Source: Acidobacteriota bacterium
GTDB lineage: Bacteria > Acidobacteriota > Terriglobia > Bryobacterales > Bryobacteraceae
NCBI GenBank assembly: GCA_025352795.1
Contig: JANXSF010000041.1
Location: 62,001 to 126,000, forward strand
Length of the DNA stretch: 64,000 bases
Reading direction: 5' to 3'
A program made the position numbers and the translations under genes. Shown here one piece after another: positions 1 through 64,000 of this stretch (its first letter is position 1; each line of letters starts with the position of its first letter). The notes below the pieces were generated by a model. It worked only from the letters and a program-made list of their open reading frames with translations. It made no database searches and had not been told where the DNA came from.

Positions 1-773
1 AGATCGGAATTGGTGCTGGTGGAGGGATCACCATCGGCATTCAGCACATAACAAACTTCCTGCGAATCGGGCGAAATCGCGTAGCCTTCCGGCCCACCCA
101 ATGAAAAGCTGGGGACATCACGATTGCCAGGAGTAATGTCTTTAACTCGCCCACCATCAATGCTGACTATCAGCAGATGCTTACGACGTTTGGATTGCCA
201 CTGATCCCAATGTCGGTAAAGCAGCCCCGTATAAGTACGGGCTTTCACCTTGCTGACTTTTTCTTTTTCTAAAGCAGCTTTGTTGCAGTCCTCAGAATCG
301 CATTGCGGGTAAACTTCACTGGTAAATAAAACGTGCTTGCCATCGGGAAAGAACAGAACACCATCGGCTTCTGTGGCAAGGTTGGTCACGCTCTTGACGT
401 TGCCGCCATCGGCATCCATCTGCCAAATTTGCGTGGTCTCGCTGCGGTCGGAAAGGAATACCAGATTTTTCGAATCTGGAGACCAACGGGGTCGCTCGTT
501 GTTGCCTTGTGTTGTGATTTGCTTGGGCGCCCCACCGGCCAGTTCCACCATCCAGATTTGTCTGGGCTTAGTGTTCTTGTCCATATCAACGGTCTGAACG
601 GTGAAGGCCACCCGCTTCCCATCAGGGGAAATTTGGGGATCAGTCAGCCGTTGCACTTTCATCAGAGCCTCGAACGTAAAGTTCTTTTGCGCGAGCGCCA
701 CTGACGGGATGGCCAGCACAATTAAACCCAGGACAATTTGGCCCAGGGCTATTTGAAAATGAAGCTTCCGCAT
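1..773 (-). CDS. Secreted S9-family peptidase (prolyl oligopeptidase/DPP-IV-like), N-terminal part, cut by window edge
   Basis: Reading from ATG at 773 towards base 1 gives 257 open codons that run off the window. Residues 1-29 form a signal peptide ending in a SVALAQ cleavage site, so the enzyme is exported. After this come repeated WD40-like/TolB-type blades with the SPDGK/SPDSK/FPDGK signature (near residues 50, 97, 145 and 235), typical of the N-terminal beta-propeller of S9 peptidases. The catalytic alpha/beta-hydrolase domain would lie outside the window, so activity cannot be checked. The assignment to S9 rather than a TolB-only protein rests on the family-like opening (LMKVQRLTDPQISPDGK), common in acylaminoacyl peptidases. 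It is divergent from the SDR gene at 927 with about 150 bp between them. Confidence 0.8.
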   Translation of the reverse strand, partial: MRKLHFQIALGQIVLGLIVLAIPSVALAQKNFTFEALMKVQRLTDPQISPDGKRVAFTVQTVDMDKNTKPRQIWMVELAGGAPKQITTQGNNERPRWSPDSKNLVFLSDRSETTQIWQMDADGGNVKSVTNLATEADGVLFFPDGKHVLFTSEVYPQCDSEDCNKAALEKEKVSKVKARTYTGLLYRHWDQWQSKRRKHLLIVSIDGGRVKDITPGNRDVPSFSLGGPEGYAISPDSQEVCYVLNADGDPSTSTNSD

Positions 774-926
774 AACCTCTCTATTGTAGAGTTTCTCAGG
801 TGCTTTCAGAAATCGAGGAGAGCGATTTATTACGCGTATCGTGTCATCTTGTTCAGAAGAAAGAAGAACGCCTTTCTCCCGAATGCAAGCTTTTTGGCGA
901 CGCCAAGCCCATCCCACTTGTAAACT

Positions 927-1670
927 ATGAAGGTGGATAAACCTGTTGCCCTCATCACCGGTGCCAGTCGCGGTATTGGACGCGGCGTTGCCCTGGAACT
1001 TGCCCGAACTCATCAACTGGTTGCGACCTATCGAGATCGTAAAGATGCCGCTGAATCCTTAGCCGCTGCCACTGGTGCCAGCATTTTTCAATGCGATATT
1101 GGGGTAGTCGCCGACCGTGCAAATTTGTTGGCCTTCACCAAAGCAAAGTTCGGCAGATTAGATTTACTGGTGAATAATGCAGGCATGGCTCCACGCCTCC
1201 GTCAGGATATGCTCAATGCCACCGAAGAAAGTTTTGATGAACTAATCAATACCAACTTAAAGGGACCCCACTTTCTCACCCAGGCAGTTGCCCACTGGAT
1301 GCTGGAACAAGGCAGCGGCCGCATCGCATTTGTCACCTCCATCAGTGCCTACACTTCCTCAGTCAATCGCGCCGATTACTGCCTATCGAAGGCCGCCCTC
1401 AGCATGTCCGTCGCACTCTACGCCGCACGCCTGGCTGAAGCAGGCATCAAAGTTTTTGAAATTCGTCCCGGCATCATTCGCACCGACATGATCTCCGCCG
1501 TGGAATCTGTCTATGAAGAAAAAATTGCCAACGGCTTGCTGCCCCAACGTCGCATGGGCGAAACCTCCGATATCGCCAAAGCCATTCGTGCCATTGCCGA
1601 CGGTTTGCTGGATTATTCCACCGGCCAAGTGATCAACGTCGATGGCGGATTTCACTTGAGGACATTGTAG
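927..1670 (+). CDS. SDR-family 3-oxoacyl-ACP reductase-like oxidoreductase
   Basis: A 247-residue classical short-chain dehydrogenase/reductase. The cofactor loop TGASRGIG is at residues 11-18, NNAG at 83-86, and the catalytic Ser138, Tyr151 and Lys155 (YCLSK) are all present with normal spacing, so it should be an active NAD(P)-dependent oxidoreductase. The C-terminal IRPGIIRTDM and GQVINVDGGFH segments are typical of FabG-like enzymes. It lies 29 bp upstream of a Tat-type amidohydrolase on the same strand, so the two are probably co-transcribed. That pairing suggests a catabolic or secondary role rather than housekeeping fatty-acid synthesis; the substrate cannot be told from sequence. Confidence 0.9.
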   Translation: MKVDKPVALITGASRGIGRGVALELARTHQLVATYRDRKDAAESLAAATGASIFQCDIGVVADRANLLAFTKAKFGRLDLLVNNAGMAPRLRQDMLNATEESFDELINTNLKGPHFLTQAVAHWMLEQGSGRIAFVTSISAYTSSVNRADYCLSKAALSMSVALYAARLAEAGIKVFEIRPGIIRTDMISAVESVYEEKIANGLLPQRRMGETSDIAKAIRAIADGLLDYSTGQVINVDGGFHLRTL

Positions 1671-1699
1671 AGACAACCATTTGGTGGTAGCCTACGGCC

Positions 1700-3205
1700 A
1701 TGTGGATTCGTAAAGCCGCCCGCGACAAGAAAAAAGGGATCGATTGCCCGGTTCCCACCCAACCAGTTTCCAATGAAGAATTTATCCCCCGTGCCCAAAG
1801 CACGCGGCAGAAACAACTGGAAGCATTAATTGGCGATATGTCCCAAGCCAATGCCCAGAAGTTAGGCATGGATCGCCGAGCTTTCATGACCACCTCCATG
1901 GGGTTAGCCACTTGTTGGTGCGCCACAAATCAGGTTTACGGAAAGTCGCTGGACGTCGAAGAAGCTGAAATGTTTGAACCGGCAGCGACAGCTGAAAAGT
2001 TTCCCAAAAGCGATTACTTCATCATGGACGTGCAAGCTCATTTCACCAATGGTTTTGCACTGGACTTCCGCAACATGGAGTTCATGAAGAACATGGGCTT
2101 CAATCTGAAGAACGACAAAGATGCTTACAGCTATAAAAACTTTGTCAAGGAAATGTTCTTTGATTCAGAAACCGACATGATTGTCATCTCTGGCGTTCCC
2201 GGTCGTGAAAAGCAGCGCGATGCCGATGGCATGACGCTGGAAGGCAAAGCCCGCGCCGGTGGCATTCTTCCCAGTTGGCTAATGTCGGAAGCGAAAAAGG
2301 AAATCAACAAACTGGCCGGTTCCACCCGTGCCCTCAGTCAGGGAAATCTTGCCCCCAATCACTATTGGAACAAAGCCACCAATTCCATAGACAAGCAGGC
2401 AACTATGGAACAGATGGAACGGGAAGTGAAGCTGTATGGCATCGATTCCTGGAAATGGTATTGCCACACTGACCCCGGCCAAACAGGCCATGGCTTTCAG
2501 TGCGATGACGATAACGCGATGTGGTTTTATGAACAGTCGCGCAAGCTGGGCATCAAATTAATCAGCACCCACAAAGGGTTTTCCTATCAGTCCCGCACGC
2601 TGGGTCATTTAGCGAATCCCAAAGATATTGAGAAGGCAGCACTCTCCAATCCCGATTTCAACTTCGTCATTTATCATTCCGCTTTGAAGCATGGTCCCAA
2701 CGAACCAGATTGGCGCAAGGCTAACGAGTACGACCCAACAACAGGGGACTTCGCCTGGCACAACATCCTGATGGACATTAAAAAGCGCAATCCCAACATG
2801 ACCAATGTGTACCCTGAGATTGGTAGTTTCTTTGCGCCCTTGTTCATTGAAGATCCCATTTTCGCCATGCATGGTATGGGCAAAAATATCAAGACGTACG
2901 GTGTGGATCATGTCATTTGGGGCACCGATTGTCTGTGGTGGGGATCGCCACAGTGGTGCATTGATGCCTTTAAGCGCTTTCAAATTTCCGATGAGATGTG
3001 TGAGAAATTCGGCTACTCGAAATTAACAAAAGCCGACAAGGCCAAAATCTTCGGCTTGAATGCCGCCGGTTTGTATAAAGTGGATGTCAAAAAGAAGCGC
3101 ACCCCTCTTCCAGTCGACGCGTTAGACAAATTGAAGGTAGCCTATGAAGCATCAGGTGGCCAACGCGAAAACTCCGCCTACGGCTGGGTCCGCGCCGACG
3201 ATTAG
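1700..3205 (+). CDS. Tat-exported amidohydrolase (PF04909-like metal-dependent hydrolase)
   Basis: 501 residues. An unusually long n-region of about 58 residues precedes a twin-arginine-like motif (DRRAFM, residues 58-63) and a short hydrophobic stretch, suggesting Tat export or a buried membrane anchor. The mature part starts [13 protein letters not shown], the usual opening of amidohydrolase_2 TIM-barrel enzymes. Further family-like segments are [24 protein letters not shown] and [15 protein letters not shown], the last carrying the conserved Asp late in the barrel. The first ATG at 1700 is kept because I recall homologues with the same extended N-terminus (VSNEEFIPR...). Substrate unknown; family members include decarboxylases and hydrolases. 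Probably co-transcribed with the SDR gene upstream. Confidence 0.85.
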
Positions 3206-3273
3206 TAGGAAGATCAGGACACAAGCAAAAGCAAGCCAAACGCCATTCGAAGAAACTCAGCAGCAGAACAACG

Positions 3274-3376
3274 CAAGCCAAACGGGGACATGCTGGTCTG
3301 GCCCAAGCAACCGAAATCTTCCCAAACCCAACAATCACCCTAAGCGAGTGGCCAGACCAGCGTGTCCCCGTTCGGC
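3274..3376. repeat. Hairpin repeat, copy 1
   Basis: A 103-bp unit with 27-nt inverted arms at 3277-3303 and 3350-3376 separated by a 46-nt loop. The arms (left arm begins gccaaacggggacatg) are complementary except at two positions, where the differences are transitions. Copy 2 is nearly identical, including the loop. Similar to REP/BIME-like extragenic palindromes in design; could act as a transcript 3' stabiliser or terminator for the upstream amidohydrolase. Confidence 0.85.
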
Positions 3377-3434
3377 AGCATTCCCACGTCGCTCCGCCAA
3401 ACGCCGTCAGAAGTACCCAGTAGCAAACCAAACA

Positions 3435-3538
3435 CAAGCCAAACGGGGACATGCTGGTCTGGCCCAAGCAACCGAAATCTTCCCAAACCCAACAATCGCC
3501 CTAAGCGAGTGGCCAGACCAGCGTGTCCCCCGTTCGGC
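3435..3538. repeat. Hairpin repeat, copy 2
   Basis: Matches copy 1 with one substitution in the loop (a to g) and one inserted c in the right arm. Arms lie at 3438-3464 and 3511-3538, again with a 46-nt loop. The preceding 40-60 bp also resemble the segment before copy 1 (caagccaaacg-type words), so the duplicated unit is about 161 bp long and not just the hairpin. Confidence 0.85.
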
Positions 3539-3733
3539 GGCAATCACGCGAATCCCAGACTCTTCTCTCACCACCCCAAACCGAAACCAGCCACTTACTA
3601 CTAGTACTCACAATCATTCACCGGAACTTACTTTCTGGCTAACCTCGATGAGATCATAGTACAAATATTGCAGAGTTTTATTGCCTTAAACCGATGCCTC
3701 CGCTAGTATTAAGGGTCTAAGAAGTTTTCGGCA

Positions 3734-5845
3734 ATGAGATTCCGACACGCACAATTAGTTTGCAATGCTACACAACTCCTGATGGCTTTTAGTATGAGTA
3801 TTCCCCTGTTAGCACAGGCACAACCCACCTCCGCTATCGGCGGGCCGGAAATAGCTTCTGGAATGGCTTTAGTCGCATTCCTGGGTGGCAGCCTGTACGC
3901 TCTATCCAAACTTCGCGTAAAGCCAATGGCCGATGGAACTCAGCCAATTCAAAATGAAGATGTTATTGCCCGTCATTTGATTTACGGAGCCACCGACTCC
4001 ATTTTCGTAATCAACGAAGAAGGGATAATTCAAAGCGCCAACCCAGCAGCCGAACGTATGTTTGGATATCTGGAAGGAGACATCCGTGGACAAAACATCG
4101 CGACTCTAATCCCACCTCCAGACCGTGGGCGCCGTCGGGCAAATTACATCCAAAACTCAGGAAGCCACGAACTGTTCGCCGTTCAAAAAACGGGAGACCG
4201 TATTCCCATTGAATCCTCCTTCAGCGAAATTGTACTAGGTGAGAAAAAGCTGTATTCCTTGGTCATTCGCGACATTACAGAGACTAGGAAGAAGCAGGAG
4301 CTGGTCAATTTCCAGCAAAATCTGCTCACTGAAATTCTGGTGAATGCGGGCTTTATGCTCTTCGTCGTGGATCGCAATGGCACAATCGTTCACTTCAACC
4401 GTGCCTGCGAAAATGTCACTGATTTCTCTTTCGGTGAAATCAAGAATCAGAAAATTTGGGATGTAGTGGCTGCCCCTGCCGATTCCGAAGCCATGCGCGA
4501 GCAAGCTGCACAGTGGTTTGATGGTCCGTTCCCGTTGCAGCAGAATTCCACTTGGACTAGCCGGGACTACACCCGCAAACCAATCGCCTGGACCTATACA
4601 GCATTGAATGATTCCTTCGGTCGTCCGAATTATATTATCGGCACAGGCTATCTCCTCAACGAGCAGCAGATAAATTCGCAAGCGCTTCAATCGCAAAAAA
4701 TGGAAGCAGTCAGTCGATTTGCAGGCGGCTTAGCTCGCGATTTCAGTAACCTACTCACAGCCATCACTGGTTACAGTAGCTTGCTGTTAAGTTCTCTTGA
4801 AGACACCAACCCAATTCGCAAAGATGTCGAAGAAATCAAAAAAGCCTCTGACCATGGAGTCAAGATCACCCGTCAGTTACTGGCAGTTAGTCGGCATCAG
4901 GTTTTGCAACCGAAAGATTTCGATCTGAATGCTGTCTTGAAAGATATGGAGATGCTGCTTCGACGAATTCTGGGGAATCGCATTGCCGTGGAATTCGATC
5001 TGGCGCAGCCCGATGCCGTCATTCACGCCGATCAAGGTCAAATTGAACAGGTCATCATTAACATTGTGGTCAATGCCCGCGATGCCATGCCCCATGGTGG
5101 AAAGCTGACCATTGCCACCAATCTCTTTTCCCTTCCCCACGGCGATACCAATCTGAATCCTAACCTGCAAGCGGGGTCTTACTGCAGCATTCGCATTACC
5201 GACAGCGGCATGGGCATGGATGAACAGACGCAGCAACATATTTTTGAGCCATTCTTCACCACCAAACGCAGTGCCGGTGCTGCCGGAATGGGGCTGGCCA
5301 CAGTGTATGGAGTGATCCGTCAAAGTGAAGGGTCCATCAGTGTTGTCAGTGAGCCCAATGGGGGCAGTAGCTTCCTGATCTATTTGCCCTCTGCCGAAGC
5401 AATCCGGCACAGAAAACTTCCTGAAAAAACTGTGCTGAAAATTGTGCCCACTGGCAGTGAAACCATTCTGGTGGTTGAAGGAGATGAGCGAATTCGGGCG
5501 ACCGTTGCCAAAGGATTGGCCCGCTTCGGGTACAGGATATTGGAAGCTGTTTCAGGCGCTGAAGCAAAAGAGATGAGCCACAATTGGGAAGGGAAAATCC
5601 ACATCCTGGTGGCCGATGCGCTGATGCCCAGCGTCGGTGGTCCAGATCTTGCCCGCGCTATCCGCATGCAACGGCCGGAAACCAAGGTGCTCTATATCAG
5701 CGCTGAAGCCGAAGAAAAAGTAATTCGCTATGGGCTTTCCACCAGCAATACCTATCTGCTTGCCGATACCTTTAACGCCGAACATTTCGCTGAAAAAGTT
5801 CGCCAGATTCTTGATACCAAAACCATGTCGGCGGGCATGTTTTAA
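3734..5845 (+). CDS. PAS-PAS hybrid histidine kinase with Arg in place of the phosphoacceptor His
   Basis: 703 residues. A signal-like hydrophobic segment and a second one (about 15-28 and 40-60) anchor the protein in the membrane. PAS domain 1 spans about 78-183 and PAS 2 about 196-308. The dimerisation/phosphotransfer region follows with QKMEAV...GGLARDFSNLL: where NtrB-like kinases have AHDFNN, codon 335 (4736-4738) is CGC, Arg, so the canonical phosphoacceptor is missing. The HATPase domain (about 430-550) looks intact: N-box NIVVNARDAMP, G1 DSGMGM, F-box FEPFFTTK, G2 GMGLATVYG. A receiver domain (about 575-695) keeps the Asp (VAD, residue 628), but the usual C-terminal Lys-Pro is Asp-Thr (LLADTF), and the acidic pair reads EGDE. 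This suggests a degenerate or non-canonical sensor. No partner regulator is adjacent. Confidence 0.85.
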   Translation: MRFRHAQLVCNATQLLMAFSMSIPLLAQAQPTSAIGGPEIASGMALVAFLGGSLYALSKLRVKPMADGTQPIQNEDVIARHLIYGATDSIFVINEEGIIQSANPAAERMFGYLEGDIRGQNIATLIPPPDRGRRRANYIQNSGSHELFAVQKTGDRIPIESSFSEIVLGEKKLYSLVIRDITETRKKQELVNFQQNLLTEILVNAGFMLFVVDRNGTIVHFNRACENVTDFSFGEIKNQKIWDVVAAPADSEAMREQAAQWFDGPFPLQQNSTWTSRDYTRKPIAWTYTALNDSFGRPNYIIGTGYLLNEQQINSQALQSQKMEAVSRFAGGLARDFSNLLTAITGYSSLLLSSLEDTNPIRKDVEEIKKASDHGVKITRQLLAVSRHQVLQPKDFDLNAVLKDMEMLLRRILGNRIAVEFDLAQPDAVIHADQGQIEQVIINIVVNARDAMPHGGKLTIATNLFSLPHGDTNLNPNLQAGSYCSIRITDSGMGMDEQTQQHIFEPFFTTKRSAGAAGMGLATVYGVIRQSEGSISVVSEPNGGSSFLIYLPSAEAIRHRKLPEKTVLKIVPTGSETILVVEGDERIRATVAKGLARFGYRILEAVSGAEAKEMSHNWEGKIHILVADALMPSVGGPDLARAIRMQRPETKVLYISAEAEEKVIRYGLSTSNTYLLADTFNAEHFAEKVRQILDTKTMSAGMF

Positions 5846-7077
5846 CTCTCTTTTTCTTTAATCACTTCCTTTATGACAAGTGCCTCATGCACCCGCTCAC
5901 GGAATTTCCCCTGCATCCCGCTAGCTAATGAAAGGCTATCGTCGCCAAAGCGATCACGCATTTTATCTGCCGCTTGAAATACTCTTCTCAGCCGATCTTT
6001 CTTGTCGCCCTCAAGCAGGTTCATCTGTGGCGAAGCCCCTTCGAACCCAGTCAGATGAACGCCCAACAGTCGGATGGCCATGCCCGGCTTCCAATTGCTG
6101 CGGAATAGGTTCCGCACAGCGGTCAGGATCTCCGTATCCAGCTCAGTAGGGTCCGCCAGGGACTTCGCCCTGGTGATGGTGGAAAAGTCCTTATAGCGCA
6201 GCTTAAGCTGCACTGTGCGGGCATGAAAGCCATGCTCCCGCAACCTGCGACCCACCATTTCCGATAACCGCGATAGCGTGGATTCAAGAATCGTCGCGTC
6301 CGTTGTATCTTCAGAATAGGTGTGTTCATGGCTGATCGATTTCGGATCCTCGGTGGCACCAATTTCTGTATCAAACCAGCCACCAGCATCTTCGCCCCGA
6401 GCCTTGCCCGCTAGCGCCATCCCAACCTTTCCAAAATGCTCTGCCAAAAATCGCTCGTCCATCCTCGCCAAATCACGCACCTTGCGAATCCCATATTTGG
6501 CTAACGTGGCCTCGCTCACTTTGCCGACGCCAGGAATTTTTCGTACATCCAGCGGCCCTAAAAACGCCGCTTCCATTTGCGGTGTGATCCACAATATGCC
6601 ATTCGGTTTTGCCTGATCACTGGCCACTTTTGAAACCAGTCGTGAGCGGGACGCTCCTATGGAATTATTGAGTCCAGTGGCTTGCTTTATTTTTTCATGA
6701 AGCTTATGGGCAGCAGCCATCGGTGGACCGTACATTCTTTCTGTCCCGGTCATTTCCAGGTAAGCTTCATCAATGGAAGCCATGGAAACTTGCGGCGAAA
6801 AGTTGCGCAACACTTCGGCCACTTTCAAAGAGACTTCGCGATATCGGGCAAGATTCCCTTCCAGGAAAATCGCTTGTGGACAAAGTTTGTAAGCAGTGCG
6901 CAGCGGCATTGCCGAATGCACCCCAAACTTGCGCGCTGCATAGGATGCGGCTGAAACCACACCACGAGCATCGGGCCTCCCGCCAACAACCACAGGCTTG
7001 CCCTTCAGCGATGGATCATACAGTTCTTCAACGGAAACAAAGAACGCATCCATGTCGATGTGGAAGATAGAACGCAT
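5842..7077 (-). CDS. dinB: DNA polymerase IV (Y-family translesion polymerase)
   Basis: 411 residues, slightly longer than E. coli DinB (351). It starts MRSIFHIDMDAFF, with catalytic Asp8 and the steric-gate Phe13 at the same numbers as in E. coli. SIDEAYLE at 101-108 supplies Asp103 and Glu104. The helix-hairpin-helix segment KIPGVGKVSEATL and the little-finger domain follow. QMNLLE near residue 355 resembles a beta-clamp-binding motif (QLxLF type), followed by an extra tail of about 50 residues. Performs error-prone lesion bypass in the cytoplasm. Last gene of the DUF1385-prfA-prmC-dinB run, 24 bp after prmC. Its stop overlaps the convergent histidine kinase by 4 nt. No LexA box was recognised. 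Confidence 0.95.
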   Translation of the reverse strand: MRSIFHIDMDAFFVSVEELYDPSLKGKPVVVGGRPDARGVVSAASYAARKFGVHSAMPLRTAYKLCPQAIFLEGNLARYREVSLKVAEVLRNFSPQVSMASIDEAYLEMTGTERMYGPPMAAAHKLHEKIKQATGLNNSIGASRSRLVSKVASDQAKPNGILWITPQMEAAFLGPLDVRKIPGVGKVSEATLAKYGIRKVRDLARMDERFLAEHFGKVGMALAGKARGEDAGGWFDTEIGATEDPKSISHEHTYSEDTTDATILESTLSRLSEMVGRRLREHGFHARTVQLKLRYKDFSTITRAKSLADPTELDTEILTAVRNLFRSNWKPGMAIRLLGVHLTGFEGASPQMNLLEGDKKDRLRRVFQAADKMRDRFGDDSLSLASGMQGKFRERVHEALVIKEVIKEKES

Positions 7078-7101
7078 CGGAGAAGCTTCTAGTGTAAATC
7101 A

Positions 7102-7929
7102 TTACACATTGGTTCGTTGGGCGGAAATGATCCGGGGGATGCCCACAAGATCGGCAATCGTATGAACGCCAATCCATCCTTGAGTAAGCATTTGTTGCAA
7201 GGCATCGCTTTGATGAATGCCCATTTCAGCCAGAAATCTGCCTCCAGGTTTGAGGACGCGGAAGGCCTGTTCAATCAATCGAGGGTAGATTTCTAGCCCG
7301 TTTTGACCGGCAAAAAGCGCTAAAAATGGCTCAAAATCGCGTATTTCGGGCTCTAAATGCGCGTTTTTTGGTACATATGGAGGGTTAGAAACGACAAGAT
7401 CCAGGCTTTCAGCGTCAAAAACAGAGCATAAATCGCAGTTCACGAACCGCACCGGAGACCCATATTTGCCTGCATTGATGCGGGCAATAGATAGCGCGGG
7501 CATGGAAATATCGGTAGCAAACACCTCTGCTTTCAGCTCCAATGCCAAGGTAACAGCAATGGCTCCAGAACCCGTTCCAATATCAGCTAAACGCTGCACT
7601 TTCGAGCATTCGGCCAGCACGGTTTCAATCAGATGCTCTGTTTCAGGCCGTGGAATGAGCACATCCGGGGTCACCAGAAAATCGCGACCCCAGAATTCCT
7701 GTTTTTTAGTGATGTACTGCGTGGGCATCCGCTTCAGTCGTTGATGCAGATAGCGACCGTAGTGGATCCAGCCGAGTTCGGTGAGTTCTTCCTCAGGGTG
7801 AGCGTAAAAGTAGGTGCGTTCTTTGCCGATAGCGTGCGCTAGCAGCACTTCCGCAGTCAGGCGTGGGACGGCGATGCCGCCCTGTTCCAGCAGGGTGCTA
7901 CCCTGCGTGATTGCCGTTCGCAGATCCAT
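7102..7929 (-). CDS. prmC: Peptide chain release factor N5-glutamine methyltransferase
   Basis: 275 residues, normal length. SAM-binding motif I DIGTGSG at 116-122 and the signature NPPY at 182-185, which binds the target Gln. The N-terminal helical domain expected of PrmC is present (through about residue 85). It methylates the Gln of the GGQ motif of release factors, which is needed for efficient termination. Its start codon lies inside the end of prfA (32-nt overlap, different frame), so the modifying enzyme is translationally coupled to its substrate. Confidence 0.96.
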
Positions 7930-9004
7930 CTTGTTCCATCTGCTTTTTCATCTTTTCAGCGGTGTAGAAGGTGACCAATCCGTCGATCAGCGGTTCCACG
8001 CGGCCTTCCATTACCTGATCAAGCTGATGCAAAGTCAAACCAATGCGATGATCTGTCACGCGGTTCTGGGGGAAGTTGTAGGTACGAATTTTTTCACTGC
8101 GGTCGCCAGAACCCACCATGCTTTTCCGTTCCGCACCAATGGCTGCCTGTTGCTTTTCTAATTCCAATTCGTAGATACGGGCACGCAATACGCGCATACC
8201 CTTGGCTTTATTTTTGATCTGCGATTTTTCATCCTGGCAACTGACTACCAGGCCAGTCGGGATGTGCGTCAAGCGAACAGCAGAGTAGGTAGTGTTGACC
8301 GATTGTCCGCCGGGTCCAGAGGAACAGAACGTGTCAATGCGAATGTCTTTATCCTGGATGTTGACTTCCACTTCGTCAGCTTCAGGCAGCACAGCCACGG
8401 TGATGGCAGAGGTGTGCACGCGACCCTGAGTTTCCGTCTGCGGTACACGCTGCACCCGATGGACGCCGCTTTCGTATTTCAACTTACTGTAGACTTTGTG
8501 ACCACTGACCAGGGCCATTACTTCTTTCAATCCCCCAACCGAAGATTCTGAAGAATCGGTGACTTCCACTTTCCAATGTTGCAGTTCGGCATAGCGAGTG
8601 TAGAGACGGAAAATTTCTGCTGCAAAGAGGGTAGCTTCATCGCCGCCAGTACCTGCCCTGATTTCCAGAACCACGTTCCGATCATCATTGGCGTCTTTGG
8701 GCAGCAGCAGGACTTTCAGTTCTTCCTGAAGCTTGACCAACTCCGGTTCTACCTGACGAATTTCTTCTTCGGCCATAGCCCGAACTTCGGGATCAGGATC
8801 GGTTTTCATCAACCGCGCTTCAGTAAGATTCTGATCTGAAGAGCGAAATTGACGGTATTTGGCGACAACTTCTTCCAAATCAGAGCGCCGCTTGGCAGCC
8901 TTACGGTACGCATCGCCATCGCTGATTAGCGCCGGGTTGGCCATTTGGCTTTCGAGTTCGTCGAAGCTCTTTTCGAGTTGTTCCAGTTTGTCTTGATATT
9001 GCAT
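7898..9004 (-). CDS. prfA: Peptide chain release factor 1
   Basis: 368 residues, close to E. coli RF1 (360). The catalytic GGQ is at 232-234 within [10 protein letters not shown]. The stop-codon recognition tripeptide PxT is PQT at 188-190, the same position as in E. coli RF1. The [18 protein letters not shown] segment is characteristic of RF1/RF2, and the PQT rather than SPF marks it as RF1 (UAA/UAG reader). Acts on the ribosomal A site. Starts 15 bp after the DUF1385 gene and overlaps prmC; this order is a common bacterial arrangement. Confidence 0.97.
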
Positions 9005-9019
9005 TCGGTCGGACTTTAT

Positions 9020-10000
9020 TTAGGCGATTACAGCCTGTCCACCCTGTTTTCTTTCAAGAGCCATAGCTCCTTCAAGTGCACGAATGGCGATGGCGGTCTG
9101 TTCGTCTGATGGGGGCTGTGTGGTGATGCGCTGTAACCACATTCCAGGCTTAGTAACCAAGGCCATAGCTGAGCCCTGCTTGCGTGCGGCGAAGCGGATG
9201 ACTTCGTAACTTAGCCCCACGATGGGTAGTGTTAAAACAACCCTTGCCAACAACTTGTAACGCCAGTCTTCAAACGGCAGGAACATGTAAATGAGCATGG
9301 ATAAGAACATTAGCGTCATCAGGAAGCTGGTGCCACAACGAGGATGCCAGGTTACGAATTTCTGGGCGTTTTCAACCGTTACAGGCTGACCGGATTCAAA
9401 GTTGAAAACGACTTTATGCTCGCCACCGTGGAACTGAAACAGGCCTTTCATTTCGGTGCTTTTCGACAGCGCCCACATGAGACCAACCAGAATTCCAATG
9501 CGGATAATGCCATCCACAAAGTTGAATAAAATCAGATTGTTCAACGCCGGAGTTACTGTCTTCAATCCAGTGGTAAGTGCCAGCGGCAAAGCCTTGTATA
9601 GAACTAACGCAAAGACAACCGAGAAAATAATGTTGAGGCGCATCATCCATTCAGGAATCTGCGTCTTCTCGCCAGTCTTTTCATCGGGAGGCATGGCCGT
9701 TTGGGCAGAAAAATTCATCACTTTGACTCCCAGCCAAAGCGCATGACCAAGAGTGCCGATGCCACGGAGAATAGGAAGCTTGAAAATGGGAAATTTTTCC
9801 GAGAGTCGATCCAATTTTCCTTCTTCGGTAATAATTTCGCCGTCATGTTGACGCACTGCAACGCAATAGCCGTGAGGTGCGCGCATCATCACGCCTTCCA
9901 TCACCGCTTGGCCACCGATTAGCGTGGTTTCTTCCCCATTTTCCATCACAGGAACCAATTGAGTTGCCGCCGCCAGACGGAAGAATTGTTTCAAAAGCAC
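9020..10000 (-). CDS. DUF1385 integral membrane protein (YqhQ-like)
   Basis: 326 residues from a GTG at 10000; an in-frame ATG at 9946 (MENGEETTL) is an alternative start. The GGQAVMEGVMMRAP segment near residues 29-42 and the HGGEHKVVFNFE segment are hallmarks of DUF1385. About four to five hydrophobic helices are visible, e.g. IIFSVVFALVLYKALPLAL, LILFNFVDGIIRIGILVGLMWAL and FLMTLMFLSMLIYMFLPF, so it is an inner-membrane protein. Function is unknown in the family. Its place directly upstream of prfA and prmC is conserved in several phyla as far as I recall, which hints at a role linked to translation or envelope homeostasis, but this is inference. Confidence 0.88.
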   Translation of the reverse strand: MLLKQFFRLAAATQLVPVMENGEETTLIGGQAVMEGVMMRAPHGYCVAVRQHDGEIITEEGKLDRLSEKFPIFKLPILRGIGTLGHALWLGVKVMNFSAQTAMPPDEKTGEKTQIPEWMMRLNIIFSVVFALVLYKALPLALTTGLKTVTPALNNLILFNFVDGIIRIGILVGLMWALSKSTEMKGLFQFHGGEHKVVFNFESGQPVTVENAQKFVTWHPRCGTSFLMTLMFLSMLIYMFLPFEDWRYKLLARVVLTLPIVGLSYEVIRFAARKQGSAMALVTKPGMWLQRITTQPPSDEQTAIAIRALEGAMALERKQGGQAVIA

Positions 10001-10194
10001 GAGTCTTGTCGCTCCTAATTACCAGTATAGCTGGTAGGGTGTCTGAAGAAGAACATACAGCCTCTCCAAACCAGTTAGATTCCGTTGGCCCCGGTTAAGT
10101 TGCGTCTCATTTAAGGGGTTTTGCTATCAATGATTTGGAGAAGCTCGACAGCAGTTTATCGGCGGTTGGAAAGAAAACAGCCTTAGCTGGTGAT

Positions 10195-13100
10195 TCACGG
10201 TCGTAACAAACTGAGAATGGTAACCCCATGCTTTTCCGCGGTGCCTTTGCCAATACCTGGAACATTCAAAAGCTGCTCGGTATTCGTCGGACGTTGTTCC
10301 ACCAAAGCGCGTAGAGTTTGATCGCTGAACACCCTGAAAGCAGGGGTTTTCCGTCGCTTTGCTTCCACCATGCGCCAGGCCCGTAGCTTCGCTTCCAGTT
10401 TCGGATTAACAACGGAAGCAGATTTTTTCGCAGATTTCCGACCCTTCGTGAGGCTCTTTTGTCCCTTCGGTCGATTGATGGATGACTCCGTTTTCACCAA
10501 GAGTTCAACCTCTGAAGTTTCATCTAAATCTGCTGCATCGCGAGTCAAAGCTGCCTTGCGATAAGGAATCTGCTTGCCGTCTTTCTCAAAAATCGCATCG
10601 GTGAGGGTCAGAAATCCCAATCGCACCATGGCCCCTAATACTTGTTCAAATTCATCGCGAGTCATTTCCCCATGAGGGAACAATTCGGAATGAAGCTTGC
10701 CGGTGGATTTCCCTGACTGCTCTCGCAGCACTTTCACTACCCGATCAAACGCCTTGCGTTCCTGTTTGGTAGCTGGGCGAAACTTTTGTGCCTCGCAATT
10801 TGCAGGGGCACAAAAATCACAAATCCCACAGGCCGTTTTGGAATCGGAAAGATCGCCAAAGTGCCGTACCAGGGCGGCCATGCGGCATTGGTTCCCTTCC
10901 GCAAAGCGCAACACATGGGCAATTTGTTCCCGCCGCTGCTCACCATGGGCCAAGTACGAGCTACGCCAATTGGCGTGACCTTTCGTGCCATTTTCTAAGA
11001 AGTCCAGAATAGCGCCGCCGTGAATCCATAATTTTTCCAGCGCCTTATCGAACACATCGGGATCTATGCGCGCTTTCCTCTGCAAGTCATCTTTGGATTT
11101 CGGCTCGCTGGAGAGTAGAGCGTAAATCCGGTCCAGCACTGGCACTTCCGGATAGTCCCGCTCCACAAAAAAATCATGCGTGTAACGATCGGCGTAGGAG
11201 TGCATCAGCACCACCCGGCTAGGATTGCCGTCCCGCCCGGCGCGACCAATTTCCTGATAGTAGCCTTCAATGGTCCCAGGCAAAGCGGTATGGATAACGG
11301 TGCGGATATCGGGCTTGTCAATCCCCATGCCGAAGGCGATTGTGGCGACCATCACTTGCAGTTTGCCCGCCTGAAACCGTTCCTGCACCGATTGACGATG
11401 GGCTGCGTCCAGCCCGGCGTGATAGGCAGCCGCAGGCATCACGCGCGCCAATTCCGCCGATAAAGATTCCACCTGCTTTCGCGTCGGCGCGTAGATAATG
11501 GCGGGGCGCCGTTCTTCATCGTCCAACAATTCCAGCACCAACCTGGAACGGTCAGTGGGAGAAATTTCCACCACTTCTATCGCAAGGTTGGATCGTCGGA
11601 AGCCGTGAATGAACTTGGCTGCTTCCGATAACCCCAACTGCGCGGCAATGTCTTTTTGCACCATCACCGTCGCCGTAGCAGTCAATGCAACCACGGGGGC
11701 CGGTCGTAAGCTGGGAAGATGCTGGCCGAACATACGGTAATCAGGCCGAAAATCGTGACCCCATTGGGAAATGCAGTGCGCTTCATCAATGGCAATCAGG
11801 GACGGCTTACGCTTGGCAAGCATCTCTGGGAAGCCGGCAACTCGAAGCCGTTCGGGAGCAATGAAAAGGAACTGCAATTTCCCATTTAGATAATCAATGC
11901 AGGTCTGCCGTGATGCGGCGCGGTCGCGACCAGAGTGAATGCGTCCGACAGCGAAACCCAAGCTGGCAAGCTTGGCCACTTGATCTTCCATCAACGCGAT
12001 CAAGGGGCTGATGACGAGTGTTGTGCCACCCCTGGCAATACCGGGAAGTTGGTAACACAAGGACTTGCCGGAGCCGGTGGGCATGACCAGCAACACGTCA
12101 CGCCCTTCAATGACGGCGTTGCAAACAGCTTCCTGATTGGCCCGAAAGCCTGGATAGCCGAAGCCCTTTGTGAGTAGATCCGATAAGCTGCTGAAAGTCT
12201 GCGGCTCACTCAGAACCACTTCTACCAGGGGCTTTGAAACAACTTCGGACTTCTTCGCAATTTGTGGCGAGCCCGCTTTTCCAACCACATCGGTCACATA
12301 GGCTTCAATGCCGGAAAGGAACCCATCGAGCTGTGCCCCGCCCTTCTCAATGCGTTTCAGGTAAGCTTCCCACTGGCCGGTCATAATGGGACTCTTCACT
12401 TCTGGATGAACGACTTCAATCAGACGGATACCTTTATCGGTTGCCTCAAGGCTCTTGCCATCGCGAACAATGTATTCGCGTTTCAACAGCACTTCAATGA
12501 TGGAAGCGCGGGTGGCCGGGGTGCCTAGACCGCCTTCTTTCATGGCGTCGGAAAGTTCCTTTTCATCCAGCGTCTTGCCGGCTGTATCCATGGCCGTGAG
12601 CAGCGTGCCTTCTGTAAATCGACGAGGGGCTCGGGTCTTTTTGCTAACTGCCTCCACATCCACCACATCTTGCTGTTGATCCTTTTCAAGCGAAGGCGGC
12701 AGCACTTGTTCATCAGTGTTTTTCTCCGCGGCCTTCCCTTTTTTCTTTTCAGCCTGAAGATCCAAAATCTTCCAGCCAACCTGCTTCACTACTGTTCCAG
12801 AGGAATGGTAGCGATCTACAATTCCAGGATTCTCAATTATCGTAATGACAGTGGTGACAGACCAGATGTGATCGTCATGCCATGCGCTTAATAAGCGTCG
12901 AGCGATAAGGTCATAAATTTTGGTTTCATCGGCAGATAAATTGGCTCTGCCGGGGGGCGTGGTTGTGGGAATAATGGCGTGGTGATCGCTGACTTTGGCG
13001 GCATCCACGTAACGACGGCTCAATAGACGATCGCCAGTGCCTAGTGCAAAATACTTGCCATACTGTGGTTCCAATTGCTTAACGATTGCAGGCAATGTTG

Positions 13101-14142
13101 CAGCAACGTCGGCGGGAAGATGTCGGCTATCTGTTCGCGGATAGCTGATGAGCTTATGCTTTTCGTACAACGCCTGGGCTAAATCCAGAGTCTTCTGCGC
13201 GGACATGCCGAACAGCCGATTGGCGTGACGTTGCAGTTCGGTCAAGTCATAAAGAAACGGCGGAACCATCCGTTGCGTTTCCAATTTCAGGGATTCCACT
13301 TTGGCCTTGCCGGATTGAGCGCGGGCTACAATATCCTTCGCTTCCGCACCATCGGCGGGCAATCGCATGGACTGCTGCAGAGATTCCTTGTCGGCTGCAT
13401 TCATGGCTTGCGGACGGAACCAAGTGCCCTGGTAGACACCGCCTTTGGGTGTCGCAGTAGGACGGAAGGTGGCGATCACTTCCTTGTAATCTTCGGGCAC
13501 GAAAGCTCTGAATGCCAGTTCCCGTTCCACCACCATGGCCAGTGTTGGAGTTTGCACGCGGCCTACGGAAAGCTCTTCGCCACAAGCCAATGTATAGGCT
13601 CGGGAAAGATTCATGCCCACAAGCCAATCGGCACGGCTACGGCCACGGGCAGCATCGGCTAAGCCATCGTAAGTCGAGGCGGGCTTCAGAGAATCGAAAC
13701 CTTTTCGGATGGCTTCGGGAGTGAGCGAAGAAATCCACAATCGATCTACAGGCTTCTGCGAATTTGCAGCTTCGTAGATATAGCGGAAAATCAGCTCACC
13801 TTCGCGTCCAGCATCCGTCGCACAAACAATGCGGCTGATTTTGGGTGAGGTTAATATCTTTCGAACGGTTTCAAACTGGTCTTTCGTTTTGTCATAAACA
13901 ACGAGCGGCCAAGACTGCGGCAGCATGGGCAATGTATCCCGACGCCAACTTTTCCAAGCGGGGTTAATTTCATGCGGCTGCGCCAAAGCGGCAAGATGCC
14001 CAATAGCCCAAGTGACCACGTAGCCGTTCCCATGGAGGAAGTTATCCCCTTTGGTGGTGGCGCCCAAGACTTTGGCGATGTCGCGGGCTACGGACGGCTT
14101 TTCGGCTAGCACTGCAATGGAGCCGCTGGTATCGGTCTGCAT
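10195..14142 (-). CDS. DNA topoisomerase III - RecQ helicase fusion protein
   Basis: One uninterrupted 1315-codon frame from ATG 14142. Residues 8-150: TOPRIM domain, with AEKPS (Glu14) and DAGREGE (Asp110 to Glu116). The active-site tyrosine is Tyr334 in LISYPRTDSR; the topoisomerase body continues to about 620 and ends without the C-terminal zinc fingers seen in many type IA enzymes. After a short linker (about 625-648), a complete RecQ helicase follows: Walker A MPTGSGKS (687-694), DEAH (786-789) with the RecQ aromatic loop ISQWGHDFRPDYR, VATIAFGMGIDKPD (932-944), motif VI QEIGRAGRDG (963-972), the RecQ zinc site Cys1086, Cys1105, Cys1108 and Cys1111, a winged-helix region and a C-terminal HRDC domain (about 1246-1315). 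All catalytic residues of both enzymes are present, so the protein should couple duplex unwinding to strand passage, like the separate RecQ-TopIII (BLM-TOP3A) pair that dissolves double Holliday junctions. Flanked by an unrelated gene 47 bp upstream on the other strand. Confidence 0.93.
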   Translation of the reverse strand: MQTDTSGSIAVLAEKPSVARDIAKVLGATTKGDNFLHGNGYVVTWAIGHLAALAQPHEINPAWKSWRRDTLPMLPQSWPLVVYDKTKDQFETVRKILTSPKISRIVCATDAGREGELIFRYIYEAANSQKPVDRLWISSLTPEAIRKGFDSLKPASTYDGLADAARGRSRADWLVGMNLSRAYTLACGEELSVGRVQTPTLAMVVERELAFRAFVPEDYKEVIATFRPTATPKGGVYQGTWFRPQAMNAADKESLQQSMRLPADGAEAKDIVARAQSGKAKVESLKLETQRMVPPFLYDLTELQRHANRLFGMSAQKTLDLAQALYEKHKLISYPRTDSRHLPADVAATLPAIVKQLEPQYGKYFALGTGDRLLSRRYVDAAKVSDHHAIIPTTTPPGRANLSADETKIYDLIARRLLSAWHDDHIWSVTTVITIIENPGIVDRYHSSGTVVKQVGWKILDLQAEKKKGKAAEKNTDEQVLPPSLEKDQQQDVVDVEAVSKKTRAPRRFTEGTLLTAMDTAGKTLDEKELSDAMKEGGLGTPATRASIIEVLLKREYIVRDGKSLEATDKGIRLIEVVHPEVKSPIMTGQWEAYLKRIEKGGAQLDGFLSGIEAYVTDVVGKAGSPQIAKKSEVVSKPLVEVVLSEPQTFSSLSDLLTKGFGYPGFRANQEAVCNAVIEGRDVLLVMPTGSGKSLCYQLPGIARGGTTLVISPLIALMEDQVAKLASLGFAVGRIHSGRDRAASRQTCIDYLNGKLQFLFIAPERLRVAGFPEMLAKRKPSLIAIDEAHCISQWGHDFRPDYRMFGQHLPSLRPAPVVALTATATVMVQKDIAAQLGLSEAAKFIHGFRRSNLAIEVVEISPTDRSRLVLELLDDEERRPAIIYAPTRKQVESLSAELARVMPAAAYHAGLDAAHRQSVQERFQAGKLQVMVATIAFGMGIDKPDIRTVIHTALPGTIEGYYQEIGRAGRDGNPSRVVLMHSYADRYTHDFFVERDYPEVPVLDRIYALLSSEPKSKDDLQRKARIDPDVFDKALEKLWIHGGAILDFLENGTKGHANWRSSYLAHGEQRREQIAHVLRFAEGNQCRMAALVRHFGDLSDSKTACGICDFCAPANCEAQKFRPATKQERKAFDRVVKVLREQSGKSTGKLHSELFPHGEMTRDEFEQVLGAMVRLGFLTLTDAIFEKDGKQIPYRKAALTRDAADLDETSEVELLVKTESSINRPKGQKSLTKGRKSAKKSASVVNPKLEAKLRAWRMVEAKRRKTPAFRVFSDQTLRALVEQRPTNTEQLLNVPGIGKGTAEKHGVTILSLLRP

Positions 14143-14189
14143 GAACCCTTCCAGTTTAACGAGCGATGGACGGATATACTAAAATCTTT

Positions 14190-14498
14190 ATGACAAATTA
14201 TGCAGGAACGTTGTTGACGGTGGTGGCAGAAATGCAGGCCAAGCCTGGAAGTGAGGCTGATTTGCGGCGCGAATTGCTGACATTGGTGGAACACACAACG
14301 CAAGAAGATGGGTGCGTTCAGTATGATTTGCATGAAAGCACTGCGACTCTGGGGCAGTTCGTTTTCTATGAAAACTGGACGTCTGCGGCAGCTTTGGAAA
14401 AGCACGGAGGGTCAGCGCATATTCAAGCGTTTCGAGCCAAGGCGTCGGGACTGCTGGCTGGACAATCGCGCATTGTAACGTATCATCGCATTGGCTGA
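14190..14498 (+). CDS. Antibiotic biosynthesis monooxygenase (ABM)/YgiN-like domain protein
   Basis: A 102-residue single-domain protein of the dimeric alpha+beta barrel type. LLTVVAEMQAKPGSE at the start, then EDGCVQYDLHES and FVFYENWTSAAALEKHGGSAHIQAF are typical ABM-family segments seen in putative quinol monooxygenases and heme-degrading relatives. I chose the ATG at 14190 (MTNYAGTLL); a frame extending to 14166 adds eight unlikely residues. It is divergent from the topoisomerase-helicase gene (47 bp) and ends 1 nt before the ATG of the secreted hydrolase, so these two are likely co-transcribed. Substrate unknown. Confidence 0.8.
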   Translation: MTNYAGTLLTVVAEMQAKPGSEADLRRELLTLVEHTTQEDGCVQYDLHESTATLGQFVFYENWTSAAALEKHGGSAHIQAFRAKASGLLAGQSRIVTYHRIG

Positions 14499-14499
14499 T

Positions 14500-15795
14500 A
14501 TGCGACGTTATCTATTCCTGCTTACGATTTTCGTTCCAGCATTCGTCGCTCAAAAATTGCAATTGGGGCAAGTCAACGAACGGGTGACCAGCCCTTCCGT
14601 TGCCGCACAATCCTACGCGCTCTATTTGCCGTCCAACTACTCAGATGCGAAAAAGTGGCCGGTAGTGTTTGTCTTCGATCCAGGGGCAAGAGCGCTGCCC
14701 ACAATCGAACTATTTCGAGAAGGCGCAGAAAAGTATGGTTACCTGGTTTTCTGTTCCTGGAATTCTCGAAACGGTTCTTGGAACCAGACAACTGCTGCGA
14801 TGGAAACAATGTGGAACGACGCACTAGGCGGCTTTTCTGTGGATGAAAAGCAGTTTTATACGGCAGGATATTCTGGTGGTTCACGCGCTGCTGTTACCTT
14901 CGCATTGGCAACAAAAGCGATAGCCGGGGTGATTGCTGACGGTGCTGGATTTGCAACGCCTACGCCACCGGCGAAGATTCCATTCGCAACTTTTCTGGTC
15001 ACCAGTACGGAAGATTTCAATTGGCTTGAGATGCATTCGTTGAATCGTCATATGGAAAAGGTGAAGGCAGCCCACCACTTTACCATTGTGGAAGGTCCGC
15101 ACCGTTGGCCACCGGCTGCGACGATTACGCAAGGCTTGGAATGGCTGCGAATCCGGGCGATGCGCGATGGTAAGGTGCCGAAGGACGCCGCCTTGATCTT
15201 GTCTTTCACGCAGGCCAGATTGGAAGAAATAGCAGCATTATCTGGCGATCCACTCAATCTTGTGCGCGCCTATCAATTCCTTGGCGACGATTTGGACGAC
15301 CAGAATTGGACATTGAAGGCTGAGGAATTGCGCAAATCGAAATCGTTGAAACAGGCAGTACGTCGGGAACAGGATGAGGAGCGAAGCATGCAGGGATTAT
15401 ATACGGACTTCCATCAACTGCTGAATGCCGTGGACCAAGGTCAAGAAGGAATGGCCGCAGCCAAGCGTTGGGTGGAATCGCAAACTGCAGTTGTGAAAGG
15501 TGCCGAGGATAGTCAGAATCGCCGAGTGGTGCGGCGCACATTGAGTGGTCTGGCCTCTTCATTGGTGGAAGAAAGGCTGGAACTAGAGCGGCAAAAGAAG
15601 TATGACCAGTTGGCGAGGAGCCTGCAATTAGCGATTGAATTTCCTACGGTGAGGCCCAACGTTTACCTTGAACTGGCAGTGGCCCATGTTAAAAGTGGAA
15701 ATAAAAAAGCAGCGCTCGATGCACTGGAGCTGGCCGCGAATAAGGGCGTTTTGGATCTGGTGGCGTTAAATCGCAACGTGGGGCTGGAACCATGA
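14500..15795 (+). CDS. Secreted alpha/beta hydrolase with C-terminal helical repeat region
   Basis: 431 residues from ATG 14500, immediately after the ABM stop. Residues 1-17 look like a signal peptide (LFLLTIFVPAFVAQ). The core YALYLPSNY...PVVFVFDPGAR...FYTAGYSGGSRAAV resembles esterase/PHB-depolymerase-like folds, with GYSGGS as the nucleophile elbow; a His (EGPHRWPP) sits at the expected late position. From about residue 270 the protein changes to charged helical sequence with a TPR-like end (AVAHVKSGNKKAALDALELAANKG). Probably periplasmic. Substrate unknown. Confidence 0.7.
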   Translation: MRRYLFLLTIFVPAFVAQKLQLGQVNERVTSPSVAAQSYALYLPSNYSDAKKWPVVFVFDPGARALPTIELFREGAEKYGYLVFCSWNSRNGSWNQTTAAMETMWNDALGGFSVDEKQFYTAGYSGGSRAAVTFALATKAIAGVIADGAGFATPTPPAKIPFATFLVTSTEDFNWLEMHSLNRHMEKVKAAHHFTIVEGPHRWPPAATITQGLEWLRIRAMRDGKVPKDAALILSFTQARLEEIAALSGDPLNLVRAYQFLGDDLDDQNWTLKAEELRKSKSLKQAVRREQDEERSMQGLYTDFHQLLNAVDQGQEGMAAAKRWVESQTAVVKGAEDSQNRRVVRRTLSGLASSLVEERLELERQKKYDQLARSLQLAIEFPTVRPNVYLELAVAHVKSGNKKAALDALELAANKGVLDLVALNRNVGLEP

Positions 15796-15831
15796 AGAGC
15801 GATCCTCGCTGGGTTGCGATTGTTAATCAGA

Positions 15832-18800
15832 TCAAAAAATAAGCTTCGCCGATACTTGCATCACACGCGGAAAATTCTGTTGATCCAACGGCAACATGCC
15901 GAAGCGGACACTGGTAATGCCAGTATCTGGGGCTTTATAGATGGGGTGATTCATCAGATTAAACGCCTCCCCGCGAAGGTTAAACTTCCAACGTTCAGTG
16001 AGGGCGAAGGTTTTGGCCACTGCAAGATTAATGGCAAGGTTATCCATTTGCCGCAGCCAGGCATAGCGATCCGGAACTACACGCAACGTGTAGGATGCGC
16101 GTGCGCGATAGTTGCAGCTCTTGTCATTGTTGAACCAGCGATCCTTGGTTTGGTTTTCGACAACAAGATCGGCGCAATTGGAAAGTGCATCGATTCCGGC
16201 CACGGGATTACCGGACGTGAAACGGTAGATCCAGTTGACATTCCACCCGCTGATCACTTGATGCACAAACTTATTTGGTTTCGGAAGGAAATGGCGACCC
16301 TTGCCGAAAGGAATGTCCCACACACCGCTGTAGGAAATATTCTGTGGTTTATCGTAACTAACCAATTCATGCACTGGCTCTTCGTTAAGATTCCAATTGT
16401 TCAGCCGGTTAGACGACTGCATGTTTTTAGAAAATGTATACGAGAAAACCATGGTGAGAGCACCGCTTACATTTCGATTTCCGCCGAATAGTTTTTGGGC
16501 GCTCAACTGCAATGAATCGTAACGTATTTTTGTCCAAAGGTTAGTGCTAATCGTAATGCCATTGAATGATGGATAAGGGTAGAAAAGATTTTGCGCCGCG
16601 ACTGTGGAACTAGCTCCGAAGGTGCTGTTGGCGGGGAGAATTCCAAAGAAAGGGTTAGGTACTGTGCGGGTTAGAAACGTGGTGGTCTTTTGGCCCTGAA
16701 GGAAAATATCCGTCGGCAAATAATCACTGTTGTAAGCCAAACTATCGTGATTGGTGATGCTACCCACGTAAGAAGCGTCCAGCAAAACATTCCACCACAT
16801 GTGCCGTTGCAGTCCGAAAGAATACTGGAATGTTCTAGGGATGGGCCGTTGACGTCCATCGAAACTAACCCCATTGCCGATGTTGGTAAGTAACCCGCGT
16901 TCTCTACCGGAAGGAGCAGTAATTCCGTTTGGAAATGGATTGGCCAAGCTATAAGGACCGCCGGAAGCGCCGGTGAGAGCGGCTGGGCTGATGCCGCCGT
17001 TCAGCGATGCCTGATAAGCCGTTTGCTGACTGAAGCCATCTGTATACCCACCTTGGGCAGCAGTGCGATGGACAATGCCAAACCCAGTCCGTAAAACTGT
17101 ACGCGGAGCGAAAGCCCAGGCGATGCCAATGCGTGGTTGAAGGTTTGTCCAATCAGTGTTGTAAGTGTGACGTGAGGCACCAGGTTCAATGAAAGTCTTG
17201 CCACCATAGATGGCAATTGGCGGTGGTGGAAAGGGGAAAGCGTTAGCTTTGTTCGCATCATAGACCGCTTTGTTAGCGTTCCAGGCAGACAAGATGCGAT
17301 CACTCAGTGGATTCACTGCCTTATAATCGAAGCCTGTATTCATGCGGTTCCAACGTTCGACAAAGGGGAATTGAACGTCGTATCGTAAGCCAAGATTCAC
17401 CGTAAGCTTCCGACTTGCCTTCCAATCGTTCTGGACGAATAAGGCAATGGCTGGCCAACTGCGATAGTAGGTATCGTTCCAATCAAGAAAGCCTGAGCCG
17501 GGCGCACCTAATAACATGTCAGCGATTCCAGATCCATCGGACACCGTTCCACCACGCAATGGGTATTGACGAGTGGCCGAGCGATCAAAGCTAAATTGAC
17601 CGTTTGGTCTGCCCAATGCTGCCAGATCCAATGGAAGCGTAGACCACATCCAAACCCATACGAATCGTTTTCTTGCCGCTTGTCATGGTGAGGGTTGGGA
17701 CAACATTCCATTGATTGCTTGTGCTCCATGTGAACAAATTAGATCCATTGCCGAAGAGGTTGGCGAACTGATCGGTAATGAAGCGAGGCGGAAATTCAGA
17801 GGTGCTGGTGGGAGCATGAATCATGTTGGTCATGCCAAGATCTTTCGCCGTGATTGGGTTGCTGAGATCGGCATCGGGAGCATATAGGGTATATCTGCCG
17901 AAGGAGGCGCGCAGGTCAAAGATGGCAGACGGAGAAAGGATCCGAGTCCAACTGGAAATGATATTGAAATTGGTTCGTTCGTTATTGATGTTGCCCGATG
18001 CGGCAGCACCCGGGATACCGGTTTGATTGCGGTATTCCTGACCATGTTGAAAGGTGAACATTGCATAGACTCGGTCACGTTCGCTAATCACCCGATCCCA
18101 GCGGCCCATTGGTTGATCATAAAAATATTTGCCGGTGCTGTTTGAAGCAACAAAGTTTTGAGCCACACCAGCAGCGTTGGGAGTGGGGAAGAAGGTAACC
18201 AGCTTTTGTCCAACAGCACTCAATCGACTGCCGGGCAGCACGTTGCCTGGAAAAGGATCACGAATATATGGGCTGGAACAGGTGGCCACATCTGCCTTGG
18301 CTACGCAATCGTGAACGGTTAGGGGATCGAAAATGTTCACGTTGTATTTGGTGAAATGTTGGCCATCGCGCAAGTCTATTGGCGGTACGCTGGCCACCAC
18401 CGGGAAAGGAACCCGTTCGCGAAATCCTTCAAAACTAAAGAACACAAAATCATGATCTTTTCGGATAGCTCCGCCAACCGTACCGCCGAATTGATTTCGA
18501 ATATTTTTACCGCGAGGGGCACCGACTAAGTTGTTCTGCGTGTAATTAGCGTCGAAAATGGAGTTGCGAATAAAATCGAATAGAGTGCCGTGAATGGCAT
18601 TGGAACCGGACTTTAGTGTGGTGTTCACACTACCGCCGCCGGTACGGCCGATGGCGGCATCGTAAGTATTTGTTTGAACTTTGAACTCTTGAATAGCGTC
18701 CACATTGGGGGCCACTTGCCACGAACCGGTTAGGCTGATAGGTGCCCCGTTGAGGCTAAAACTATTTGAAGTTGGGGCACCGCCGTTCATTACGTACGCA

Positions 18801-19345
18801 CCTGAGGTATCCCAACCGCGTGTTCCTGAATAGCCGGAAGTTCCGAACTGCTCTTGAGTGAACAGCACACCAGGAGTGAGATCCATGAGCATGTATAGTT
18901 GACGTCCGTTCAAAGCGTATTCCGAAGTTTGTAAAGAATCGAAGTTTAATCCAAGGGATGCGTCGGCAGTTTGAATCACTTCGGCACTGGCGTTCACCAC
19001 CATTCGCTCAATCACACTGCCCACTTCAAGATTCAGAGGGAGGTGCAGTTTTTCAGCAACCAGAAGCGTAATGTTTTCTCGCCGCAATTTGTTGAAGCCT
19101 TGCGCTGTCACTTCAATATCGAAGGTGCTGGGTTGAAGAAAAGGGAGAGTATAGTAACCCTGGTGATTGCTGATTGCGACAATTGCGGCGTTGGTGTTGC
19201 GCTGCACAGCTCGGATTTGGGCACCGATAATTGCAGCACCGGAAGAATCCGAAACTTGTCCTGTAATGGTTGCACGAAAGTCTTGCGCCCCTAGACGAAT
19301 TACGGCACAAGCGGAGAGGAAAACAGCTATAAGACAGATGCGCAC
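15832..19345 (-). pseudogene. Oar-like TonB-dependent receptor split by a frameshift
   Basis: Two overlapping frames on the minus strand, 19345-17591 (584 codons, GTG start preceded by a GAGG element) and 17649-15832 (605 codons), together give about 1170 residues, the usual length of acidobacterial carboxypeptidase-regulatory TonB receptors. Frame 1 holds a signal peptide (1-20), a CarboxypepD_reg domain (about 24-108), and the plug/early barrel (AIQEFKVQTNTYDAAIGRTGGGSVN). Frame 2 continues the barrel (FVQNDWKASRKLTVNLGLRYD, LQPRIGIAWAF) and ends in ISAKL-like VMQVSAKLIF. The switch needs skipping one base near 17640-17650, just after a conserved GKKTIRMGLDV segment. Either a real inactivating indel or a sequencing error; without correction the receptor lacks its outer-membrane barrel. 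Intact relatives import large substrates such as oligosaccharides. Confidence 0.85.
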
Positions 19346-19405
19346 GGCGATACCTCGGCAATTAACGATTCTTGGTCTCGCCGATTCTATCTCACTTTTT
19401 CAAGT

Positions 19406-20260
19406 TCATCCGCCGGATGCAAAGCCGGGATACAGAGTCATGCCGCCGTCAATGAACAAGCTGGTGCCGGTCATGTAATCGGCCATGTCTGATGCCACAA
19501 AAACAGCGGCTCTGGCAATGTCTTCCGGCTCGCCAATCCGTTGGTATGGAACCAGAGTCATCAGGTCGGAATAAGCTTCAGGAGTCTGCCAGGCATCAGT
19601 GTTGATGGGGGTCCGAATAGCGCCTGGGGAAATACTATTTACTCGAATGCGGGCGGGGGCCAGTTCTTGAGCCATGCTCTTCATCAGCAACATCACCCCA
19701 CCTTTGGAAGCCGCATAGTTCACGTGACCGCCCCAGGGAATCACTTCGTGAACAGAGCTCATACAAATGATTTTGCCGGCAGAAACGGAAATATCCTTCA
19801 CCACGCCACGTCTCTTAAATTCGCGAACTGCCTCACGAGCACAGAGAAATTGTCCAGTGAGGTTGACGTTGATGACCAGGTTCCATTGATCCAGCGTCAT
19901 GTCTTCAAAGCGAGAATCTTTCTGTAACCCAGCGTTGTTGATGAGGATGTCAATAGTTCCAAACTCGGCAATCATCTGCTTGAACATGGCCTGCACTTGC
20001 GCTTCGTTGGAGACGTCGGCTTGGATGGCGATGGCTCGGACACCAGCAGCAGTAATGGTTTCAACCACTTCTATGGCGGCATCCTCCCCACGAAAATAGT
20101 TCACCACAACGTCCGCACCGGCACGGCCAAGAGCAATGGCGCAGGCTTTTCCAATGCCTGAATTGCCACCGGTTACCAACGCTTTCTGTCCTTTGAGTAA
20201 GCCTGGAAGGGATTTGTCAACTGGAATTCGATCTGGTGAATAAGTAATTATTTCTTTCAT
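19406..20260 (-). CDS. SDR-family oxidoreductase (glucose 1-dehydrogenase-like)
   Basis: 284 residues with an N-terminal extension of about 24 residues before the Rossmann fold. Cofactor loop TGGNSGIG at 30-37, NNAG at 108-111, catalytic Ser169, Tyr182 and Lys186 in NYAASKGG, and the C-terminal GTSLFIDGGMTLYP, which is typical of glucose 1-dehydrogenase-like SDRs. The extended N-terminus with VDKSLPGLLKGQKALVTGG resembles members annotated as glucose dehydrogenases. It is divergent from the ABC-F gene with 55 bp between starts, so the two probably share a promoter region. Substrate remains a guess. Confidence 0.88.
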   Translation of the reverse strand: MKEIITYSPDRIPVDKSLPGLLKGQKALVTGGNSGIGKACAIALGRAGADVVVNYFRGEDAAIEVVETITAAGVRAIAIQADVSNEAQVQAMFKQMIAEFGTIDILINNAGLQKDSRFEDMTLDQWNLVINVNLTGQFLCAREAVREFKRRGVVKDISVSAGKIICMSSVHEVIPWGGHVNYAASKGGVMLLMKSMAQELAPARIRVNSISPGAIRTPINTDAWQTPEAYSDLMTLVPYQRIGEPEDIARAAVFVASDMADYMTGTSLFIDGGMTLYPGFASGG

Positions 20261-20315
20261 TTGGTTGCTTCTTCCAATGTTAACCGAACAAGCATTGCTA
20301 CATTGGAAGTATCTA

Positions 20316-22115
20316 ATGTTTCCACTTGTTTCGTGTCACGCCATCCGAAAGGCATTCGGTACGCGCGTTTTATTTGATAATTTTTCATTTGTTTTAAGTG
20401 AAGGGCAGCGGTTAGGGTTGATTGGACCGAACGGCAGCGGGAAATCCACCCTTGCCAAAATCCTGGCCGGGTTGGAAGATACCGACTCTGGTACAAGGTC
20501 GCTTCGCAAGACAGCGAAGGTGGCTTACGTCACCCAGGACTCGGTTTTTGAACCGGGCGTTTCTATTCGCCAAGTGCTGATGGAAGCCATGGAAGGCCTG
20601 CACATGGATGAGCAGGACAAAGACGTGGAGATTTCTATCCAGTCTGGCAGGGCAGGCTTCGATGACATTGAAGCCGACGCTTCGCTACTCTCTGGCGGAT
20701 GGAAAAAACGTTTGGCCATCACTAGTGCACTGGTGCGCAATCCAGAAGTGTTGATTCTTGACGAACCTACCAATCATTTGGATTTGGAAGGAATTCTTTG
20801 GTTGGAACAACTTTTGCTGGAAGTATCGTCAGCGTCATTGATCATCAGTCACGACCGCTATTTTTTGGAGAGCGTGGCCACAGGCATGGCGGAAATTAAT
20901 CGGGCGTACCCTGATGGTATTTTTTCCTGCGATGGCAACTATACGAAATTTCTGGAACGACGCGAAGAATACTATACGGCTGAAGCCAAGCGGGAAAGCG
21001 CACTGAGCAACGTGGTGCGTAGAGAAGTGGAATGGCTGCGGCGAGGTCCAAAGGCGAGGACCACAAAATCGAAAGCGCGGATTGATAGCGCTGGTGAGTT
21101 GATTTCGCAATTGTCCGATATGCAATCGCGGGCCCGCACATCCACTACAACCATTGATTTCACTGGCTCTGAACGGAAGACCAAGAAACTGCTGGTTGCG
21201 GAAAATGTGGGCAAGTCCTTCGATGGCAGAATTCTTTTTGAAGGCGTCAACCTGACACTGAAGCCGGGAACACGTTTGGGTTTAAGCGGTGCGAACGGCA
21301 GTGGTAAAACTACTCTTCTGAAAATCCTACGTGGAGATTTCCTGCCTGATCAAGGCACCGTGGAACGGGCCGATAATTTGAAAGTTGTAACGCTGGAACA
21401 GAATCGTACTTTGGAAGATGAGACGGTGACGCTGAAGGAAGCGCTGGCACCTGAAGGCGATTCAGTGATGTTTCGGGATCGTCCCATCCACGTAAATGCC
21501 TGGGCTCGGCGATTCCTTTTTCCGGTGGAACAATTGGTTCAACCCGTGTCAAGACTTTCCGGCGGTGAACGAGCTCGAGTCTTGATTGCAAGGCTGATGT
21601 TAGAGCCTGCCGATATTTTGTTCCTCGATGAACCGACCAACGATTTAGACATTCCAACTTTGGAAGTTCTTGAGGAAAATCTGAGTGATTTTCCTGGTGC
21701 CATTGTGTTGGTGACGCATGATCGGTATCTGCTGGACCGGGTCTCCACGCAAGTGTTGGGACTGGATGGCGATGGTGGTGCAACGATGTATGCTGAGTAC
21801 TCGCAGTTTGAACAGACCTTGGGAAATCGTAAGCCGGTGAAGGTGAAATCGTCAGGACAAAAGCCTGTGGTTGAGGTTGCTGCACCCAAGAAGAAGCTGT
21901 CGTTCAAGGATCAACGCGAATGGGACACCATTGAAGAAAAGATCCACGAAGCGGATCGGCGATTGCTTGCTGCCACAACGAATTTGCAGGCTCCAGAGAC
22001 GGTTTCGAATCCAGAACTGCTGAGGCAATGTTACGCAGAAATGGAAGCAGCCCAAGCTGAAGTGGACCAGTTGTTTCAGCGCTGGTCCGAACTGGAAGCG
22101 AAGGCCACAGGGTAA
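20316..22115 (+). CDS. ABC-F family ATPase (Uup-like)
   Basis: 599 residues from ATG 20316 (MFPLVSCHAIRKAFG); the frame is open 51 nt further upstream, but that part has no family-like sequence. Two ATPase domains without membrane segments: Walker A GPNGSGKST at 37-45 and GANGSGKTT in the second half; signatures LSGGWKKRL and LSGGERARV; Walker B LILDEPTNHLD and LFLDEPTNDLD. Between them is the charged linker typical of ribosome-associated ABC-F proteins. The C-terminal 60 residues are predicted coiled coil, as in Uup. Such proteins act on the ribosome or in DNA metabolism rather than in transport. Its stop lies 3 bp from the convergent CocE-like gene. Confidence 0.93.
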   Translation: MFPLVSCHAIRKAFGTRVLFDNFSFVLSEGQRLGLIGPNGSGKSTLAKILAGLEDTDSGTRSLRKTAKVAYVTQDSVFEPGVSIRQVLMEAMEGLHMDEQDKDVEISIQSGRAGFDDIEADASLLSGGWKKRLAITSALVRNPEVLILDEPTNHLDLEGILWLEQLLLEVSSASLIISHDRYFLESVATGMAEINRAYPDGIFSCDGNYTKFLERREEYYTAEAKRESALSNVVRREVEWLRRGPKARTTKSKARIDSAGELISQLSDMQSRARTSTTTIDFTGSERKTKKLLVAENVGKSFDGRILFEGVNLTLKPGTRLGLSGANGSGKTTLLKILRGDFLPDQGTVERADNLKVVTLEQNRTLEDETVTLKEALAPEGDSVMFRDRPIHVNAWARRFLFPVEQLVQPVSRLSGGERARVLIARLMLEPADILFLDEPTNDLDIPTLEVLEENLSDFPGAIVLVTHDRYLLDRVSTQVLGLDGDGGATMYAEYSQFEQTLGNRKPVKVKSSGQKPVVEVAAPKKKLSFKDQREWDTIEEKIHEADRRLLAATTNLQAPETVSNPELLRQCYAEMEAAQAEVDQLFQRWSELEAKATG

Positions 22116-22118
22116 TTC

Positions 22119-23996
22119 TTATTTCAGCGTGACCTTGATTTGCGTGGCTTTGCCGCCGCCTCTGTAAACATGTTGAGTGGCTTTGATGAAGTCACTTTCC
22201 TTTGCCGTATAGATATCGGTGAACTTTTGTGGATTGCGATCCACCAGAGGAAACCAACTGCTTTGGATCTGCATCATAATGCGATGGCCGCGGCGGAACG
22301 TATGATTAATATCGTTCATGTCATAAGCAACGGGCGTCACTTTACCGGGCACAAAAGGTTCTGGATTTGAGAAGCTGTTTCTGAATTTGCCGCGGAACAC
22401 TTCGCCGCGAATCAGTTCCTGATAGCCATTCATAGGCGTTTTCTTGGGTGTATTGCGGCCGCGCACATCGGGTTCCATGATTTCAAAATCGTCCGGGTAA
22501 ACGTCGATCAGCTTGACGATCCAATCGGAATCGGTGCCGGTGGTGGATACGAATAGTTCAGGTCGCAACGGCCCGGCCATGGTCACGTCTTCTTCCAGCG
22601 CCTCGGTCTGATAAACCAGAACATCGGGTCGCGATGAGGCAAAGCGCTGGTCATCCAGCATGTACTCAACAGTCATGCCAACGGCGATGCTGTTGATGAA
22701 TGGGACGGGCTTGGCTGGATCGGAAACATACTCATCGAACACTTCAGTGGATTCTTTGGGGGCAGTGAACGACAACTTGCCGCCGGCTTGAAGATACAGA
22801 GAAGCTTGCTTTGAACCTTTGGGAGGCCAGGCGTCATATTTCTTCCAGACGTTTGTTCCGGTTTCAAAAACGTAAGCTTCTGGCAACTTCATTTCCCCTT
22901 TTCCGCGCAGATGAAAGTCAAAGAAAGGGAGCTCAATATTTTGTCTGTAGAATTCGGCAGTCTTAGAATTGAAGGACACATCGCCAAGCTTTTCACCTGT
23001 GTCGCGAGCCCAACCACCATGACGCCATGGACCCATCACCAGGATATTTTGCGTGCCTGGACTGGTTCGCTCCACATTGCGATACACGTTTAGTGCGCCA
23101 TATAAATTCTCTGCATCAAACCACCCGCCCACTGTCATGACTGCTGGTTTGATCCCTTTCAAGTGAGGACGCAAATTGCGCGTCTGCCAGAATTCATCGT
23201 AAGTACCATGAGTCATCATGTCGTTCCAGAAAGAGATTTCGTTCTTGTAATATTTTTCGTTGGCGTTGTATAGCGGACCCATATTCAGGAAGAACTTGTA
23301 CCCATCGGGAGTGCCGTGATCGAACCCTACGCCTGCTTTCGGCACAATCGGTTCAGGCCGTGGCTTCCCAAACCCGATTAGAAAATTAAAGGCATGGGGC
23401 AGAAACAGCGCCCCGTTTCGATGGAAGTCGTCACCGGTGAACCAGTCGGTAATGGGAGCTTGCGGGGACGCTGCTTTGTGTGCGGGATGAGCATCAATCA
23501 TACCTGCGGCAGTGTAGAACCCGGGGTAAGAGATGCCCCATGTCCCCACACGGCCATTGTTGTTTGGGATATTTTTAACAAGCCACTCAATGGTGTCGTA
23601 GGTGTCAGAACTTTCGTCCACATCCAAGGGAGCCTTATTGGGCTTGTGCGGAGTCATGTTGATGAATTCGCCTTCCGACATATTCTTGCCCCGGACGTCC
23701 TGATAGACGAAGATATATTTGCCAAGCTTGCCGAATTCGGCGCTGGGTCCAACATCAGTTTTGTATTTATCCACTCCGTAGGGAGACACGGTGTAGGGAG
23801 TGCGACTCATTAGGATTGGATTCGGTTCACTGTCATCCTTCGGTACATAAACCGATGTGAACAAGCGCTTCCCATCGCGCATAGGAATTCGGTATTCGTA
23901 CTTCGTGTAAAGCTCTTTTACTTTGGCGGCGCCTTGCCCCCAACAGGCACTGGTCACGACCAGCGCAATGAACAGATTGCTCAACCCAAGATGCAT
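22119..23996 (-). CDS. CocE/NonD family secreted hydrolase (X-Pro dipeptidyl-peptidase S15 type)
   Basis: 625 residues with a signal peptide (about 1-21). The alpha/beta-hydrolase core follows, with YRIPMRDGKRLFTSVYVPK, VYQDVRGKNMSEGEF (oxyanion/VRG signature) and the nucleophile elbow GTWGISYPG (Ser156). The C-terminal part (about 400-620) matches the jelly-roll PepX_C domain (VSTTGTDSDWIVKLIDVYPD, PVAYDMNDINHTFRRGHRIMMQIQSSWFP). Members hydrolyse cocaine-type esters, glutaryl-7-ACA or X-Pro peptides; the natural substrate here is unknown. Single gene; about 40 bp separates it from the YceH gene. Confidence 0.9.
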   Translation of the reverse strand: MHLGLSNLFIALVVTSACWGQGAAKVKELYTKYEYRIPMRDGKRLFTSVYVPKDDSEPNPILMSRTPYTVSPYGVDKYKTDVGPSAEFGKLGKYIFVYQDVRGKNMSEGEFINMTPHKPNKAPLDVDESSDTYDTIEWLVKNIPNNNGRVGTWGISYPGFYTAAGMIDAHPAHKAASPQAPITDWFTGDDFHRNGALFLPHAFNFLIGFGKPRPEPIVPKAGVGFDHGTPDGYKFFLNMGPLYNANEKYYKNEISFWNDMMTHGTYDEFWQTRNLRPHLKGIKPAVMTVGGWFDAENLYGALNVYRNVERTSPGTQNILVMGPWRHGGWARDTGEKLGDVSFNSKTAEFYRQNIELPFFDFHLRGKGEMKLPEAYVFETGTNVWKKYDAWPPKGSKQASLYLQAGGKLSFTAPKESTEVFDEYVSDPAKPVPFINSIAVGMTVEYMLDDQRFASSRPDVLVYQTEALEEDVTMAGPLRPELFVSTTGTDSDWIVKLIDVYPDDFEIMEPDVRGRNTPKKTPMNGYQELIRGEVFRGKFRNSFSNPEPFVPGKVTPVAYDMNDINHTFRRGHRIMMQIQSSWFPLVDRNPQKFTDIYTAKESDFIKATQHVYRGGGKATQIKVTLK

Positions 23997-24037
23997 TTTA
24001 CCAGGGTAACGCGGTTCGTAAAACCAAGGCGGGTTGG

Positions 24038-24673
24038 CTATGTAAATTGACGAATAATTTCTTCGAGCTTTTCCAAACGGCTGCGTAATTCGGCCACTTG
24101 GGACTCCAAGTTATGAATGCGGTCAGCATCCGCTGATACAGTTCTGCGGGGAGTTAATTCTTCAATGGCATTCACATCCACCGGCCCACTCAGCAGATGC
24201 ATATAACGCGGTTCGCGCATGCCTGTCTGCTTGGGAATGAAAATCACCAATGCTTCAGGCTGCCTTTCCATTAGTTTACGAAGTGTGCTTTCCACGGCTT
24301 CAGGATCGTCAAAACGGTGCAGCCGTTCGGTGCGATCCTTCAACTCATTGACAGTTTGCGGACCCCTCAACATCATCACGGAAAGTACGGCCAGTTCCCG
24401 ATTGCTGAGGTTCAAGGAATCACTGATACGGTGGGAATATTTCTTTACCCTGCCGCTACCACTCATCTCCATGGCCAAACCCTTGTGCTTCAACTGATCC
24501 AAAGTTTCAAGAACCGTATGATCATCAAAGTTGGTGATGGGCTCACGATTGTTTTTCTGATTGCAGGCGTTGGTAAGCGCGTTCAATGACATCGGATAAT
24601 AATCCGGTGTAGACATATCTTTTTCTATCAGCGTGCCCAGCACGCGAAGTTGTTCGGGGGATAGTTCAACCAA
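24038..24673 (-). CDS. YceH-family protein (DUF480)
   Basis: About 211 residues, normal for YceH. LSPEQLRVLGTLIEKDMSTPDYYPMSLNALTNACNQKNNREP is highly characteristic, followed by a tandem winged-helix arrangement and RGPQTVNELKDRTERLHRFDDPEAVE. The last 25 residues form a coiled coil (VAELRSRLEKLEEII). The first possible start is TTG at 24691; I prefer the TTG at 24673 because an AGGAG element lies 10 nt before it. Either choice overlaps the nitrilase gene (8 or 26 nt), so translation is likely coupled. The family probably binds DNA or regulates export, but its function is not established. Confidence 0.88.
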   Translation of the reverse strand: MVELSPEQLRVLGTLIEKDMSTPDYYPMSLNALTNACNQKNNREPITNFDDHTVLETLDQLKHKGLAMEMSGSGRVKKYSHRISDSLNLSNRELAVLSVMMLRGPQTVNELKDRTERLHRFDDPEAVESTLRKLMERQPEALVIFIPKQTGMREPRYMHLLSGPVDVNAIEELTPRRTVSADADRIHNLESQVAELRSRLEKLEEIIRQFT

Positions 24674-25598
24674 TCGATTCGCTCTCCTCAAAGCGGACGG
24701 TGGGTGTTGCTTTCGTATTCACGTCGAGCCGAAAAATATCGGGCCGTGCGTAGTGACCAGTAACGTCCAGATCGTACTTACCTTCCAGAATAACCTCAGG
24801 ATTGAGGTCAGCGGTAAGGATGCACTCTTTGTCAAAGAGGGGACCGGCAAGAACTGTTCCGAAAGGGTCCACAATCATGCTGCCGCCGCGTATCCCGGCT
24901 TTCTCAATTGCGACGCCGTAATCTGTCGGCAAGTCGGCAGCGGTAAGATATTGAACTGCCGATAAAACATAGCAACGCCCTTCTACGGCAATGTGACGCA
25001 TGGTCGGTTCCCAGGTGGGCCTATCGTCCACAGTGGGGGCACAGTAGAGTTCCACACCTTGTGCATAGAGACTGGTTCGCAGCAGCGGCATATAGTTCTC
25101 CCAACAAATGGCCGCGCCAATCTTCCCGATGTCAGTGTTCATCACTTGCAAGGTGGAACCATCGCCGAAACCCCAAACAACGCGTTCCATTGCAGTTGGC
25201 ATCACCTTGCGATGTTTGCCAAGCAACTTCCCTGAAGCATCGTAAAAAAGTACCGTGCAGTAAAGCGTACCGCCATCGCGTTCCATCACGCCGATCACCA
25301 AGTGCATGTGATGTCGAGCTGCCATGGCACCCATAGCTGCGGTCTCTTTCCCAGGAACATCAATTGAAGAATCCCAGTAGCGGCGGAACCACTTTCGCCC
25401 TTCTGGTGTGCGTCGCCCAAGGGTGGCTCCGAAATCCAGACCCTTGGGATATGCGGAAACAAATGCTTCGGGAAACACGCATAATTGCGCACCCTTATCC
25501 GATGCTTGCTCCAAGAAACGTGCAACCTTCTGAAGCGTTGCTTGCTTATCGAATAGGACAGGTGCTGCTTGAACCACGGCGGCTCGAATTGGTTTCAT
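24666..25598 (-). CDS. Nitrilase (carbon-nitrogen hydrolase superfamily)
   Basis: 310 residues from ATG 25598. The Glu-Lys-Cys triad is visible: Glu44 in FPEAFVSAYPKG, Lys131 in GKHRKVMPTAMERVVWG and Cys165 in AAICWENYMPLLR. The CWENYMPL form is that of true nitrilases (nitrile to carboxylate plus ammonia) rather than amidases. The frame stays open to 25664, but the added 22 residues are not family-like. Divergent from the FAH-family gene with 37 bp between starts, and overlapping the YceH gene at its end. The cytoplasmic role may be nitrile detoxification. Confidence 0.93.
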   Translation of the reverse strand: MKPIRAAVVQAAPVLFDKQATLQKVARFLEQASDKGAQLCVFPEAFVSAYPKGLDFGATLGRRTPEGRKWFRRYWDSSIDVPGKETAAMGAMAARHHMHLVIGVMERDGGTLYCTVLFYDASGKLLGKHRKVMPTAMERVVWGFGDGSTLQVMNTDIGKIGAAICWENYMPLLRTSLYAQGVELYCAPTVDDRPTWEPTMRHIAVEGRCYVLSAVQYLTAADLPTDYGVAIEKAGIRGGSMIVDPFGTVLAGPLFDKECILTADLNPEVILEGKYDLDVTGHYARPDIFRLDVNTKATPTVRFEESESIG

Positions 25599-25635
25599 GC
25601 GTTCCAATGATACAATAACGCTTTCGTCCCAAATT

Positions 25636-26490
25636 ATGAAATTCGTAACGTTCCGTAACTCCACAGACCAGCCTGAAGTGGGCGTATTAGATGGTGCAAA
25701 TATCTATTCGCTTGCCGGTGCTGGCATTTCAGACATGACGCAGCTTGCAGCGCTGGGTGCTGCTGGCGCAGTAAAGAAAGCTACGGCAGCAATTACCGCC
25801 AAAGCTGCCAAGGTGCCTACAAAGCAGACTAAACTGATGGCACCGGTGTTGAATCCCAGCAAGATTCTGTGCGTCGGATTAAACTATCGGGATCATGCGA
25901 TTGAATCGAACATGGCCATTCCGAAGTTCCCCACCATCTTCTCCAAATTCAACAACACGATCATCGGCCAAGGCGATACCATCGTGCTGCCAAAGCAGTC
26001 AACGCAACCAGATTACGAAGCTGAAATGGCTGTCGTGATTGGCGTTGGCGGCAAACACATTGCTGCGCGCTCCTGGAAGAAGCATGTCTTTGGTTACATG
26101 AATCTGCATGACGTAAGTGCACGTGACCTGCAACTTTGCACCACGCAATGGCTGATGGGAAAATCGCCGGACACCTTTGCCCCATGCGGACCATGTATTG
26201 TTTCGGCAGATGAAATTGCCGATCCGCACAACTTGAATATCAAGATCACAGTGAGTGGTGAAGTGCTGCAGAAGTCCAATACCAAGCATTTGATTTTCGA
26301 TATCCCGAAGTTGATCAGCTATATTTCCAGTGTTATGACACTACAGCCAGGCGACATTATTTCCACTGGAACCCCCGCAGGCGTAGGTTTCGCGCGCAAG
26401 CCACCAAGATTGCTTCGTGACGGCGATGTTTGCATTGTGGAAGTGCAGGGCCTGGGTAAACTTGAAAATCCAGTTGCTTTAGAAAAATAA
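25636..26490 (+). CDS. Fumarylacetoacetate hydrolase family protein
   Basis: 284 residues from ATG 25636. After an N-terminal FAA_hydrolase_N-like part, the catalytic domain begins near residue 80 (KILCVGLNYRDHAIE). Metal-binding carboxylates are visible in PDYEAEMAVVIG and LHDVSARDLQ, followed by GPCIVSADEIADPHNL and the oxyanion-type segment GDIISTGTPAGVG. Related enzymes cleave acylpyruvates, decarboxylate oxaloacetate or act in homoprotocatechuate breakdown. It ends 1 nt before the start of the amidohydrolase gene, so both are in one unit. Confidence 0.92.
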   Translation: MKFVTFRNSTDQPEVGVLDGANIYSLAGAGISDMTQLAALGAAGAVKKATAAITAKAAKVPTKQTKLMAPVLNPSKILCVGLNYRDHAIESNMAIPKFPTIFSKFNNTIIGQGDTIVLPKQSTQPDYEAEMAVVIGVGGKHIAARSWKKHVFGYMNLHDVSARDLQLCTTQWLMGKSPDTFAPCGPCIVSADEIADPHNLNIKITVSGEVLQKSNTKHLIFDIPKLISYISSVMTLQPGDIISTGTPAGVGFARKPPRLLRDGDVCIVEVQGLGKLENPVALEK

Positions 26491-26491
26491 A

Positions 26492-28291
26492 ATGCGATTC
26501 CTCTTCTGTGGACTGCTGGCAGTGGGCAGCACCTGGGCACAATCTATTGTGCTATCCAATGCCACTGTTGTGGATGGTAGTGGAGTCCGAAGCAGAGAAT
26601 CCATTGTTGTTGAAAAGGGCCGTATCATTGCAGTTGGTCGCAACGTTACGGTTGCTGCTGGCGTTGCAGTAATCGACCTTGAAGGCCGCGTGGTCACGCC
26701 TGGCCTGTTCGATCTTCATACACATCTACCCTATGCATCTGTGCCCGGCGGTCGGGCTGACTGGGGCAAACAGATCAAAGCTTACCTCTATAGCGGCATC
26801 ACCAGCGTGGTGGACTTTGGGTCGTACTTTGAAATGTTCGAACCAATGCGCCGCTTAACATCCACCGGCATTGTGGCGGGTCCGCGCTTAACGTTGGCAT
26901 CCAGAATCACTACGCCAGGGGGCCATGGGGCAGAAGGTGGGCGTGGCGATTTCTTTTCGTTAGAAGTGCTGACTCCACGGCAGGCAAGGGCTGCGGTCAA
27001 AAGACTTGGGCCAGCAAAACCCGACGTGATTAAAGTTTTTACAGACGGATGGCGCTACGGTGCCGCCGCCGATATGACCAGCATGGAAGAAGAAACGCTG
27101 AAGGCAATTTGCGAAGAAGCACACAAGTTGGGCATCCCCGTATTGACCCACACCGTCACACTGGATAAAGCCAAAATCGCTGTAAGGGCCGGCGTGGATG
27201 GCTTGGTTCACGGCATTGGGGACAAGCCTGTGGATGATGAGTTCATACAGTTGATCAAAGCCAGCCACACTGTTTATACGCCGACTTTAGCTGTATATGA
27301 GCCTCGTAGGAAGACGGAATGGAATCAGGTATTGGAAACCGTTTTGGATGGCTCGTCAAAAGAGTTACTGCGGAAACAGAATCGATCTGCCGTGATCTCA
27401 GCATCGCGCGCCGTTCGATGGAAGACTATGCAGGCGAACGTCGCGACACTGTTCCAAGCAGGTGTGCCTATCGGCGTGGGGACTGATGCCGGGGTGACGG
27501 GAACCTATCATGGTTGGGCAACTTTGCGCGAATTAAAATTATTGGTTGCCGCTGGGGTCCCCACTCTTTCTGTGATTCAAGGGGCCACTTCGATTGCTGC
27601 GAAACTGCTGAACGTGGACCGTGAGCGCGGCACAATTGAACCTGGCAAACTTGCTGATCTTGTAGTCTTCGATAAGAACCCTTTTGAAAATCCTGAAAAC
27701 TTCGATACGGTTGTGCGGGTGTTCAAGAGTGGTGTTGAAGTGAATCGCACGCAGTTGGCTGCCGACATTGCCGACACCAACATCACCGCGATCCCTGCGC
27801 GAATGGCACAAAAACAGATCGACAATTTCGAACGAGCTGACGCCAGAACCAGTATCGGCACCCTACGGATCAATTCAACCGACGCTGGTCACGACCATGC
27901 ATTGATAATGTTTGAGAGAACGCTGAGAGCACCTGGGAATCATGCGATGACTGTTCTTTCCAAGATGACCGAAAGCCAGATGCCGTATGTCCGATTGGAC
28001 CTGCCGCTCACTCCCGGAGCGATTGAACCATCGAACGTAACTAAGTTCCGAGGAGTAACATTTTCTGCGCGAGGCGACGGGGAATATCGTTTCATCATTA
28101 CCACTCGCATGGGTCGATTTGAACGTAAGTTCACGGCCTCTGCTAAATGGACTCCCATACACATTCTATTCACGCAGTTAGAATCAAAGGCACTCTGGAC
28201 GGGTTTGGATGCAACAATGGTCAGCTTTGAAGTGCGTCGACCTGAAGGCGAAGAATCCTGGTTAGAAGTGGATGACGTGAGCTTTTATTAG
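26492..28291 (+). CDS. Secreted amidohydrolase with C-terminal CIA30-like domain
   Basis: 599 residues. Signal peptide 1-17 (STWAQ cleavage). The amidohydrolase domain carries HxH (His76, His78 in DLHTHLP), a candidate carboxylated Lys in VIKVFTDG, further His in VLTHTVT and LVHGIGD, and the late Asp in GVGTDAG, then GTIEPGKLADLVVFDKNPF, typical of imidazolonepropionase-like/dipeptidase members. From about residue 445 a second domain appears, with YVRLDLPLTP...FRGVTFSARGDGEYRFIITTR and a conserved W.P...F pattern; this resembles the CIA30/galactose-binding-like beta sandwich. Likely periplasmic. Substrate unknown; metal ligands look complete. Confidence 0.85.
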   Translation: MRFLFCGLLAVGSTWAQSIVLSNATVVDGSGVRSRESIVVEKGRIIAVGRNVTVAAGVAVIDLEGRVVTPGLFDLHTHLPYASVPGGRADWGKQIKAYLYSGITSVVDFGSYFEMFEPMRRLTSTGIVAGPRLTLASRITTPGGHGAEGGRGDFFSLEVLTPRQARAAVKRLGPAKPDVIKVFTDGWRYGAAADMTSMEEETLKAICEEAHKLGIPVLTHTVTLDKAKIAVRAGVDGLVHGIGDKPVDDEFIQLIKASHTVYTPTLAVYEPRRKTEWNQVLETVLDGSSKELLRKQNRSAVISASRAVRWKTMQANVATLFQAGVPIGVGTDAGVTGTYHGWATLRELKLLVAAGVPTLSVIQGATSIAAKLLNVDRERGTIEPGKLADLVVFDKNPFENPENFDTVVRVFKSGVEVNRTQLAADIADTNITAIPARMAQKQIDNFERADARTSIGTLRINSTDAGHDHALIMFERTLRAPGNHAMTVLSKMTESQMPYVRLDLPLTPGAIEPSNVTKFRGVTFSARGDGEYRFIITTRMGRFERKFTASAKWTPIHILFTQLESKALWTGLDATMVSFEVRRPEGEESWLEVDDVSFY

Positions 28292-28297
28292 TAGCAA

Positions 28298-30670
28298 CTA
28301 ACGGGCGCTAACTACGGTGCGCGCTTTCACTTTCACCAGCACTGGCTCCCAACTGGCATGCAGATTTTGTTGGTTGGATCGCGTTTCTATTTGCCCGGCC
28401 AAGTAAATGAGTTGCTCCACTGGCTGTGCGGAATCTAAAGCCTCCAAGGTAAAACTTCGTTCCGTTTCGTCTTCGTTCAGCAGCACTCCGTTGAGCCCTA
28501 CATCCATCACGCGAACTCGCGGAGGGAGGTTCAATACCTGAACAGGAACACGACCACCGAATCCATTTTGACGAGTAATTTTAACTTTGATCTCAGCCGT
28601 GCCGCCTGGCTCCAGAGTGACTTCTTTGGTCCGCGCTTCTATGGTGACGTCGGCTTTTTCACTAATCGAAATCAGCTTCAATCGGTCTTCGTTACTGGCT
28701 AAATGGGTCACCTGCTTGCTGCCAGCCATCGCGGTGCCCACAACTTTCAGTGGTGTTGCCGTATCAAGATTTGCCTGCACGTCTGCACTCACCAGAATCG
28801 TCGCCGTAGTTTGACCCGCTCCCACTGTCCCCTTGGTCGCTTTCAATCCTTTGGGCAATCCCAAAAGTTGCACATTAATCGGACCTTGGAAATCGCCTAA
28901 ACGCAAAGCGGTAATCGTCAATGGAATTGACCCGCCCGCGGGCACGTTGGGGTTCCGTGGATTCACAGCCAAGCGGTAATCTGGCCGTGGTTCCCTGATA
29001 CCCAAACGATAGCCGTAGTCCAAACCACCCTGCCCTCGAACGTCGCTAATACGCACAATGTATTCGCCATCTTCGGGAACAGTAAAGTCCAGTCGGGAAT
29101 CTTTTCCGTAGGCCGGTCCGCCGTCATCATTTTTATAATACAGGCGTGTCATAGGCAAACCGTTAGGCGTGAACTGCGCTCCCGCCGGGTGAATTTGAAC
29201 TTTATAAATCGCCTTGTCAATTGCATGTGCTTCGGAACTGGTGTTGAAAAATGTCAACCGCTGACCACCAAAGTTTTCAAATCGCATATCGTCATCAGGC
29301 CCCCGGGGCAGCGCTTCAATGCGCAACACTTCCCTGCCCGCTTGCATATAATCGCCCACCCCCATACCTGTCCAACTTTGAATGCGTATCCCTGGCATGG
29401 CCGAATCATGATCCCGAAGCACCATGTTTGTTTCCACAATCGGCCTCACCACCATCTGTTCAATCGGCCGACCCTTGGCATCTAAAACTTCAATTTCCGA
29501 ATCCAGTTCCGATCCCAACCGCTTAGCATTCACGTCAATTACAAGCGCCTGCCCTTTTTTGGCTGCGAAGCGGTAATAGTGCCCATGAACATCCTTGGTG
29601 CCAATCGCGCCGTTTATAGTGACAGGCCATTGCACTTTTTGAGCAGTAGTCACGGTTAAATTATTCGCTGATGAGCGAACTTCAGGATCATCACCCAGTG
29701 CGAGTTTCACTTCATTAAATGCGTGCCCATCCATCGAGCTCGGGCGAATCATCAAAGTATCTTCACCTGCAATTGTCGGCTCGCCTTTTACCTTTAGTGA
29801 AGAATTCTCCAAGTGGTAACCAGATATTGCAACTTCCGATTCGGACCCTCTTCGCAGCCCAAGAGGAAAAACTCTCGTGGCCAATCCGAATTCACCCACC
29901 TTGAAACGATAAGTGTTCCCTGCACGTCCGCTGCGTTCGTAATCGCTGATACGAACGTAGTGAATCCCGGCTTGTTTGAATGTATGTGAAAACTGATTGG
30001 CACTGCGACCACCGTCATAACCATACTCGGCAAGGGTGTTCCCGTCTTTATCCAGAATGGCCACCACTGGTTGCAGTGAAGATCCAATCTGCATTCCTCC
30101 GTTATCGAACACCAACTTTTGGCCAGCCTTCACATTCAACTTGAAATGATCTACATCGCCGGGCTTTGAAATTGCTCCGGTCAGAATGCTTGGAAGGAAG
30201 ACTTCAAATGCACCTTCTAACGTATCGTTGGGTTCTTTGTCTGGGCTTTCACCAAAGTATGGCTCTACTAGAAAAGTACCTTCAGGAGATGTGCCTTGCG
30301 GAGTTTGCAATCGGAAGGAGACCTCACCGATTTCAGCCTCCGCTGCAATTTCCAGTTCCACTGTTACCTGATTGCGTTGCGGCAATGGACCAAGATCGAC
30401 AGTGGTTACAGTGCCATTGGAACCCAGCCTGATGTCTGGTAAATCCGGCAGTTCTTTCACTCTGACGACGCGGCCTGTGACGCCTGGTTGATTAAAGAAA
30501 ATCTTACTGGCCTTGGCAAGATTAAAACCTTCAATCGTAAGCTCAACTGTTGTGCCTCGGGCCATGCCTCGGGGTGAGATGTCGCGAATGGTGGGCGGCG
30601 TTGTGCGCTGGCCTGTCTGACCCATTGCAATGCAAGTTAGGATTACAACTGCGAAAATACATTTCTTCAT
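28298..30670 (-). CDS. Secreted PPC-domain protein of the planctomycete-type cassette
   Basis: 790 residues from ATG 30670 (MKKCIFAVVILTCIAMGQ, signal peptide). A TIG/IPT-like domain comes first (PTIRDISPRGMARGTTVELTIEGFNL). It is followed by PPC-type bacterial pre-peptidase domains: EPNDTLEGA...GDVDHFKLNVKAGQKLVFD, a second copy around YYRFAAKKGQALVIDVNA and a third near LDFTVPEDGEYIVRISD. The last 250 residues are Ig-like beta-sandwich sequence. No catalytic domain is present. Such proteins travel with DUF1501/DUF1549 genes and are thought to be surface or periplasmic binding proteins. The start lies 4 nt after the WD40-cytochrome stop. Confidence 0.85.
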   Translation of the reverse strand: MKKCIFAVVILTCIAMGQTGQRTTPPTIRDISPRGMARGTTVELTIEGFNLAKASKIFFNQPGVTGRVVRVKELPDLPDIRLGSNGTVTTVDLGPLPQRNQVTVELEIAAEAEIGEVSFRLQTPQGTSPEGTFLVEPYFGESPDKEPNDTLEGAFEVFLPSILTGAISKPGDVDHFKLNVKAGQKLVFDNGGMQIGSSLQPVVAILDKDGNTLAEYGYDGGRSANQFSHTFKQAGIHYVRISDYERSGRAGNTYRFKVGEFGLATRVFPLGLRRGSESEVAISGYHLENSSLKVKGEPTIAGEDTLMIRPSSMDGHAFNEVKLALGDDPEVRSSANNLTVTTAQKVQWPVTINGAIGTKDVHGHYYRFAAKKGQALVIDVNAKRLGSELDSEIEVLDAKGRPIEQMVVRPIVETNMVLRDHDSAMPGIRIQSWTGMGVGDYMQAGREVLRIEALPRGPDDDMRFENFGGQRLTFFNTSSEAHAIDKAIYKVQIHPAGAQFTPNGLPMTRLYYKNDDGGPAYGKDSRLDFTVPEDGEYIVRISDVRGQGGLDYGYRLGIREPRPDYRLAVNPRNPNVPAGGSIPLTITALRLGDFQGPINVQLLGLPKGLKATKGTVGAGQTTATILVSADVQANLDTATPLKVVGTAMAGSKQVTHLASNEDRLKLISISEKADVTIEARTKEVTLEPGGTAEIKVKITRQNGFGGRVPVQVLNLPPRVRVMDVGLNGVLLNEDETERSFTLEALDSAQPVEQLIYLAGQIETRSNQQNLHASWEPVLVKVKARTVVSAR

Positions 30671-30674
30671 TGTG

Positions 30675-31943
30675 CTACCTCGGTACGGCGTAAAACTGTA
30701 GACTTCCATCAAAACGGGCGGCTGCGAATCGCGAACTATCTGGCGAAAATACAAGACCATTTACCCAATCCGATTGGCCTGGATAGGCCGCCACTTCTTT
30801 CAAATCTTCGGCCAGAAAAACCTTGATGACTTTGTCAGCGCTGGTGGATACCAAATACTTTCCATCAGGCGACCAGGCAATGCGCAAAATGGAATCTTCA
30901 TGTGCGATGAGACTGTTTAACAGCGTTGCACCGCGATCAGCCAGAGTCCATAGTCGGATTGATTTATCCTGCCCCGCACCAGCAACCAATTTCCCTGTTG
31001 GATTCATGGCGATTGCGTTGATGCCGTCAGTTGCTTCGCTCATGGTGAAGAGCCTTTCACCAGTGGTGAGGTTCCAAACCTTCACCGTTCTGTCAGCGGC
31101 ACCGCTGATCAAACGTGAACTATCGGGAGTGAATGCCAGGGCGTAAACAGCATCAATATGTTCCTTCAGCGTCTTCACTTCTTTCGCTTCGGCAACGTCC
31201 CAAATCTTAATTAACTTGTCGTAACTTGCGGTTACAATCCACTTGCCATCGGGCGAAAAGCAAGCTGCGTAGATAGCATCAGTATGCCCGTTACTATGGG
31301 CGATCTCTTTACCAGAAGCCACGTTCCAAATTTTCAATTCACCCTTTCGCGCTGGAAGTCCACCGGCACCAAGCAGCAACTTTCCATCTGGTGAAAAGGC
31401 CACGGCCCGGACTGCTTCCACAAAGCCAGCCAACTTGTTTAGCAGTTTGCCTTGCCCATCGACTAAGCGGATTTCACGGTACCCACCAATCGCAAGCACT
31501 TGACCATCGCCACGCCAAGCTAGGGAATATATGTTGGATTTTACGGCAACACGCGGCACAATATTTGGAATCGCTGGTCCGATCTTTACTGTCGAAAGCT
31601 CCCCCTGCTTGGGCGCAACCGCACCATCGTCAATCCATTTACGAATCGTTTCCAGATCGCCAGCGGCTAATGTCTTGCCACCCATCGGCATGAACGGCTG
31701 CAACTTTCCCGATGTCATCAAGTACAACCGACTTTTGCTACTCTTACCGGGCACAACAATTGGGCCATGATTGCCGCCACGCATCACGCCCTCAATGCCA
31801 TCTAAATCTAGCGTGCCCATAGACACACCCTTGGCATGGCAACCGTTGCAGTTTTCTCGAAAAATAGGCAAAACGTCGCGCGTGAAGTCGGCTGCTGAAA
31901 CCGTCGCAAAGAGCGCGATCGAAACTGCAATTAGAATGCGCAT
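30675..31943 (-). CDS. Secreted cytochrome c - WD40 repeat protein
   Basis: 422 residues. Signal peptide to Ala18, then a PSCyt1-type cytochrome c domain with one CxxCH heme site (Cys32, Cys35, His36, in FRENCNGCH) and a Met-rich FMPMGG downstream as a likely sixth ligand. From about residue 120 come WD40 repeats (FSPDGKLLLGAGG, FSPDGKWIVTASYDKLIKIWD, FTPDSSRLISGAADRTVKVWN, WSPDGKYLVSTSADKVIKV) forming one beta-propeller. Heme attachment means a periplasmic protein. Its ATG shares one base with the stop of the DUF1549/DUF1553 gene (TGATG), so translation is coupled. Confidence 0.92.
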   Translation of the reverse strand: MRILIAVSIALFATVSAADFTRDVLPIFRENCNGCHAKGVSMGTLDLDGIEGVMRGGNHGPIVVPGKSSKSRLYLMTSGKLQPFMPMGGKTLAAGDLETIRKWIDDGAVAPKQGELSTVKIGPAIPNIVPRVAVKSNIYSLAWRGDGQVLAIGGYREIRLVDGQGKLLNKLAGFVEAVRAVAFSPDGKLLLGAGGLPARKGELKIWNVASGKEIAHSNGHTDAIYAACFSPDGKWIVTASYDKLIKIWDVAEAKEVKTLKEHIDAVYALAFTPDSSRLISGAADRTVKVWNLTTGERLFTMSEATDGINAIAMNPTGKLVAGAGQDKSIRLWTLADRGATLLNSLIAHEDSILRIAWSPDGKYLVSTSADKVIKVFLAEDLKEVAAYPGQSDWVNGLVFSPDSSRFAAARFDGSLQFYAVPR

Positions 31944-34393
31944 CAGTAGTTGAACAAGAACTCTTTACTTGTGAGTAAAGACCACATCATGTCTTCCAGT
32001 GCCTGTTGACGATGTTCATTTTGAACGTCACGCGTCAACTTCCCTTCCCGGGCTTTGCCCAACATCCCCAAGATCTGAGTAGCTTCTTCAGGCCGTGGAT
32101 AACGCGAATAGGCCGATAAAAACATGTGATCCAGAATCTTGCGATTACTCAGTCCAAGCTTCAACAGCAGTGCAACATACCCATCGGCGGCGCTTAATTT
32201 CTTATTCAAGGTATCGCCATTGATGACATGCAGCGCTTGGGCAATGCTTGGATCGCTGGACCGTTCCGCCGCATCGCAGATCACTCGTTCGGGTCTGCCG
32301 AAGCTGGTCAGGAACTGGTTTTGCACGCGAACATCGGGAAGTTGTATCGCTCTGGTGCCGGGGGCAAAACCGCTGAATACCGTGGGAACACCGGTGACCT
32401 GACTCATAGAATCCAGCAACACTTCAGCCGGTAACCGCTTGATGATGTACTTCGAATAGTAAGTGTTATCGTTCTGGTTGGTTGCATTTGCATCACTTGA
32501 AAGCTGGTAAATTCCGGAATTCATGATGGTCCGCACCAGCTTCTTCACATCGAATTTATTCTTGACGAAATCAGCAGTTACCGCGCTTAACAGTTCCTCA
32601 TTCGATGCCGGATTCGTAGCGCGCACATCATCCACCGGATGCACCAGCCCTCGCCCCATGAAGTTCCCCCAAACGCGATTTACAAGGGACCGCGCGAAGA
32701 ATGGATTTTTTGGATCGGTCAACCAATTGACAAAGCCAATTCGCCGGTCGTCGGTGGATGACAGCGCCATTGGTTCACCGTCAAGAGGGGCAGGCTCAAG
32801 GGGGCGCAGAAGACGGGGGTGACTTATGTCGCCAGAAGTTTTCACAAAAACAATCTGTTCGCCAGCCTGATTTCCATTCTTCACTCCAATGCGGGAAAAC
32901 ACGTTAGCCAACTGGTAATACTGCTTCTGCGTCCATTTTTCCAAAGGATGATTATGGCAGCGGGCACAGGTCAACCTTTGCCCCAGGAAGGCCTGCGTCA
33001 CATTTTCGCTCAACTCAATGGGGTCTTTATGAATGACGAAATAGTTCAACGCACCATTCGCGCGATTGCTGCCAGTGGATGTAAAAATGTCACGAGCCAC
33101 TTGGTCCCAAGGCTTGTTAACCTTTACTGAATCGCGAATCCAGTTATAGAATGACCACATGGTTTTGGTGGGCAACTTGCGGCTGGAGACAAGGAATAAA
33201 TCAGACCACTTGTATGCCCAGTAATCCACAAACTCATCGCGCTCTAACAGTTGATCAATCGCTTTTTCGCGTTTGTCCAGGGACTTGTCAGCCAAAAAGT
33301 TTTCGACTTCTTCAGCCGTGGGCAGTATTCCGGCTGCATCTAAATAGGCACGACGAAGGAAGATTTCATCCGATGCCTTGGCCGATGGAAGTAGATTCAA
33401 GCTCTTCCATTTGGCTACGGCGAGTTCATCAATGAAGTTCTTTCGTTCAAAGTTTTTGAAATCTGCGGTAGTTACTTCTTTCTCAAACGGAACCGTCACA
33501 GTGGCATATAAAACCTTGCTTTGGTAGTAGAGTGTGATTGGTGCTTCACCGCGTCCGTTCATTTTCACCAGACCGGAATCGTCAACCGTAGCTACCCCTT
33601 CGTTGTTGGAATTGTACTTCACCCAATTGGTGACGTCTTCTGTTCTACCGTCGGAATATTTCGCACGAACGACGAGTTGTTGAGATGCCCCAGGTGCCAA
33701 TATAGCTGTTGGTGGGAACACTTCCAATCTTGTAACGTCCGCTTCGTTCTGCTTCGGGGCAGGAGCTCCCGCTGCAATCCACTCTGCCAGAACGCGGTAT
33801 TCGAGCGAATCTGTTTTGAATCGTAAACCGCCCATATGTGAAATGGCGAACGTCGGCTTCAATAAAAGTAAAGAGTGCGCAGGATCTGCAACGCTGACCC
33901 TGCGACCTACACTTTGTCGCGTCAACGAATCCCAGTCCAGTTCGGGATCATAGCCGCGTAACGACAGCTTGAATCCGTTCTTACCCGACAGTGCTCCATG
34001 GCAAGCGCCTTGGTTGCAACCAGTCTTTGTCATCACCGGAATCACGTGGTTGCGAAAGCTCCATTGAAATGGCGTTTTGTAATTGCGAACGGTCACTTTC
34101 ACCGTGGCACTTAAACCATCTTTCGTCGCCTTCATGATTGCTTCGCCATCGCTTATCGGAGAGACGCGGCCATTTGCATCCACCGTGGCAATACCTGGTG
34201 CGGAACTGGACCAGCTTACGGATCGGGTCCAATCTTCCACAACAGATCCAGTGCTTAGTTCTGCCAACAATTGCTGACGGGATTCACTCGTTGCTAACTC
34301 TACCGATGCTGGAAGAATGTTCAAATTACGACTGCCCGCGGCAGCAACTGCGAGCGAAGGGACCACTAACAAAATGCAAAGGAAATGTTTCAT
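31943..34393 (-). CDS. Secreted DUF1549/DUF1553 protein with Ig-like and heme-binding motifs
   Basis: 816 residues with a signal peptide (1-19). Domain order: bacterial Ig-like (about 25-105), a heme-type segment GCNQGACHG (Cys126-x4-Cys131-His132), a second Big2-like domain (about 225-305), DUF1549 (about 325-530) and DUF1553 (about 565-810). A second, canonical CxxCH is at Cys476-Cys479-His480 (TCARCHNHP). This architecture is common in planctomycetes, verrucomicrobia and acidobacteria; function unknown, but redox activity in the periplasm is implied. Follows the DUF1501 gene by 4 nt. Confidence 0.92.
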   Translation of the reverse strand: MKHFLCILLVVPSLAVAAAGSRNLNILPASVELATSESRQQLLAELSTGSVVEDWTRSVSWSSSAPGIATVDANGRVSPISDGEAIMKATKDGLSATVKVTVRNYKTPFQWSFRNHVIPVMTKTGCNQGACHGALSGKNGFKLSLRGYDPELDWDSLTRQSVGRRVSVADPAHSLLLLKPTFAISHMGGLRFKTDSLEYRVLAEWIAAGAPAPKQNEADVTRLEVFPPTAILAPGASQQLVVRAKYSDGRTEDVTNWVKYNSNNEGVATVDDSGLVKMNGRGEAPITLYYQSKVLYATVTVPFEKEVTTADFKNFERKNFIDELAVAKWKSLNLLPSAKASDEIFLRRAYLDAAGILPTAEEVENFLADKSLDKREKAIDQLLERDEFVDYWAYKWSDLFLVSSRKLPTKTMWSFYNWIRDSVKVNKPWDQVARDIFTSTGSNRANGALNYFVIHKDPIELSENVTQAFLGQRLTCARCHNHPLEKWTQKQYYQLANVFSRIGVKNGNQAGEQIVFVKTSGDISHPRLLRPLEPAPLDGEPMALSSTDDRRIGFVNWLTDPKNPFFARSLVNRVWGNFMGRGLVHPVDDVRATNPASNEELLSAVTADFVKNKFDVKKLVRTIMNSGIYQLSSDANATNQNDNTYYSKYIIKRLPAEVLLDSMSQVTGVPTVFSGFAPGTRAIQLPDVRVQNQFLTSFGRPERVICDAAERSSDPSIAQALHVINGDTLNKKLSAADGYVALLLKLGLSNRKILDHMFLSAYSRYPRPEEATQILGMLGKAREGKLTRDVQNEHRQQALEDMMWSLLTSKEFLFNY

Positions 34394-34397
34394 CGGC

Positions 34398-35777
34398 TTA
34401 TGCGAATAACTCTTGAATTGGCTCTATACCGCGGTCAACCAAAGGAATGGGACGACCTTGTGCCCCAGGCAACTCTGTGTGGTGATCAATGCCCAGGCCT
34501 TTATAAACTGTTGCGGCAATTTCGCCTGGAGTGACTGGGCGGTCCCTGGGCATGGCTCCAATTTCATCAGAAGATCCGACGATGGTCCCGCCTTTGAGTG
34601 GACCCCCACCCATCAAAACAGTCCAGCACTGCGGCCAATGATCGCGACCGCCTGCAGGGTTCACTTTGGGTGTCCTTCCGAATTCACCAAAGCCCACCAC
34701 CATTGTGTTTGAGAGCAATCCTCGGTCCTTCAAATCTTCCAGTAAAGAGCTGTAAGCCATGTCGAAAATGGGGCCAACCAGGTCACGATAACAGGAGATA
34801 GGGCTGAACGGCTTAGACCCATGAATGTCCCAAGTAATTTCGTCGAACACTGTTTCAAACATGTTGATGGTGACGAATCGTACTCCAGCTTCAATCATTC
34901 TACGAGCCAACAAACAGCTTTGCCCAAAGCGATTGAGTCCATACTTTTCGCGGATCTTTTCCGGTTCGCGATGCAGTTCAAACGCTGCGCGAGCTTTTTC
35001 AGAAGACATCAGAGTGTAGGCTTGTTGAAATGTGGAATCCAGCAAGCGCGCGTCTTGCGATGTCTCAAATCGGTTGACTGCCTTATCCACCATGGATCGC
35101 CAATCGCGCCGCCTGTCTGTTCGAAACGCAGTTAAGTAATCTGGCGGCAGCAAATCAGGCACTCGGAAATTGGGATCGGATGGATCTGCATTCAACACAA
35201 ACGGATCAAAACTTTTTCCTAGATATCCAGCGTTCTGCCCATGAGGCATGTTGCCGCCAGTAGCCCCAATTGGACGAGGCAAAAGCATGTGGGGTGGCAC
35301 ATCGCCCTTTGGACCTTTCAGTTTCGACAACACGCAGCCGTAGTGCGGATGCTCAATGCCGCCCGTAAACAAGCGGCCAGTTTGCATCATCTGATGGCCA
35401 GTATCATGCACCGCAGCCGCCGTGTGATACACCGAACGGATCAACGAAAACTTGTCAGCATGTTTTGCCATGCGTGGAAAGTTTTCAGAAATTTCAATCC
35501 CTGCAACGTTGGTCTTGATCGGCTTGTATGGTCCACGAATTTCAATAGGAGCGTTGGGCTTCATGTCCCAAGTGTCCAGTTGAGACGGGCCGCCAATCAG
35601 CATTAGCAGAATACAATTTACGTCGGACTTAGTTGGATCGGTGGCACCTGCAGCCTTCAGATCAAACATCTGCGTAAGCCCTAGGCCAAGCGTGGAAAGC
35701 GTGCCCGCATGCAAAAAATCGCGACGCCTTGATCCATCGCAAAACTCTACGGGACGATCTGCGTCCAATCGAAACAT
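34398..35777 (-). CDS. Tat-exported DUF1501 protein (alkaline-phosphatase-like/sulfatase-like fold)
   Basis: 459 residues from ATG 35777, which follows a GGAGGA element; a TTG at 35798 is possible but less likely. A twin-arginine motif RRRDFL (17-22) precedes a hydrophobic segment (LSTLGLGLTQM), so export is by Tat. DUF1501 features: LLMLIGGPSQLDTWDMKPNAP, FSLIRSVYHTAAAVHDTGHQMMQTGR, TMVVGFGEFGRTPKVNPAGGRDHWP. DUF1501 is distantly related to sulfatases/alkaline phosphatases. First gene of the four-gene cassette with DUF1549/DUF1553, WD40-cytochrome c and PPC proteins. Confidence 0.93.
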   Translation of the reverse strand: MFRLDADRPVEFCDGSRRRDFLHAGTLSTLGLGLTQMFDLKAAGATDPTKSDVNCILLMLIGGPSQLDTWDMKPNAPIEIRGPYKPIKTNVAGIEISENFPRMAKHADKFSLIRSVYHTAAAVHDTGHQMMQTGRLFTGGIEHPHYGCVLSKLKGPKGDVPPHMLLPRPIGATGGNMPHGQNAGYLGKSFDPFVLNADPSDPNFRVPDLLPPDYLTAFRTDRRRDWRSMVDKAVNRFETSQDARLLDSTFQQAYTLMSSEKARAAFELHREPEKIREKYGLNRFGQSCLLARRMIEAGVRFVTINMFETVFDEITWDIHGSKPFSPISCYRDLVGPIFDMAYSSLLEDLKDRGLLSNTMVVGFGEFGRTPKVNPAGGRDHWPQCWTVLMGGGPLKGGTIVGSSDEIGAMPRDRPVTPGEIAATVYKGLGIDHHTELPGAQGRPIPLVDRGIEPIQELFA

Positions 35778-35849
35778 GGCTCCTCCAAACAAACTCAAGC
35801 GGATGACCTTATGCTATCGCAGTTTATACTCGAGGTTTATACTTGGGTG

Positions 35850-36387
35850 ATGCGTTACGTGCTTTTGTCCGCCCTGTTTGTCGGCACTTTGTGTGCACAA
35901 AAAATCGACACTGAATTCGACAATGCTTTAGACTTTAAGCAATTCAAAACTTTCACCATTCGCGAAGGAAAGATCAACGCCAAAAATCCCATGCTCAACA
36001 ATGAATTGGTTGAGAAACACCTTCGCAATGGGATCGCTGAACAACTGAGAGCGAAAGGATTATCGGAAGTAGAATCGAAAGGAGATTTAACCGTAACTTT
36101 TCGACTGGGTGATGGGACAGAGAAACAGACCGTTCGATCACCAGGGCAACGCGTAACCACAGTAAGGCCTAGAGGACGAGTCGTAGACCGAAATGTGGGG
36201 GGGCCGAAAACGGGTCTATGTGGATGCGAAGGATACTCTGGTGATTGACATCAAAAACAGCGCAACCAAAGAGTTGGCCTGGCGAGCAGTCTGCGTGGAT
36301 CATCAGGAAGATTCAGCCAAGCTGGAAAAACGATTGCCCAACGTGATTTTGAAGGCGTTTCAAAAATACCCACCGAAGAAAAAATAA
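35850..36387 (+). pseudogene. DUF4136 lipoprotein-like gene with a frameshift at a G7 run
   Basis: Frame 1 from ATG 35850 gives a signal peptide (VLLSALFVGTLCAQ) and the DUF4136 opening DTEFDNALDFKQFKTFTIREG, then stops at 36248 after a nonsense tail. Frame +1 from about 36196 carries the expected C-terminal half (DTLVIDIKNSATKELAWRAVC, KLEKRLPNVILKAFQKYPP). The switch is at seven consecutive G at 36197-36203; with six G the gene reads through as about 178 residues. The end of the second frame overlaps the thioesterase ATG by one base (TAATG), an arrangement expected of a functional coupled gene. This makes a sequencing error or slippage more likely than decay. DUF4136 proteins are small periplasmic or lipid-anchored proteins of unknown role. 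Confidence 0.8.
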
Positions 36388-36821
36388 TGCCACGAAAATT
36401 TAACCTTCAGGAAATTCAGGAGTTCACGAAACACATGCCCTTCAATACGCATTTGGGTATTGAAGTAATCAAAGTGCACTCCGATGGGCTGACCATCGCT
36501 CTAAATTTGCGTGATGAATTCCGCAACGTTGCCCAGGTGCTGCACGGTGGAGTAACGGCATCCATGGCCGACGCAGCAGTTGGATTGGCACTGGTGCGCC
36601 ACTTTGCGGGCACCTTGATGGTCAGCACCATTGAATTGAAAGTGAATTATTTTCGACCAGTGTGGGGAAAGAAAGTAACTGCTAGGGCAAGGTTGGTTCG
36701 CATTGGCAAACAGATTTGTGTGGGCAGTGTTGATATTCACGACGACAAAAACAAGCATGCAGGCGTGGCCCTGGTCACATACATGGTGCTTGGGCCACGT
36801 GAACTTCAAATTAAAGCTTGA
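36387..36821 (+). CDS. PaaI-type hotdog thioesterase
   Basis: 144 residues with the PaaI/DUF4442-like hotdog signature. VLHGGVTASMADAAVGLAL holds the HGG motif and the acidic Asp of the central helix; VSTIELKVNYFRPVWG is the typical beta-strand after it. Likely hydrolyses acyl-CoA thioesters, possibly aromatic acyl-CoAs. Its start overlaps the DUF4136 stop by 1 nt, and its 3' end overlaps the convergent AcuI-like gene by 11 nt. Confidence 0.9.
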   Translation: MPRKFNLQEIQEFTKHMPFNTHLGIEVIKVHSDGLTIALNLRDEFRNVAQVLHGGVTASMADAAVGLALVRHFAGTLMVSTIELKVNYFRPVWGKKVTARARLVRIGKQICVGSVDIHDDKNKHAGVALVTYMVLGPRELQIKA

Positions 36822-37806
36822 TTACGGTTCGCCCTCTTAATTGGCCTTTCAAAATTAACCGTCCAAGTTCTGGCAGATCAGCGAGCCCAGCTTCAGTAGT
36901 CATGGCATCCAACTTATCCATTGGTAAATCCAACGCTAACCGCCGCCAAATCTCTACTCGCTCACCGTACGGAACCAAAACCGAATTGATCCCCAACAGG
37001 TTCACGCCACGAAGTATAAATGGGAACACCGTTGTAGGAAGAGTCGGTCCGCCTGCCACTCCGCAAGCTGCGATAGATGCGTTGGAACACATGGTGCGGA
37101 TCAAGCCTGCCAGCGTTTCCCCGCCTACGGTATCCACTGCACCCGCCCATCTTTCCGCATCCATCGGCCGACCAGAAGGTGTCGCTAATAAACTGCGGTC
37201 GATTACTGAACCTGCCCCCAACGAGTACAGATAATTGTGTTCCCCGGCGCGGCCCGTAGATGCCACCACGTTGTATCCCAGTTTTGCCAACACAGCAACG
37301 GCTATGGATCCCACGCCACCAACCGCGCCAGTTACTGCAACATCTTTCGATGAGGGAACGAGTCCATGACGTTCCAATGCAATCACACATTGCATGGCCG
37401 TGAAGCCCGCTGTGCCAATGGCCATAGATCGCTTTAGGTGAATACCTGTGGGAAGCTTCACCAGAAAACTTGCGGGTACACGCGCCATTTGCGCCAATCC
37501 ACCCCAGTGCTTTTCACCAAGGCCCCAACCGGTGGCCAACACCTGATCGCCCACTGCGTAGTCCTCGGATTGCGATTCCACCACCGTACCGGCAAAATCA
37601 ATACCCGGCACCAGCGGGAAATTACGGATCACACCCGGTGCCCCGGTGACGGCTAAACCATCTTTATAATTGAGAGTGGAATAGGCAACAGCAATGGTGA
37701 CCTCCCCGGCTGGGAGATCGGTGATCGACACTTTTTCAATGGCGCCGACGGGTTTTCCATCAGCGCCTTCCCGAACAATAAACCCTTGAAATGTTGAATC
37801 GGCCAT
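36811..37806 (-). CDS. YhdH/AcuI-family quinone oxidoreductase (acryloyl-CoA reductase-like)
   Basis: 331 residues, medium-chain dehydrogenase without structural zinc. YSTLNYKDGLAVTGAPGVIRNFPLVPGIDFAGTV is the YhdH/YhfP signature, followed by DQVLATGWGLGEKHWGGLAQ and the NADPH fold VTGAVGGVGSIAVAVLAKLGYNV. The best characterised relatives are AcuI acryloyl-CoA reductases, which detoxify acrylate using NADPH. Two nucleotides after the start of this gene lies the stop of the NIPSNAP gene, so both are probably in one unit with NIPSNAP first. Confidence 0.92.
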   Translation of the reverse strand: MADSTFQGFIVREGADGKPVGAIEKVSITDLPAGEVTIAVAYSTLNYKDGLAVTGAPGVIRNFPLVPGIDFAGTVVESQSEDYAVGDQVLATGWGLGEKHWGGLAQMARVPASFLVKLPTGIHLKRSMAIGTAGFTAMQCVIALERHGLVPSSKDVAVTGAVGGVGSIAVAVLAKLGYNVVASTGRAGEHNYLYSLGAGSVIDRSLLATPSGRPMDAERWAGAVDTVGGETLAGLIRTMCSNASIAACGVAGGPTLPTTVFPFILRGVNLLGINSVLVPYGERVEIWRRLALDLPMDKLDAMTTEAGLADLPELGRLILKGQLRGRTVIKL

Positions 37807-37808
37807 TC

Positions 37809-38234
37809 CTACTTGTGCCCCGCGTAATCGGTTGACTTCATGAAAACGGCTTCCACTTTGTCAACCAATTTACCGTTCACTTCCGAAGCAGTTCTGGCTT
37901 TCACCCAAGCCTCATCCGCTTGAAACGCCTTCCAGGAGGAATCGCGAGCCTCTTTGCTGGGATAGCCCAACACATAAATCAGCTTTCCATCGGAACCATC
38001 TTCTTTGTCCATGGGGCCCCAGAAACCAACAATTTCCATGCCATGTTTCTTAAACAAAGCAATGGTATGGTCCCGAAAGCGTTTGTGCAATTCTTCCAAC
38101 TTGCCAGGAGCAGCATAGTAGGTGCGCATTTCGTAGAACATTCCATCTTTGCGCAGGGAGGGTGAAGGGGCAGGGGTTTTTGCAAATGTTGTCATAGTGG
38201 CAATCAGTGTGAGGATCAGTAAAATATGTTTCAT
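37809..38234 (-). CDS. Secreted NIPSNAP-family protein
   Basis: 141 residues with a signal peptide ([16 protein letters not shown]). The mature part shows the NIPSNAP pattern: [40 protein letters not shown] and a [24 protein letters not shown] repeat-like half. This is a ferredoxin-like dimeric barrel fold; function in bacteria is unknown. Directly upstream of the AcuI-like gene and divergent from the AddB-like gene (37 bp between starts). Confidence 0.88.
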
Positions 38235-38271
38235 CGGTTATTTAGTATATCGTTCCGTACAATGGAATTTC

Positions 38272-40815
38272 ATGTCGAAATTCTATTGGCAGGCCTTACA
38301 AACGGGTGCAACCCTGGTAACGGCAAACTCACGACTAGCCCGAAGCCATCGAATGGAATTCGATGATTGTCAGCGCAATGAGGGTCGCTTGGTTTGGCCA
38401 ACAGCGGAAATTTTCCCATGGTCCATTTGGATCAACCGATTGCACCAACGTTCGTTTGCCCCTGAAGTGGTTTTGAATGTTCATCAGGAAGCGTCGCTTT
38501 GGCAGCAGGCTATTGCTGAAGATGGCGTTGAATTGCTGGACCTTCCCGCCACGGCCAAAGCCGCCAGTCGGGCGCTGCGTTTGGTTGAAACCTGGAATGT
38601 TCCACTGGAAGATGCTTCATTCGAAAACCATTCTGACGGCAAAGCGTTTCGGCGATGGTGCAACCGATTCCAGCTCAAACTCCGTCGACAAGGGTGGATT
38701 ACCGCAGCGGGACAGGAACAAGCAATAGCCCTTGGACTTCAACATTCGCCGAAACTTTTGATGCTTGCTGGCTTTGATGAATTTACACCACTGCAACTGC
38801 GAGTATTAGAAAAGTGCAAGCAGATGGGAACGACAGTGGAAAGAATCGACGCAGAGCAGGAATCGACGGATCGTTATTATTGTGCAGGTTTTGAAGATCA
38901 AACCAGCGAAATCAATGCGGCTGCAAGTTGGGCGCGACGAACGTTAGACCAAACACCAAATGCCATCATTGGAATTATCGCAACAGGTCTTGCCGACATA
39001 AGAGCCCAATTGGACCGGGCTCTGGAGCACGCTTTGGGCACTAGAGCATTCAATATTTCATTGGGACTTCCATTGACGCAATGGCCCATGGTTACGGCAG
39101 CTCTTTTGATTCTTGAATTGATGGATGCACGCGATTTATCTGTAGAAGAATGGGGCGGACTTCTTCGTACTCCTTTCTTATATGGTGCAGAAAGAGAACT
39201 CACTGCAAGGGGACAATTAGAGGCTCGTCTACGACGGAGAGGTGGCATGGAAGTCAGCTTGGATGCGATTCCAGAGGGTTGTCCATTATTTTCAAAATTA
39301 TTGAATGACTTGAAAATCCAAATAAACTCACTTCCCCGCAAACAGAGTATTGCAGGCTGGGCACAGACTTTTTCCAATTTCCTAAAAGTTGGCGGTTGGC
39401 CTGGTGAACGGGTGATGTCCAGCACAGAGCGGCAAACTCTTGCCCGGTGGAATGAAGTGGTTGCTATTCTCACCAGCTTGGAATCGACGGAAGGAATTGT
39501 GGATCGCCGGAGGGCTCTGGATTGGTTGCGACGGATCGCGGCCGATACGGTGTTTCAACCGGAAACTGCCGATGCACCGGTTCAAGTTCTGGAAGGGTTG
39601 CAAGCGGCAGGCAGCCGTTTCGACGCGTTATGGCTTTTAGGAATGGAAGACCGGGCCTGGCCCGCACCAGCGCAGCCCGAACCGTTTCTACCTCGTGAAT
39701 TACAGCTTCGGTTGGAACTGCCGCATTCCAGTGCAGAAAGAGAATACCGATTTTCGAAGGATTTATTAGAGCGACTGCAAGCCAGTGCCCCTGTTGTAAT
39801 CGCAAGCTATCCGCAGCGGGACGGGGAAGAAGAATTACGACCCAGCGGTTTTCTGTCAACGTATAAACCATATGCCGCGGAAGCCTCTTCCGTTGACTAT
39901 TGGTTGGATCAGCGGAAGTTGGTGGAGGTGGAATTGTTGGACGATTTCAAAGCTCCTGAACTGCCCCCTGGAGCCCTCTCTGGCGGATCTTGGTTAATTA
40001 AAAACACTGCCCAGTGCCCATTTCGAGGCTTTGCCAGCGTAAGGCTAGGGGCGGGAAGTTTGGAATCGCCAGTGCCGGGATTGGCGCAAACAGAGCGCGG
40101 GACTTTGATTCATACAGCAATGGAAGTGTTCTGGAGAACATTGAAGTTTCATACAAATCTTGTGAACCTGACTCCGCAACAACGCACAGAAGCTATTTCC
40201 AATGCCAGCCATGAGGCTGTAGAACGGCATCGTAAAGCTTGGATGAGTAATCGCTTCGCTGCATTGGAACAATCCCGTATTCAAAAGCTGCTGACTGAAT
40301 GGTTGGTTAAAGAAGAAAGGCGAGAACCCTTTGAAGTGACGCTTACAGAGCAGTCTGCGGAAATTGAGTTGGATGGTGTGAAAATCCGCATACGAATTGA
40401 TCGCTTGGATGAATTGTCCGGTGGTCGTGAAGTGGTGGTGGATTATAAAAGCACTGCTCCCAACTCAAAGACCTGGGAAGGGGAACGATTGGAGGAACCG
40501 CAATTGCCGCTCTACGCCATTGTAAGAAGTGAGAAAGCAAATGGCGTGGCGTTTGCGCAAATGAAAGCAGGCGATGTGAAATTCCAAGGATTGGCCGATG
40601 GGTCAACAGGCATGGGAAGTAGCGTTAAGTTTCCCAAGGAACCTTGGACGAAACAGTTGGAAATCTGGCGTGAACAGCTAACTGGTTTCGCCCATGAATT
40701 GCGAACTGGCTATGCCGCCGTATCCCCTATTGACGGTGCATGCGATTTCTGTGGGCTTACGACTCTTTGCAGAATTCGCACGGAAGGTGGCGGTCAGGAG
40801 GTGGTGGATGAATAG
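38272..40815 (+). CDS. AddB-like helicase-nuclease subunit with Fe-S PD-(D/E)XK domain
   Basis: 847 residues from ATG 38272; the frame is open upstream to 38149, but that part overlaps the NIPSNAP gene and is not family-like. The N-terminal UvrD-like fold has no Walker A (LVTANSRLARSH replaces it), as in inactive AddB-type helicase folds. The C-terminal RecB-type nuclease has RIDRLDELSGGREVVVDYKST (Asp724, Lys726). Four cysteines, Cys582, Cys824, Cys827 and Cys833 (CDFCGLTTLC), match the iron-sulphur staple of AddB nucleases. The stop overlaps the AddA-like start by 8 nt. Likely processes double-strand breaks for recombination. It belongs to the group often annotated as probable DNA repair protein rather than the Bacillus AddB family. 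Confidence 0.88.
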   Translation: MSKFYWQALQTGATLVTANSRLARSHRMEFDDCQRNEGRLVWPTAEIFPWSIWINRLHQRSFAPEVVLNVHQEASLWQQAIAEDGVELLDLPATAKAASRALRLVETWNVPLEDASFENHSDGKAFRRWCNRFQLKLRRQGWITAAGQEQAIALGLQHSPKLLMLAGFDEFTPLQLRVLEKCKQMGTTVERIDAEQESTDRYYCAGFEDQTSEINAAASWARRTLDQTPNAIIGIIATGLADIRAQLDRALEHALGTRAFNISLGLPLTQWPMVTAALLILELMDARDLSVEEWGGLLRTPFLYGAERELTARGQLEARLRRRGGMEVSLDAIPEGCPLFSKLLNDLKIQINSLPRKQSIAGWAQTFSNFLKVGGWPGERVMSSTERQTLARWNEVVAILTSLESTEGIVDRRRALDWLRRIAADTVFQPETADAPVQVLEGLQAAGSRFDALWLLGMEDRAWPAPAQPEPFLPRELQLRLELPHSSAEREYRFSKDLLERLQASAPVVIASYPQRDGEEELRPSGFLSTYKPYAAEASSVDYWLDQRKLVEVELLDDFKAPELPPGALSGGSWLIKNTAQCPFRGFASVRLGAGSLESPVPGLAQTERGTLIHTAMEVFWRTLKFHTNLVNLTPQQRTEAISNASHEAVERHRKAWMSNRFAALEQSRIQKLLTEWLVKEERREPFEVTLTEQSAEIELDGVKIRIRIDRLDELSGGREVVVDYKSTAPNSKTWEGERLEEPQLPLYAIVRSEKANGVAFAQMKAGDVKFQGLADGSTGMGSSVKFPKEPWTKQLEIWREQLTGFAHELRTGYAAVSPIDGACDFCGLTTLCRIRTEGGGQEVVDE

Positions 40816-43800
40816 CCCTGCCGATCAACCGCAACGGTTACAGGCGCTGGATATTTCCAAATCGTTCATTGTGCAAGCACCTGCTGGATCGGGTAAAACT
40901 GAATTGCTTACAAGACGATTTCTTAGCCTATTAGCAGTGGTTGAAAAGCCAGAGACTATCCTGGCCATCACATTCACGCGCAAGGCATCCAGCGAAATGT
41001 TGAGTCGTATTTTAAAGGCGTTAACAAGGGCGACGGAAGACACAATCCCCAGCAATACTTCAGAAAGAGAACAGTATTACATTGCCCGCAAAGCACTGGA
41101 TCGGGATAAAGAAAGGGGATGGAACCTCCTGCAAAATCCCGGTCGCTTACGAGTTTGTACCATCGATTCATTCTGCGTAACCCTTGTGCGTCAAATGCCA
41201 TTTCTTTCCAGACTCGGTGCCCCACCGGCCATTGTAGAGGACGCAACCGAATTGTATCGGGAAGCGGCGCGCGACACATTGGCGTTGCTTGATAGCACAC
41301 AGAGCTGGGCAAAGCATGTTGAAAGAACGCTTGATTATTTGAACAATGATTGGGGAAATGCGGAGAAGTTGTTGATTGAGATGCTGAGTCGTCGCGATCA
41401 GTGGATGCAGCACCTAAGCAATGGAAGGGCAGAGTTGGAAGAAGGTTTGCGCATAGCCATAGAGGACGACCTGGCGCGGGCTCTTCAATTAGCACCAAAG
41501 GCGTTGGAGAAGCATCTGAGCCAACTTGCGCGCACTGCCGCTGCTAATCTTTCTGGATCGGATAGCCCCATCGCAAATCTGCGCGACATGCTTGGCTATC
41601 CGACGGCAGAAGTTGAAGCAGCACCACTCTGGCAGGGAATAGCGGAACTGCTTTTAACAAAGGGTGGGGATTGGCGCAAATCATTGGATAAAAATGCGGG
41701 ATTCCCACCAGGAAGTGCCGCAAAGAGTGCCATGCTCGATCTGATTGATCACTGCAAGCATCTGGCTCAATGGCAGGAGGCTCTTAAGGCGACACGGGAA
41801 TCTGCGCCGCCCAACTATACCGATGATCAGTGGAACATCATCGAATCGTTATCAACAACCATGACCCTTGCCGCAGGTCAACTACAGCAGGTCTTTGCAA
41901 AGCGAGGCGCTGTTGATTTCACTGAGCTTTTGCAACGCGCACTGCGTGCTTTGGAAAACGAAGAAGGTCCCACGGACTTGGCTTACATTCTGGATGGCCG
42001 GATTGAACATATCCTGATGGATGAATTTCAAGACACCAGCCTCTCTCAGAAAAAGCTTCTATCCAAACTGATGTATGGATGGTCGCAAGGTGACAATCGA
42101 TCCCTGTTCCTGGTTGGTGATCCCATGCAATCCATCTACCGATTTCGTGAAGCTGAGGTGGGTATTTTCCTGGATGCCTGGCAGCATGGTCTGGATGCCA
42201 TTGCCCTGGAACCGCTGACTTTAACTGTAAATTTCAGGTCGCAAGCAGGGATTGTCGATTGGGTTAACAGCACCTTTTCAGCGATATTTCCAAAGCAACC
42301 AGATCGGGATTGGGGGGCAGTGTCGTACGCAAAATCAGAACCGCATAAAGGTAAACTTCGTGGAACCGCAGTGCATACGCACCCATTTTTTAGTGATGAC
42401 GAAGACGGCGAAGCGGACCGTGCTGTTGAAATTGCCTGCGAGGCATTGAGTGAAGAAAACACCACCGTCGCGATACTGACTCGAGCAAGGGATCACGTTA
42501 AGCAAATTACCCGTAAGCTGCAAGCCAAAGGACAACGCTATCAAGCTGTGGAGCTGGATTTACTGAAAGACAGGCCCGCCGTACGAGATTTGAATGCACT
42601 GTTAAAAGCGTTACTGTTTCCTGCGGATCGCGTCGCGTGGCTATCCATTCTTCGCGCGCCCTGGTGCGGTTTGACACTAGCAGAATTGGAAGCCATTGCT
42701 GGCAATGATAAGAAGGCTCCGGTTTGGGATTTGATCAAAAACACTGAGCGCTGCACAAGGCTTGAGCGCGTTCATGCTGTGTTGGAACACGCATTGGAGA
42801 ACCGCAAACGTTTCCCCTTGGCCAGTTGGCTGGAAGATACCTGGCTTGCATTGGGAGGAGCAGCAACATTGCCTGATGAAGCCGCACGGCAGGACGCCCA
42901 TCGCTTTCTTGAATTTCTAGATTCCTTTGATCGGGGTAGCGAGATCGCGAGTTTGGCGGAGTTTGAAAAAGGTCTTGAGAAGTTGTATGCCAAACCAGAT
43001 CCATCCGCCGATGGGCGTTTGCAAGTGATGACCATCCACAAAGCTAAGGGGCTGGAATTTGATGTGGTAATTCTTCCTGGCTTAGGGAACAAACGGGCAT
43101 CGGATGCAAGTCGACTGCTGTATTGGCTGCAAAGATCGAATCATCAATCGGACAGCGTCGTAGTGGCTTCAGCATCAGAAGCTGGTGGGGAAAAGGATGC
43201 GATTGTGGGTTACGTCAAGGCGGTTGAAAAGAAACGTAACTTGCACGAAGAGGCGCGACTTTTGTATGTGGCAGCAACTCGGGCAAAGCGTGAACTGCAT
43301 TTAATTGGCGCCGTAGGAAAAGATGGCAAGGCGGGTGGAAGTGCTTTAGAGACGCTTTGGGAGGCAGTAAAGGATGAATTTCAATCACCAAAGCAGCTCA
43401 ATTTATTAACAGGCTTGCAACCAACTGCTCACAACCGAATGGAACGATTCGTTGATGGTTGGCAAATTCCGGCAAGAGCACCAGCAATCCAATGGGATTC
43501 GCAGCAGCCCGAACCATCTTCAACTGAGATAACTTTTGATTGGAGCGGATTCACGCTACGGAGCGTGGGGACAGTGGTTCATCGCTTTCTGGAGCGCGTC
43601 GGGCAGGAGGGGTTGGACCGTTGGACTGGCCCTCAATTGGATCGGCACCGCAATGACATTGCTCGGCAACTTCAATCGCTTGGCGTCGCCGCAGCAGAGA
43701 TAGAGCAAAACCAGATTCGTGGCCTGGAAGCGATTCGGCAAACACTCACCGACGAAAGAGGGAAGTGGATTTTGTCTAATCATCAGGAGGCTTGTTCAGA

Positions 43801-44098
43801 ATGGGAACTGACTGGTGAGTTTGCTGGCGAGCTTCGTTCCATTAAAATTGACCGTTCTTTTGTGGATGAAAACGGAACGCGGTGGATCATAGATTATAAA
43901 ACTGGTTGGCATGAAGGCTCACAGAAAGATGCGTTCCTCGATAACGAAATGGAGCGATATCGCAAGCAATTGGAAAGCTATGCGGCGTTAGTATCTTCCA
44001 TTGACAGCAGGCCAATCCGTTTAGGCCTTTACTTTCCACTACTCAAGGGATGGAGGGAATGGGGCTACCAGCGAACTTTGACGGCTTACGGGCAATAA
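40808..44098 (+). CDS. AddA-like UvrD-family helicase-nuclease
   Basis: 1096 residues from ATG 40808, inside the end of the AddB-like gene. Walker A QAPAGSGKTELL (Lys30), motif Ia AITFTRKAS, Walker B-type LMDEFQDTS, motif III/IV VGDPMQSIYRFREAEV, motif V MTIHKAKGLEFDVVILPG and motif VI LLYVAATRAKRELHL are all present, so the ATPase/translocase should be active. The C-terminal PD-(D/E)XK nuclease has IDRSFVDENGTRWIIDYKTG (Asp1029, Lys1031) and QLESYA. Together with the upstream subunit it forms a two-nuclease AddAB-type double-strand-break resection machine. The 3' end overlaps the convergent methyltransferase gene by 56 nt. Chi-like recognition sites cannot be judged. Confidence 0.92.
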   Translation: MNSPADQPQRLQALDISKSFIVQAPAGSGKTELLTRRFLSLLAVVEKPETILAITFTRKASSEMLSRILKALTRATEDTIPSNTSEREQYYIARKALDRDKERGWNLLQNPGRLRVCTIDSFCVTLVRQMPFLSRLGAPPAIVEDATELYREAARDTLALLDSTQSWAKHVERTLDYLNNDWGNAEKLLIEMLSRRDQWMQHLSNGRAELEEGLRIAIEDDLARALQLAPKALEKHLSQLARTAAANLSGSDSPIANLRDMLGYPTAEVEAAPLWQGIAELLLTKGGDWRKSLDKNAGFPPGSAAKSAMLDLIDHCKHLAQWQEALKATRESAPPNYTDDQWNIIESLSTTMTLAAGQLQQVFAKRGAVDFTELLQRALRALENEEGPTDLAYILDGRIEHILMDEFQDTSLSQKKLLSKLMYGWSQGDNRSLFLVGDPMQSIYRFREAEVGIFLDAWQHGLDAIALEPLTLTVNFRSQAGIVDWVNSTFSAIFPKQPDRDWGAVSYAKSEPHKGKLRGTAVHTHPFFSDDEDGEADRAVEIACEALSEENTTVAILTRARDHVKQITRKLQAKGQRYQAVELDLLKDRPAVRDLNALLKALLFPADRVAWLSILRAPWCGLTLAELEAIAGNDKKAPVWDLIKNTERCTRLERVHAVLEHALENRKRFPLASWLEDTWLALGGAATLPDEAARQDAHRFLEFLDSFDRGSEIASLAEFEKGLEKLYAKPDPSADGRLQVMTIHKAKGLEFDVVILPGLGNKRASDASRLLYWLQRSNHQSDSVVVASASEAGGEKDAIVGYVKAVEKKRNLHEEARLLYVAATRAKRELHLIGAVGKDGKAGGSALETLWEAVKDEFQSPKQLNLLTGLQPTAHNRMERFVDGWQIPARAPAIQWDSQQPEPSSTEITFDWSGFTLRSVGTVVHRFLERVGQEGLDRWTGPQLDRHRNDIARQLQSLGVAAAEIEQNQIRGLEAIRQTLTDERGKWILSNHQEACSEWELTGEFAGELRSIKIDRSFVDENGTRWIIDYKTGWHEGSQKDAFLDNEMERYRKQLESYAALVSSIDSRPIRLGLYFPLLKGWREWGYQRTLTAYGQ

Positions 44099-44828
44099 GA
44101 ATCAGCGACTGGCCTACTGGAAATTGGCGACGTTTCCCCAACCAATTCGCTTCGATTTTTAGTGCTGCATGAAGGATGTTGTCTAACCACGGGGCGACAG
44201 GCTTTACCCCGCTGGTGGCTTCGCTTCGTGTCAAAGGCTCAACGATCCGGAATTTCACAAACGCTACGGGAGACAGCAGGGAGTTCGCATAGGAACACCA
44301 ATCCACTTGGAATCCCTGTTTTTGCACCGCCTGAATCAGACGGTTTCGAGTGAACCTTTGCCGTTCCAAAACGTAGATAGAATGTTTGCTGCGCAATATA
44401 TCCAGTGCCGATACTCGCAGGAACAAATGCCCGCCAGGCTTTAGTACACGAAATAATTCAGCTAAAGAATTGGTTTCTTCACCTTCAGGGAAATGAACAA
44501 TCACATCCATGGAAACTATCGCGTCAAAGCAATCAGAGAGCAGTGGTAAATCGGAAATATTGCATTGCAGCAGATCTGCAACACCAAGGGATTGTGCATA
44601 GGCTAAGCCTTCACTTCCCAGGTCTGCCGCGATGATCTGCCAGCCATATCTTTCAACCATCGCCTTGGCAAAAAAGCCAGTGCCACAGCCTGCTTCTAAG
44701 ACGAAACTGGCGGGTGGGAGCTGATCACGCATAACGTCGAACAAGCGAAACATAATGCTTCGCATGCCACGGTACCACCAAAACTTTTCTTCGGACGTGG
44801 CGATGAAGTCGAACTCAGCCGGGTTCAT
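44043..44828 (-). CDS. Class I SAM-dependent methyltransferase
   Basis: 261 residues from ATG 44828. Motif I VLEAGCGTGFFAKAM (residues 43-57), then IIAADLGSEGLAYAQ, FDAIVSMDVIVHFPEGEE and LKPGGHLFLRVSA are typical of the ubiE/methyltransf_11 fold. The opening EFDFIATSEEKFWWYRGMRSIM resembles methyltransferases found in polysaccharide and lipid-sugar gene sets. It overlaps the epimerase gene by 14 nt, suggesting a shared role in sugar or glycolipid modification. Its last 56 nt overlap the end of the AddA-like gene on the other strand. Confidence 0.88.
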   Translation of the reverse strand: MNPAEFDFIATSEEKFWWYRGMRSIMFRLFDVMRDQLPPASFVLEAGCGTGFFAKAMVERYGWQIIAADLGSEGLAYAQSLGVADLLQCNISDLPLLSDCFDAIVSMDVIVHFPEGEETNSLAELFRVLKPGGHLFLRVSALDILRSKHSIYVLERQRFTRNRLIQAVQKQGFQVDWCSYANSLLSPVAFVKFRIVEPLTRSEATSGVKPVAPWLDNILHAALKIEANWLGKRRQFPVGQSLILIARKPSKFAGSPIPSIP

Positions 44829-45861
44829 TCGATGTAGTGGAAGCGCTTGCCAGGGCAGTCTGCGCGCGAGGCCAGTCTCTTGGCTCAAGGTAATTATTCA
44901 AGTGTTGCCGAAAATAGGAAAGGGTCTGCTGCACTCCCTGCCGGAAGCCGATTTTTGCAGTCCAACCAAACTCTTCGAACAGTCGCGTTGAGCTTGAATA
45001 GTAGCTGCCAATTTCAATTGGTTTAAGGTCTGCTGGAAACGGTTTGAAACCAAAACCAATGCCCGCTTCGTTGCCTGCTATCCTGGCGATATCCATTAAA
45101 GATAGCGGCTCTGGGCCACCTAGATTGAAGATCCTGTGATGAAGCTTGGGTGCACAGCCAGCCGCAAGAAACGCGTCCACCACATCATCCACATGAACAG
45201 GATCGCGCAGTTGAGTTCCATCGCCAAAAACATCGAGTGGCTCACCAATCAACATGCGTCGAAAGAAATTACCCAGGAATCCTTGGCCAGAAATATTTAC
45301 TGCCATTCTTGGGCCATACACGTTGGTCAGCCTGATTACACAGGCGTCCAACGAACCATTCCTTGCAAACAGTCCGTGGTAAAGATCGGCAGCGGCTTTG
45401 TGAACACCATTAAAATCCACCGGGTCAATGGGATGATTTTCATCCATTGGAAGATACCGTGGCACGCCATAGATCTGCCGTGTTCCGGCATAGACAACCC
45501 GCACGCCGGGAACGTTACGGACGCAGGCTTCCAGCAAATGAAGCTGTGCAGTAGTGTTCAATTTCAAATCCCTCAATGGATCCCGCATAGAGTGGATATG
45601 GCTGATTTCACCAGCCAGGTTGAAGATCACGTTGGCCGTGGCCAACAATGTGGGAAGCTCTTCAGCCTGTCCAACATCCCGCACCAGTACATTGATTCGG
45701 CCGCCGGCTGGTGTGAGATTGAAACGATTCCCTCCACAACCGGGAATGGCGGAATCAATGATGGTGACGCGCGCTCCTTCTTCCATCAAACGCAACGATA
45801 GATTAGATCCAATAAATCCAAGTCCACCAGTAACAATCACATGTTTATCGCGGTAACGCAT
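44815..45861 (-). CDS. NAD-dependent epimerase/dehydratase (extended SDR)
   Basis: 348 residues. The NAD loop GGLGFIG at 12-18 begins an extended SDR; NLAGEISHIHSMRDPLRDLKLN and NVYGPRM are typical of nucleotide-sugar epimerases or dehydratases. The catalytic YxxxK is atypical: the segment reads DFNGVHKAAADLYH, with Lys155 present but Asn at the Tyr position (151) and Phe just before. The later RDPVHVDDVVDAFLAA and FNLGGPEPLSL segments support a sugar-nucleotide enzyme. Coupled to the methyltransferase downstream. The exact substrate (UDP- or GDP-sugar) cannot be told. Confidence 0.88.
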   Translation of the reverse strand: MRYRDKHVIVTGGLGFIGSNLSLRLMEEGARVTIIDSAIPGCGGNRFNLTPAGGRINVLVRDVGQAEELPTLLATANVIFNLAGEISHIHSMRDPLRDLKLNTTAQLHLLEACVRNVPGVRVVYAGTRQIYGVPRYLPMDENHPIDPVDFNGVHKAAADLYHGLFARNGSLDACVIRLTNVYGPRMAVNISGQGFLGNFFRRMLIGEPLDVFGDGTQLRDPVHVDDVVDAFLAAGCAPKLHHRIFNLGGPEPLSLMDIARIAGNEAGIGFGFKPFPADLKPIEIGSYYSSSTRLFEEFGWTAKIGFRQGVQQTLSYFRQHLNNYLEPRDWPRAQTALASASTTSNEPG

Positions 45862-45924
45862 CCAGGCGGTGTTCCCTTATGAGACGCGAACATTAAGAGT
45901 TAGCGCTTTAGCTATTCTACGCTG

Positions 45925-47184
45925 TTACGCCGCCAGCAATTCTTGCCCGTCTACAATTTTGTGTTGGGCTGCCGTTACAGATTGCCCATTTACCAGCATT
46001 GCTAAGGGTTGTGGTTCATTACTAAGAGCATTGGTGATCTCTAGCAAGAGCATTGTTGCCAGGCATTCCCAATTTCGTGAAGCGTAAAAGTGGCTTAGAT
46101 GAAAGAGAACGTCTCGACTAAAAGTACGAACCAATTTATGAAACCGACGTAAGCGGCGAGCTTCCGTCAAGTCCGTTTCCTTACGCAAAGCGGCCAGTTC
46201 CAGGCAAATTCGTTGCACAACATCGAAGAGATCTGCTTCGCCAACGAAAAGGGAGTCCAAGTTTTTTCGATTATAAATTGCGTACGTTGCACCCTCATAT
46301 GCTTTTCCGGGGGAATAGCGACGCGCTAAATCAGGCATGTCCATCGCCTGCAAAGCTGGAGCAATCGTTTCCAGATAACCGCGCATGTTGCGTCGAAATG
46401 ATCGGAACGCTTTTTCCATGGAATCGGCATCCAGAACGTCGTAACTGAATTCGCGAATGTTCTTGGCCTGCGGCGAAGTAGTTGCAGACCAGGCAAGCAA
46501 AGGCCATACCAAGGAGCTGTCCATATACCGGTTACGTTCTGTGAAAAATAGGAAGGGAACCCAAAACCGCATCGCTTTTCGCATCGCTACAGAAACGCGA
46601 GCATAGACAGGAAGAAAGTGTCGGTTGCGCTCTGGATAGGTACTTTCCCATGAGCTCTCCCCGCTTTGCGTAAGCGTCACAGACACCGTCATTGGCGTGC
46701 AAATGCGACCATCCTTTCCTTCGCCTACTTGAGGGAACCAGGGCAAGTAGGCTCCGGCTGCCGCTTCAGTGGAGTGTGTGAAGCTAACCGACGATGGAAT
46801 CTTTTGTGAAATAGGAAAAAGCGCCGGAGCCATTAAAGTTAGGCACTGACGAAAAAACTCCTGCTCGAAGTTCATCGTTTGACGTTTTAATCGAAACACC
46901 TGTGGAGTGTCTTTTTCAAGCAACGTGTCAGTTAATAGTTGATCGACATCCGCCAATTCTTTTCGTTCCATGAATGGCAGGTGCAGTTCGCATTGGTTGA
47001 GCGGAAGCTGGCTTTCTATTTCGCTAAGACGTCCAATCGTTTCGCCCTTGAGTTTTCTTCCAAGCAGCATCTCCACTGCGCTGCCCAAGCTTTGGCCACG
47101 AGAAATGGTGGTGACGAAGGGATACGAAAACCCTCCCTGTGCTGAGTCCCGCATCCAATGCAGGTGAATTTTTCTGATAGACAT
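45925..47184 (-). CDS. Protein of unknown function (419 residues)
   Basis: I do not recognise this protein. It has no signal peptide, no clear membrane helix and no Walker, zinc-finger or catalytic triad motif. The composition is ordinary and the codon pattern resembles its neighbours, so it is very likely a real gene. The central part is rich in aromatic residues (AGAYLPWFPQVGEG, MRFWVPFLFFTERNRYMDSS) and the C-terminal third is helical and charged (RLRRFHKLVRTFSRDVLFHLSHFY). It sits between the epimerase-methyltransferase pair and the inositol-phosphatase-like gene on the same strand. The 63-bp gap to the epimerase start leaves it open whether they share a transcript. Confidence 0.75.
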   Translation of the reverse strand: MSIRKIHLHWMRDSAQGGFSYPFVTTISRGQSLGSAVEMLLGRKLKGETIGRLSEIESQLPLNQCELHLPFMERKELADVDQLLTDTLLEKDTPQVFRLKRQTMNFEQEFFRQCLTLMAPALFPISQKIPSSVSFTHSTEAAAGAYLPWFPQVGEGKDGRICTPMTVSVTLTQSGESSWESTYPERNRHFLPVYARVSVAMRKAMRFWVPFLFFTERNRYMDSSLVWPLLAWSATTSPQAKNIREFSYDVLDADSMEKAFRSFRRNMRGYLETIAPALQAMDMPDLARRYSPGKAYEGATYAIYNRKNLDSLFVGEADLFDVVQRICLELAALRKETDLTEARRLRRFHKLVRTFSRDVLFHLSHFYASRNWECLATMLLLEITNALSNEPQPLAMLVNGQSVTAAQHKIVDGQELLAA

Positions 47185-47324
47185 AGGCGGCGAATCCTTG
47201 TGTGGGAATTAACGACTCCACAATAGCGGACCGCACTCAAAAATCGTTCGCAGCCGAGGCGGTCATACAATCCGCGCAATGTCTAACGATCCTAAATCCC
47301 TCACGTTACAAGTAGCAAAGAAAT

Positions 47325-48125
47325 TTAGGTATGAGTTGTGACCGACTCACTCTGCTTCACAAAAAAGCGACGCATTTCCGCTTCCAATGCTGGTGTACAA
47401 GCCAGACAGTTGCCGGCATAAATGCTGGATCCGCCGTCCATGTTAAAAAACTTTCCACCGGCTTCTTCAATCAATAATTTCAACGGTGCCAGATCCCAAG
47501 GCTGGGAAGTCGGCTCAAGCCACGCGTCGGATTGACCAGAAATCAGCATCATGCAATCAGGACCACCGCCCTGGCTGCGCACAGCCCAGAACTGTCCCAT
47601 CCATTCCACCAGATTCTTAGCCCAGGAAAATTGATTCACCTTCTGCAAGCTGTTGGCACATAGCACAGCTTTCGATAGATCCGTCGTTGCAGAAACACGG
47701 ATGGGTAGATCGTTACAAAAAGCGCCGCCACCTTTGATGGCCGTATAGGTCTTGCGTAATGCTGGGAAGTGGGCAATACCAGCCGTCACCTCTCCATCGA
47801 CTTCCAGGGCCAAAAGCACAGCCCACAATCCATTGCCACGAACAAAATCACGAGTGCCGTCCAGCGGATCAATAATCCATTTGCGTCCATTCTTTGAAGG
47901 CTTGTTTGCTCCTTCTTCGCCAAGCAAGCCATCTTCAGGAAACGCGCTGCTCAAAGCATTGACAATCAACTTTTCTGATTCCTTATCGGCAATGGTCACG
48001 GGGGATTCATCGGATTTTTCTTCGGCGGTTACACCCTGTTCGGCATAGCGCAGAATCAAGGCACCCGCCTGGGCGGAGATGCGCCGCATGATTTCCATTT
48101 CAAGTTCAAAAGACATTAATTTCAT
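47325..48125 (-). CDS. Inositol-monophosphatase-family phosphatase (HisN-like)
   Basis: 266 residues. The magnesium site is intact: LLGEEG (Glu70/71), IDPLDGTRDF (Asp86, Asp89) and, near the C-terminus, QPWDLAPLKLLIEEAGG. The SPVTIADKESEKLI opening suits histidinol-phosphatase or inositol-phosphatase subgroups; DPLDGTRDF (Arg rather than the Asn/Lys of strict IMPases) is common in HisN-like enzymes. Hydrolyses a phosphate monoester in the cytoplasm; the substrate cannot be fixed because no his genes are nearby. Divergent from the acyl-CoA ligase (40 bp). Confidence 0.9.
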   Translation of the reverse strand: MKLMSFELEMEIMRRISAQAGALILRYAEQGVTAEEKSDESPVTIADKESEKLIVNALSSAFPEDGLLGEEGANKPSKNGRKWIIDPLDGTRDFVRGNGLWAVLLALEVDGEVTAGIAHFPALRKTYTAIKGGGAFCNDLPIRVSATTDLSKAVLCANSLQKVNQFSWAKNLVEWMGQFWAVRSQGGGPDCMMLISGQSDAWLEPTSQPWDLAPLKLLIEEAGGKFFNMDGGSSIYAGNCLACTPALEAEMRRFFVKQSESVTTHT

Positions 48126-48165
48126 TTTACGTTTTTAAGTGTCTGGCGTGATAGCATGAGCTTTT

Positions 48166-49950
48166 ATGGAACTGCGCACCATTTATTCGCTTCTGGATGA
48201 AGCAGTAGAAAAATGGGGCAACGCTCCGGCGTTGCACCAGCCCATTGCAGGTCACAAATACCAGACCTACTCGTGGATTGAATATCGTGAAGCTGTACGC
48301 GAAATTGCCGCTGGCCTGCGAACCTTGGGAATTCATCGTGGCGATGTGGTTGGGCTTGGATCCGAAACTCGAGCTGAATTCTATTTGGCCGATCTTGGGG
48401 CCATCACTTGCGGAGCTGCCTCCGCTGCTCTATACGTGAACTCCCCGCCTGCAGATCAAATCGGTTTGTTGCGGAAATGTGAAGCGAAACTAATTTTTGT
48501 AGAAAATCCAAAGCTGCTCAACACCCTGCTAACAGCGGGTGGAAACAATTTGAGTGCCACATGGGTGCTGCTGACAGGCGAAGCGCCCAACGTGCTGACC
48601 CTGGCTAATTTGCGTGAACGTGGACGTACAGCAATAGCAGAAAACGTGGGATTGTTCTCCCAAATTCTGGGTGAATCCACTCCCGAGGATTACGCTATTC
48701 TCTACCTCACTTCAGGCGCAACAGGGGATCCCAAAATGGTGTGGAACACGCACCGTGCCTTGATTGCAAACGTCGACATGGGCCCTGATATTTTGCCGGG
48801 CGTAGTGGCGCAAGATTGTGCCCTTGCCTTTTTGCCTTCGGCTCATATTGCGCAACGAATCGGCATTGAACTTCTGCCATTGCGAATGGGGATTCAAGTT
48901 TATTTTTCTGAAAGCCTTGCCCGCATGCCGCAAGAATTCAAATCGGTCAGGCCCACTTTGTTTCTGGCGCCACCCAGAGTTTGGGAGCGAATCTATGCCA
49001 GCGTCCGCACGGAAATTAAAAAACGAAACTCCATTGCCCGACAGGTCTTCTATGCTGCTCTTGGAGTTGGTAGCCAGGTTAGCCGCTACAAACAGGAAGA
49101 TAAACCTGTTCCAGCGTGGCTAAAACAATCCTGGAACGTAGCCGACAAGTTGGTTTTTTCTAAAATTCGCGAACGATTTGGCGGTCGTATTCGATTTGCG
49201 ATTTCCGGGGCAGCCCCGTTGGGCCGCGATCTTGGCGAGTTTTACGAAGCCATTGGCATGCCCCTTATGGAAGGCTACGGGTTGACAGAAGGCGGAATTG
49301 TTTGCCTGAATTCATCGGGTAAAGGGCGTCTGGGAACCGTTGGTAAACCTCTCACTGGAGTTGAGTTGAAGCTGGCTGAAGATGGGGAACTGTTGGTTCG
49401 ATCCCCGGCATTGGCCAGTGGATATTTCAAGGATGAGATAACAACCGCGCAAGTGTTTCGTGATGGCTGGCTGCACACCGGCGACTTGGCTGAAATTCAA
49501 CCAGATGGGTATGCAGTCATCACCGGTCGCAAAAAAGAGATGATTGTTTCCTCCAATGGAAAGAAGATTTATCCGACAAAACTTGAGGCCCTGTTCAAGA
49601 CCGAACCGGTAATCAGCCAAATGCTTTTAGTGGGCGATAATCAATCCTACGTTGCAGCGCTGTTCACCATTAACACCGCAGCCGCTGAAGTGATTCCAGG
49701 GCTGAAAGGTAAATCCACTACTGAGATTTGTGCTTCATCCCAAGTGCAGGCAGAGGTAAAAAAAGCAGTTCAAAAAGCTAATCTGCAGTTGGCGCAATAT
49801 GAGCAGATTAAGAAATTCAAGGTTCTGGATAGGGACTTCACTATTGAATCAGGCGAAATGACACCCACCATGAAAGTGCGTCGTGCCAAGGTTTTGGACA
49901 ACTTTAAGGCGGAGATCGCGGCAATGTATTCGGCTAAGGAAGACCTGTAA
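48166..49950 (+). CDS. Long-chain acyl-CoA synthetase (AMP-forming)
   Basis: 594 residues, ANL superfamily. The AMP/phosphate loop is LTSGATGDPK at 181-190, followed by GYGLTEGGIV (A5), HTGDLAEIQPDGYAVITGRKKEMIVSSNGKKIYPTKLE (A7-A8, hinge and aryl/CoA region) and a late Lys in TMKVRR that could supply the adenylation lysine. It is of the FadD15/FACL type (about 600 residues), activating fatty acids with ATP and CoA at the membrane face. Convergent with tsaE, with a 17-nt overlap of the coding ends. Confidence 0.93.
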   Translation: MELRTIYSLLDEAVEKWGNAPALHQPIAGHKYQTYSWIEYREAVREIAAGLRTLGIHRGDVVGLGSETRAEFYLADLGAITCGAASAALYVNSPPADQIGLLRKCEAKLIFVENPKLLNTLLTAGGNNLSATWVLLTGEAPNVLTLANLRERGRTAIAENVGLFSQILGESTPEDYAILYLTSGATGDPKMVWNTHRALIANVDMGPDILPGVVAQDCALAFLPSAHIAQRIGIELLPLRMGIQVYFSESLARMPQEFKSVRPTLFLAPPRVWERIYASVRTEIKKRNSIARQVFYAALGVGSQVSRYKQEDKPVPAWLKQSWNVADKLVFSKIRERFGGRIRFAISGAAPLGRDLGEFYEAIGMPLMEGYGLTEGGIVCLNSSGKGRLGTVGKPLTGVELKLAEDGELLVRSPALASGYFKDEITTAQVFRDGWLHTGDLAEIQPDGYAVITGRKKEMIVSSNGKKIYPTKLEALFKTEPVISQMLLVGDNQSYVAALFTINTAAAEVIPGLKGKSTTEICASSQVQAEVKKAVQKANLQLAQYEQIKKFKVLDRDFTIESGEMTPTMKVRRAKVLDNFKAEIAAMYSAKEDL

Positions 49951-50356
49951 TAGAAATTAGTCTGGAGTCATCTTCCACCGCATAGTCAATGCGAACCTCC
50001 ACCCGATCCTTGGGCATCAGCGCCGGAAAACGCTCACCCCATTCAATTACCACAATCGCTTTGCGGTCAAAGATTTCTTCCAAACCCAGCGATGCCACGT
50101 CATGCGGTTCTTCCAATCGGTAAAGGTCAATATGATAAAGCTTAGGTGGATTTCCGTATTCATGAATCAGCGTGAAGGTGGGACTGGAAACATCGTCTGC
50201 GGAACCCAAGCCAAGTTGCTCAACCATTCCTTTGGTGAAGGTCGTCTTCCCTGCCCCCAGGTTGCCGATCAGCAACACAACAGCTTTCCCTGAAAGTTGC
50301 CGAACCAATTGTCGACCAGCGTCGATGGTTTCCTGTTCAGACCTGCTGTACGGCAC
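49934..50356 (-). CDS. tsaE: tRNA threonylcarbamoyladenosine biosynthesis ATPase TsaE
   Basis: 140 residues from a GTG at 50356; an upstream extension of the frame to 50500 lies inside nnr and is not family-like. Walker A GNLGAGKTTF at 31-40, then SSPTFTLIHEYG, YHIDLYRLE and VVIEWGERF, all diagnostic of TsaE/YjeE. It powers the t6A37 tRNA-modification complex with TsaB and TsaD. Its start overlaps the NAD(P)HX repair gene by 20 nt, the same nnr-tsaE adjacency seen in E. coli (yjeF-yjeE). Confidence 0.93.
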   Translation of the reverse strand: MPYSRSEQETIDAGRQLVRQLSGKAVVLLIGNLGAGKTTFTKGMVEQLGLGSADDVSSPTFTLIHEYGNPPKLYHIDLYRLEEPHDVASLGLEEIFDRKAIVVIEWGERFPALMPKDRVEVRIDYAVEDDSRLISITGLP

Positions 50357-51809
50357 GAATCGCTCCCGGAAGATATTCCAGTAAATCAGTGGCGAGCAAG
50401 CACTGCTCAGTCTGTGCCTGTGCTCCCAATTCCCCGCAAAACCCATGCAGGTAAACAGCAGCACAAATCGCCACCTCAATCGACTGCGGGTGCTGCGCAA
50501 TCAGCCCGGCCACAAGGCCCGTCAACACGTCGCCACTGCCTCCCTTGGCCATTGATGGTGAACCGGTAGGATTGATCCAAACGCGGCCATCGGGAGTCCC
50601 AATCAATGATCGCTGCCCTTTCAAGACAACCACAGCGTTGCGGGTCAGTGCCAATTTCTCAACTGCTCCAATCCGATCAGCTTGCACTTCAGCCGTAGAG
50701 ATTCCTAACAACCGCCCCATCTCCCCTGGATGCGGCGTCATCACGGCAGGCGCTTGGGAGGCACTCCATTCCATGCCTGCCAACAGATTGAGGGCATCGG
50801 CATCAATTACTAAAGGCACCTTAGCCGATGCCAGCAGCTTCACCAACAACGCAGCGGCTTCAGCCGAATCTCCAAGCCCAGGTCCAATCGCAAGCACGCT
50901 CTTGCCTGGCAATGCGGCCATACAATCCCACAGCCCGTGCGTCATCAATTCAGGGTTGAGTTCAGCCGCGTCGGTCGCCACGGTGACCAGGCCTGCGCCC
51001 ATCTTCAATGCCGCAAGGCCAGCCATGCGCACAGCACCTGATTTCCCCGCTGCGCCACCAACAACCAATACATGGCCATAAACACCTTTATTCGCGTCGC
51101 CTGCCCGCGGTGCGAATAACGCTGCGAAGTCTGATGCTTCACTCAGCGCCAGCTTGCTTCTAGCTAGCAGTGAAACAGGACTGCCGATGAGCACGACCAC
51201 AAGTTCACCAATGTTGACGCAGTTGGGAGCCAGGACATGGCATGGTTTAGGAGCGGTAAAAGTAACTGTCAAATCTGCCCTGACAGATTCATGATCAGTC
51301 CGGCTGGCGTCACTGAGCATGCCCGAAGGAAGGTCCACCGCAACCACCTTCGCTAACGGAAATTGCGTGTTGATCGCGTGGATTGCTTCCAGCGCGGCAC
51401 CTCGCGGAGGGCCGTTAATTCCGGTTCCCAACACAGCGTCCACAACAATAGTGGACATCCGAGCGTCGAATGGGAGTTGCTGATGCCGCTCAATTCCCAC
51501 AGCCTGCAACATTTTTACATTCGTTGCAGCGTCACCTTCAAACTCTGATTCAGGGTGTACCAAAACCACATGCAATTCTGCAGGTTTATGATTCACTGTC
51601 AGCAGACGTGCTATTGCAAGACCATCGCCGCCGTTGTTTCCCTTACCGCAATAGATAACGATGCGATGCAAACTGAGCGGACCGAAAGCTTTAACCATTT
51701 CCCGAACCACCGCATGAGCGGCGTTTTCCATCAAAATAATGCCCGGTATGCCCAGTTCTATGGTGTGCCGATCAACCTCTCGCATTTGCGCAGCGGTCAA
51801 AACCTTCAT
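50337..51809 (-). CDS. nnr: Bifunctional NAD(P)HX epimerase/ADP- or ATP-dependent dehydratase
   Basis: 490 residues with both domains. The N-terminal YjeF_N epimerase (1-210) has YCGKGNNGGDG at 53-63 and NAVLGTGINGPPRG-like sequence. The C-terminal carbohydrate-kinase-like dehydratase has VVGGAAGKSGAVRMAG, GPGLGDS, VMTPHPGEMGRLLG and MAKGGSGDVLTGLVAGLI. Repairs hydrated NAD(P)H. Upstream is rsbU-like (40-bp gap) and downstream is tsaE with overlap, so it belongs to the lpxD-to-tsaE run. Confidence 0.95.
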   Translation of the reverse strand: MKVLTAAQMREVDRHTIELGIPGIILMENAAHAVVREMVKAFGPLSLHRIVIYCGKGNNGGDGLAIARLLTVNHKPAELHVVLVHPESEFEGDAATNVKMLQAVGIERHQQLPFDARMSTIVVDAVLGTGINGPPRGAALEAIHAINTQFPLAKVVAVDLPSGMLSDASRTDHESVRADLTVTFTAPKPCHVLAPNCVNIGELVVVLIGSPVSLLARSKLALSEASDFAALFAPRAGDANKGVYGHVLVVGGAAGKSGAVRMAGLAALKMGAGLVTVATDAAELNPELMTHGLWDCMAALPGKSVLAIGPGLGDSAEAAALLVKLLASAKVPLVIDADALNLLAGMEWSASQAPAVMTPHPGEMGRLLGISTAEVQADRIGAVEKLALTRNAVVVLKGQRSLIGTPDGRVWINPTGSPSMAKGGSGDVLTGLVAGLIAQHPQSIEVAICAAVYLHGFCGELGAQAQTEQCLLATDLLEYLPGAIRAVQQV

Positions 51810-51849
51810 CTAGCAACCTCATTCGGTAACGCATTGAACTGAAGCAAAA

Positions 51850-53802
51850 TCAACTCCTCCGGACAATCAGCAAAGTCATGTCATCACGATGCGCGGGGTC
51901 ATAAGTCCACTGCTCAACCGCGTCAGCAATTTTCTGTAGGATCTCAGATGAGGGCAAGTGGGCGTTGCGAAGCACCAGATCGGCCAACCGATCTTCGCCA
52001 TACATTTCTTCATAAGCATCTTCGGCTTCAGACACGCCATCGGTGTAGAAAATAATCAGATCGCCAGGCAACATCGGCAAGTGGCTTTCCGTGTACGGAA
52101 CTTTGGGGAACAAGCCTACTACAGTTCCATTTACCTCCAGCGATTCCACTTTGCCGTTGCGAATCAGCAGCGGCGGAAGATGCCCGGCGTTGGTATAAGT
52201 CAATACTTCAGTTGCTTCGTTGTAAACACCCAGAAAAAATGTGGCATATTTTTCAGGATTTGTATTGGCATAAAGATGCTTGTTGAGGTGCCCCACCAGT
52301 TGGGATGTAGAGATAATTGGATGATTCGCTTCCAGACAGAAACTGAGCTGGGTGCGGACAGTTGATGCCAGTGCGGCCATTAGAAGAGCGGCAGAAATTC
52401 CTTTTCCCGCTACGTCACCAATCGCCACTGCAATCAATCCATCGCCAGCATTTTGGTAATCGTAATAATCGCCTGAAACGCTAAGTGCGGGATTGTACTT
52501 CGCCTCAATATGAAAGCATCTGGAATCGGGAACCTTGGTGGGGTACAGTTGTGCCTGCACGGCCCTGGCAATCTCCAGTTCAGCAACAATTCGCTCCTGC
52601 TGCTTGGCCACAATCAACAGTTGTTCAACCTTCGTCGTCATCTCGTTAAACGATCCGCTGAGCGAAGCCAATTGATCATTTCCATTGATTGGAATCTTGT
52701 ACTGAAAATCCCCTTGCTTCACGCGCATGGTGCCCTGGTACAGGTCATGTACAGCTTTGGTGATGAAGCGCGAAAGTGAGATGCCAATGGCGATGGAAAC
52801 AACCTGAATGACAAGAAAAGAGGCCAAAATAGAGTAAAACAGAGTCAGCAAAGTGGATTCATCGAAATCTGCTTTGTCTGAAAAAATGACACGAAACACT
52901 GCGGAAATATGACTGAACAATCCCAACGTTGCGGTGGTGGATTTTTGCGGAGAATCCCACAAGGCAGTGGGCATTATTTTGTAATGACTGATAAACAAAT
53001 CCAGCTTGTTCATGGCAGGCGGAGTTTCATTGCTCACAGGGCTGACGGTCGAATCCTGATCGTGTAAGCGCATCATGGATCCCGCCCCATTTCCTCCAAT
53101 AATTGTCACCTTGCCCAAATTACGGACCAAGGCTGCTAAGAAATTGGGCGTGATGGGAGTAAGCAGCGTCACTTCAAATTGGTCGGAAATTTGATGTGCC
53201 CAAATGTAAAGGTGTCCATCCTTGACAATCAATCCTGAAGCGTCTTTCCAGCCTCTTGGTGGATGCGCTAATTCTGGTTGGGCGGGAAGAAGTGGCACAT
53301 CGGCCTTGGTCAGCAAAAATTCCGCGCCTGGGAAGCGATCTTCCAGTGAAGCTTCCACCCGCAAAGCGGCATCGTGCCTGCCTGCCTGCTCCATGCGGAT
53401 CAACGATTGCGCGGTGAATTTTACTTGAGAAACGTGGCGGTCAAACTCATTGGAAATCAGGTAAATGGCCACTTGTTCTGAAAGGAATAAAGCACCAATT
53501 TCAGCGGCAAGGAACAACAGTAAAATGGGTACTACGGCCATGAACAAGTAGGCCACAATCAGGCGGTTTCGTAGCCGCCAAATCATCATTCGCAAGCCCC
53601 GTCTAACGATCCGAACGGTGACCCACAAAGCAAGAACAATAACGGCCACTTGGAACAAAACCCGTAGGATGGTTTGTGGGAATAGCCATTGAACAACTAT
53701 CCAAAAGACTAGGGAAACGATCAAAGCGATTTCCGGTCGTCCTATAAAAGGCCGAAGAATTTGCCACGGGCTAGGTTTCAAGCAGGGGGGCTCGTTGATC
53801 AT
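51850..53802 (-). CDS. Membrane-bound HAMP-SpoIIE/PP2C serine phosphatase (RsbU-like)
   Basis: 650 residues. Four hydrophobic segments: about 25-60 (two), 80-110, and 325-350. An extracytoplasmic sensor region lies between the last two. HAMP domain about 350-400 (SRFITKAVHDLYQGTMRVKQGDFQYKI). Coiled-coil linker, then a PP2C/SpoIIE domain with metal ligands in GDYYDY, GDVAGKGISAALLMA, YTDGVSEAED and HRDDMTLLIV. It probably dephosphorylates an anti-anti-sigma factor in a general-stress partner-switching system. No anti-sigma or STAS gene lies in this window. One nt after the LOG gene. Confidence 0.92.
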   Translation of the reverse strand: MINEPPCLKPSPWQILRPFIGRPEIALIVSLVFWIVVQWLFPQTILRVLFQVAVIVLALWVTVRIVRRGLRMMIWRLRNRLIVAYLFMAVVPILLLFLAAEIGALFLSEQVAIYLISNEFDRHVSQVKFTAQSLIRMEQAGRHDAALRVEASLEDRFPGAEFLLTKADVPLLPAQPELAHPPRGWKDASGLIVKDGHLYIWAHQISDQFEVTLLTPITPNFLAALVRNLGKVTIIGGNGAGSMMRLHDQDSTVSPVSNETPPAMNKLDLFISHYKIMPTALWDSPQKSTTATLGLFSHISAVFRVIFSDKADFDESTLLTLFYSILASFLVIQVVSIAIGISLSRFITKAVHDLYQGTMRVKQGDFQYKIPINGNDQLASLSGSFNEMTTKVEQLLIVAKQQERIVAELEIARAVQAQLYPTKVPDSRCFHIEAKYNPALSVSGDYYDYQNAGDGLIAVAIGDVAGKGISAALLMAALASTVRTQLSFCLEANHPIISTSQLVGHLNKHLYANTNPEKYATFFLGVYNEATEVLTYTNAGHLPPLLIRNGKVESLEVNGTVVGLFPKVPYTESHLPMLPGDLIIFYTDGVSEAEDAYEEMYGEDRLADLVLRNAHLPSSEILQKIADAVEQWTYDPAHRDDMTLLIVRRS

Positions 53803-53803
53803 T

Positions 53804-54598
53804 CTATTTTAGAGATTCAGCAATCGCTGGCGTCTCCAATTCCTGCTTGGGAAGAGGCTTTTTGGGGTGAAGATAGTTCTCTGTCAGAAATTGCTGCAGC
53901 ACGGTAAACGCTTCCGCCGGGCTATCCACAAAACGAAATAACTGCATATCCTCTGCACTAATCACGCCGTGCTTAATCAGCGCATCAAAATTCACAACTT
54001 CCTTCCAGAATTTGGATCCGTAAAGAATCGTGATCATGTTCTTGTGCAGTTTCTTGGTTTGGGAAAGTGTCAAAACCTCAAACAGTTCATCCATAGTTCC
54101 AAAGCCACCGGGGAACACGACTAGCGCTTTAGCCAAGTATGCAAACCAGAACTTACGCATGAAAAAGTAATGAAATTCAAAGCTCAATTCCGGAGTGATG
54201 TAAGGATTGGGAAGCTGTTCAAAAGGGAGCCTGATGTTCAGCCCAACCGTCTTTCCCTTGGCATCGTTTGCACCGCGATTGGCCGCCTCCATGATACCCG
54301 GACCACCCCCAGTGCACACCACAAAGCGATGGTTAGGATTTTCAAAAGTCTCACACCATTCCGTCAGCAAACGGGAAAGTTCACGAGCCTCATGATAATA
54401 CTGGGCCAGTGGACCATCTTCCTTCACTCTGGCAGAACCGAAGAACACAATGGTGTCACGGATTCTTTGCTGGCGAAAGGTGTTCAACGGCTTCAAGTAT
54501 TCAGAAAGAATCCGCAGTGATCGAGCACTGGGCGTATTCATGAACGCATCATCCTCGTAAGCCAAAGGATGACGATGCTGTTCTGGGGGGTTATCCAT
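53804..54598 (-). CDS. LOG-family protein (TIGR00730-like, cytokinin riboside 5'-monophosphate phosphoribohydrolase fold)
   Basis: 264 residues. The family motif PGGFGTMDELFE and the Rossmann segment VVCTGGGPGIMEAANRGAND are both present. Related proteins split nucleotide 5'-monophosphates to free base and ribose 5-phosphate; larger bacterial members like this one are of uncertain substrate. Starts 8 nt inside the end of lpxD, and is followed by the RsbU-like gene after one nucleotide, so these three are almost certainly co-translated. Confidence 0.92.
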   Translation of the reverse strand: MDNPPEQHRHPLAYEDDAFMNTPSARSLRILSEYLKPLNTFRQQRIRDTIVFFGSARVKEDGPLAQYYHEARELSRLLTEWCETFENPNHRFVVCTGGGPGIMEAANRGANDAKGKTVGLNIRLPFEQLPNPYITPELSFEFHYFFMRKFWFAYLAKALVVFPGGFGTMDELFEVLTLSQTKKLHKNMITILYGSKFWKEVVNFDALIKHGVISAEDMQLFRFVDSPAEAFTVLQQFLTENYLHPKKPLPKQELETPAIAESLK

Positions 54599-55628
54599 TT
54601 TCTTTTTGTTCTCTCAACTCAAGTTCTGAAATGCGTTTTTCCAATTGTCGCACTGTCTTCAAAAGATCAGCCAATTTGGGGAACGCAGTGATGGATCGCA
54701 GCCATTGGCGACTGTCAAAGGCAGGTGAGCCGGAAACCACAGCGCCTTTCGCCACATCGTGACCAATGCCACTTTGAGCGTAGATGACGGCGTTGTCGTT
54801 GATGGTCAAGTGTCCTGAAACGCCCACCTGACCTGCTAACAACACATTATTGCCAAGAATCGTGCTGCCTGCCAAACCAACTTGAGCACAGATAATGTTG
54901 TCTTCACCAACAACAGAGGCATGGCCAATCTGCACCAGATTGTCGATCTTGGCACCACGCTTTACGCGAGTCTCGCCCATGGTAGCCCGGTCAATTGCGG
55001 AAAGCGATTGAACTTCCACATCGTCCTCAATCACCACAAAGCCGCTTTGCACAATCTTAAATTGCGTTCCCTGTTTGGTCTTGGCAAATCCAAAACCGTC
55101 ACCGCCAATCACCACGCTATTTTGCAAAATTACGCGATGGCCAATCACGCAGAATTCGCGAACAACGCTGTGGGAATGCGCCAGAAAATCATCTCCAATC
55201 CTGGCTCCTTTATAGATCACGACGCTGGGATGCAGCGTGGCATTGCGGCCAATGGCCACGTTCGGACCGACGACGCAAAATGGTCCGATGGAAGCACCTT
55301 CACCAATTTGGGCGGATGGATCAACGTAAGCAAGCGGGCTGATTCCCGGAGTCGGTTGCGGTGGCTGATAGAACATGGCCAAGGCTCTGGCAAAATCGTG
55401 ATAAGGATTTGCGCTCACCAGGCAGGCGATAGAGAGCCCTAAGATAGGTTCTGCCACCAGAATCGCACTGGCTTTTGTAAGCTTCACTTTCGATGCATAT
55501 TTTGGATTGGCAAGGAATGTCAGTTGCCCGCAAGCGGCCTGTTCCATGCCAGCCAATCCGCTGATTTCCAATGTGGGATCTCCCACCAATTGACAGCCTA
55601 ACCCGGTCGCAAGGTGCTCCAAACGCAT
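54591..55628 (-). CDS. lpxD: UDP-3-O-acylglucosamine N-acyltransferase
   Basis: 345 residues from ATG 55628; a longer frame reaches 55778, but only the part from MRLEHLATGLGC is family-like. The N-terminal uridine-binding domain runs to about 100 (GQLTFLANPKY), then left-handed beta-helix hexapeptide repeats (IGEGASIGPFCVVGPNVAIG) and the signature GGDGFGFA, with the likely catalytic His in NLVQIGHASV. It closes with GSPAFDSRQWLRS and a C-terminal coiled coil. Adds the N-linked acyl chain in lipid A synthesis, proving an LPS-type outer membrane. First gene of the lpxD-LOG-rsbU-nnr-tsaE run. Outside the usual lpxD-fabZ-lpxA cluster. Confidence 0.95.
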   Translation of the reverse strand: MRLEHLATGLGCQLVGDPTLEISGLAGMEQAACGQLTFLANPKYASKVKLTKASAILVAEPILGLSIACLVSANPYHDFARALAMFYQPPQPTPGISPLAYVDPSAQIGEGASIGPFCVVGPNVAIGRNATLHPSVVIYKGARIGDDFLAHSHSVVREFCVIGHRVILQNSVVIGGDGFGFAKTKQGTQFKIVQSGFVVIEDDVEVQSLSAIDRATMGETRVKRGAKIDNLVQIGHASVVGEDNIICAQVGLAGSTILGNNVLLAGQVGVSGHLTINDNAVIYAQSGIGHDVAKGAVVSGSPAFDSRQWLRSITAFPKLADLLKTVRQLEKRISELELREQKENG

Positions 55629-55732
55629 TCGCTGATTCTTTCTCCGCTCACTATTATGGCGGAAATTATCGACATCCACATCGACTTTTAAAGAGGGGAC
55701 ATAGGAACACGGCCCCGAATTAAAAAGGCTGC

Positions 55733-56029
55733 TTAGCTGGCCTTTGCGGCGCTTTTTTGCAGACATTCTGCGGAACAAAAATATACGGGTGCTTCAGACT
55801 TGCCTACACGTTTGGTTGTTGATTCTGGTGTGAATGTGCCGCATTGGGCGCATCGCCTCAGCACTTGTGACGCCGGATCGGCAGTGGGTGGACGCATGGT
55901 TGGTCCATTGGAAGGTGTGGATTGGGAGAAGACGGTGGAGGTGAACAAACGGGCAACTGATCCGATTACCGCTCGTAATGCGGAGATCATGAAGATGGCG
56001 GCAATCAGTCCGAAAAGCACTCGAAACAT
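55733..56029 (-). CDS. Small membrane protein with zinc-ribbon-like C-terminus (PP0621-like)
   Basis: 98 residues. One N-terminal helix (LFGLIAAIFMISALRAVIGSV), a proline/threonine-rich linker, and a cysteine motif C60-x2-C63 ... C85-x3-C89 that could bind zinc (RCAQCGTF, YFCSAEC). This pattern fits PP0621-family proteins and TRASH-like knuckles. A GGAGGG element lies 9 nt before the start. A hairpin (56055-56089) lies just upstream, between this gene and the TPR gene. Function unknown. Confidence 0.78.
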   Translation of the reverse strand: MFRVLFGLIAAIFMISALRAVIGSVARLFTSTVFSQSTPSNGPTMRPPTADPASQVLRRCAQCGTFTPESTTKRVGKSEAPVYFCSAECLQKSAAKAS

Positions 56030-56054
56030 AGCTAATTACCCTCCTACAAACGCA

Positions 56055-56089
56055 ATCGGGACGCCTAATAAGTAGACGCCCCGACTGTC
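56055..56089 (-). terminator. Hairpin between TPR gene and small zinc-ribbon gene (weak terminator or attenuator)
   Basis: On the minus strand RNA a 13-bp stem (arms about 56077-56089 and 56055-56067) with a 9-nt loop can form, starting 8 nt after the TPR stop codon. It contains three G-U pairs that would be A-C mismatches on the plus strand, so it only forms well in minus-strand RNA. The downstream U-run is poor, so it may slow or partially terminate transcription rather than end it. Confidence 0.45.
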
Positions 56090-56096
56090 TGAAAGA

Positions 56097-57269
56097 CTAC
56101 TTCTTTTTTGTAGCCCCACCCTTTTTAGGTGCGTCAGGATTGACGTATTTCGTTTCAATGCTGCTTTCCATTTGCTCTAGCATTCCCTTTGCCCCAGGCG
56201 CATTAATACCAGTAGGAGAAAGCTTCAAATAAGTTTCAAACGATTCCCGCATGCCCGGAGGGGGAATAATTTTCTTCCCATCGGCAGTCATGGTTAATTT
56301 CGATGCCAGACTCATGCCGTATTGGTAGTGAGCCTCAGCATAGTTGGGATCGCGATCAATGGCTTTTTTGAATGCGCTGGATGCTGGTTCCAGTTTCCCG
56401 GTGTTGGTCAGCACTGCTCCCAGGTTGAAGTAATACTTACCAGCACCGGCAGGATCAATCGCCGCAGCCTTATCCAATTCAGCTTCTGCTTCTGGAAACT
56501 TACCGCCTTTGGCATAGGCTAACGCGAAGTTATTGTGCGTTCCAGCGTCATCCGGCTTAATTTCAATTGCCTTAGAAAAAGCATCGTAACTTTTCTGGGC
56601 TGCAGCTTCTTTTTCAGCGCCTTGTAAAGTAGTAGCCAAGCCAGTGTACGCTTCAGCCATGTTTGCCCAAACAACAAACTGCTTGGGATCCTGAGCCGCT
56701 GCTTTCTCAAAAGCTTTCACTGAGACATCGTACTGCTTGTTCTTCAGCGTCTCCATGCCTTCGTTGAAAGCGTCGTTCAAATCTTTGTTCTTGGCCATTG
56801 CTGCAGCTCGTTCTTTCACCGCTTTTTCTATGGCTTCTTTCTCTTCTTTCGACATTTCACGCGATTGTTCTTTGGTCAGCGGCAATCCCGATTCGGCTGC
56901 TTTGGCCACAGCTTCCTGACGAGTTTTGGTCGCGTTTGCCATTTTCTGCAGGTCGAAATTGATAGGCAGTGGGTCACCCATGCGAGACCGAACACCCTTT
57001 ACGGTATCCTTCACCACACCATCTACTTCGCACGAAATATTGTAGGTACCAATGGGCAGACCAGCGTGGAACCAATGACCTTTTTTATCTGTTTTTACCT
57101 TATAGTTGCCTTTAATGTCCGTCCGTTCCAACTTGATCATGGCACCAATCAGGGGCTTGCCATCGTCGCCTTTAACGTCCCCCTCAAGTGAAGTTGTTTG
57201 GGCCAGTGCGCCACCTACAAACAACATGCTCAGGGCCGTCAGCCCAACCAATTTCTTCATTGCTGTCAT
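56097..57269 (-). CDS. Secreted carboxypeptidase-regulatory + TPR protein
   Basis: 390 residues from ATG 57269, preceded by GGAGG 8 nt upstream. Signal peptide (LVGLTALSMLFVGGALAQ), then a CarboxypepD_reg-like beta-sandwich (about 27-110: LEGDVKGDDGKPLIGAMIKLERTD...WFHAGLPIGTYNISCEVDG), a charged helical linker, and TPR repeats (about 185-340: NKQYDVSVKAFEKAAAQDP, DAGTHNNFALAYAKGGKFPEAEAELDKAAAIDP, KLEPASSAFKKAIDRDPNYAEAHYQYG). The C-terminus is Lys/Pro-rich. Likely a periplasmic scaffold; function unknown, but this fusion is common in acidobacteria. Confidence 0.88.
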   Translation of the reverse strand: MTAMKKLVGLTALSMLFVGGALAQTTSLEGDVKGDDGKPLIGAMIKLERTDIKGNYKVKTDKKGHWFHAGLPIGTYNISCEVDGVVKDTVKGVRSRMGDPLPINFDLQKMANATKTRQEAVAKAAESGLPLTKEQSREMSKEEKEAIEKAVKERAAAMAKNKDLNDAFNEGMETLKNKQYDVSVKAFEKAAAQDPKQFVVWANMAEAYTGLATTLQGAEKEAAAQKSYDAFSKAIEIKPDDAGTHNNFALAYAKGGKFPEAEAELDKAAAIDPAGAGKYYFNLGAVLTNTGKLEPASSAFKKAIDRDPNYAEAHYQYGMSLASKLTMTADGKKIIPPPGMRESFETYLKLSPTGINAPGAKGMLEQMESSIETKYVNPDAPKKGGATKKK

Positions 57270-57488
57270 AGCAAAAATCCTCCAAGGGGGGAAAGTAACT
57301 TTCCTATCGAGGATACTACATCCCCTCAAGCAGATGAGACGCCGTAAACAAACTTTGGGTTACGAAACCAAAGCCGAACAGATTTCGTAGACACATACAT
57401 ACCGCTATTGCACAGATCCGAATCGTTTCTCATCCGTAACGCATCCGAAAGATATCGATTACAATAGTAGTACAGTTCAGGGATATTA

Positions 57489-58376
57489 ATGAGTTCCTTC
57501 TATCAACAGTTATTTTTCACTTTACTACTTCTGGCACCAGGAAGTCTGCTTTTTAGCGCCGGTTCCACTCCCGCAGATCAATTAGCCCGAGCCACCAACG
57601 CCTACAATCGCACCGATTACCAAGGTGCCCTGGATGCAGTAGTCAGCCTTCCGGTGAAGCCATTGAAAGCCAATCTGTTGATTGGTAAGAGCTATTACAT
57701 GCTGGGTGATTTCAAGAAGGCATGTGATTTTCTGCACAAAGGTGCCGAGCAGGATTCCAACAATTCCGAATATTACCTGTGGCTGGGACGCGCCTATGGC
57801 CGTCGCGCCGAATCGGGAAATCCACTCACTGCCCCGACCTATGCCGGCAAAGCTCGTCAGAACTTTGAAAAGGCTGTCCAGTTAGACCCCAAAAATGGCG
57901 ATGCGCTTAACGATCTTTTTGATTACTACTTGCAGGCCCCAGGGTTCCTCGGCGGCGGCTTGGATAAGGCCACGGCATTACTGCCCAAGATCAAAGATTA
58001 CGATTCTGCTGAATTTCATTTCGCGCTGGCCCAAATCGCTGAGAAGCGTAAAGAATTCGGTACTGCTGAACAACAGTTTCGACGGGCTGCCGATCTTGCT
58101 CCCCGGCAGGTGGGTCGCATCCTTGATTTGGCGAAGTTCATGTTCCGCCAAGGCAGGGTTCGCGAAGCAGATTCGTTGTTGAAGCAAGCCGCTATTATTT
58201 CCCCAAGCGATCCTAAGGTGTTGTTTGAACAAGCTAGCGTGCTGGTCCGATCTAAACGTGATTTGAATGAAGCAAAACGACTGTTGAAAATCTACATGCA
58301 ATCCCCGCTTACACCTGATTTGCCGTCTCGTGCCGATGCTGAAAAACTTTTGAAGCAAGCCGAAAGCGGCGCCTAG
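57489..58376 (+). CDS. Secreted TPR-repeat protein
   Basis: 295 residues. Signal-like hydrophobic N-terminus (LFFTLLLLAPGSLLFSAG), then at least four to five TPR-like units (NRTDYQGALDAVVSL, GDFKKACDFLHKGAEQDSNNSEYYLWLGRAYGR, ARQNFEKAVQLDPKNGDALNDLFDYY, EFGTAEQQFRRAADLAPRQ). It ends 6 nt before the permease GTG, so both are likely co-transcribed. No catalytic motif; likely a periplasmic protein-protein interaction partner, perhaps of the permease. Confidence 0.85.
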   Translation: MSSFYQQLFFTLLLLAPGSLLFSAGSTPADQLARATNAYNRTDYQGALDAVVSLPVKPLKANLLIGKSYYMLGDFKKACDFLHKGAEQDSNNSEYYLWLGRAYGRRAESGNPLTAPTYAGKARQNFEKAVQLDPKNGDALNDLFDYYLQAPGFLGGGLDKATALLPKIKDYDSAEFHFALAQIAEKRKEFGTAEQQFRRAADLAPRQVGRILDLAKFMFRQGRVREADSLLKQAAIISPSDPKVLFEQASVLVRSKRDLNEAKRLLKIYMQSPLTPDLPSRADAEKLLKQAESGA

Positions 58377-58382
58377 CCCACG

Positions 58383-59594
58383 GTGAACTTCTTTAGCCCA
58401 GACATACTCCGGTTCAGTTTCAACGCCCTGCAAGCGAATAAAGTTCGCACATTTTTGACAGCGCTGGGACTGGTCATCGGTAACGCTTCCGTTATCCTGG
58501 TGGTCACTATTTCTATGACCAGTCGGGATTATATTCTGGAACAGATTCGTGGTCTGGGTTCAAACGTCATCTTCGCCTATTATCAGGTTGGCAACCGATC
58601 AGGTGGATCTGTGGTTGATGCGGACTACGTCAAAATCGCCGATGTGGAAGCGATGCGGCAAGGTTTGGGTAACCGGATTATAGCGGCCACCGGGATCATG
58701 AGCAGCGGTGATCGCATTATGATCCAAGGCAAAGAGCAGGACATTTCCATTATCGGATCGGATGAATATTATTCCGCCGTGCGAAACTTGGTGTTGCTGT
58801 CTGGTCGCTTTATGAGTGCCGACGATGTTGCTATGAGACGCAGAGTGGCCTGCCTTACCCAGCGGCTGGCGAACCGAATGTACGGCGGTCAACAAGCTTC
58901 TTTGGGCCAGATCATCAAGCTGCACGGCCTGCAATTCACCGTCATTGGAACGTTCAAGGAGAAAACGGAAAGTTATGGTCTTTCAGAGATCATGACGGAA
59001 ACCATTCTAACCCCCATCACCGTTCTACGATATTTTTCACCGGAAGAACGTATAGACCCGATGTACGTTCAGGTTCGCGATCCTGACGATGTGGAAAGTG
59101 CCATGGCTCAGGTGAAGCAAATTTTGGAATCACGCCATCGTCCCGGTGCCAAATATTATGTCGATAGCTTGAAAGCCATCCTGGACGCGGCTAAGCAAAT
59201 TTCCATGATTCTCACCATGGTTCTGGTGATGGTTAGCGCCATCGCCCTGATCATTTCTGGGATTGGGATCATGAATATCATGCTGGTTACCGTTACCGAG
59301 CGCACCAAAGAAATTGGCCTGCGCATGGCATTGGGTGCACCGCGCAAAGCGGTCCTCTTCCAATTTTTAGCCGAAGCGGTGATCATCAGCGTCGCCGGTG
59401 GTTTCATTGGCATCTTGTTTGGAGTGGGGATCCCGTGGGTCGCAGCGCTGGTATCGGGCATTGATATCCCCATCTCTGGCCTATCCGTGGCCATTGCTTT
59501 TGGAGTGTCGCTTTTAGTCGGTGTGGTCTTCGGACTGCTTCCCGCCAGCCGGGCGGCTCAGTTGAATCCAACAGAAGCCATTCGTTACGAATGA
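58383..59594 (+). CDS. MacB/FtsX-type ABC transporter permease
   Basis: 403 residues from GTG 58383. Topology of MacB_PCD-FtsX permeases: one N-terminal helix (VRTFLTALGLVIGNASVILVVTI), a large periplasmic domain (about 45-270), and three C-terminal helices (VLVMVSAIALIISGIGIMNIMLV, FLAEAVIISVAGGFIGILFGVG, SVAIAFGVSLLVGVVFGLLPA). The conserved GIMNIMLVTVTERTKEIGLRMALGAP signature and the C-terminal PASRAAQLNPTEAIRYE are intact. No ATPase gene is found next to it, so it must pair with one elsewhere. Mechanotransmission or lipoprotein/antibiotic export is possible. Confidence 0.93.
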   Translation: MNFFSPDILRFSFNALQANKVRTFLTALGLVIGNASVILVVTISMTSRDYILEQIRGLGSNVIFAYYQVGNRSGGSVVDADYVKIADVEAMRQGLGNRIIAATGIMSSGDRIMIQGKEQDISIIGSDEYYSAVRNLVLLSGRFMSADDVAMRRRVACLTQRLANRMYGGQQASLGQIIKLHGLQFTVIGTFKEKTESYGLSEIMTETILTPITVLRYFSPEERIDPMYVQVRDPDDVESAMAQVKQILESRHRPGAKYYVDSLKAILDAAKQISMILTMVLVMVSAIALIISGIGIMNIMLVTVTERTKEIGLRMALGAPRKAVLFQFLAEAVIISVAGGFIGILFGVGIPWVAALVSGIDIPISGLSVAIAFGVSLLVGVVFGLLPASRAAQLNPTEAIRYE

Positions 59595-59606
59595 AATCCC
59601 TTCAAT

Positions 59607-61553
59607 TCATTTCCAGGATTCGTTAAAGAAACCACCAGCAGCAATTTTACCTGGATGATGACCATCGGCAGCAGTGGTGACATCAAGCACAGCCCAATCT
59701 GGCAACTTTGAAATCTGTCGCGCGTTGTTCAAATAATCAAATTCACGGAACGTGAACCCGCTATTCAACACCACGTACTTTTTAGGATTCAAGGGATTGG
59801 GATAAATCAGAATTGGCAGGTGCGTTGCTGCATCGTATTGCTTGCCGCCCAACTCCAAACCAGTGGCCAACCACTTGATGGGAAGTTTATCGGCAATGCG
59901 CGCCAGAATTTTGTTGCTCTGCGGATCGCCCCAAAGCACCAGGTTCGAAGCGGCGATTTCTGCATCCGTAATTTCCGAATCCTGCTTCACTCTGGCTTCT
60001 CCACGAAATTGGCGACGCCACTCTTTAATGGCACGATTCTGTTCAGAGGTAATTCGCTCCGTCACCGCCGCGCTGGCCATGGGTGAGCCGCTGGGTGTGA
60101 CAAAAATAAAGTTATTACGGAAGGCATCATCCACCGGACCCTGCAAGCTGTGTCGCTTCTGCAAGCCCGCTAAACCGGCCTTGTCCGCAACAGCCCATTG
60201 ATCCCCATTCTTAGTGAAATGAGCCACCCAGGAGCGGTCCGTTTCCAAGCTTGGGGCCTTCAGCTTTTGCCCATCAATCGTCACTTCCGGCTGCGCAGTA
60301 GGATCTAAAGGTGCCCCTCCAGGGCCAAAATTTAAAGTCAATGCGGAGATGTTGGACGTCTTCAAATCCACCCCTTTGTCGCCGACAATGGTCCCATCCA
60401 CCCTGGCCTGTTCCCAATGCTGTTGCAGACCATCCACGGTGAGCCATTTCATTTTGTTGTAAGCAAGAGTATAGGTGACAAAGCGGATGCGGTTGGGGTA
60501 AGCATCGCGACCCTTCTCTGCAATGGCATCCAAGCGGCGATTAATTTCCACCTTCGAATCTGGATGATAACGATGGGGCGTCTTAGGTCCAATGACATGC
60601 GTCATGTTCATCCCTTCCTTCGCCAAATATTTCGCCATCAAATCAGCAGCTTGCTTTTGTCCGTCAATCTCACCGCTATAGGCCACCAGCGGCAGGTTGA
60701 AGAAATTGGCAGCATATTCGGTGGCATCGTACATGCGCCACAGCTTCTTTTCCCAGTCCGGCATTTCTGCTTGCACTGCCGGGGAAAGATGCAGGAATTC
60801 GGCTGATTCACTGAAGCCCGCGCCCGGTGCTGCGGCTGCCCAAAGTCCAGGGTAGTGTGCTGCAAAGTGCCAGACGGAAGCACCACCCATGGAAAAACCA
60901 CGAATCACAATGCGATTGTCGTCAATCCGGTAATGCTTCTTCACATCGGCCAATGCTTCAAAAAGATCTACTTCACCAGCAAACTTGTTGGCATTGCAAT
61001 AGCGGCCATACAGATAGAGAACGAAGGTTTCCGGAGGCGTGAATTCGCCTACCTTTGAGGTTAGAAAGTTAATCTCATTCAACGTCTCTCCACGACCGTG
61101 AAACCAGGTATCCAAGCGCCATTTCCTGCCTGAGTTGGGGCTCCACTCCGATGGAACCAACAATACGTAAGGCTGCACACTACCATCGATTTTCGATATA
61201 TAACCGCGCATGATCAGCCCGGTTTGAGCAGACCACGGTGCCGAACCTTTTTCCAGTGACTTGGCCCGCGCCATGCCCGCTTTCAACAAATCCTTAGCTT
61301 TGGGTACTTCATTGGCGTTGAAAAATTCGTTGTAAGTGAGCGCGTAACGAACCGCATCGCCAAGCACCTGGACGTCAGGGGAGAGTGGATGCTGGGCCAC
61401 AGCCTTAGTTGCTGAAGTTAGTTCTGCAAGATTTTTTTCAAGTTCCGCCCGATCTTGGGCAGAGATGACAATGCCCGGAGGCGGTATAGGTTTGTCTTGC
61501 GATTGCCCGCACGCTGCAATGACGCACAAAAGAAGAATCAGAGGTTTCCACAT
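59607..61553 (-). CDS. Lipoprotein alpha/beta hydrolase (esterase/PHB-depolymerase-like)
   Basis: 648 residues. N-terminus MWKPLILLLCVIAACGQSQ resembles a lipobox (IAAC), so it is probably a membrane-anchored lipoprotein. The helical region (30-130) is followed by an esterase fold with the nucleophile elbow IRGFSMGGASVW and HGRG near the oxyanion site (TWFHGRGETLNE). The His candidate is in TPHRYHPDSK. The C-terminal 250 residues add a beta-rich domain (VDLKTSNISALTLNFGPGG) found in acidobacterial and planctomycete prolyl-oligopeptidase-like proteins. Substrate unknown; starts 35 bp from a minus-strand terminator. Confidence 0.82.
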   Translation of the reverse strand: MWKPLILLLCVIAACGQSQDKPIPPPGIVISAQDRAELEKNLAELTSATKAVAQHPLSPDVQVLGDAVRYALTYNEFFNANEVPKAKDLLKAGMARAKSLEKGSAPWSAQTGLIMRGYISKIDGSVQPYVLLVPSEWSPNSGRKWRLDTWFHGRGETLNEINFLTSKVGEFTPPETFVLYLYGRYCNANKFAGEVDLFEALADVKKHYRIDDNRIVIRGFSMGGASVWHFAAHYPGLWAAAAPGAGFSESAEFLHLSPAVQAEMPDWEKKLWRMYDATEYAANFFNLPLVAYSGEIDGQKQAADLMAKYLAKEGMNMTHVIGPKTPHRYHPDSKVEINRRLDAIAEKGRDAYPNRIRFVTYTLAYNKMKWLTVDGLQQHWEQARVDGTIVGDKGVDLKTSNISALTLNFGPGGAPLDPTAQPEVTIDGQKLKAPSLETDRSWVAHFTKNGDQWAVADKAGLAGLQKRHSLQGPVDDAFRNNFIFVTPSGSPMASAAVTERITSEQNRAIKEWRRQFRGEARVKQDSEITDAEIAASNLVLWGDPQSNKILARIADKLPIKWLATGLELGGKQYDAATHLPILIYPNPLNPKKYVVLNSGFTFREFDYLNNARQISKLPDWAVLDVTTAADGHHPGKIAAGGFFNESWK

Positions 61554-61587
61554 GGTAAGGCCCTCATTCTATCTCTAAACTGGTTAT

Positions 61588-61618
61588 GAAAAAAATGGCC
61601 GAGCGTTGCCGCCCGGCC
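61588..61618 (-). terminator. Rho-independent terminator (minus strand)
   Basis: A 9-bp GC stem (one A-C mismatch) with a 4-nt loop lies at 61597-61618; on the minus strand it is followed by A and seven T (61589-61596). It lies 35 bp upstream of the lipoprotein hydrolase start and would end transcripts of the oxidoreductase unit (63863-61842). Confidence 0.75.
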
Positions 61619-61841
61619 TAAGAAAATACTGTTGAGGATGAGAATGGAAATGAAAACTCTACAAAACTTGACACGAACTTGAATGACTTAAACCCGATGC
61701 GTTAGTCCTTTTTGAAGTCTCGCTTCTGGTTTAGGTCTGTGTTGTTCGCAAGACCAGAATAGGCATTGGAGCCGATTGTTCCAATGGGGGATTCGTACCG
61801 ATTTGGATGGAACTAACAGCGACGTCAGTACCAGCTTGAGC

Positions 61842-62840
61842 CTAGTACGGCTGAATATTGACCGCCCTTCCCTCGTCCGCGCTGCGATAACCGGCCTCCA
61901 TCACGGCCACAGATTTGAGGTAGCTTGCAGCATCCGATTCAAATGGTGCGCCGGAACGTAAGCAATCTATAAAGTGCTGTTGGGTAGCGTGGACGCTGTC
62001 ACCACGATATCCGCCATGGGCGGTATTTTTCCAGGCAAGCCGCTCCTCGCCAATGGCATTGCGGTGATAAACATCGCCTAGGGGATGAAGCCACAACATC
62101 CCTTCATCTCCTTCGAAAAACGCATCGCCCAGCGGACCGCTGTTCACCGCCAAATCAAGAAAACGGTGACCGTCAATTATGCCGCGCAGTTCACTCTTGT
62201 GTGTGGTCAACAGCAGAGCTTGATCTTCCCCTTGAATCAGTGGATTGTTGCGACGCACTTCTGCATAGACGCGTGTGATATCTCCAAACAGGAAGCGTGC
62301 TGTATCAATGTGGTGAATCAGCGTTTCATAAAGCAGCAAGCGTTTATAGTTGCGGAAATATGGCTGCGCGGCGTAGGGTTCAGCACCTAAACCATCGCGC
62401 CGACGAGTTCGGAAATGATAAGTAATGGGGTGCCCAATATCCCCCCGATGAATCATGGTGTGAATTTCACGAAACCATTGCTGCCAACGCCAATTTTCGT
62501 GAATCATCAATCGGATTCCAGCGACCCTTGCTACCTCCACAATCTCCAGACATTCGGCAAACGTTGGGGCCATGGGCTTCTGACAAATCACCGGAATACC
62601 CCGTTGTGCAGCGATTTTCAGCATTGGAAAATGCCATTCCGGACGAGTGGCGATGTCCAGGAAATCCAATTTTTCCTGATCCAGCATCTTTTCCAAATCG
62701 GTGTACGCAGCAGGTGCGGCGGCCTGCGCACGGGACAAGTCCAGATCGCAAGCGGCTACCAGTTGAACTCCAGCAATGCGCTGCCAGGCTTCCGTGTGGA
62801 ACTGCGCAAAAAATCCGCAGCCAACAATTCCACCTCTCAA
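61842..62840 (-). CDS. Gfo/Idh/MocA-family oxidoreductase
   Basis: 332 residues from a TTG at 62840 overlapping the YbgC-like stop by four nucleotides (TTGA); AAGGTG lies five bases before it. Rossmann motif GIVGCGFFAQFH at 4-15. The usual EKP motif is ICQKPMAP, keeping the essential Lys but with Gln for Glu. His-Asp segment YETLIHHIDTARFLFGD fits the catalytic His. Probably NAD(P)-dependent oxidation or reduction of a sugar or inositol. Last gene of the TPR-thioesterase-oxidoreductase unit, followed by a terminator about 220 nt on. Confidence 0.9.
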   Translation of the reverse strand: MRGGIVGCGFFAQFHTEAWQRIAGVQLVAACDLDLSRAQAAAPAAYTDLEKMLDQEKLDFLDIATRPEWHFPMLKIAAQRGIPVICQKPMAPTFAECLEIVEVARVAGIRLMIHENWRWQQWFREIHTMIHRGDIGHPITYHFRTRRRDGLGAEPYAAQPYFRNYKRLLLYETLIHHIDTARFLFGDITRVYAEVRRNNPLIQGEDQALLLTTHKSELRGIIDGHRFLDLAVNSGPLGDAFFEGDEGMLWLHPLGDVYHRNAIGEERLAWKNTAHGGYRGDSVHATQQHFIDCLRSGAPFESDAASYLKSVAVMEAGYRSADEGRAVNIQPY

Positions 62841-63262
62841 TGGGGCACCTTGTTGACAACGTTGATTCCGAATTTGTCGAAATAGACAGCAGGCAGTTTG
62901 GCCAGCTTCATGTTCGTATCCAGAAAAATATGCTTGGTGAAGCCTTCGGCCAACTTTACGTTATCAGCCAGTCGGCGAATGTCGTAGGTGAAACGCAGAA
63001 TACGAGGATTGGCTTCAGCAATGGTGGTGTGGACTTCAATCTCATCATCGTAACGGGCAGGTGCGATGAAGCGGCAATTTGCTTCAATCACGGCCAACCG
63101 TAGATTTTCTTTATCTTCCAGTTCGCGATACACCACGCCTACTTGCCGACAGAATTCGGTACGCCCCACTTCCATCCAAACAATATAATTGGCGTGATAA
63201 ACAACGCCCATCTGGTCGGTTTCGGCATAGCGCACGCGCAGGCGAGTAGTATTCGTTAGCAT
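62837..63262 (-). CDS. YbgC/4-hydroxybenzoyl-CoA-type acyl-CoA thioesterase
   Basis: 141 residues from ATG 63262, one base after the TPR gene stop. Hotdog fold with the catalytic Asp in RYAETDQMGVVYHANYIVWMEVGR, the 4HBT/YbgC signature, and later FTYDIRR. Hydrolyses acyl-CoA or acyl-ACP thioesters; in proteobacteria ybgC is linked to tol-pal, but those genes are not seen here. Confidence 0.92.
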   Translation of the reverse strand: MLTNTTRLRVRYAETDQMGVVYHANYIVWMEVGRTEFCRQVGVVYRELEDKENLRLAVIEANCRFIAPARYDDEIEVHTTIAEANPRILRFTYDIRRLADNVKLAEGFTKHIFLDTNMKLAKLPAVYFDKFGINVVNKVPH

Positions 63263-63263
63263 T

Positions 63264-63863
63264 CTATTTCCGACGCAACTTGTAATGAAGCTTGGCAACC
63301 ATTCCCATATAATGATTCACAAAATATTTATTGGCCGCCAAATCCATATACTTCAAAGATTTTTTGGCATCCCCCTGCGCTTCGTAATAGAGCCCGGCGT
63401 AGAGATTTGCATAGAACATGGAATCAGGACTTTTGGCAGCTTTGAACATGTCTTCCACCGTGCCTGTGCCACGAAACATGGCATCTACCTGCATCATTGG
63501 GACCCGGTCGTCCTGCGGAATGGGGATCATAATGCGACGCGCCTCTGCTGGCGAAGATATTTTGGAAACGCATAAATAGTGCCACACGGCATTTTCCACA
63601 TCGCTGGGATTCATCGTCTGATGCAGCTCAAATTGCCGCTTGCACTCATCGAAACGATTGGCATAGTACAGTGCAATTCCACGACGCCAATGGTCAGGCT
63701 CCAGGCGAGGCTCCAGCATTATGGCCACGTCGAATTCTTTAATTGCCTCGGCGATCTTGTGATCTTTCAAAAGCAATTCATCGGCACGGCGGTCGTGAAT
63801 CTTCCAGTCATCTGCTGCAGAGCAGAGCAAAATGCAAAATAGGAAACCAGGGATCAGTTTCAT
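63264..63863 (-). CDS. Secreted TPR-like protein
   Basis: 199 residues with a signal peptide (FLFCILLCSAAD). TPR-like repeats: DEL..KIAEAIKEFDVAIMLEPRLEPDHWRRGIALYYANRFDECKRQFELHQTMNP and SMFYANLYAGLYYEAQGDAKKSLKYMDLAANKYF. Similar to small TPR proteins found near thioesterases in acidobacteria and cyanobacteria. First gene of the unit with YbgC-like and Gfo/Idh/MocA genes. Function unknown. Confidence 0.85.
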   Translation of the reverse strand: MKLIPGFLFCILLCSAADDWKIHDRRADELLLKDHKIAEAIKEFDVAIMLEPRLEPDHWRRGIALYYANRFDECKRQFELHQTMNPSDVENAVWHYLCVSKISSPAEARRIMIPIPQDDRVPMMQVDAMFRGTGTVEDMFKAAKSPDSMFYANLYAGLYYEAQGDAKKSLKYMDLAANKYFVNHYMGMVAKLHYKLRRK

Positions 63864-63958
63864 CGGTTTTATAAGTATCGCACTCCAACGCGTTTGGGAA
63901 CGGTTCCCGTAAATGATGAAACCGGGAAGCTGTGCAAGCAGTCTGTTACCATGAGCCT

Positions 63959-64000
63959 GTGAAAGTGAAAGTTCTTTTTTTTGGGATGGTCAAAGACATT
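63959..64000 (+). CDS. MoaD-like sulfur-carrier protein, 5' end only (cut by window edge)
   Basis: Fourteen codons from GTG 63959 read VKVKVLFFGMVKDI, the opening typical of MoaD, the small ubiquitin-like subunit of molybdopterin synthase (KVLFFG...LKDI). The GTG start is chosen because an upstream ATG at 63951 meets a stop after three codons; a second GTG at 63965 is possible. The rest of the gene, including the C-terminal Gly-Gly, lies outside the window, so the call is tentative. Confidence 0.55.
   Translation, partial: MKVKVLFFGMVKDI

Follow-up and report, generated by a model that had tools for sequence, protein, structure and literature searches.

In the window (the whole 64,000-nucleotide stretch that was analysed), a single open reading frame at 10195–14142 of the minus strand, with an ATG start, encodes 1315 amino acids that comprise a type IA topoisomerase of the TopIII (TopB) family and a RecQ helicase. 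The frame itself and its matches to the Pfam domains and NCBIfam models of both families bear out the original prediction that the two enzymes form one polypeptide. The fusion is conserved in several bacterial groups, and it probably works as a strand-passage machine that unites RecQ and TopIII in one chain, which may be called a bacterial 'toposome' or dissolvasome.

The Pfam matches (Toprim, Topoisom_bac, DEAD, Helicase_C, RecQ_Zn_bind, and HRDC) have E-values from 3e-108 to 2e-7, and their layout places the topoisomerase first, as predicted, opposite to the order of reverse gyrase, in which the helicase is N-terminal to the topoisomerase. The Toprim domain (residues 11–139; 13726–14112, on the minus strand like all features below; Pfam PF01751) contains E14 and D110-A-G-R-E-G-E116. 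The type IA topoisomerase core (residues 158–609; 12316–13671; Pfam PF01131, E-value 3e-108) has a predicted fold like that of E. coli TopIII and contains the catalytic residue Tyr334 (codon at 13141–13143). Residues E14, D110, E116, and Y334, all named beforehand, were verified codon by codon, and E114, R336, and K693 were likewise confirmed from the DNA. In an alignment of 76 fusions, no variation is seen at the checked catalytic residues among the 73–76 rows that cover them; Tyr334 is present in 76/76 rows, E14, K15, Y334, and R336 are invariant in all rows covering each, and the named Toprim residues in the 74–75 covering rows.

The fusion scores 669 bits against PRK07726 (DNA topoisomerase 3; curated cut-off 597) and 582 bits against TIGR01056 (topB; curated cut-off 515.75). 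The AlphaFold2 (AF2) model of the topoisomerase part is superimposable on E. coli TopIII with a TM score of 0.87 on the target. The Toprim motif is DAGREGE, with Gly112 in place of the second, middle Asp of DxDxE in 75/75 covering fused rows; the E. coli form with both Asp residues is thus absent, the E. coli TopIII motif being DPDREGQ in the alignment to PDB sequences. Since Gly112 also occurs in 34/34 stand-alone TopB rows (DAGREGE in 33, DAGREGQ in 1), most of which were found with the probe CATDAGRE, the variant does not separate the fusion from TopB at large. The loop at residues 243–258 (13369–13416) aligns, in the same comparison with PDB sequences, with residues 241–255 of E. coli TopIII, which we take to be the decatenation loop of that enzyme. 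Its length is similar to that of the E. coli loop at the aligned place, and its function is putative; the stretch from W241 to R260 is 18 residues in this fusion and 7–45 across the fusions. RecQ had been proposed to take the place of the C-terminal zinc fingers of the topoisomerase. This is only partly right: the TopB profile match breaks off shortly before the core is complete, at profile position 602 of 669 or 706, and zinc fingers in the missing tail are putative.

The RecQ half scores 387.7 bits against TIGR00614 (recQ_fam; cut-off 219.8) and below the cut-offs of the narrower RecQ equivalogs TIGR01389 and PRK11057. It comprises RecA-like domain 1 (residues 668–825; 11668–12141; Pfam DEAD) with Walker A (residues 687–694; 12061–12084) and DEAH (residues 786–789; 11776–11787), RecA-like domain 2 (residues 867–972; 11227–11544; Pfam Helicase_C) with R967 and R970 of motif VI, a zinc-binding domain (residues 1067–1111; 10810–10944; Pfam RecQ_Zn_bind) with Cys1086, Cys1105, Cys1108, and Cys1111, and an HRDC domain (residues 1249–1312; 10207–10398; Pfam PF00570, E-value 8e-19). 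The predicted residues D786–H789, R967, R970, and the four cysteines were verified codon by codon, and Walker A was seen in the translation and the alignment. Walker A, DEAH, the aromatic-rich loop, motif VI, and the zinc Cys4 residues are invariant in the covering fused rows, the cysteines in 73/73. The AF2 model of RecQ aligns with D. radiodurans RecQ (VIA Z 30.4, rmsd 5.9, 475 residues aligned) and with E. coli RecQ (VIA Z 30.1, rmsd 5.7, 475 residues aligned).

Between RecA-like domain 2 and the zinc-binding domain lies a region of ~64 residues (996–1059; 10966–11157) that is extra compared with E. coli RecQ, the best E. coli RecQ stretch ending at residue 986 and the zinc-domain match starting at 1067. 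The AF2 models predict it, with confident secondary structure, to be a small helical or hairpin module, and conserved columns persist in an alignment that includes 21 stand-alone RecQ rows. Residues 1122–1203 (10534–10779), C-terminal to the zinc site, form a winged-helix-like region according to the AF2 secondary structure; the VIA alignments to RecQ cores reach model residue 580, which corresponds to residue 1219, and Pfam RQC has no match in the fusion. HRDC was undetected in the scanned fusions of Competibacteraceae (L066) and Nannocystis (L080), and inspection by eye past the stop codon in five Competibacteraceae gave no convincing HRDC remnant.

The linker joining the two halves (residues 623–654; 12181–12276) is Ala/Pro-rich and 10–377 residues long across the 76 fusions. 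In the AF2 model, pLDDT is below 50 at residues 628–644, and the linker is modelled as disordered. The pTM is 0.58 for residues 1–1195 and 0.82 for the RecQ part alone. Given the variable linker length, the low confidence there, and this difference in pTM, the two halves have no confident fixed arrangement; the linker seems to be a tether rather than a lever.

The original prediction called for a survey of related genomes, and the same fusion is indeed found there, in at least 76 fused frames from Acidobacteriota, Myxococcota, Bdellovibrionota, Competibacteraceae (Gammaproteobacteria), and one 'Geobacter' MAG. Since the genome scan used the probes CATDAGRE and VMPTG[AS]GK, this spread is a lower bound, and the sample of stand-alone TopB leans to the CATDAGRE motif; the counts of fused genomes were tallied by hand from tables, and the trees and residue counts leave aside six further fusions, one cut frame, and a later set of loci. 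Among the 41 nearest genomes, 12 have neither half of this TopIII–RecQ family. That assembly or annotation joined two separate genes might be suggested by the few relatives in which the halves lie apart, at contig ends (G015, G042, and G243) or next to each other in frames that overlap but differ (G019 and G026, 2 of the 41 genomes), where the frame change may reflect an error in sequencing, a frameshift, or genuinely split genes. However, at least 67 of the fused frames lie away from any contig edge, and the complete chromosome of Nannocystis poenicansa carries one. A fused frame conserved in so many independent assemblies rules out such an artefact for practical purposes. Two separate genes at the locus were not seen among relatives with intact frames, and the remaining half-and-half cases are contig-end cuts, or losses or truncations of one half. 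In G651, a partial TopB (54% over residues 11–333) is cut off by a contig end and may or may not be fused; a RecQ of this family also occurs on its own in that genome. The stand-alone TopB of G411, considered as a close relative, proved to be ordinary (44% over its length).

Its own genome contains no TopB other than the fusion. A separate RecQ is also present, so of the separate topB and recQ whose presence was to be checked, only recQ was found. In the plasmid and phage records, no single place covered 80% of the query. Viral contigs yielded 34 RecQ-like loci with probes from the RecQ half, and none of the ORFs at these loci scored with the topoisomerase half.

Both halves are under purifying selection, which is far weaker on the linker: dN/dS is 0.07–0.27 for the topoisomerase half and 0.05–0.15 for the RecQ half (10 pairs each), and 0.29–0.75 for the linker (9 pairs). 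Distances in one half correlate with those in the other (Pearson 0.81, Spearman 0.70; 2850 non-independent pairs), which counts weakly because genes of one genome often correlate. The fused TopB halves form one clade (SH-aLRT 100), which includes none of the 34 stand-alone TopB rows. For the fused RecQ halves, grouping as one clade is rejected (AU p 1.8e-66, based on one tree, the trees being 'quick' ones without bootstrap), and stand-alone RecQ relatives nest among them. The basal order of the RecQ tree is unsure since the outgroup rows have long branches. Stand-alone RecQ proteins of the same subfamily, those of Acidobacteriaceae among them, lack the topoisomerase and are 44–66% identical to the RecQ half of the fusion (longer rows), and that of Occallatibacter (L087) is the same long RecQ with the zinc site and HRDC. 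Nested as they are among fused proteins, the Acidobacteriaceae ones are probably derived by loss. The simplest history suggested by the trees would be one fusion event followed by repeated loss of the topoisomerase half; as RecQ was seemingly kept each time, the combination is dispensable.

The activities of the fusion, their coupling, and its cellular substrate, as we infer them, would be as follows. The RecQ half would translocate along and unwind DNA, or migrate branched junctions, and would thereby provide the single-stranded DNA on which type IA topoisomerases depend. The TopIII half, tethered 1:1 by the flexible linker, would cut that strand via Tyr334 and then pass DNA through the gate, so that hemicatenanes, precatenanes, or double Holliday junctions would be unlinked. 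The domain architecture, the intact active sites, the predicted folds, the selection on each half, the single TopB lineage, and the wide conservation favour this reading. Against it count the E. coli genetics that favours RecG, the apparent repeated loss of the topoisomerase half, the genomes that keep TopB without an intact RecQ, the lack of a conserved recombination operon among the loci compared, and the 12 near genomes with neither half.

The same chemistry could act mainly on converging replication forks and precatenanes and less on recombination intermediates. E. coli TopIII is a decatenase at forks and reportedly cooperates with RecQ and SSB where forks converge (PMC7614492, PMC7140829), and the genome of the fusion has RecG and RuvB matches above cut-offs, which are available for recombination and indicate that the fusion is not the sole junction-processing route. 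However, no link to replication genes appears in the neighbourhoods examined, and we regard a predominant fork substrate as rather unlikely. This reading is compatible with the toposome. Less likely still, the halves could be two independent, mechanically uncoupled enzymes whose fusion serves co-expression or stability. The disordered linker of any length would fit this, as would the RecQ half that occurs alone in many lineages and the genomes in which TopB persists but no working fused RecQ does (G017, with no RecQ, and G170 and G189, with a degraded RecQ remnant). However, RecQ without TopB is common, and the reverse is found only in G017, the sole complete member of the fused-TopB clade clearly without a RecQ part among the matches listed, with G019, G026, and the contig-cut G651 piece set aside as ambiguous; mere co-expression would not lead one to expect this asymmetry. 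That TopB of this lineage almost never occurs without RecQ, while RecQ survives without TopB, may mean that this TopB lineage needs RecQ.

The fusion had also been likened to a mesophilic analogue of reverse gyrase, which would add positive supercoils with ATP. Reverse gyrase, like the fusion, combines an SF2 helicase and a type IA topoisomerase in one chain. However, the topoisomerase half is nearest to TopIII and the helicase is a RecQ, the fusion scores 110 bits against the reverse gyrase model TIGR01054 (cut-off 471.7), and the order of the two enzymes is reversed. Reverse gyrase requires a latch or part of a latch (PMC7614492), whereas the join in the fusion has no conserved coupling element and is a disordered linker of variable length. 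We therefore reject the analogy on family score, order, and linker, and consider it highly improbable. Helicase-appended topoisomerases are said to be the title subject of one published paper.

Two known systems are also close to the proposed single-chain toposome. E. coli TopB and RecQ belong to the same two enzyme families, and the catalytic Tyr region aligns, but they are separate proteins, with DPDREGQ rather than the DAGREGE of the one-chain fusion. The eukaryotic BLM/Sgs1–TOP3A/Top3–RMI1 dissolvasome, known from human and yeast, brings together a RecQ-family helicase and a type IA TopIII, as does the fusion, which differs in being one polypeptide with a bacterial TopB instead of TOP3A and with other RecQ accessory regions; no OB fold, such as an RMI1-type subunit has, is among its Pfam matches. 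Dissolution by BLM–TOP3A–RMI1 is a known pathway (PMC4109787, PMC8191776), and a 2014 review described the interplay of BLM and TOP3A as unclear (PMC4109787).

The question of a functional RecQ–TopIII unit in bacteria goes back to the first in vitro work on the pair, which reportedly dates from 1999. The papers state that E. coli RecQ stimulates TopIII in vitro (PMC7140829), that the in vivo partnership is without support in E. coli according to a review from 2020 and a study from 2026 (PMC7140829, PMC13244152), that no physical interaction was seen (the same two papers), and that genetics favours RecG over RecQ as the partner of TopIII (PMC13244152); one review counts EcTopoIII among RecQ-complexing enzymes (PMC8191776). 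The available part of the open-access PMC literature yielded no description of a natural TopIII–RecQ fusion, and an earlier one is possible. Conservation of the fused enzyme across several bacterial groups provides natural evidence that some bacteria couple the two activities. The family makes the partnership directly testable and provides a single stoichiometric protein for studying cooperation between the RecQ motor and the type IA gate. Chances are about even that bacteria evolved, on a single occasion, a covalent one-chain dissolvase parallel to BLM–TOP3A, that this TopB lineage depends on the RecQ motor, and that the RecQ–TopIII toposome is genuine in bacteria and, in E. coli, absent or replaced by the RecG partnership.

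The neighbours of the fusion in the window include Pol IV, PrmC, RF1, DUF1385, and ABM. Eight neighbours, searched in the flanks of 38 relatives, gave one 60% match (the ORF at 14491, in sister genome G001) and weak 24–29% matches in two other relatives. Clustering of the ORFs from 48 loci, some with the fusion and some with RecQ alone, gave a largest neighbour cluster of 8 loci, all in one genus (g26), and no conserved recombination operon or defence context was found across the 48. A Listeria record has recQ and topB as adjacent genes, 23 bp apart, which is a second hint of linked function. If true, the one-chain dissolvase together with this adjacency would make the RecQ–TopIII toposome a real bacterial machine.

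The fusion is encoded by an open reading frame of 1315 residues (10195-14142, minus strand) and exceeds the curated cut-offs of both the TopB and the RecQ family models. By Pfam, the Toprim and type IA core occupy residues 11-609 and are followed by a pair of RecA-like domains (668-972), the zinc site of RecQ (1067-1111), and HRDC (1249-1312). All catalytic residues listed in the original prediction are found in the protein. The residues named for a DxDxE-like Toprim motif are present as well, but the motif itself reads DAGREGE, with Gly112 in place of the second Asp.

AlphaFold2 models of residues 1-1195 and 640-1315 have a mean pLDDT of ~91. The best structural match of the modelled topoisomerase half is E. 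coli TopIII (TM 0.87 on target), and the modelled RecQ half aligns with RecQ cores (VIA Z 30.4, rmsd 5.9, 475 aligned). The E. coli RecQ match has nothing that corresponds to the roughly 64 residues (996-1059) separating RecA2 from the zinc site; in the alignment, they contain conserved columns common to the fusion and the stand-alone RecQs of the subfamily. At the place aligned with the E. coli TopIII decatenation loop, the fusion has a loop of similar length that is variable across the fusion family. The Competibacteraceae fusions (L062, L066, and L215-L218) have a short C-terminus, 110-114 residues past R1122 compared with 194 in the window fusion, and the domain scan detects no HRDC in L066.

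The fusion is not an artefact. Both halves lie in a single frame in 20 of the 41 nearest genomes (own genome and 40 relatives, counted by hand from the tables). Contig ends cut the fusion in three others (G015, G018, and G023). In G019 (L056) and G026 (L036), the two halves adjoin in different overlapping frames, and the frame change may be a sequencing error, a frameshift, or a true split. One genome (G017) has the TopB half without RecQ, three (G036-G038) have the RecQ half alone, and neither half is found as a member of the fusion family in 12 of the 41.

Hand counts in wider samples give fused frames in 36 of the 299 genomes from the class and in 7 of the 199 from the phylum (G847 among them). 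In the Nannocystis phylum, 23 of 188 genomes have one; the phylum to which a Bdellovibrionales MAG belongs gives 2 of 144, and the order that includes Competibacteraceae gives 26 of 40 (start cut off in one of the 26). The class, phylum, and order samples overlap, so fused counts are not additive. Five rows of the Competibacteraceae order sample have a TGA within the match. In G697, the row in which its position was inspected, the TGA falls past a 1269-residue frame that carries both halves. Among the matches listed, named genomes with fusions are Bryobacterales, Nannocystis poenicansa (in a complete chromosome), Corallococcus, Sorangium, Bdellovibrionales, Competibacteraceae, and a 2 Mb 'Geobacter' MAG, which carries a second TopB and may be mis-binned.

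Taking as fused every frame that scores >400 bits in both halves, we obtain 76 rows, 67 of which do not touch a contig edge. The checked topoisomerase residues are identical in every covering row (74-76 of 76), as are the checked helicase motifs (75-76 of 76) and the four zinc cysteines (all 73 covering rows). Pieces with one half <400 bits are left out, including those of G170 (L205) and G189 (L207), in which the TopB half is kept and the RecQ remnant ends near residue 840 with an altered DEAH. Both genomes also have a stand-alone RecQ of the fusion family. Across ten pairs of close relatives, dN/dS is 0.07-0.27 in the topoisomerase half and 0.05-0.15 in the RecQ half (655-1120); it is 0.10-0.28 in region 1121-1315 (nine pairs) and 0.29-0.75 in the linker (nine computable pairs). 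The window genome and its sister make up a further pair, the eleventh, whose synonymous sites are saturated except in the linker (dN/dS 0.89).

The topoisomerase tree groups all 76 fused halves in a single clade (SH-aLRT 100) that excludes the 34 stand-alone TopB rows. The clade holds ten other rows: seven have a contig-end cut or a frame change before the RecQ half (L016, L017, L022, L068, L084, L088, and L238), two are the degraded G170 and G189 genes, and the tenth (L018, from G017) is a TopB with a stop soon after the core, on a 9.2 kb contig in which no RecQ was detected. In the RecQ tree, fused and stand-alone rows are interleaved. A test on 67 fused rows and 42 stand-alone ones, omitting edge-cut rows, the outgroup, and split-fusion halves, rejects a single clade of fused RecQ rows (log-likelihood 390.7 lower, AU p 1.8e-66; 13 state changes).

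The simplest reading of the trees is that one fusion was followed by several losses of the topoisomerase half with RecQ retained. It is formally possible instead that a single TopB lineage was joined to related RecQs on separate occasions. In Acidobacteriota, 18 stand-alone RecQ rows (Acidobacteriaceae and Acidobacteria) form a clade nested inside the fused proteins on starred branches, and the RecQ piece of G015, where a contig end splits the fusion, falls with them. Near the base of the RecQ tree, where outgroup branches are long, are some stand-alone RecQs that may predate the fusion. Among fused rows, the pairwise distances of the topoisomerase halves correlate with those of the RecQ halves (Pearson 0.81, Spearman 0.70; 2850 pairs), as would be expected if the halves were inherited as a unit and often also for genes merely sharing genomes.

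The original prediction took the protein for a candidate dissolvase or reverse gyrase analogue. It is composed of TopB and RecQ family members in an architecture resembling the dissolvasome and reverse gyrase, yet it is a member of neither. The RecQ half would open or migrate DNA, exposing single strands; the tethered TopIII half would cut one strand and pass other DNA through, so that linked duplexes part. The linker would keep both halves at one junction. It is 10-377 residues long in the fused rows (19% Ala, 17% Pro), and pLDDT is <50 at 628-644. Because its length varies nearly forty-fold, it is probably a tether rather than a rigid coupling as in reverse gyrase. The pTM of the 1-1195 model is 0.58 although local confidence is high, which would agree weakly with a flexible tether. 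The substrate may be double Holliday junctions, converging forks, or precatenanes.

BLM-TOP3A-RMI1 carries out dissolution (PMC4109787, PMC8191776). The literature on the E. coli RecQ-TopIII partnership is not uniform: EcTopoIII is stated to be able to form a complex with RecQ (PMC8191776), 'lack of experimental evidence' is a section heading on the toposome (PMC7140829), and a 2026 study names RecG, not RecQ, as the TopIII partner (PMC13244152). In the part of the literature that was searched, no paper was found to describe a TopIII-RecQ fusion occurring in nature. Judging by the family models, automatic annotation would probably label the relatives' public sequences as DNA topoisomerase III or RecQ.

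The window genome (96.6% complete, 140 contigs) has a TopA-like protein, RecG, and RuvB, and no second TopB was found in it. A separate RecQ (670-codon frame) lies ~31 kb from the fusion on the same contig. Among the rows listed, no fused-frame genome of the class sample has a second TopB at E 1e-70. Of the 23 fused genomes in the Nannocystis phylum sample, 3 have one at E 1e-100 (G432, G477, and G502), and a looser limit adds TopBs in G333 and G328.

No conserved neighbours of the fusion are seen outside close relatives. A DNA polymerase IV gene (IMS family; 5842-7077, minus strand) lies four genes downstream, with DUF1385, RF1, and PrmC genes between on the same strand, and has no match in the flanks of 38 relatives. 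On the other side, the fusion diverges from an antibiotic-monooxygenase-domain ORF, with 23 bp between the listed start codons (window 14142-14166).

In Listeria (L253:2480-6429), recQ and topB are neighbours on one strand, 23 bp apart and with their order reversed relative to the fusion, in one record of a 594 kb replicon labelled plasmid. Several short contigs that carry pieces resembling topB and recQ are filed as records of Listeria phages LM 4-11-1 and LM 4-14-1 and may be host DNA. The RecQ of viral contig L137, with the best E-value of the viral RecQs found, is 51% identical to the fusion RecQ half in its best segment.
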